Below, piece by piece: positions 1 to 24,999 of a stretch of DNA of 24,999 nucleotides. Below the pieces are notes generated by a model, which saw only the letters and a list, made by a program, of their open reading frames with translations, had not been told where the DNA came from and made no database searches. Within the stretch, counting starts at the first letter, position 1. Every line of letters starts with the position of its first letter. This DNA is from a virus. The DNA lies in the IMG/VR virus record IMGVR_UViG_3300044675_002306, positions 1 through 24,999 of that record. The stretch is one strand, 5' to 3'. The position numbers were made by a program, and so were the translations under genes.

Positions 1-1285
1 CATACACACTATTTCCAGTAATAAGACCATGTGCTGATGCTGTGGTTACAGTAGCGGTTGTGCTACCAGTGACCCTCGTGACGGTGGCTGGAACAGAATT
101 GACAACCGCTCCCGAAAAATTCACCCAAGCCTTTGCCGTGGTCAGGCAGCTCGTGATCGGGTTGCCTTGGGCGTTGATTACGCCGTCTGCGGCGATGCGG
201 ATTCTTTCTACGGAAGAAGTACCTATCGAAATAGGGGCAGGGTTGTTAGTTGCAATTACTCCAACGCTATTATTTTGAAATATCACCTGTCCACTTTGGG
301 CATTTGAAACGCCGTTTAGATTTGTTCCAGTAGCCGTGTTTCCATGCTGACGAAGAACAACTCCTGTATAAGTAGGCACACTCCAAAAGTTAGACGCTCC
401 AACTATTAAATCCGATGCCTCGCTTGTTGTTGATGGTCGAAAAGTATTGCTTGCCCCAACAACCTCAAGTTTACTACTCGGCGAACTCGTTCCGATGCCT
501 ACGTTGCCGTCTGCTGAGATGCGCATCCGCTCCGCGTTGTTCGTAGCGAATACCAACGGTAGATTATAAACTGAGCTAACGACAGCAGAAACAGTCGAGC
601 AATACAGCTGAATTTGCCCAACGATGGCATTTAGCGCATTGGTGGCGTAAGCATTGAACGTTCCAATTCCGTTTGCCGCATTAGGAACAGCTTGAATCAG
701 GGGATTCTGACCTCCCTGTGCATTTAAGTCACCGTTCGCATTCCAAGTCGGCCCACCCGTGGAGAGTTTGGAGGGGGTGACGGCTCCGCCTGCGATTAGG
801 TTGGAGGTTATATCCCCAGGTTGAAGGTTTGATGCGGCTTGTGGCACCCATGCAGGGGCAGACGTAAGACTTGTCGCCTGCAACACATACGGGGCAGTAC
901 CAGATGCCGTCGATGTCGGGGGGAGGTTGTTTGCAGTCGCCTCCTGCACAAGCATGGTGAGCTTGTCCAATGCCCTCTCGTGGGTCGTAGCAGGGAACCT
1001 ATCCCCTGTCGTGTAGGATGTGAGTTGGGTTTTCTTCGTAACCCTAGTCACAATCAGGGTAGATCCTGCCGCTATAGCAGAGGGGGTTGTGATGCTTCCC
1101 GTGCTATTATTGCCCCCAGAGACCGTGTAATCTGTATCTTTTACAAGCGTTGTAGGCACCCCTGCGGTGTTCCTAACAACAAGTAATTCGTCCGCATCCA
1201 AGAAGGGAAATTCAGTAATGGGAAAGGTGGTTACCCCCCCTCCCGTACTGAAGGACTGGCTTGTTTTGGTCGTAGAAACGGACAT
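1..1285 (-). CDS. Tail fibre protein, T7-type N-terminal domain (3' end missing)
   Basis: The frame is open from an ATG at 1285 to the left edge, about 428 codons, with no stop seen. Residues 1 to about 120 look like the T7 tail-fibre N-terminal domain that anchors fibres to the tail: an early TFPITEFPF strand, the stretch LVKDTDYTVSGG, then RFPATTHERALDKLTM. Further on are two copies of an ERxRIxADG motif, near residues 255 (RMRISADGNVGIGT) and 360 (RIRIAADGVI), typical of repetitive phage fibre shafts. The last visible part (TATVTTASAHGLITGN) is a small beta module. The gene follows the 2052-aa virion gene after a 45-base gap and should be the receptor-binding fibre. No clear Shine-Dalgarno precedes the ATG. 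The receptor-binding tip, and so any host clue, is outside the window. Confidence 0.9.
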   Translation of the reverse strand, partial: MSVSTTKTSQSFSTGGGVTTFPITEFPFLDADELLVVRNTAGVPTTLVKDTDYTVSGGNNSTGSITTPSAIAAGSTLIVTRVTKKTQLTSYTTGDRFPATTHERALDKLTMLVQEATANNLPPTSTASGTAPYVLQATSLTSAPAWVPQAASNLQPGDITSNLIAGGAVTPSKLSTGGPTWNANGDLNAQGGQNPLIQAVPNAANGIGTFNAYATNALNAIVGQIQLYCSTVSAVVSSVYNLPLVFATNNAERMRISADGNVGIGTSSPSSKLEVVGASNTFRPSTTSEASDLIVGASNFWSVPTYTGVVLRQHGNTATGTNLNGVSNAQSGQVIFQNNSVGVIATNNPAPISIGTSSVERIRIAADGVINAQGNPITSCLTTAKAWVNFSGAVVNSVPATVTRVTGSTTATVTTASAHGLITGNSVY

Positions 1286-1295
1286 TGCCGCTACT

Positions 1296-1311
1296 ACTAA
1301 CTAAAGTTAGT
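1296..1311 (-). other. Small hairpin upstream of the tail fibre start
   Basis: ACTAAC and GTTAGT form a 6-bp stem with a 4-base loop, ending 10 bases before the fibre ATG. No T-run follows, so it is not an intrinsic terminator. It could shape translation of the fibre mRNA. A comparable hairpin lies before the gene starting at 20018, which shares another motif with this gap. Confidence 0.35.
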
Positions 1312-1317
1312 GCGCTC

Positions 1318-1329
1318 GGCAAGAGGAAT
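1318..1329 (-). repeat. Intergenic 12-mer, copy 1
   Basis: ATTCCTCTTGCC on the minus strand lies one base after the stop of the 2052-aa gene. The same 12 bases occur at 20049-20060, again directly at a stop codon and ahead of a small hairpin and the next start. It could be a shared regulatory or processing element, or chance. Confidence 0.35.
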
Positions 1330-1330
1330 G

Positions 1331-4300
1331 TTAGTCGCCTGTTACTGCTTTCTTTGCGTTCTTACTAACTCCGAAGGCATCGTTGGCTAGATGGGACAGG
1401 GAAGCGGCTGCGGCAATGCTCTCGTTGAACAAGCCCCCCACGCTCAAGATCCCGTCTATATCCTTGAAGGTCATCTCCCAATCGGCGTCTCCCTCGACAT
1501 ATTTCGGGATGTGCTTCATGGCCCTGATGAACCCGCCAAAGTTAATCAGGGAGCCGGTCTGGTGGTACTGGTTCACGGCATCGTAAAATCCCGTGCTGAT
1601 GGCATCACCAAGGACGGGGATACCCCTGACTTGGATGGAGTCAACCAAGGTCGAAGTCAGCATCCGCTTCAGCCCCCAATGCTTCTCGTCAAACCACTCG
1701 TCATCGTCGTCGTCCCTTGCGTCACTCCATGCGTTGCGGATGATGTTGCCAAGTAGGGAGTTGAGGACAACCAAGGAAACTAATGTCCTGCCGATCCGTG
1801 CAGGGTCTTGGACATTGATGGCATAGGCGGCAAGCCCCAGGTTCTTGCGTGACTCGGAGGCAAAGGCCCAGAAGTTGCGGATAAGCCCCGTGGAGGTGTT
1901 TTCAATGACCGACCTTGCGCCCATGCGGGTAGGCTGGGCGAGCTTGTCCACGGCCCTTTCTGCGACACTCTTGGCGTATGCTTCGGGGGAGGGGATGCCC
2001 ATCTGCTTCGCCTGCTTGAGGTGGTAATCGTAGGTGATGGCATAGGTGCCTGCCGTGAAGATGGCATCTGCCCCGGAGATGAGGCGACCTAGCTTCTCGA
2101 CGGCAGACTTGACCACATTCGGGCGATCCGACTTCAACCCCTCGACTGCCTGCCTGACAATGGGGGGCATCTCGTTAAGCCTGCGCTGGATATAGTCAGA
2201 CTCAAATGCCGCCTTCCACCCCAAGTTACCAGAGAGGAGCTTGCTCATGCGTAGGATGTAGGCGCCGGTAGGCATCTCTGCGAGTGCCGCCCCTAGCTGC
2301 GTGGACTGAATAATGATGGTGCCGATCCTGCCGACAAGGGCGACCCGTGCCGCCCTGCCTCCAGCTTCCGATATATCCTTGGATAGTCCAAGCTGTGCCT
2401 CTGCGCTACGGACTCCACCCTGCGAGAAGAGGTCTGTCCAAGTGTTGAGGACTGCCTTGGCCTCCTTGCCCCCCTTGGCTTCGATAGCATTCTGGACATC
2501 GCGGTTGCGGAGGATGCCATTGGCCTCTGCCATGAAGGGGGCGTAAGCCTTCCAATGCTCCATCTGTTTCGTATGGGCAATGTAGGTCTGGAGGGCGTCT
2601 TGGAACTTCGGCTCGGCAATCGCCTGCCCACGGGTACGGAGTGCGCCGGGAGAGGTTCCCCTTGCCGCCATGACGCCTCCCGTTACAGGGTCGATAGCAG
2701 TTCCAGCGGGGGCATTCACGGGGGCAACCGTGACAGGGGAATAGTTCGCTATCTTGGGAAGGTTGATCCCGTTGAGCGCCTTGTAGACCTTGTTGATGGA
2801 GTCGTATTCGGTGTCGTACTTCTTGAGGAGGAAGTCGCGGAGTGCCTTCGCCTCCTTGGAGAGATTGGCTTCCAGAAGGTCAACAAACTCCTGCGTGTAG
2901 TTCCATGCGGAGATGGGCTTTCCTCCATCGTCGAGCTTGCCGATCATATGCCGCCTGCCATCCTCCTGCATCCAGAGCATCGTCGCGGCGACTGCCTCCA
3001 TCTCGGAGAACTCCAGATTGCTCCAGCGTGTCCCCTCAAACGGCTTGAGAGACTTCTGCGCCATCTTCCAGCGGAGTTGTTCCCCCTTGAGCTTGTCCTT
3101 GCCGGCAAGCCCCGCAAAGAACTTGGAAATCTCGTCCATCTTGGACTGCGTGGCGTCTTCCTTCTGGGAGTTGGCGTTGCGCTCACCATTGGCTAGGCGA
3201 GTCGCAATATCGGATTTTTCACCAAAGAGGACAGAGACGAACTGATCCCATCCGATAAGGTTGAAGTAACCCTTCTTGAACTTGCCCTTCCAGCCATTCT
3301 CCTTCTTGTCGGCCTCCTGACGCTCGGCTAGGACACCCTCCTTGCCGGTTGCGGCGATGGCTTCCATGCGGTCGGCTTCCCGTTGCTCCTTCTCCTGCGT
3401 CTTCTTGAGAATGAAGTTGTAGTAACCCTTGGCCCAAGTCTCCTTGAGCGTAGCGATGGCATGGGCCTTGGCGTTGGAATCCTTGTTCCTCCACCCCCCG
3501 ACTAGACCGATCAAGTCGGCCTCGCGGATCAGGCGAGCCTCATCCGATGGGGATAGATCCTCGGAATCAATGCGTGAATCAATCGCGGCAAGGTGGGCGT
3601 TGATCTCCTCGGCACTCCACCTCTGGGCTTCCTTGACCTTGGCAAAGAGGTCTTGGATGTCGGCGCCGATGCCCTTGGGCTTTTCACCTGGCTTGTCCTT
3701 CTTGGGCTTGGCCCTCTCAAAGATCCTGTAAAGCTCCTCGTCGTATTCGTTGGAGAGGTATTTCTCCAACTGCTCGTCAATCATGCGGACGCGATCACGG
3801 AAGAAGTTGGCGAGGAATGTGTCACCAGTTCCCCCACGGGCTAGGACTCCAAACCCTCCGACCTTGCCGCGAACCTCTGCCGGCAACTGGCGCAAGATGA
3901 CCTCTAGCTCGGCAATGGCTTGGATGAGCTTTGCCCTGCGGATCTTCTCTGGGGCTGCGCCTCCCTCCTTGAGTGCGTCTAGGATGTCCTTATTCTCTGC
4001 GAGGACTGCCTTAAAACGCTCCTTTGCCCTCTCGTAGAGTGCCATGCGCCCCTCGGCAAACTGGGTCGTATCTGCGACTGCCTTGTTGACGCGATCAATT
4101 TGCGATTGGGATTGGATGGAAAGGGAGGTGTTGACAATATCGGCCTCTGTGCGAAGATTTGAATTGCCGCTTTTGGTCGCCTCTTTGGGCAATTGGAGCC
4201 CTATAGACTGCGACCATTGGCGGCCTTTTTGTTGGTTTGCATACAGAAGCATTCCATCCTTAATCCATCCAATGATGGATTGGTTGCTGTTTTTGTCGTA

Positions 4301-7300
4301 GATGCTGGCGATTCTGTTGATCTCTTGCCTTCCGTCCATTTTGTTCAAATGAACTGCGGCCAGGATATTTTTCCCTTCATGCTGTAAGTCTAGAATTACC
4401 GTGATGGCATCTGGAACTGTAGCTGACTTGAAGACAAAGATTGGATCTTTAATGGATGCAGCAACTTGCTTGATGGTTTCTAAATCAAGCCCGTGCTTCC
4501 CATCCATTGCCTTGTCTACAACCCTTGCCGGCATAGTTATTGGGAGTTGATCTGCTCCAGATAAAACCAATGGGTCAGGAGTCCTGCCACCCACTTTTAT
4601 TGTCTTTGATTGGCTTTCGTCTCCGTTGGCAACAGCTTCAACCGATTTAGCAAACTGTTGCTCCTCAATTTGCTCACGGGCGCGGATGGAGAAGGACTTG
4701 TCGCCATCTGACTCCTGCTCTCCCTCAATCCTGTTGACCTCACGCTCAATCATTGAAACGTCACTCAAGCCAATCTTACCCATGAGGTAGCGTTCAAACT
4801 CGGCGTCAATCTTGCCGTCGGCAAATGCCTGATCTAGCAGCTTGGCTCGACGCATGAACTCCACGAACTCGGTGTAGAGTTTCTTCAAGAAAGCGACGAA
4901 AGAGGAGGGGAGGTTGGTCTGGTCTATCTTGTTATGGGCGAAGTCCATGGCGATCTGCGCCATGCTCTCTCTGACCTCGGCATCTGTTCCAAACTTGTAT
5001 TTGGCAACGCCGGCAGCAGTAGTCTGACTGACCCATGCACGGGCCTGCTCCTTGGTGATGCGGCCCTCGGCAATATCAATGTCAAAGATGTTGTGAACGA
5101 TCTCCTCAAAGGCAACTTCTACGTTGTGGCCTTCGTTCAGCTTCACGAAAGCCTTGTATTGCCCCTCGGCGTATCGAGTGATCCAACTCTCTCCGTGGAT
5201 GCGCAGCTTCGCTATCTCGGCGGGATCGTTGCCGTGCGCCTTGATGCTGGCCTCTATTGCTTCAACCATCTTGGTGTCGCCTCTAGCCTTTGCGTCATTG
5301 AGCAACTGCTCCGGGGTCACCTCTCCCCCAAAGATAGCCTCAAAGTTGGGGAGCTTGGCTTTCCTCCAATCGGAGTCCAGCAAGTCGGCAACGAGGTTTG
5401 CCTCATTCTTGATCTCGGCCTCGCCTCTATCGGCAATGATGGTGACTGCTTCCAGTTCACTTGCTACACGGGCGACTTCCTTGCCGGCAGGGTCACGCAC
5501 GATCCATTCGCTTGTGCCGTCTGCCTTGGTATTGACCTCAACGGTGTCGCGGGGTCTATTGGCCTTTGCCTCTTCAATACGGGACTCATAGAGGCTCTTG
5601 CCTGCTTCGATATCCGACTCCTTGCGCTTGCTCCACTCCTCCTCAATCCGCTTGTTCTTTTCCTCAAGTGAGGATGCCTGATTGATGTAGTCCCTCTGTG
5701 CTGGACTGAATCCTGCCTCCTGCAACCTTGCGTCTGCCAACTGCAAGGCGGGGTTTTTCAAGTCACGATACGTCCCGATACCTCCACCGATGAGGGCGAG
5801 GGGAAGCACGGCAAAGAAGGTCTCGGCCCTGCTCCCCACATAATCCTTCATCAGCGCACCGAAATCCTTGTCGGGCATATCCTCGCGGAGTGCTGCCGCC
5901 AGAGTCTCGGTGAGTGGGGCGATAAGATCCTGGGCGCCTTCCTGCAAGTTCTGCTCAAGCACCTCAACTCCAACCGTGGTCAGCACCCGTCGAATCCCGT
6001 TGTTCTTGATGCCATTCAGTAGTCCACCAAAGACGGGGAGCTTTCCGTTGATCGCGCCCAACTGGAGGCGATCCAAGGCGGCATTGCCGGCGCCCTCCAC
6101 AAGCGAAAGCCCCTTGGCAAAGCTAGGATCAATGTCTGGGTTCTCCAATATGATGCGGTCATACTCCTGCGCCTGGTATGCAAGCATCCCTATTGCGGGG
6201 TTGATCGCTACGGGAACCATGATCCCTAGTGAGCCGGCTAATCCGTAGGCTCCACGCTCAATCGCGGAATCCTCAAACACCGGCCTAATCGGGTCAACGC
6301 TGCTCTTGGCTACATTGCGGAGTTCGCGGATGACGCCGAAGGTTTTGAGATCCTTCTCTGCCTCTGCCTTGAGGGTTGCCACCTCTTCGGGAGTGGCTTC
6401 CCGTCCCGTCATGTCAATGTTGATTGCGGAACCTACAACTGCCTGCGAGGGTCGGAATACATCGTTGAGGGTGGGGGTTCCCTCCCTCCTGCGTAACCAT
6501 ACCTTGCCCGTGGCGAGTGTGTCGCGCATCTCGCGGAAGGCGTCCTCTTGTAATTGCAAGGTTCCCTGCGGAATGAAGTCAAACCCACGGGAGAAGGACT
6601 GACCCATGTTGATCGCAAACTGCTCAATCCCTGCCCTGTCAATGTGACCGGCCTCTGCCGCAAGCCCAATGTAGGAGTAGACTTTCTGCCTCTCCTCCGG
6701 GGTCGAGGAGGACAGATGCTCGGCAACTTGGGCGATGCGCTCGTCATCGGCCTTCCCCTGCGTGAAATCCATGAGGGCGGAAAAGGTCTCGGCTCCCCTG
6801 CCTCGGATGCTTTCGATGTCCTTGAGCGTCTGGTTGTAGACCCTGTTAGCCTGTGCGTGGAAGCCGGCATCACCTCCGATGAGGTCTTTGTGCTGCTCCT
6901 CCCATTGCTTCACATACTCGGTGGGAAGCCCGACCATTGCTCTGTTCTTGCCCATGCCGGTATCTTGGAATGCCTTCAAGACCACATTGCCGTAGAGTTC
7001 GTTGAGTGCTGTGTCCTTGTCCTTCTCCTTCACGAAATACTCCGAGAGCATGGAACGATACTCACTCTCTGACTTGGGTGCCGGCTTGTTCAGCTTGACG
7101 GCAATCTGTGCCTTGTAGTCCCCGTACTGCGTGGCGTCCAACTCGTCCAGGGGCTTGCCCATGAGGGCGGCAGTTGCCCTCCAGTTCACCGTCATGTCGG
7201 TGTAGAGCTTCGGGTCAATCAGGGCATTGGCCTGCGTCTGGATGCCTGCCATCTCCTTTGTCTGGCTTTTTGTGTCGGGGAGAATCTTGGATAAAAGGTC

Positions 7301-7489
7301 AACTTCCTTCATCCTTTTTCGCTCATTTTCTAGGCGCTGCCTCTTGTTCTCCTCCTCATCCACGGCAATGCGGTCTGCCATCGAAGGTTGCTGAAGAGTC
7401 TGGTCAAGGGCGATCCTGTCAGCGAATACGGGTGCCTGCTCCGGGGGAGGGGAGGGGTCTTGTGATGTTAGGGAGTCAATATCAGACAT
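1331..7489 (-). CDS. Giant internal virion / polyvalent ejection protein with MuF-C-like domain
   Basis: A 2052-aa protein from ATG 7489. By position, between the gp14-like and 606-aa virion genes and the tail fibre, it is the counterpart of the very large ejection proteins of podoviruses (T7 gp16 role), which enter the cell with the DNA. Visible parts are a charged N-terminus; hydrophobic stretches near residues 430 (LGIMVPVAINPAIGMLAY) and 566 (FFAVLPLALIGGGIG); a helical charged region; an EEIVH motif near 795; a MuF-C-like domain at about 960-1100 (QLPITMPARVV, DPIFVFKSATVPDAI, AAVHLNKMDGR, VNRIAS-like NRIAS); and a long C-terminal domain ending after a run of aspartates (DARDDDDDEWFDE) that resembles C-termini of phage polyvalent proteins. 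DNA for the MuF-C part is clearly AT-richer than its flanks. No Shine-Dalgarno is seen at the ATG. The structural role is fairly sure; domain names are by eye. Confidence 0.88.
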   Translation of the reverse strand: MSDIDSLTSQDPSPPPEQAPVFADRIALDQTLQQPSMADRIAVDEEENKRQRLENERKRMKEVDLLSKILPDTKSQTKEMAGIQTQANALIDPKLYTDMTVNWRATAALMGKPLDELDATQYGDYKAQIAVKLNKPAPKSESEYRSMLSEYFVKEKDKDTALNELYGNVVLKAFQDTGMGKNRAMVGLPTEYVKQWEEQHKDLIGGDAGFHAQANRVYNQTLKDIESIRGRGAETFSALMDFTQGKADDERIAQVAEHLSSSTPEERQKVYSYIGLAAEAGHIDRAGIEQFAINMGQSFSRGFDFIPQGTLQLQEDAFREMRDTLATGKVWLRRREGTPTLNDVFRPSQAVVGSAINIDMTGREATPEEVATLKAEAEKDLKTFGVIRELRNVAKSSVDPIRPVFEDSAIERGAYGLAGSLGIMVPVAINPAIGMLAYQAQEYDRIILENPDIDPSFAKGLSLVEGAGNAALDRLQLGAINGKLPVFGGLLNGIKNNGIRRVLTTVGVEVLEQNLQEGAQDLIAPLTETLAAALREDMPDKDFGALMKDYVGSRAETFFAVLPLALIGGGIGTYRDLKNPALQLADARLQEAGFSPAQRDYINQASSLEEKNKRIEEEWSKRKESDIEAGKSLYESRIEEAKANRPRDTVEVNTKADGTSEWIVRDPAGKEVARVASELEAVTIIADRGEAEIKNEANLVADLLDSDWRKAKLPNFEAIFGGEVTPEQLLNDAKARGDTKMVEAIEASIKAHGNDPAEIAKLRIHGESWITRYAEGQYKAFVKLNEGHNVEVAFEEIVHNIFDIDIAEGRITKEQARAWVSQTTAAGVAKYKFGTDAEVRESMAQIAMDFAHNKIDQTNLPSSFVAFLKKLYTEFVEFMRRAKLLDQAFADGKIDAEFERYLMGKIGLSDVSMIEREVNRIEGEQESDGDKSFSIRAREQIEEQQFAKSVEAVANGDESQSKTIKVGGRTPDPLVLSGADQLPITMPARVVDKAMDGKHGLDLETIKQVAASIKDPIFVFKSATVPDAITVILDLQHEGKNILAAVHLNKMDGRQEINRIASIYDKNSNQSIIGWIKDGMLLYANQQKGRQWSQSIGLQLPKEATKSGNSNLRTEADIVNTSLSIQSQSQIDRVNKAVADTTQFAEGRMALYERAKERFKAVLAENKDILDALKEGGAAPEKIRRAKLIQAIAELEVILRQLPAEVRGKVGGFGVLARGGTGDTFLANFFRDRVRMIDEQLEKYLSNEYDEELYRIFERAKPKKDKPGEKPKGIGADIQDLFAKVKEAQRWSAEEINAHLAAIDSRIDSEDLSPSDEARLIREADLIGLVGGWRNKDSNAKAHAIATLKETWAKGYYNFILKKTQEKEQREADRMEAIAATGKEGVLAERQEADKKENGWKGKFKKGYFNLIGWDQFVSVLFGEKSDIATRLANGERNANSQKEDATQSKMDEISKFFAGLAGKDKLKGEQLRWKMAQKSLKPFEGTRWSNLEFSEMEAVAATMLWMQEDGRRHMIGKLDDGGKPISAWNYTQEFVDLLEANLSKEAKALRDFLLKKYDTEYDSINKVYKALNGINLPKIANYSPVTVAPVNAPAGTAIDPVTGGVMAARGTSPGALRTRGQAIAEPKFQDALQTYIAHTKQMEHWKAYAPFMAEANGILRNRDVQNAIEAKGGKEAKAVLNTWTDLFSQGGVRSAEAQLGLSKDISEAGGRAARVALVGRIGTIIIQSTQLGAALAEMPTGAYILRMSKLLSGNLGWKAAFESDYIQRRLNEMPPIVRQAVEGLKSDRPNVVKSAVEKLGRLISGADAIFTAGTYAITYDYHLKQAKQMGIPSPEAYAKSVAERAVDKLAQPTRMGARSVIENTSTGLIRNFWAFASESRKNLGLAAYAINVQDPARIGRTLVSLVVLNSLLGNIIRNAWSDARDDDDDEWFDEKHWGLKRMLTSTLVDSIQVRGIPVLGDAISTGFYDAVNQYHQTGSLINFGGFIRAMKHIPKYVEGDADWEMTFKDIDGILSVGGLFNESIAAAASLSHLANDAFGVSKNAKKAVTGD

Positions 7490-7595
7490 GAAGGTAGGCG
7501 CTAAACCTAAAACCCAGCGTAAATTAAATCAATCGGAAAAGGGTTATTTCTGTTGACTATATAAACATCGCGGGTTCTTCTTGAATGAACTCGTC

Positions 7596-8024
7596 ATGGT
7601 CATTTATTCCGAAAACAAGAGTAAGCAGCAAATACTCCACAAAGATCTACTGATTCAGTTCTGGAATTACTTCCTTGAAGATGATTCCGTTAAAGGGGGA
7701 AACAAAATCAAAAGGGAGGCGCTAAAAGCCAATGCTCAATCTGGGCTTAAAAGCCAGCAAGAACGGCTACGCAAACTGAAAGAGTATAGCCAATTTATCC
7801 TTGAGTCGCCTAAAGAAACGGTCGAAAAAAGGCAAGATTTTGATCGCCTTAAAAAGACCCTGCACAGGGCAAATGCCGAGATAAACAAGAAGTGTTTTGT
7901 GTGCCTTTCTCAAGCCCATTGCCGGCATCACATCATTCAGCTACAGCACGGGGGGATGAATCACAAAAAGAACATCGTTAGCCTGTGTAACTTCTGCCAT
8001 GCCAAAATACATCCTTGGATGTAA
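7596..8024 (+). CDS. HNH endonuclease (plus-strand)
   Basis: About 142 aa from ATG 7596; a TTG five codons upstream (7581) is the alternative start, and neither has a Shine-Dalgarno. The first 95 residues are charged and helical with many lysines. The C-terminus is a compact HNH nuclease domain: CFVC (about residues 100-103), RHHIIQLQHGG, an N in NHKKN, then CNFCHAKIH (131-139). The two CxxC pairs should bind a structural zinc, and the HH pair and later N/H form the metal-dependent active site. Such stand-alone HNH genes in phages are usually homing endonucleases or self-propagating nicking enzymes. It lies opposite to the virion genes, diverging from the 2052-aa gene, and is AT-richer than they are, which suggests insertion. 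It is followed after 45 bases by another plus-strand gene. Confidence 0.85.
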   Translation: MVIYSENKSKQQILHKDLLIQFWNYFLEDDSVKGGNKIKREALKANAQSGLKSQQERLRKLKEYSQFILESPKETVEKRQDFDRLKKTLHRANAEINKKCFVCLSQAHCRHHIIQLQHGGMNHKKNIVSLCNFCHAKIHPWM

Positions 8025-8069
8025 AAAACACGGTTGACGCCACCCTGTTAGCGGGTCGATATTGGAACC

Positions 8070-8315
8070 ATGAAGACGACGATACTCATTGCGATGCTTC
8101 TGGTTGGGAATGCGGTGGCGGAACCTATCTTCACGCCAGAAGACATCCGCAGAAACATTGCGGAGTTTAAAGAGGGGTGTGATCGTTTTAATTCTGGCCC
8201 CCAAATGTCGGATACGATTCGTTCAAACGATGAGGCGGCTTCCCCTATGAAGGTGGATTACTCCCTCATCACTCTGCCTGATGGCAAGACTGCCTCGGTG
8301 CTGACCTTTCACTAA
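8070..8315 (+). CDS. Small exported protein of unknown function
   Basis: This 81-aa protein starts with a clear Sec signal peptide: MKTT, a hydrophobic core ILIAMLLVGN, and a likely signal peptidase I site after AVA (residue 17). No lipobox cysteine is present. The mature part, about 64 residues, is hydrophilic with one cysteine (EGCDRF), and I do not recognise it. Its stop overlaps the stop of the minus-strand 606-aa virion gene by four bases, tail to tail. A TTGACG box lies about 35 bases upstream of the ATG, but the -10 is poor. Orientation and leader suggest a cargo gene acting on the envelope, for example in superinfection exclusion or lysis, but nothing in the sequence settles this. The signal peptide makes a chance ORF unlikely. 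Confidence 0.6.
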   Translation: MKTTILIAMLLVGNAVAEPIFTPEDIRRNIAEFKEGCDRFNSGPQMSDTIRSNDEAASPMKVDYSLITLPDGKTASVLTFH

Positions 8316-10132
8316 CCGCGCCCGTCCTCGGTGTATTTCTCCACCTTGGCGACCTTCACCCCGTCGAGGGGTTGATTGCCGTCTGGTGAGTAGATGTCCA
8401 CGCGACCCTTGAGGCGGCTTCTGGTGCGGTCATCGAACCGCTTCACCATCTTTTCTCCGTTGGCAAGGGTCACGACCACCTTATCCCCGATCTTGGCGCC
8501 GGTGGACTTCTCTAGGTCAGGGGAGAGGGCAATGCTTTCACCTGGAGTCAGCTTATTGTCTGCGGCTCCGATCCCACGGGCGGAGTTGGAGTCATAGTCA
8601 GCTTGCCCCGGCTTTTCGTATCCGTACTTGGTAATCTTTCCAGAAACGGGAGCCGGCTCATCTTTCTTCCTGCTCTTGAGGAAATCAAACCACCCCTTCT
8701 GATTACCGATCTCTCCTGCGGCCTGCTTTGCGCGACCGGCGGCAGTAGCTTCTTCAATCACCTTGTCGGCCTCTGCGCGGGTCTTTGCCCCAGAGTTGCG
8801 AAGCTGAAGCTCCACATCCTCCATCTGTTTCATTGCCTCAATGTTTGCCTTGGCCTTCTTTCCAGAGGAATCCTCTTTGACTTCCTTATCGGAATAGAAC
8901 TTCCCAAAGACACCACCATCACGGGCAACGGCAAGCCTCTGCGTCCCGTACTGGATCAATTCGGTCTCTGGCTTGAGCTTGCCACCATTGGATGCCATCT
9001 CGTTGATCTTGGAATCAAGCGCCTTGTTGACGGCATCTCGGTAGATGGAGGGGACACTATCATTGATCGTTTTGCGAAGCTCCATAGCTTCTGTGACGGG
9101 ATCATCTGATGACGGGTATGCTTTCACGGAAAGCATGGCAGACTTTGATGATGCTTCGCCGGCCTTGGTATCAAGCCACCTATCCGCAACAGCTTCCTTT
9201 AATGACTCCTTGAATCGCGGGTTCTTGATTTTTGAGAACCTTGGGTCTTTCTCTATATCCACAACCGACTGGATCTCTCCGTTTGAAACAGAAGATGAAA
9301 TACTGTTGAAGTTCTGCTCCTGTTGAATCTTGGATACGTTCTCGGCGTGTTGGATGAGTTTTGGAAGTTGATCCTTGGAGATATTGGACATCTCTGGGAT
9401 TTGCTCATCCTTGGCGTAGGCATCGGAAAGTTTTGCCACCCACTCATCAGGTTTGAGCGCAATTTGGGTATTAAGGGCATGAAGCTGCTCCGAGGTATTG
9501 AGTTTACTTAACGAGGTCTCGTATTGCTGCGGGGAAAGCGACGGGCGCATCTCTTCTAGTGATTTCTTGGCATCGTCAAACTTGCCGGCTTCCACAAGCA
9601 AGTTGATATGCGTTTGTTGCTTCACCATGTCTCCCGCAATTCTTGCTTGGAATGCATCCTGCCCAATCTTGACCTGATCCTTGGATGTCAGATTTAGGTA
9701 GTCGGCGTATCTTTTTTGCTGAACCGATACAGGGAGTGCCTGCCATGCGGGATCGACGTTCTTGGCTCGGAAGTTGGCGTAAGATGATGCCCATGTTTCG
9801 GGGCGCGATCTGTCGAGTGATTCCTCAAGTTGCGATTTCTGTGAATCGTAGTTGGTAGAGAACTCGGCCCATGTCGCATTGTCGTTTAGCTCCTGCTGCT
9901 TGTCGGCTAGGGTCTTGGCCCCTTTGTAGACAGCATCAGCGCCCTTGTAGATGGAATTGGCAATGGCCCCGGCATTTGCTGGGTTCTGCATTGCGGCATC
10001 ATACCCACGGGCAACTACCGCCCTTGCGCCGCCAAGTTCCACATTTGGCAAGTTGACGTTGTTGACTTGCGGAGCCGACATTGAGGAAAGGTCGGGAGCG
10101 TTGGGGATATCTTCTAGTCTGATAACAGCCAT
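8312..10132 (-). CDS. Internal virion protein with C-terminal 3D/double-psi-barrel-like domain
   Basis: A 606-aa protein whose ATG (10132) is four bases after the gp14-like stop, so the two are co-translated. Position and size match the gp15-type ejection proteins of T7-like phages. Residues 1 to about 480 are mostly helical, Q/K/E-rich and alanine-rich. Residues about 500-600 differ: TKYGYEKPGQADYDS, GIGAADNKLTPGE, IGDKVVV, VKRFDDRT and KGRVDIYSPDG follow the layout of 3D domains (three conserved aspartates; a double-psi beta-barrel found in MltA-type lytic transglycosylases and cell-wall proteins). In a virion protein this could help cross the peptidoglycan. The structural role is likely; catalysis is an inference, since no full active site can be assigned by eye. 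Confidence 0.82.
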   Translation of the reverse strand: MAVIRLEDIPNAPDLSSMSAPQVNNVNLPNVELGGARAVVARGYDAAMQNPANAGAIANSIYKGADAVYKGAKTLADKQQELNDNATWAEFSTNYDSQKSQLEESLDRSRPETWASSYANFRAKNVDPAWQALPVSVQQKRYADYLNLTSKDQVKIGQDAFQARIAGDMVKQQTHINLLVEAGKFDDAKKSLEEMRPSLSPQQYETSLSKLNTSEQLHALNTQIALKPDEWVAKLSDAYAKDEQIPEMSNISKDQLPKLIQHAENVSKIQQEQNFNSISSSVSNGEIQSVVDIEKDPRFSKIKNPRFKESLKEAVADRWLDTKAGEASSKSAMLSVKAYPSSDDPVTEAMELRKTINDSVPSIYRDAVNKALDSKINEMASNGGKLKPETELIQYGTQRLAVARDGGVFGKFYSDKEVKEDSSGKKAKANIEAMKQMEDVELQLRNSGAKTRAEADKVIEEATAAGRAKQAAGEIGNQKGWFDFLKSRKKDEPAPVSGKITKYGYEKPGQADYDSNSARGIGAADNKLTPGESIALSPDLEKSTGAKIGDKVVVTLANGEKMVKRFDDRTRSRLKGRVDIYSPDGNQPLDGVKVAKVEKYTEDGRG

Positions 10133-10136
10133 ATGG

Positions 10137-10817
10137 TTAGCGAGTTGCTTTAGCGGTGCTTGGTTTCATCATGCCCATGCCATCGGAAAGAAGGCTTGTG
10201 GCAACATCAAGGTAGCCGCTGATCTGGGCGTTGTTGGCTGCGGTCATGGCGTTGTTATAGGCGGCATTTGCCATTGCCCCACCTTCCCAATCCGCCATCT
10301 GCATTCCGTATTGGTACTGCTTCGCCATCTCTGCCTGCACCTGACTCTGGTAGGTTTCCATCTTGCCTTTCCAATCGGTGTCCAAGGCGGAGAGGTTGGT
10401 CTTGTAAGCTGAATCCATCCGGGCAAGTTGCGCCATGCCTGCATTGTGAGCCTCCACCATGAGAGGGCTTCCCGTGTCACCGGCAATCCCGCTTGCTCCG
10501 TATTGGGCCTCTACCGCACTCGCAACCATCTCCTCCTGCTGGTAGGATCGGTTAATCTGCTCAAACCCCTGTACCTCCTGCGAACGGGCGTACTGGTGAA
10601 GTACCTTGGCATTGTTGGCGGATTGCTGACTCTGCGCCATTGCCACCTTGTAGTTGAGTTCGTTCTGGTATCTGGAAATCTGCGCTTGTGCATGGGCGCT
10701 TGCTCGTTTTAGGCGAGCATTGGATCTTGCGGCATTGGTCTCGGCATCAACGCCAAAGATGCCGGCCCCTGCCTTTAGGCCACCAGTAATGCCAGCAATT
10801 ATGCCGAAGGCAGACAT
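10137..10817 (-). CDS. Internal virion protein, T7 gp14-like
   Basis: This 226-aa protein has the hallmarks of the smallest internal core protein of T7-like phages: a short glycine-rich hydrophobic N-terminus (GIIAGITGGLKAGAGIFG), then long Q/A-rich helices (AHAQAQISRYQNELNYK, QSQQSANNAK) with the stretch QYGASGIAGDTGSPL that recurs in gp14-like and related phage core proteins. It would be ejected to form a channel in the envelope. The ATG has a perfect AAGGAGG (10822-10828), the strongest ribosome site in the virion block. The 95 bases upstream, to the end of the tail nozzle gene, hold no gene and no convincing terminator. It is coupled to the 606-aa and 2052-aa virion genes downstream. Confidence 0.85.
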   Translation of the reverse strand: MSAFGIIAGITGGLKAGAGIFGVDAETNAARSNARLKRASAHAQAQISRYQNELNYKVAMAQSQQSANNAKVLHQYARSQEVQGFEQINRSYQQEEMVASAVEAQYGASGIAGDTGSPLMVEAHNAGMAQLARMDSAYKTNLSALDTDWKGKMETYQSQVQAEMAKQYQYGMQMADWEGGAMANAAYNNAMTAANNAQISGYLDVATSLLSDGMGMMKPSTAKATR

Positions 10818-10821
10818 GACG

Positions 10822-10828
10822 CCTCCTT
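10822..10828 (-). promoter_or_regulatory. Strong Shine-Dalgarno for the gp14-like gene
   Basis: AAGGAGG with a 4-base spacer before ATG 10817. It stands out because most other virion genes here, including the capsid gene, have no recognisable Shine-Dalgarno. Confidence 0.8.
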
Positions 10829-10912
10829 TGGTTGCTTGTGCAAGCTGATGATGTTAATAGGCTCCATTTAAGAGTGATTTCGTATGCGAATTAAAGAGAA
10901 AAAGCAAGTAAG

Positions 10913-13510
10913 TTAGTTCTGCGTGGCCTCGCTCACCTCAAAGTTGACCACCAAGGCGGCAACCGTGAAGGGAACGGGCTGGGTCTGGCGCACATAGAGA
11001 TCCACCCCATCGGCCCAATTCGATGAAGCGTATGCCCTCTCGTAGCCATTCAGCACGGGGGGCGAGGAATCCATGTTGTCGGTCAAGACTCGGCTCACCA
11101 AGGGGAACCAGTTCACGCCATCGGTGGAGAGTTCCCCGCCTGTGGACTGGTAGACCTTGATGTTCATGCGCGGAATCCTCATGCGCCGGCCCTGACTTGT
11201 GCCGTCCTGTAGGTTCGTATCGACTCGCTGGGGAACGAGCGTCGAGGTGAAGGGGAGGCCGACCAGCACCCGTGAGGCGGGAATCTGTAAAGTAATCTGT
11301 CCACCTACCACGGTCGGCTGCGAGACGATCAGCGACCCTACGGCATTGTCAGCCCATACGGAGACTGCCTTGCCCTCTAGGTGGGAGAGGCCGGTGATGG
11401 TTGCGGTAGGTGTGCCGTATGTCCGAAGCACCCCGCTATCCACATACCACCAGTTTGATTTATCTGCGGTGTCCAATGCATCACGCAATCCGAGCTTGAG
11501 CCGTTCCACATAGCGAACCGTAGCCCCGTTGATCGTGCGTCTGACCAGCAACCAGACTTCATCCTCGGCATTGGTGCCGTTGATCGTGGCGACACTCTCC
11601 ACCACTCCATCGGTGATGTGACGGGCAAATCCGACGACTTGCTGTTCCCGTTCGTAGGTCATGGAGACCAACTGACCGTCTCCTCTCACAAACCACAAAA
11701 TCGCGTCAGGAACCCGCTGGTAGGCATTCTCAACGATGCCTGTGCGGGTCGTATGCTCGGCAAGGGCGGTAATATCATTGGATACCCAACTCTCCGAGGC
11801 CCAGGTGTAGATGAGTTCGCGGATCTTGCGGTTCATGCGCTGGATATACAGCACCGTGTCGTTGATGATCTGCGCTCCCAGGGGTGATGACCCGTAGTGG
11901 GACTGCTGCCGGACATTGACATTCGTCGGGGTGATCGGGCGGGTCTGGTCACTCGCCTGCATCGACCACTCGTCAAGGGTCGTGCCAATCAGGAGGGCGC
12001 TCTTGGAGACAAGCCATTGGATCTGACCTCCCGTGGTGGAGGCCAAGGTGAAAAACCATGAGTCGGCGTCATAGGCACCCTGTCTGAAGTTCTGGAAATC
12101 ATTGCTGTAGCTACCCCATAGCGAGGAAGGATTGCTTCCTGTGCCGGCATAGATGATGCGACTATCGTGGAGGGCAACAGCGGCAGGGTAGCCTTGGACG
12201 GCGGAGAAAGCTCCCTCCCTCCATTGCGAGGTGGCGCCTGTCCCTCCAAGCGACTTCAGCACCCGTGCCGTGACAGAGGTTGCGCTAGTAAATCCCGTGA
12301 TCCTGACTAATCCCCGAAGAGTCGGGTCAAGAGGGGTGAGCATGGCCCTTGCGTTTGCAAGCGACACGGTTGCCGCAGAAAGCGCCCCCGTTGGGATGGA
12401 GTTGATACGGAACTTGATCGTGCTGCCGGTGGTGCCACTCAAGCAGACCCATGTTCCGTTGAGGCAGGCGTTGACTCCTGTCTGCCCAGAGATGGAGATG
12501 TTGCTGTTAGCGTCCAGCCCATGAGCAACGGTTGTGGTTGCCGTGATGCTGGCACCGGCATAAGTGAAGGTTGTACCCGTGAGGTCGCTTGTCCCCGTAG
12601 ATGCGTTGCTGACGGTCATGCGGAAGAGAGTCCTGACATCCTCCTCTCCGCTGGAGGTGGCGTTGTAGTCGGCCTCTGATCTGTAGGTTCTGGAAACCGT
12701 CCATGTCGTGCCGTTGTCGGTGGACTTTTCCAAGTCAAGTTGTGCCGTCCATGTCCCGAAGGTCTGGAGCGACCATTTTCCTAGAACCTCAATGGTTCCG
12801 CTTGTGCCGTTGGAGGAAAGCCCCCTGGTGATTAAAGTCGTCGGGTTAGGATGAGCTAGTTCAAAGTAGCTCCCGACATGACCGGCTTGAAAGATGCCTG
12901 TGGATGCGGTCAGGGTGATTGCCGTTCCCGTGGTCGCAGAAGGCGTGATCGTCGTCGTCGTGACGTTCTGATCGAGCATCGGCGCCCAGTTATTCTTGAT
13001 GGAGGGATCTCCAAAAGGAACCTCACCAATCTGCCAAGAAGTATCTGACAGGCGGCGGAGACGCTGCGGCGGGTAGGAGGGATGGGAAAGATAGACAAGG
13101 TTATTGATCTGGCAGACTTGGACGGCCCGGAGGTCTGCCTGTTGGTAAGGGTGGACGGGAGTCAGGCCGGTTGTGTTGTTGAGGTAATCGACTTGGACTG
13201 CCTCGACGGGAGAACCGCTGGAGGTAATCAGCGCACCATTCTTCCAGAAGCGGATGTAGCCCACACCCAACTCCATGACGATGTGGTTGGTGTCGGAGAT
13301 GTCGAGACCGATCAGGCGGCAACGGGTAGCCGATGTCTTTGCGGCCCCAAGGTACTCTGTGCCTGCGCGACGATTCGCCGGCCCGTAGGGGGTAATGATG
13401 AAGTTCTCCAGTACCTTGCAGGAGTTGCGGTATTTGTCCAGATTGGTGCGCGACTCCAAATACGGAGACCACTCGCCAGAGTTGAACGATGAGATTAACT
13501 GACTAATCAT
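10913..13510 (-). CDS. Tail nozzle protein, T7 gp12-like (tail tubular protein B)
   Basis: An 865-aa protein starting at ATG 13510, which overlaps the stop of the gp11-like gene as TGATG; a longer in-frame start 16 codons upstream lies inside that gene and is less likely. The N-terminus (SSFNSGEWSPYLESRTNLDKY, then CKVLENFI and GPANRRAGTEY) is characteristic of gp12-like nozzle proteins, as are YAGTGSNPSSLWGSYSNDFQNF and TLDEWSM further on. Near residues 310-350 is an inserted beta module with AHGL and NGTWVCLSG, also seen in part at the end of the tail fibre. With the adaptor it forms the short tail tube through which DNA and ejection proteins leave. The next gene starts 95 bases further on. 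Confidence 0.9.
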   Translation of the reverse strand: MISQLISSFNSGEWSPYLESRTNLDKYRNSCKVLENFIITPYGPANRRAGTEYLGAAKTSATRCRLIGLDISDTNHIVMELGVGYIRFWKNGALITSSGSPVEAVQVDYLNNTTGLTPVHPYQQADLRAVQVCQINNLVYLSHPSYPPQRLRRLSDTSWQIGEVPFGDPSIKNNWAPMLDQNVTTTTITPSATTGTAITLTASTGIFQAGHVGSYFELAHPNPTTLITRGLSSNGTSGTIEVLGKWSLQTFGTWTAQLDLEKSTDNGTTWTVSRTYRSEADYNATSSGEEDVRTLFRMTVSNASTGTSDLTGTTFTYAGASITATTTVAHGLDANSNISISGQTGVNACLNGTWVCLSGTTGSTIKFRINSIPTGALSAATVSLANARAMLTPLDPTLRGLVRITGFTSATSVTARVLKSLGGTGATSQWREGAFSAVQGYPAAVALHDSRIIYAGTGSNPSSLWGSYSNDFQNFRQGAYDADSWFFTLASTTGGQIQWLVSKSALLIGTTLDEWSMQASDQTRPITPTNVNVRQQSHYGSSPLGAQIINDTVLYIQRMNRKIRELIYTWASESWVSNDITALAEHTTRTGIVENAYQRVPDAILWFVRGDGQLVSMTYEREQQVVGFARHITDGVVESVATINGTNAEDEVWLLVRRTINGATVRYVERLKLGLRDALDTADKSNWWYVDSGVLRTYGTPTATITGLSHLEGKAVSVWADNAVGSLIVSQPTVVGGQITLQIPASRVLVGLPFTSTLVPQRVDTNLQDGTSQGRRMRIPRMNIKVYQSTGGELSTDGVNWFPLVSRVLTDNMDSSPPVLNGYERAYASSNWADGVDLYVRQTQPVPFTVAALVVNFEVSEATQN

Positions 13511-14100
13511 CAGTAGATGCCGTTGTATCTGGACTGAACGAGGTCGCTGTTCAACCACATCGGCTTGCGGCGAGGATAGGAGTCCTGTGCGTCGATCCTC
13601 CGGGCTTCCCCAAGCATCTGCTTGAAGTCCTGCTCAAGGCGCTGCTTGATGTCCATGCTCCCTCCAAGTGGCTTGGCGAGCTTTGCGGCAATGGCGAGCG
13701 ACAGTAGCTCCACGAACATCGGGTCAAAGAGATTTGGGTCAACGGCACTCTTGACGTAGGTAATGTATGCCGTGCTTTCGTCGGTCAGGAGCTTGTCACC
13801 GATGATGTCGAAGTTGCAGTATGGCTCATTGGCTTGGAAGGCGTTGAGCGTCAGGATACGGGCGAAATCAGAGGGCAACTGGTAGGAGTAATCCCAATCA
13901 AAGGGGGGAGGCGTGGAAAGCTGGGCAAGTTGGGTCATCCCCACGGCCCAATTCCAATCGTGCATCCGAAGAAGAGAGGCAAGCGTCGGTGCGTAGTGCA
14001 GCTTGCAGAACCGAGCTTCGATGCTCGGATCATCCAACGACATAATCATCTGATCGCCAATTTTCGAAAGGGCAAGATTGCAGATGGTCGTGGAATCCAT
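13510..14100 (-). CDS. Tail adaptor protein, T7 gp11-like (tail tubular protein A)
   Basis: This 196-aa protein matches the head-to-tail adaptor family of podoviruses in length, position and signature: an N-terminal ICNLALSKIGD helix, the LRMHDWNWA stretch, a DYSYQLPSDFARIL segment and a C-terminal helix with ARRIDAQDS. It sits under the portal ring and links it to the nozzle. The ATG at 14100 lies just past the terminator that follows the capsid gene and has no clear Shine-Dalgarno. Its TGA overlaps the ATG of the nozzle gene, so the pair should be translationally coupled. Confidence 0.9.
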   Translation of the reverse strand: MDSTTICNLALSKIGDQMIMSLDDPSIEARFCKLHYAPTLASLLRMHDWNWAVGMTQLAQLSTPPPFDWDYSYQLPSDFARILTLNAFQANEPYCNFDIIGDKLLTDESTAYITYVKSAVDPNLFDPMFVELLSLAIAAKLAKPLGGSMDIKQRLEQDFKQMLGEARRIDAQDSYPRRKPMWLNSDLVQSRYNGIY

Positions 14101-14116
14101 AGTTTTTCGAGTTGTT

Positions 14117-14157
14117 AAAAGAAAGGGGTGAGGCCGCCTTTAGTGCAGCCCCACCCC
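14117..14157 (-). terminator. Intrinsic terminator after the major capsid gene
   Basis: On the minus strand a 13-bp stem (two G-U pairs; 14145-14157 with 14125-14137) and a 7-base loop are followed by TTTCTTTT. It lies 14 bases after the capsid stop and before the adaptor gene. It would let capsid mRNA be made in excess over tail mRNA if it is only partly efficient. Confidence 0.85.
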
Positions 14158-14171
14158 CAACTTGTGAGGAC

Positions 14172-15092
14172 TTACTTGGTGGTGTCGGCCAGGATGCTCA
14201 CGACACCGTTCTCAAGGAGACGGGTCGCACCGAGAACCGCTGTGCTGCGGATCTGGAGGGCATGGCTCTGGGTGGGCAGAACGTCCATGTAGGACTTCTT
14301 GCCGCCATCCACGACGACTGCCGCATTCTTGTGGTAGGCCACGCAAGTGCGGACGTTCGAGGCGACTCCAAGCTGCTCGGAGCGAACCACCTTGAATCCG
14401 AGGAACTGGTCCACATCACCATCCACGAGAGCGCGGACAGAATTGAACAAGTTAGACGTAACCTCCGTAGTACCAAGGAGATCTGAAATCTCTTTGGCGC
14501 TCACGATGAGAACGCGATCCTCTGCGGGGGCTTCGTTCGCATCAAGGATGCGCTTGGCCTCGCGGAGCTTGCCGATGGTGAGACCGCTGTTGGTAGCGGT
14601 TCCGCCGGCAGGGACGTAGTTCACAGCGACCGACTGTCCTGCGGGGAGGGCAACGGTGGTTGTGGTGTTGTTCAGACCAAACCCAGCGGAGGTGTTGGCG
14701 GTGTTGGTGATCGTCGCGGATGCGGTGAGGGCATCGATGAGGATCTTGTCCACCAGACGACCGTAGGCTGCGGCCTGCGACTGCATGCACTCCGAGGTGG
14801 GCAGGACAACGCTTCCAAGGAAGAGGTTGTCGAACTCCGAGAAGATGTTGGCGATGTCGTAGGGGACGGGGTAGGCCCAACGGGTCGGCAGGGTGCTGTT
14901 GCTCTGGGGAGTGGCAGCATTGCGGGTCGTGACCTGGGACATGGAGGTGAGTCCATACTGGTTGAAGCGGACGGCTGCGCCCTGCGCGGAGACGAACTTG
15001 GATTTCTCTTTGAGGCGGCTCTCCATTTGCTGAAGCAAATGCTCCCAGTTAGTGGAATATTGGATGGAATAGTGATCGGGGATCTGAAGCAT
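14172..15092 (-). CDS. Major capsid protein, Bbp17-like
   Basis: A 306-aa protein that resembles the short HK97-fold major capsid proteins of BPP-1-like podoviruses. Visible features are an N-terminal YSTNWEHLLQQ helix, VPYDIANIFSEFDNL, a Thr/Asn-rich middle loop (about 130-175), the segment KLREAKRILDANE followed by RVLIVSAKE, and FLGFKVVRSEQL near residue 230, the usual run-up to the last capsid strands. It lies downstream of portal and scaffold and just before a strong terminator, as expected for the most abundant virion protein. The ATG has no Shine-Dalgarno; the 15 bases before it are C/A-rich with CCCTAACA repeats. Upstream is a roughly 590-base gene-free region with extensive predicted RNA structure. 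Confidence 0.92.
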   Translation of the reverse strand: MLQIPDHYSIQYSTNWEHLLQQMESRLKEKSKFVSAQGAAVRFNQYGLTSMSQVTTRNAATPQSNSTLPTRWAYPVPYDIANIFSEFDNLFLGSVVLPTSECMQSQAAAYGRLVDKILIDALTASATITNTANTSAGFGLNNTTTTVALPAGQSVAVNYVPAGGTATNSGLTIGKLREAKRILDANEAPAEDRVLIVSAKEISDLLGTTEVTSNLFNSVRALVDGDVDQFLGFKVVRSEQLGVASNVRTCVAYHKNAAVVVDGGKKSYMDVLPTQSHALQIRSTAVLGATRLLENGVVSILADTTK

Positions 15093-15104
15093 AATGTTAG
15101 GGTG

Positions 15105-15683
15105 TTAGGGGTTGTGTAGGATACTTACTAAACCGAACAAGAGGTTGCCCCTTACGGGATCACTTAACTTCGGGGATGACCAACCTACACAGATCCACAC
15201 CTAGCAATCGCTAGAGGGGTTGCCTCTCGGTTTGTCTATTTCAAGCAACTAACATCACTCACCTAACCAGTCAACGATAATTCGCACAAAAAGATTGCGG
15301 TTTTTGAAATGATTTGTAGAGTCCTACTTGGAATCAGGCGAAGCCCGTAACACGGACAAGCATGGTTCCTCCTTACGGATCGGAATAAAACCGTATAGCC
15401 GAAGGATAGGCGATAGGTCGCACATTAGCGGGCCGTCCTCAACAATCACCGATTCGTCTAGTGGGAAGATCCCCGTCTTTACGGGGAGACGGAGCGTTCG
15501 ATTCCTCCATCGGCTGATTGTCACCAATCATTGACAGGAAACTAAAGTTGCCGATAGGCGACATTAAGGCCGGCAATGGAAGCTATAGCTGACATTGCCC
15601 GGTCAAGTTACTATTCAAAGATAGTGGAAGCCACTTACTACCAATGAGTAGTACGCAAGCAAGAGTATTCGATGGTTCGCATT
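15105..15683 (-). ncRNA. Candidate large structured RNA or capsid mRNA leader
   Basis: Between the terminator after the HNH gene and the capsid ATG are about 590 bases without a convincing gene. Read on the minus strand they give consecutive stems: 15648-15653/15636-15641, 15631-15635/15623-15627, 15621-15625/15610-15614, 15593-15599/15572-15578, a 12-bp helix with one bulge 15509-15521/15442-15453 enclosing further hairpins (including a 6-bp stem with 4-base loop, 15471-15486), 15206-ish hairpins, and two interleaved helices, 15227-15233/15130-15136 and 15184-15191/15113-15120, that make a pseudoknot. Several stems extend with G-U pairs on the minus strand, though a few favour plus. It may be a stand-alone RNA of the ROOL/GOLLD kind seen in phages or a regulatory leader. 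No promoter is convincing. Folding was by eye. Confidence 0.4.
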
Positions 15684-15718
15684 CAAAAGCAAAACCCCCA
15701 CCAGTTTCCCGGTGAGGG
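15684..15718 (-). terminator. Intrinsic terminator after the HNH gene
   Basis: On the minus strand CCCTCACC pairs with GGTGGGGG (one G-U pair) across an 8-base loop, followed by TTTTGCTTTT. It ends the packaging/scaffold transcript 26 bases after the HNH stop and separates it from the structured region and the capsid gene. Confidence 0.8.
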
Positions 15719-15744
15719 CTTCTTGCGTCCAACCAAGCTAAAGA

Positions 15745-16215
15745 TCAGAAGGGGATCAGAAGTACTTTCTCTCTTTCTTTGACATGATGTTCAGCGTGAT
15801 GCTTTACACATAGCCACCTGACATCAAGGGGCTTGCTGTAGTCATCGTGATGGGCTTCCACATCATTACTGAAACAAACTTCGCAGGGTTGCTTAAAAAG
15901 CCTTCCATCTCGGATGGCGTTTGAAACTGCTGTGTGTGCCTTCTTTTTTTCTGGATGTTTTTCTGAATATCTTTTGATGTATTCAGCCTTTTGTGCGGGA
16001 TTAGGGAACCTTACATCTCGCCTTGCTTTGATTCGGCATCGCTCCCTCTCTTTGAGTACCCATTGGGGATCATTCTTCTTTAGAAAAATGCGTTCAGCGA
16101 CATCTTGCCGAGTACAGGATTTGCACTTGTTGAGATGCCCGTCTGCCATTGCTTTGTGAGTGTAGAAGCATTCAATGGGCTGTTCTTCTCCACACTTGAA
16201 ACAAGTTTTGGTCAT
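15745..16215 (-). CDS. HNH endonuclease with N-terminal zinc finger
   Basis: This 156-aa protein begins with a zinc-finger-like domain: CFKC (5-8) and CKSC (31-34) around a GHLNK stretch, common in small phage HNH proteins. A basic, helical middle (RRDVRF, KKKAH) follows. The C-terminus carries the nuclease: CEVC (111-114), EAHHDDYSKPLDV (from 120) and WLCVKHHAEHH (134-144), giving zinc cysteines and the HH and H residues of a beta-beta-alpha-metal site. It cuts or nicks DNA; as in other phages it is probably a free-standing homing endonuclease. The ATG overlaps the stop of the SSB-like gene as TGATG, so it is read with the capsid-assembly operon. Lower GC than its neighbours points to acquisition. 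Confidence 0.88.
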   Translation of the reverse strand: MTKTCFKCGEEQPIECFYTHKAMADGHLNKCKSCTRQDVAERIFLKKNDPQWVLKERERCRIKARRDVRFPNPAQKAEYIKRYSEKHPEKKKAHTAVSNAIRDGRLFKQPCEVCFSNDVEAHHDDYSKPLDVRWLCVKHHAEHHVKEREKVLLIPF

Positions 16216-16532
16216 CAGAATGGGATGGAATCTCCATCATCTTCGTGTTGCTTCTGGTAGCCGTTGGCCTTGGCCTTGTTGTGGGCGACCAAAGCAGGGG
16301 ATGGAGGGTAGTCATCACGCCTTGGGGAGTTGGCATAGCTTCCCCCTGCCGGCTTGTCGGTGATGGAGATGGTCAACATCTCCTTGCCTGACTTGCTCAT
16401 CTTCTCCCATGCGGCGATCTGGTACTCGATGCCTCCGAGGGTCATCTTGCCTGACCACTTGGGGGCTTTCGGGTTCTCGCTCCCCTTGAGGAAGAGGACA
16501 CCTTTGCGTTCGTTGTCGTATTGGTTATCCAT
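16215..16532 (-). CDS. Small SSB-like DNA-binding protein
   Basis: A 105-aa protein with the pattern of small phage proteins that resemble OB-fold single-strand DNA binders: an N-terminal NERKGVLFLKG, then PKWSGKMTLGGIEYQIAAWEK and GKEMLTISITDK (beta strands), a flexible Gly/Ser/Arg linker, and a C-terminal acidic tip EDDGDSIPF. The D-x-IPF tip is the hallmark of bacterial SSB, where it recruits replication and repair proteins. Its start overlaps the end of the scaffold gene by eight bases (ATGGATAA), and its stop overlaps the HNH start. A replication-type protein inside a capsid-assembly operon is unusual. Binding activity is inferred from the tail and strand pattern only. Confidence 0.65.
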   Translation of the reverse strand: MDNQYDNERKGVLFLKGSENPKAPKWSGKMTLGGIEYQIAAWEKMSKSGKEMLTISITDKPAGGSYANSPRRDDYPPSPALVAHNKAKANGYQKQHEDDGDSIPF

Positions 16533-17433
16533 TTTTCAGAAGGTCTGCGACCAGGGTTGCGGTTTCCTTGTCTCCACTCTTGTAACGGGTGTAGAGGGAG
16601 TTCTGTGGGTTGGTCATGATGTCCATCGCACGGGCCTTGCCTGCCATCATGGTTCCTGCTGTGTCCGAGTTCACGATCTTGTCGTCACTCATCATTCTGG
16701 CGAGTCGGTTGAAGGCGAGGACAACAGAGGGATCAGAGAACCCCTTGGAGTTGACATCGACACCGGCGACTTGGGCGGCTCGACGGGCAACGCTCAACTC
16801 GACATCGTACTTGTCTCCCCACGCTTCAGCGAGAGCCTTGCGACCGGCTTCCATTTCGGCTTTCTGCTGGGAGGCTGCGGCTTCGGCCTTCTGCGCTTCA
16901 AATGCCGCATAACGGGACATAAGGGCGTCCATCTGCTTCGGGGTGATCCCGTTCTGATGGGCAAGGGTGTTGAACTCCTTGGCAACGTTATCGTCCCATT
17001 CGTAGCCGGCAGGGAGATCCTTCGGGCGGAGTTGGTACGCTTCGGGCGATTCGGGGACACCGAGTTTCTTGAGGAATGCGGCCTTCTCTTCGGGAGTGGC
17101 CTTCTCGTCAGGGATCAAGATGGCGTCGGCCTTCTTGCCTAGCATCTTCTGCTGGCTAACGAGGGTCTTCAAAGCCCCGTCGATGTCCTTAAACTGACCG
17201 AGGATCTGCTTGTGTTCGGCTAGTTCCTTGGGGAGCCGGTCAAGCCACCCTTCGGAAAACTCTCCCTTGTCATTAACCCAAGGCGAGGTTGAGGCGGGTG
17301 CCTCTGGTGCCGGGTTCGAGAGGAGGTTATCCCCAATGGGTGAGGGGGTGCTAGGGGGCGGGGTGTTAGCCTGCTGACTTAGCAGGGCATTCCCGTCCAC
17401 GGGGTCTGCGGCAATGGCATCAGATGTAATCAT
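16525..17433 (-). CDS. Capsid scaffolding protein
   Basis: This 302-aa protein has the features of podovirus scaffolds: a disordered, Pro/Ser-rich N-terminus (ANTPPPSTPSP), the segment GWLDRLPKELAEHKQILGQF, then ALKTLVSQQKMLGKK and EEKAAFLKKLGVPESPEAY, a long Ala/Gln/Lys helix (about 165-200), and a conserved C-terminal helical region with ARRAAQ and TRYKSGDKE. It guides assembly of the procapsid and is later released. The ATG directly follows the TAA of the preceding small gene, and the gene lies between portal and capsid as usual. No Shine-Dalgarno is visible, so translation probably depends on coupling. Confidence 0.85.
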   Translation of the reverse strand: MITSDAIAADPVDGNALLSQQANTPPPSTPSPIGDNLLSNPAPEAPASTSPWVNDKGEFSEGWLDRLPKELAEHKQILGQFKDIDGALKTLVSQQKMLGKKADAILIPDEKATPEEKAAFLKKLGVPESPEAYQLRPKDLPAGYEWDDNVAKEFNTLAHQNGITPKQMDALMSRYAAFEAQKAEAAASQQKAEMEAGRKALAEAWGDKYDVELSVARRAAQVAGVDVNSKGFSDPSVVLAFNRLARMMSDDKIVNSDTAGTMMAGKARAMDIMTNPQNSLYTRYKSGDKETATLVADLLKNG

Positions 17434-17625
17434 TTAGTCGATTTGGTGTGTGGGTGGGTAGTCGTTCGGGATGCGTTCGGAATATCTTTCGATGAACTCC
17501 TCGCGGGAGTGCGTCTGCTTGAACCAGAGGACGTATTCGGGTGTTAGGTCTCCCAGCAGGGGGGATTGCTCTGGTTCAGGTAAATCAGTCTCGCTTGGGG
17601 TCGGGTTTTTTCGTGGTCTCGCCAT
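17434..17625 (-). CDS. Small hypothetical protein
   Basis: A 63-aa protein from ATG 17625; a TTG six codons upstream is a weaker start. It begins basic (MARPRKNP), continues with an acidic, proline-rich stretch, and has LTPEYVLWFKQTHSREEFIERY near its end. No membrane segment or known motif is seen. It overlaps the Bbp19-like gene by 41 bases in another frame and abuts the scaffold ATG. Conservation of such small genes between portal and scaffold suggests a virion or assembly accessory, but the function is unknown. Confidence 0.65.
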   Translation of the reverse strand: MARPRKNPTPSETDLPEPEQSPLLGDLTPEYVLWFKQTHSREEFIERYSERIPNDYPPTHQID

Positions 17626-17860
17626 TGTTGTGTTTGATTGCAATCGCCTTCATGTGAAGCAGGACGCTTCGTTGCCCGTCCCTGATTGCGGCTCGGATGG
17701 GGCAAAAGTCTCCCTTGCTGTCGGGAAGGAACGCCTGGGCATTGATGCCAAAGGCTTTCTCTAGGTCTGCAATGACGAGCTTGCCGGCATCGGTCTCAAA
17801 GTAACCGTAGGCAGCGGCAATGCGTTGGATTTCTAGGTCTCTGTCAGTAAGTGTCGGCAT
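17585..17860 (-). CDS. Bbp19-like small phage protein
   Basis: A 91-aa protein resembling the Bbp19 family of BPP-1-like phages: an N-terminal YGYFETDAGKLVIADLEKAFG and a C-terminal AAIRDGQRSVLLHM, matching the family pattern of a D-x(2)-G-x(4)-L-x-DL helix followed by an (R/E)G-R-S-V-(V/L)-L-H-I helix. The function is unknown; the family is regularly found beside the portal gene, which suggests a role in connector assembly. Here the start follows the portal stop by 22 bases. There is no clear Shine-Dalgarno. The C-terminal tail is basic (KKPDPKRD). Confidence 0.75.
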   Translation of the reverse strand: MPTLTDRDLEIQRIAAAYGYFETDAGKLVIADLEKAFGINAQAFLPDSKGDFCPIRAAIRDGQRSVLLHMKAIAIKHNNGETTKKPDPKRD

Positions 17861-17882
17861 AGTCGGAATGGTTGAAGGGTCG

Positions 17883-19640
17883 TTACATCATGGCTCCCAT
17901 TTGGGCTTGAACGCCTTGGACAAGGGCGGAGTCACCTCGGATGCCTCCCACCTTGGCGGCGACCTCTGCGGCGTGTTGCTGGGCCTGCATCTCCTGCATC
18001 TGCTGCTGGGCCTGCGCCCTCTGCTGGCGCATCTGGGCGACTTGCTCCTGGGGTCGGAGGTATTCGCTATCCATGCCAGAGGCTAGGGCGCTTTCCCTAA
18101 CCATGCGGTCGGTGTCGAAGTTGTCGAACACGGAAGGGTCTTGGGTGACAGAGGCAAGTGCTGCTGCCCTCTGAACGGTCGCATCGGTGGCGCCTTGTTC
18201 CATGTTCTTCACGGCAAGGGCGATCCTGCTGTTGAAGTTGACCTTGGGTTCGGGGATAAAGAGTTCCCCCGTTGGCGACTGCTGAATGAGCGCTTCCGGG
18301 GGTGGGGGGAATGCACCGTTCCTTGCCAAGATGCCGTAGACACGCTGAAGGAGGGGGGTAAGCAGTTCGGTCGTGAGACGGGAGAAGGTGGGCGAGAACT
18401 GGGCAAGGCGCTCGGCATTACGGGCGTTGACTTCCGTTGCGGTCATGCGATTCGGTGCCGCTGACTCCTCGGCGCTAAACATTTGGAAGAGGGGAACGCT
18501 GAAGGCTTCCTTGATGTCGTTCTGCTTCTGCGCGACACGCTCCAGACCGATGTCATAGCGACCCTGGGTAGCCCATTCGATAGGACGGGCATTGGGATCT
18601 GCGGCGTTGAAGTAGGTCACTCCGCCGGCTCGGAGGTCGATGGAAGACTCCAAGGAATCGGGAGCGAGGATGCGAGGGAAGGCGGCAAGTTCTGCCAAGG
18701 CATCCATCTGCTTCTGAAGGAAGTTCAACTGCCTCAAGTCAGGCATCGCCACCCAGGAGGGAGACCACCCGTAGGCCGACTTCTGCCATTTCAGATACCT
18801 CGTAGCCATGAAAGGCAACTCGTCATATCCAGACTCACGGAGAACGTGCTTGGACTTCTCCTCGACATAGCAGGAGGCGATAGGCTTGTTAGGCCCATCA
18901 TACTTCTTCTTGTCACGCTTGCCTTCCTCGCGTGGATAGACTCCGTGGATGATGTGCCACTTCTCGTCCATGCCCTTGCTAGAGGGGTCGTTGTAGCACT
19001 TGCGGACGGCATCGGAGACGTTATCAATCCCAAACTGCTGGACAATCTGGCGGGTGGTCATCTCAAGCCGGCGGAACATCGTGTCCACATAGCCCTCGTA
19101 GTTCTCGGAGATGCAGAAGGTGCCGACATCGACGTTGGTGAAGGTGATAGGCAGCTTCTCTCCCGGTTCCACGAAGAGGACTGCGGAACCAAAGCATCCA
19201 CGGTCTAGGTAAAGCTCATGGATTGCCTGGTGGAAATTGGAACGAGCCAGCGTCTCCATGACGATTTCGGTCACCTCGGCAAAGTATTCCTGCACACCGT
19301 CGCCATCCTCGATGTCGCTAGGAGCATCAAAGCTGCACCAACGGGAATCTGCCGGCGTGATATAGGACATACACCCTGCGGCTAGGACTTGGTTAGCCCT
19401 GACGCCTGTCGAGTCGTACAGACGGGCCTCACGCTCGCTGTTGGGGGTGACAGTCGTCGAGAGAATGTAGCTCTTGCGGGGCATCACTAGCTCCGCAATC
19501 TGCTGCCATTGGGACATCCAATAGTTGCGATCTGCCTCCAGCTTGCTCCAACGGGAGACGATCCCGGCGGCAAGCTCACTCTTGCTGTTCTCCTTTTTGG
19601 GAACAGCTAACTCGGCAACAACATCGGATGTCTTCGCCAT
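17883..19640 (-). CDS. Portal (head-tail connector) protein
   Basis: A 585-aa protein of the T7 gp8/BPP-1 head-tail connector family. Signs are an N-terminal SRWSKLEADRNYWMSQWQQIAEL helix, PADSRWCSFDAP, LYLDRGCFGSAVLFVE, a central KWQKSAYGWSPSW segment, QKQMDALAELAAFPR, and RMTATEVNAR with LTPLLQRVYGIL before the C-terminal barrel. The last 60 residues are Gln/Met-rich and probably coiled coil. Twelve copies form the vertex ring that the terminase docks onto and through which DNA passes. The gene lies six bases after the polyproline gene and upstream of the scaffold, the usual order. Confidence 0.93.
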   Translation of the reverse strand: MAKTSDVVAELAVPKKENSKSELAAGIVSRWSKLEADRNYWMSQWQQIAELVMPRKSYILSTTVTPNSEREARLYDSTGVRANQVLAAGCMSYITPADSRWCSFDAPSDIEDGDGVQEYFAEVTEIVMETLARSNFHQAIHELYLDRGCFGSAVLFVEPGEKLPITFTNVDVGTFCISENYEGYVDTMFRRLEMTTRQIVQQFGIDNVSDAVRKCYNDPSSKGMDEKWHIIHGVYPREEGKRDKKKYDGPNKPIASCYVEEKSKHVLRESGYDELPFMATRYLKWQKSAYGWSPSWVAMPDLRQLNFLQKQMDALAELAAFPRILAPDSLESSIDLRAGGVTYFNAADPNARPIEWATQGRYDIGLERVAQKQNDIKEAFSVPLFQMFSAEESAAPNRMTATEVNARNAERLAQFSPTFSRLTTELLTPLLQRVYGILARNGAFPPPPEALIQQSPTGELFIPEPKVNFNSRIALAVKNMEQGATDATVQRAAALASVTQDPSVFDNFDTDRMVRESALASGMDSEYLRPQEQVAQMRQQRAQAQQQMQEMQAQQHAAEVAAKVGGIRGDSALVQGVQAQMGAMM

Positions 19641-19646
19641 GCGTGA

Positions 19647-20018
19647 TTAGGAACCAAGCAGGGAACCGCTACCCGTGGCGCTGTTGGAGGACTCGGCTTT
19701 CTGTCCGTCCTTGAGCAGGGAAGCCTTGAACCCAAACCGACCGGCGTTGTTTTGAAGGGCAGACTGCTGCTGTGCCGCTACGTCAGCGGAGGAAGCAGTC
19801 GGAGGTGGTGGCGGGGGTGGTGGAGGTGGAGGCGGAGGGGGGATGTTGATCTGCGGAGGAGCAGGAGGAGGCGGAGGAGATCCGCCCCCCTTGTGGAGCG
19901 CCAAGGTGGGCTTGTTATCGTACTTCTCCTTGGGGAACGGAATGCCGCCGGCAAGTGCCAATTCGGGCGTGAGAGCCGAAACTAATTCATCGAAAAACGA
20001 TTCAATCTTGGAAAGCAT
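19647..20018 (-). CDS. Polyproline-containing phage protein, unknown function
   Basis: This 123-aa protein has a short helical N-terminus (LSKIESFFDELVSAL), a Gly/Pro linker with five then two prolines, and a run of 14 prolines (about residues 60-73), followed by a Gln/Ala/Ser-rich tail with RFGFKASLL that resembles tails of small podovirus proteins next to the portal. A rigid polyproline II rod would hold the two ends apart. Such a run should stall ribosomes unless EF-P acts. The opposite strand is G-rich over the same stretch. The ATG follows a small hairpin (gcgga/tccgc) and has no Shine-Dalgarno. The portal gene starts six bases after its stop. Confidence 0.7.
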   Translation of the reverse strand: MLSKIESFFDELVSALTPELALAGGIPFPKEKYDNKPTLALHKGGGSPPPPPAPPQINIPPPPPPPPPPPPPPTASSADVAAQQQSALQNNAGRFGFKASLLKDGQKAESSNSATGSGSLLGS

Positions 20019-20048
20019 TAAGCGGAATTAACATCCGCGTACTAACTT

Positions 20049-20060
20049 GGCAAGAGGAAT
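20049..20060 (-). repeat. Intergenic 12-mer, copy 2
   Basis: ATTCCTCTTGCC on the minus strand, sharing its first base with the stop codon of the 116-aa gene. The match to 1318-1329 extends with one mismatch to 15 bases. It lies 30 bases before the start of the polyproline gene. Confidence 0.35.
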
Positions 20061-20410
20061 TATGCAAAGAATCGCTCGGTTCTTTTATGGATTTCTTCCC
20101 ATGTGTAGAACTTTAGGCGATTTCTTTTCTCGAAAGCTACCCAAGGTAACTGGACATCTGCCGCTTCAAAGGCCCTTCGTATATTGCCGGCGTGTAAGTA
20201 GACTAACCAGCAGTCAGGGTTAGCGTGTTTCACCCAGGGATTCACGATGTCGGCATGAGGTGCGTCCCTCCTAACTTTGCGCCCCATGATGAAATACTGA
20301 TCGGTGGAGTGAACGTGACCATTGAGCAAGTGAGCCTCTAGATCCTCGGCAAAGGTGCGCCTGCAAGGTTCCTTGCTGTAGACTAAAACCGCTTTTTCTA
20401 CGGGTAACAT
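20060..20410 (-). CDS. Conserved unknown protein next to the terminase
   Basis: A 116-aa protein from ATG 20410, four bases after the terminase stop, with AGGGG as a modest ribosome site inside the terminase 3' end; a longer in-frame start would overlap the terminase. It has an alternating beta/helix pattern with HSTDQYFIMGRKV, a conserved-looking CWLVYLHAGNIRRAF and a C-terminal WVAFEKRNRLKFYTWEEI. Similar small proteins follow terminase or portal genes in other podoviruses, but none has a known activity that I can name. It may take part in packaging or host takeover. Confidence 0.75.
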   Translation of the reverse strand: MLPVEKAVLVYSKEPCRRTFAEDLEAHLLNGHVHSTDQYFIMGRKVRRDAPHADIVNPWVKHANPDCWLVYLHAGNIRRAFEAADVQLPWVAFEKRNRLKFYTWEEIHKRTERFFA

Positions 20411-20414
20411 TAGA

Positions 20415-21722
20415 CTAGCCCCTAAAGCCCATGATGACATCCGGGCGACCCATTGGCCTCGGACGCCTTGCTATGGCAGTCCTGTCAACGACAAGCCCCG
20501 CCTTGATTGCCTGATGAGCGAGGGAGAAGGAGTCTGCACTATGGGAAGACCAATCATGATTGGGTACAGAACGAATCGTGACACCATCCCGTTCTTCCTT
20601 GCTGTGATAGGCGTCGAGTGAGTCGATCCCATCCCGGCATCCTTCCTCGTTGAAGCTGATGCGAGGGAATGCGTCCAAGGCTAGGTTGATGCCATTCCAG
20701 ACGCTCATCTGACGAGGCACCGGCACCACATTGGCGAGACCTCCTAGCTTCAGCGCCTCTTGCCATAGCCCTCCGTTCTCTTGAGCTGCGTCATGCGGGA
20801 TGAAGTGCGCCCCGTATCGGTACTGCTTTTGCGTCAATCTACCTGCCCAATCTGCCGGCGTCTTGCAGTCATCCCCTCCCGACAATGCCTCTAGGAAGTT
20901 GATGCGGTCCCCCACCATCTGCCATATCCAGCAGCGTTGATTGAGAGGAGCGCCTACGTCGAAGGAAGTGTAGACGGGAGCCTCCTTGAACCAGAGGACA
21001 TCGTTGCTGATGCGCTTGGAGTCTCTAGCCTCTGAAATGCTCTTGGAGTAAATTGCCCCAGGGCGACCAATATCAAAAGATGTCTCGTACTCCTGCTCAA
21101 AGATATGCTTTGGGGTGCCTCGCTTGATGTCGGCAAGCTCTTGGGGATCAAGGATGCCCGACTCACTTGCCTTGAGTCGCAATGTGAACCATGAGGGGTC
21201 TAGCAGGGCAGCTTTGTAGAGACGCCAGAAATTGTCGCGGCCCTTGGGGGTTCCAATCATGGTAGCCCATCCTTGATAATCAGATAAGCAGGGGCGAATG
21301 ACCGCATACCATGCCTGCGGGTCAATATCGGCAAACTCGTCAATCACTACCCCGTCTAGGTAGATGCCTCGGAGACGTTCGTATGCTTCCCCGGAGTAGA
21401 GTCGGATCGTCGCCTTGTTCGGCAGAGTCACTTGAAGGTCGGCCTCGTTGACCTTCACCTCTGGGATCTGTGCCGTGAACGACTTCAGATAGCCCCATGC
21501 GATGTCTTTGGTCTGGTCACGGGTCGGAGCAAGGTAGGCATAGCGAAGCGCCGGCCCTTCACGCTTATGGGTCAATGCCCTGTGCAGGAGGTCTTGGATG
21601 CAGCCAAAGGTCTTGCCGCCCCTTCGATGGACAACGAGACAAGCCCAACGCTCCTTGCGCTCAAGGTAGCCTCGGAACTGATCCCGTGGCTCCAGTTCAA
21701 TGATGATTTTGGGCTTTGCCAC
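20415..21722 (-). CDS. Terminase large subunit
   Basis: This 435-aa protein is the packaging motor. The ATPase half shows a Walker A-like RRGGKT (33-38), a YLAPTRDQ motif (63-70), Walker B GVVIDEF (124-130, D128/E129) and the coupling motif MIGTPKG (155-161). The nuclease half has SFDVG (D255), HDAA (310) and SADSFS (D397), the acidic residues of an RNase H-like site. It pumps DNA into the procapsid through the portal and cuts concatemers. The start is GTG at 21722, inside the end of the small subunit gene (26-base overlap), so the two are translated together. Its length is on the short side but complete. Confidence 0.95.
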   Translation of the reverse strand: MAKPKIIIELEPRDQFRGYLERKERWACLVVHRRGGKTFGCIQDLLHRALTHKREGPALRYAYLAPTRDQTKDIAWGYLKSFTAQIPEVKVNEADLQVTLPNKATIRLYSGEAYERLRGIYLDGVVIDEFADIDPQAWYAVIRPCLSDYQGWATMIGTPKGRDNFWRLYKAALLDPSWFTLRLKASESGILDPQELADIKRGTPKHIFEQEYETSFDIGRPGAIYSKSISEARDSKRISNDVLWFKEAPVYTSFDVGAPLNQRCWIWQMVGDRINFLEALSGGDDCKTPADWAGRLTQKQYRYGAHFIPHDAAQENGGLWQEALKLGGLANVVPVPRQMSVWNGINLALDAFPRISFNEEGCRDGIDSLDAYHSKEERDGVTIRSVPNHDWSSHSADSFSLAHQAIKAGLVVDRTAIARRPRPMGRPDVIMGFRG

Positions 21723-22074
21723 CTATTTTAACGATGATGTCCATGCCTCCGTTGATCTCTACCTTGTCGGGTTCGTTCCATCCCTGGGCCTTTGCGACCA
21801 TCTCCCCGTACTTGGCGGTCACAGGATGATCGGGCGCTAGTTCAATGTAGCGGCTCCAAGCAGTTTTAAGGTACTCCTGACGCGATAGTTCTAGCTTCTC
21901 TTCAACGACTGCTCGGAGTTCTTCGACCCGTCTTGAAATGTCTTCCTTCTTTGCAAGGGTGGTCGCATTACGCCTGTCGCTTTTATAGCCGGCTTTCTTT
22001 GCTGCCTTGTCTAGGGTTTCCCCTGTAGCAAGTGCCTTGGCAAACTTCTCTTGGCGTGGTTTGAGCTTTGTCAT
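21697..22074 (-). CDS. Terminase small subunit
   Basis: A 125-aa protein with the N-terminal helix-turn-helix pattern of small terminases: LKPRQEKFAKALATGETLDKAAKKAGYKS followed in the family by DNA-binding and then coiled oligomerisation helices (here EDISRRVEELRAVVEEKLELS). It recognises the packaging site and regulates the large subunit. The ATG at 22074 overlaps the TGA of the 53-aa gene as ATGA, and its own end overlaps the large subunit by 26 bases. The position directly before the large subunit supports the call. Confidence 0.85.
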   Translation of the reverse strand: MTKLKPRQEKFAKALATGETLDKAAKKAGYKSDRRNATTLAKKEDISRRVEELRAVVEEKLELSRQEYLKTAWSRYIELAPDHPVTAKYGEMVAKAQGWNEPDKVEINGGMDIIVKIGGKAQNHH

Positions 22075-22232
22075 GGATATTTAACCACAGTTCGGTTGTT
22101 TTTCTTTAGGAAGACCTTGCCTGTGAGTGGGTTGTCTCGACGCTGGATGGCGGCTATTCCTTCGCTGAACGCCTTGAAGTTATCGCGGCGTCCATCGCCC
22201 TTCCCTTGAGACCTTGGCTTATTCACGCTCAT
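22071..22232 (-). CDS. 53-aa basic protein ahead of the terminase genes
   Basis: A small gene from ATG 22232 encoding 53 residues: MSVNKPRSQGKGDGRRDNF, then FSEGIAAIQRRDNPLTGKVF and a basic end (KKNNRTVVKYP). Its TGA overlaps the terminase small subunit ATG as ATGA, which is typical translational coupling. There is no Shine-Dalgarno, but a strong promoter ends 12 bases before the ATG, so the mRNA could be almost leaderless. The positive charge suggests nucleic-acid binding; the family is not recognised. Confidence 0.6.
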   Translation of the reverse strand: MSVNKPRSQGKGDGRRDNFKAFSEGIAAIQRRDNPLTGKVFLKKNNRTVVKYP

Positions 22233-22244
22233 GTTAAGTGCAAG

Positions 22245-22272
22245 ATTTTACTGATGGTGTTTTTAGCGTCAA
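22245..22272 (-). promoter_or_regulatory. Sigma70-like promoter for the packaging/capsid block
   Basis: TTGACG (22267-22272), a 16-base spacer and TAAAAT (22245-22250), each five of six to consensus. It lies in the 48-base gap between the 56-aa gene and the 53-aa gene, exactly where the replication block ends and the virion block begins. Start of transcription should be near 22238. Confidence 0.6.
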
Positions 22273-22280
22273 GCCAAATG

Positions 22281-22451
22281 TTAGTTGGCCTCCTTCAGCT
22301 TCTGGATCTCCTCCCTGATCCTCTCGACCTCGGACTTGGCTGCGTTGAACTCACGCTCTAGCTCTCGCACCATGTAGGCCGGCACCCAGTCGGTGTTTGG
22401 TTCTGGCACCCAGGGTGAGGCGTGTTTGTCTGTGAAGGGTGTGTCGGTCAT
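22281..22451 (-). CDS. Small coiled-coil protein downstream of the helicase
   Basis: A 56-aa protein whose ATG (22451) overlaps the helicase TGA as ATGA; a start 14 codons upstream would lie inside the helicase gene. The first half is polar with tryptophans (HASPWVPEPNTDW), the second a charged heptad-like helix (VRELEREFNAAKSEVERIREE). Such proteins often bind a partner through the coiled coil. Coupling to the helicase suggests a replication accessory, but there is no direct evidence. Confidence 0.65.
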   Translation of the reverse strand: MTDTPFTDKHASPWVPEPNTDWVPAYMVRELEREFNAAKSEVERIREEIQKLKEAN

Positions 22452-23818
22452 CTCTCGTAATCGCTGAAGGTTGTGGTGTCTCCGTTCCACCATAGTTTGA
22501 CTACGGTGTTGGCAACTCCGCCTCGGTTCTTTGCTATGAAGACATCGGCTTCCTCTGAATCTGCCTTCTTTTCCCTGTGTAGAAGCATCACTATGTCGGC
22601 ATCCTGCTCAATGCTTCCAGACTCCCGAAGATCGGAGAGCATTGGCTTTCCGCCCTTCCGTTTCTCCACCTCGCGGTTGAGTTGAGAGAGTGCAATGATT
22701 GGGATGTTTAACTCCTTTGCGAGTGACTTTAGCCCCCCGGTTATTTCTGCAATCTCAAGGGTTCTGTTTTCTTGGCCTCGCTTGCTTACGCTCTTGGCAA
22801 GCTGAAGGTAGTCTAGGACGATCAAGCCAAGGTTAAACTTATCCTTTGCCATCCTTGCTCTGGTTCGTATCGAATTGATTGAGATTTCGGAGGTATGGTC
22901 AATGTAGATTGGGAGTTGTGATATAGCCCCAAAAGAGTTGCTGATCTTTACTAGGTCTCTGCTGCTAAACTCGGCGCTTTTTATTTCACCCAATCCAACC
23001 CTTGCCCTGGAGCATATCATTCTTTGGCAAAGCTCATCTCCCATCATCTCTAGAGTAAAAATTGCGGTAGGGACGCCAGACATAGCGGCGGCTACTGCAA
23101 AATTAACCCCAAGGGCGCTTTTCCCAACAGCGGGACGAGCCGCCAAGATGACCAGTTGCCCTCCTTTAAGACCTCCAAAAACACTATCAAGTTTATTAGA
23201 CCCCGTGGTGACACCCATCAGCTTGCCTTTGTTTTTAAAGTAAGCCTCCATTTTATCAATGGCCTCGGCTGCATAGGTCTTGATGTGCGTTAGACCTCCG
23301 CCCTTTACCCTAGACTTCGTGCATTCATAAGTAGCGACCTGAAGTAGCTCTGCCCATTTGGTTGCGTCGATTAGCCCATCATCAAACTGCTTTTGAAGTC
23401 GGGTAGTCTCCACCCATAGCCGGTAAGAGGAGAAATTATCCTGTAGGGATTCAATCCGTTCCGGCAACCCCATGATGGTTGATGCCGTTGATTGGGAAAT
23501 CATTATCCCTCCGAAAATGTATTCAGCTATCTCCTTATTTCCAGCATTCCGAAAGTGCTGCTCCATGTACGGGGCATTGATCTGCTTGTTCTCATCAGCA
23601 AACTTGAAAATCTGTTCCGCAATGGTTGAGTGGAATGGAGAACGGAATGCGTCGGATGGTAGCACGGATCTAACCTCATCAACCGCTTGCTTGGGCCATT
23701 GAAGCAAACTGCTCAAAATCCACACTTCCGTCACATTGTCAGGGGCGGGTGGCTTTGGCTTGTTTGCGGCAATCCTCGCTTCATTGCGGGGCATTTGTGT
23801 AAAACTCGTGGTTGTCAT
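22448..23818 (-). CDS. DnaB-type replicative DNA helicase
   Basis: A 456-aa protein with DnaB architecture. Residues about 25-130 are the helical N-terminal domain (VTEVWILSSLLQWP, PSDAFRSPFHSTIAEQIF). The RecA-like motor follows with GLKGGQLVILAARP, Walker A PAVGKSALG (about 224-232), a TLEMMGDEL segment, Walker B LIVLDYLQL (about 332-340), SQLNREVEKR (about 378) and DLRESGSIEQDADIVMLLHR (about 395-415), ending near the sensor-like FIAKNRGG. It unwinds the fork as a hexamer and normally needs a loader, probably the product of the gene two bases upstream. No Shine-Dalgarno is seen, so coupling to that gene is likely. The serine in Walker A replaces the usual threonine. Confidence 0.95.
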   Translation of the reverse strand: MTTTSFTQMPRNEARIAANKPKPPAPDNVTEVWILSSLLQWPKQAVDEVRSVLPSDAFRSPFHSTIAEQIFKFADENKQINAPYMEQHFRNAGNKEIAEYIFGGIMISQSTASTIMGLPERIESLQDNFSSYRLWVETTRLQKQFDDGLIDATKWAELLQVATYECTKSRVKGGGLTHIKTYAAEAIDKMEAYFKNKGKLMGVTTGSNKLDSVFGGLKGGQLVILAARPAVGKSALGVNFAVAAAMSGVPTAIFTLEMMGDELCQRMICSRARVGLGEIKSAEFSSRDLVKISNSFGAISQLPIYIDHTSEISINSIRTRARMAKDKFNLGLIVLDYLQLAKSVSKRGQENRTLEIAEITGGLKSLAKELNIPIIALSQLNREVEKRKGGKPMLSDLRESGSIEQDADIVMLLHREKKADSEEADVFIAKNRGGVANTVVKLWWNGDTTTFSDYER

Positions 23819-23820
23819 TT

Positions 23821-24480
23821 TTAAAGGATTGTTGCGCCGGCCCAGGCATCGACGGGTTCTTGCACCTCGACTTCATCGGTCCAGCATTCAGCCTTGATCC
23901 ACCTTTCGGGGTATTTCCATGCCGGCCTGAAGTCACCGTTTGCGGTTTCCCTCCACTCTCTCTGTGCGGATATTGCTGCCAGCACATCGGCAAGGGGAGG
24001 CTTTGCCTTTTTCCATTCCTTGAATGCTTTGGCCTTTTCCTTTTTTTGGGGATAAGCCTTCCAGAAGGTTACAAAATCTTCAGGATAAACAAACGGAGCG
24101 ACAGCGACGGTTTTCTTTCTCTCTGTCTCTGTCTCTCCCTCTCTCTCTGGGATAGCAACTTGATAGCAGTCTGCTAGCACCTCGCTAGCTTCGGGTTCTG
24201 CTAACTCAAAGAAGCCCCTTTCAATCAATGACTTAACGCCATCCTCAGCCTCTTTTGCTGTGATCCTTAAACGAAACATCAACTCCTCGACGCCGGCATC
24301 AAATGTGCCGTCCTTTGTCTCGCTTGCTAGCAACCAAAGCATAGGTGCTAGCGCCTTGCTAGCAAATGGAAGGAACATGAAGTCCTTGTTGTTTAAAAGA
24401 TCCCGGTGCAATTTGATCCACGGTGGGCAACGATCATTGTAGTGCTGGAACTTTTTCCAGTTTTTAGGTCGCAGCTTCAC
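23821..24480 (-). CDS. O-like replication initiator / helicase loader
   Basis: A 219-aa protein with GTG start 24480 overlapping the previous stop (GTGA) and a perfect AAGGAGG (24488-24494). Residues 20-110 look like the winged-helix DNA-binding domain of phage replication proteins (WIKLHRDLLNNKDF, APMLWLLASE, ELMFRLRI, LIERGFFE). An acidic Glu/Thr linker follows (about 112-122). Residues 130-210 form the common C-terminal domain FVTFWKAYPQKKEKAKAFKEWKK with FRPAWKYPERWIKAECW, found in helicase-loading proteins. It would bind the origin and deliver the DnaB-type helicase encoded next. Five GCTAGC palindromes inside its gene may be its binding sites, as in lambda O. Confidence 0.82.
   Translation of the reverse strand: MKLRPKNWKKFQHYNDRCPPWIKLHRDLLNNKDFMFLPFASKALAPMLWLLASETKDGTFDAGVEELMFRLRITAKEAEDGVKSLIERGFFELAEPEASEVLADCYQVAIPEREGETETERKKTVAVAPFVYPEDFVTFWKAYPQKKEKAKAFKEWKKAKPPLADVLAAISAQREWRETANGDFRPAWKYPERWIKAECWTDEVEVQEPVDAWAGATIL
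24111..24148. repeat. Pyrimidine-only tract with TCTCTG repeats
   Basis: On the plus strand 38 bases contain only C and T except two G (24125, 24131). They code on the minus strand for the Glu/Thr/Arg linker of the initiator. The strand asymmetry and place, just beside the GCTAGC cluster, recall the purine/pyrimidine-biased segment next to the iterons of the lambda origin. Confidence 0.5.
24173..24363. repeat. Five GCTAGC palindromes, candidate replication origin iterons
   Basis: GCTAGC occurs at 24173, 24184, 24326, 24347 and 24358, and I found it nowhere else in the window. Start-to-start distances are 11, 142, 21 and 11, so neighbours sit one or two helical turns apart. Two copies share the longer palindrome TTGCTAGCAA (24324-24333 and 24356-24365). 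In the coding frame the hexamer is read as GCT-AGC in two cases and as x-CTA-GCx in the other three, so protein sequence does not explain it. They lie within the initiator gene, as lambda iterons do. Confidence 0.6.
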
Positions 24481-24698
24481 TTGCAGTCCTCCTTAATTCC
24501 GCGAAGCATGATGCCATTGATTCCATTCTGGATGGACAGAATTGCCCGTTGGAGGATCTGAATAATGTCTGGATCTTGCTCTTGCTCGAGCATTCCTAAG
24601 GTCTTTGCCTGAAGCCTAGATAGTTTTAGCAACTCATGTAGGTTCCCTACGGTGATTTTAACTTCTTTATTTAATGGGTCTGATACTGCGTCTTTCAT
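24477..24698 (-). CDS. Small helical protein upstream of the initiator
   Basis: A 73-aa protein from ATG 24698; a TTG start 17 codons upstream is possible but falls in the terminator-like stem. It is acidic to neutral and almost wholly helical (NLHELLKLSRLQAKTLGMLEQ, IQILQRAILSIQNGING), with no known motif. No Shine-Dalgarno precedes the ATG, but the stop of a 27-aa leader ORF lies seven bases before it, which could supply ribosomes. Its stop overlaps the initiator GTG. A replication-linked regulatory role is guessed from position only. Confidence 0.6.
   Translation of the reverse strand: MKDAVSDPLNKEVKITVGNLHELLKLSRLQAKTLGMLEQEQDPDIIQILQRAILSIQNGINGIMLRGIKEDCK
24488..24494 (-). promoter_or_regulatory. 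Strong Shine-Dalgarno for the initiator gene
   Basis: AAGGAGG with a 7-base spacer before the GTG at 24480. It supports the GTG as the true start over any ATG further in. Confidence 0.8.
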
Positions 24699-24705
24699 GA
24701 TATAA

Positions 24706-24789
24706 TCAAAAAGAAATCCCCACCCCAACTCCGGTGAAAATTGCCGCAAACAGGCTCGGAGACAGGGTGGGGACTAAATGGTTTTTCAT
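24706..24789 (-). CDS. Possible 27-aa leader peptide
   Basis: ATG 24789 opens a 27-codon frame (starts MKNHLVPTLSPS, ends TGVGVGISF) that runs through the whole hairpin at 24717-24773 and stops with TGA right in its T-rich tail, seven bases before the next ATG. No strong ribosome site is seen. Ribosomes on it would melt the hairpin, as in attenuators. It could also be chance. Confidence 0.3.
   Translation of the reverse strand: MKNHLVPTLSPSLFAAIFTGVGVGISF
24708..24773 (-). terminator. Terminator-like hairpin ahead of the replication genes (possible attenuator)
   Basis: On the minus strand TCCCCACCC (24765-24773) pairs perfectly with GGGTGGGGA (24717-24725), with an inner 5-bp stem CTCCG/CGGAG (24757-24761 with 24729-24733) and a 23-base loop, followed by TTTCTTTTT. 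It lies 19 bases upstream of ATG 24698, so it may end the upstream transcript or control entry into the replication operon. Confidence 0.6.
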
Positions 24790-24826
24790 GGTTTGCTTGG
24801 GCTTTTCACGACCCTTGTTAGGTGAA

Positions 24827-24855
24827 TATGTAAGTGATGTAATATTTTTGGTCAA
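24827..24855 (-). promoter_or_regulatory. Possible promoter upstream of the leader hairpin
   Basis: TTGACC (24850-24855), a 17-base spacer and TACATA (24827-24832). The -35 is good, the -10 only three of six. It lies just after the stop of the gene at the right edge and points at the leader and replication genes. Confidence 0.35.
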
Positions 24856-24862
24856 GCGGATA

Positions 24863-24999
24863 TTAGATGCTCTCAATAGCTTTCTTGTAATCTTCCACCG
24901 TGGTAATGACGTTAGACTCGCAAAGGTCTGACCTCCTTAAAATGTCTAGGAAATGTCCAGCTTCAAGGATGACAAGCCACCTCCTGCCATTGCGCTTGT
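24863..24999 (-). CDS. C-terminal end of an unknown protein (5' end outside)
   Basis: A frame open from the right edge to TAA at 24863 gives 44 residues: KRNGRRWLVILEAGHFLDIL, then RRSDLCESNVITTVEDYKKAIESI. The pattern of basic start, hydrophobic strand and closing amphipathic helix looks like a real C-terminus, but the family is not recognised. A promoter-like site and a terminator-like hairpin separate it from the replication genes. Confidence 0.5.
   Translation of the reverse strand, partial: KRNGRRWLVILEAGHFLDILRRSDLCESNVITTVEDYKKAIESI

Follow-up and report, generated by a model that had tools for sequence, protein, structure and literature searches.

A conserved structured RNA leads into the major capsid gene in a group of uncultured podovirus-like phages

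A structured RNA lies directly before the major capsid gene of an uncultured, podovirus-like phage and is conserved in 37 IMG/VR capsid loci. It occupies positions 15093..15250 (minus strand) of the window, i.e., the whole stretch of 24,999 bases analyzed from virus record IMGVR_UViG_3300044675_002306, and its conservation, strand, base pairing, and position were established by comparison among relatives. Its 3' end is the capsid ATG, its 5' end probably falls at ~15240-15250, and the conserved RNA measures about 145-165 nt. From these sequence patterns, we infer that it forms the 5' leader of the capsid mRNA, transcribed from a presumed promoter, and that it probably acts by controlling the initiation of capsid translation.

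The record carries T7-like head genes on its minus strand, in the order terminase, head-tail connector, scaffold/protease-like, SSB-like, HNH-type endonuclease, a 652-nt gap, and major capsid (14172..15092; PF19821). The capsid reading frame is complete, ATG included, and residues 4-302 of its 306 match the capsid family. As the preliminary description had stated, the gap (15093-15744) is the largest gene-free stretch of the record and is bounded by the capsid ATG (15092) on one side and, at its far end, by an intrinsic terminator (minus strand, 15722-15691); its only open reading frames are two unsupported ones of 67-68 aa with no Pfam match. The same description had proposed a single 590-nt RNA, which did not hold up since relatives split the gap into separately evolving parts: 15093-15323 is conserved by the capsid, 15323-15685 is variable, and 15685-15744 is the conserved terminator. 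The variable middle is replaced freely among relatives while the leader stays. Judged by sequence comparison, then, the gap is a composite in which a minus-strand capsid leader would stand back to back with a plus-strand RNA-gene cassette, and a gap resembling one giant RNA can thus be two adjoining units. A second plus-strand island, consisting of an HNH-like ORF and a small ORF, was noted at 7581-8315; the genome is otherwise minus-strand.

Relatives were gathered by means of the capsid protein and then compared with the gap. The leader was present in 37 IMG/VR contigs (the window not counted) whose capsids are 46-96% identical, and every capsid relative of at least 46% identity with upstream DNA covered carried it in the same sense, abutting the capsid ATG. 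Motifs common to the leaders, within the ~150-170 nt before the ATG, are GGxCAAC, TGTAGG, and CCC-NNNN-GGG-RCAAC. A pattern scan of IMG/VR for two leader motifs returned 39 contigs; those upstream of this capsid family were true leaders and supplied a new sub-group (L128/L132/L144/L149), and the remainder, not located before such a capsid, looked like chance matches. Pattern scans for distant leaders likewise gave mostly chance matches inside genes, and the distant capsid relatives L026, L104, L071, and L117 had long pre-capsid gaps in which the best model match reached only E 0.14. Rfam scans of the window gave no match at the gathering threshold or at permissive E-values up to 5-10, so that the earlier statement that no known family could be matched is confirmed for the conserved leader; permissive Rfam scans of relatives gave only weak or marginal tRNA, tRNA-Sec, and abiF matches. 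Searches by blastn against GenBank phages and plasmids returned nothing for the leader and, for the gap as a whole, a single hit at chance level; no description of the leader was found in the partially covered open-access literature. Since no capsid relatives were found in bacterial genomes, no host was inferred. The capsids of L024 and L025 have a ~70-residue insert after residue 150 relative to their relatives.

Read in the capsid sense, the leader begins with hairpins H1 (15213-15227; 92% paired) and H2 (15201-15214; 100% paired, with double changes). These are followed by the 5' strand of helix A, UGUGUAGG (15184..15191), whose partner CCUACACA (15113..15120) lies ~20-28 nt before the AUG; their pairing probability is 0.99 in the window. 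Between the two strands stands arm F/E (15133..15173; CCGAA at 15173-15169 with UUCGG at 15137-15133), enclosing stem M+C (15141..15163), which comprises an outer stem, AU, CCC-GUAA-GGG, and then a GCAAC bulge and is the most conserved motif of the leader. The ~20 nt separating helix A from the ATG in the window contain no G; in group II leaders the helix's 3' strand runs right up to the ATG. Helix A shows a double change (U-A/A-U) in group I, the window's own leader group, and several changes in group II. When its 5' strand was paired against the last 45 nt before the AUG, the mean pairing probability was at least 0.41 in 17/18 leaders computed, L093 being the one below this value. This strand reads AUGUAG or GUGUAG in most leaders, a start codon immediately followed by a stop, and GAGUAG in L002, L006, L011, and L024.

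Covariation agreed with the predicted structure in three alignments, with none of 500 shuffles reaching the observed score in any of them; since shuffles do not preserve relatedness, these figures are not probabilities. Structure covariation was 0.248 vs. 0.157 in shuffles for 12 group I leaders (double-change cells, 18 vs. 5.5), 0.140 vs. 0.077 for 11 group II leaders, and 0.613 vs. 0.228 for stem M+C across all groups (24 sequences). In M+C, changes on both sides occurred in 37 cells vs. 13.6 in shuffles, and three adjacent pairs were each altered on both sides. Slid controls of the same tests scored at most 0.165. On this point the preliminary description is supported: a conserved structured RNA, with stems that covary among homologues, adjoins the capsid start and reads in the minus-strand sense.

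Cross-prediction by covariance models is less exposed than the shuffles to the objection of relatedness. Model R1, built on group II alone and without the window, matched L107 (E 7e-8), L013 (1.5e-6), L008 (1e-4), L024 (0.002), and L018 (0.02) in the expected place and strand, and matched the window weakly at 15093-15239, minus strand (12 bits, E 0.35). Conversely, model R3, built on group I alone, found seven leaders of other groups (L107, L096, L123, L089, L144, L093, and L086) and made no other match. Model R2, whose training set includes the window, matched 15121-15236 on the minus strand. The sole off-strand match of the covariance models was a marginal one to the reverse strand of L144, given by the group II model.

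A pseudoknot of two interleaved helices had been proposed beside the capsid start; these correspond to helix A and a helix B (AAACCGAG/CTCGGTTT). Both pairings exist and helix A is real, but helix B lacks covariation support: although 84% of its cells within the window's group are paired, its double changes show no excess (108/500 shuffles reach the observed number), and it competes with the better supported arm F for the same 3' strand. No counterpart of helix B was found in other leader groups, and it is possible only in the window's group. Because the pseudoknot helix lacks conservation, an HDV-like ribozyme topology was also rejected after consideration. The long closing helix described earlier would be built from GTTAG/CTAAC repeats, with one side within the presumed promoter spacer.

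The expectation that the whole gap folds better than shuffled sequence was clearly borne out on the plus strand (z -4.6; 0/20 shuffles as good) and more weakly on the minus strand (z -1.8). Since the cassette folds well on the plus strand (z -4.0 for 15324-15690 alone), it accounts for the strong score that the gap as a whole reaches on that strand. Single leaders fold only modestly better than shuffles, and group alignments of the leader fold slightly better on the plus strand. However, the extra G-U pairs that the preliminary description had seen on the minus strand are borne out in the conserved leader, where helix E counts 12 G-U vs. 0 A-C pairs, and all group I helices except B together have 21 G-U vs. 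8 A-C in the capsid sense. In group II the count was only 6 vs. 2 with H1, which is misaligned there, left out. The minus strand is thus favored by G-U counts and by the fixed position before the capsid gene, not by folding energy alone, and on the same two grounds an antisense (plus-strand) RNA over 15093-15250 was dropped.

Immediately upstream of the leader lies a presumed capsid promoter (15247..15274, minus strand) consisting of TTGACT (15274-15269), a 16-nt spacer, and TTAGTT (15252-15247). TTGAC occurred in 27/27 aligned leaders, 158-193 nt before the ATG, and, among relatives down to 46% capsid identity read in the capsid sense, a TTGAC box preceded the leader in all except L144. The promoter is only presumed since a sigma-70 scan found no consensus promoter at 15247-15274, where the -10 box is poor. 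The intrinsic terminator of the upstream HNH/SSB/scaffold operon (15691..15722, minus strand) is conserved in relatives and stood upstream of the leader in the cases read; another terminator (14124..14158, minus strand) follows just after the capsid gene, and post-capsid hairpins are conserved in most relatives. With a TTGAC box and a terminator before the leader and a terminator after the gene, the capsid looks like its own transcription unit. Its start codon has no Shine-Dalgarno sequence and nearly G-free surroundings; since few genes of this record have such a sequence, its lack here is not special.

The variable part of the gap (15295-15690, plus strand) would be a separate unit of tRNA-like and other small RNA genes with fast turnover. 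Its presumed promoter (15295..15322; TTGCGG, 16 nt, TAGAGT) recurs ahead of different genes in relatives and in L165, a contig that is dissimilar elsewhere, and tRNA genes begin right behind this box in L003 and L019. The first cassette element is a hairpin block, GGAATCAGGCGAAGCCCG...GGTTCC (15330..15369), common to L006, L096/L166, and L165. These ~40 nt are nearly letter-identical across distant phages (window, L006, L096, and L165:7195-7231), and on the minus strand of the window and L096 the block reads AAGGAGG followed by a 9-codon ORF (MLVRVTGFA in the window). Next is a tRNA-like element (15448..15515) with a homologue 82-83% identical in L008-L013 and L020, in which stem differences compensate. 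It resembles RF00005 tRNA in its T-arm (GTTCGATTCC), D-arm, and cloverleaf-like stems but differs in having a 6-nt rather than a 7-nt anticodon loop and a mismatched acceptor; ARAGORN and Rfam were both negative for it. Two different tRNA-like families with 6-nt anticodon loops (TCTTTA, GGTTGT, and CCAATG) occur at this site (window 15448-15515, plus strand; L019:2692-2762; L002:2482-2552; L009:2446-2517). Given such loops, these elements probably do not decode normally, and they may be decoys or relics. A further block of the cassette, rich in repeats (15606..15686), is shared with L165 (90% identity over 81 nt).

In relatives, the variable middle carries tRNA-Trp, tRNA-like genes, or, in L008/L010, an HNH gene, and is nearly empty in L018, L021, L024, and L025; every tRNA called lies on the plus strand, opposite the capsid. 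Behind the plus-strand promoter box of L018 and L021 stands a tRNA T-arm and acceptor end alone, resembling the scar of an attachment site or of a deletion. Another structured plus-strand RNA sits between tRNA genes in L002, L003, L006, L008, L009, L011, L012, and L013, and in L165 near 7166-7400. It ends in the stem TCGGGGGAGG...CCTCCTCCGA plus a T run and has a hypervariable yet always paired apical stem; it has no Rfam match and has been lost from the window.

In the mechanism that we favor, transcription of the upstream operon would stop at its terminator and the capsid gene would be transcribed from its own promoter, so that the capsid mRNA would begin with a folded leader of ~150 nt. After H1, UGUGUAGG would pair across arm F/E/M/C with the strand lying 1 to ~30 nt before the AUG, and the resulting helix A would close a junction ahead of a start codon without a Shine-Dalgarno sequence. 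A protein, or a change of fold by which helix A opens or closes, could then control capsid translation initiation. Translation is taken as the most likely target from the end point of the long-range helix, which is at the start codon or close to it; against this, the ~20 nt between helix A and the AUG in the window leave enough space for a ribosome, and the same sequence evidence would be expected if the leader acted on transcription or mRNA decay. One tentative and rather unlikely elaboration, drawn by analogy, is that the leader is an autogenous operator in which the capsid protein or an assembly partner binds H1 and M, both of which contain GGxCAAC, and closes helix A. Coat proteins of RNA phages feed back on their own synthesis; such an operator would mean that assembly feeds back on capsid synthesis in a tailed DNA phage.

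Other explanations were weighed against translational control. Processive antitermination or attenuation by an RNA like HK022 put, allowing polymerase to pass the post-capsid terminator and express the tail genes, would suit a leader right behind a presumed promoter and a hairpin terminator directly 3' of the capsid gene in most relatives; we consider it unlikely, since the position of helix A's 3' strand follows the AUG and not the start of the RNA. That helix A is conserved beside the AUG also goes beyond what a simple protective hairpin needs, and it makes quite unlikely a leader that mainly stabilizes the mRNA or sets its RNase processing while translation goes unregulated, even though 5' structures often protect mRNAs and capsid mRNA should be abundant. 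A DNA element, i.e., an operator or a packaging or recombination site whose inverted repeats merely resemble RNA stems, might explain the GTTAG/CTAAC boxes repeated near the presumed promoter, and tRNA pieces and HNH genes mark a recombination spot. It is nonetheless improbable, given that G-U pairs are kept mainly on one strand in helix E and group I and that compensatory changes occur in nested, large-loop arms, unlike DNA palindromes.

A single ornate noncoding RNA of ~580 nt spanning the whole gap, similar to ROOL or GOLLD, is largely refuted and now seems highly improbable. The plus-strand folding scores and the tRNA genes near the gap in relatives speak for it, as GOLLD and ROOL are frequently found close to tRNA islands (PMC12286853). 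However, the two halves of the gap evolve independently of each other and show conservation on opposite strands, the variable half is missing from several relatives, and Rfam was silent even at the permissive thresholds. The ROOL model gave no match at the gathering threshold or at E up to 5, and where ROOL is one RNA of several hundred nt with multiple pseudoknots, the conserved unit here is ~150 nt and its pseudoknot helix does not covary. The GOLLD model with its conserved 3' half had no match either; tRNA-Trp and tRNA-like genes do occur nearby in relatives, as GOLLD would have it, on the strand opposite the leader. Group I intron models gave no match, and the capsid ORF is uninterrupted. 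The suggestion of a ROOL/GOLLD-type RNA is thus unsupported: the conserved unit is the 5' leader of one gene, evolutionarily unlinked from the rest. Like GOLLD and ROOL, the leader is a structured RNA encoded by phages and has tRNA genes close by in relatives, but it is much smaller, is part of an mRNA leader, and differs in neighbors, strand, and the lack of an Rfam match (PMC12286853).

The leader conforms to a cis-acting phage mRNA leader in that a conserved, covarying structure lies directly upstream of one gene and in its sense. Rfam lacks this RNA family, which is a mark of the capsid gene in one group of uncultured podovirus-like phages, and its presence suggests that a tailed DNA phage controls its most abundant virion protein at the RNA level. 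The Mu-gpT-DE and GP20 motifs are candidate structured RNAs beside phage head genes; the leader matched no Rfam family, in a scanned library that may or may not include these two. The manA and wcaG motifs are covarying RNAs in potential 5' UTRs of phages and metagenomes, tied to metabolic genes (PMC2864571); the leader is likewise a covarying motif in a potential 5' UTR of phage or metagenomic origin, but it is linked to a capsid gene rather than to metabolic genes and has no Rfam match. By analogy, the closest functional precedents are the leaders of T4 gene 32 and gene 43 (PMC3014915). In T4 and RB69, the gene 32 leader pseudoknot and the gene 43 operator mediate autogenous repression of replication genes by a known ligand (PMC3014915). 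The leader described here differs from them in its fold and in preceding a capsid gene, and it shares with them a folded element of a phage mRNA leader located tens of nucleotides before the start codon.
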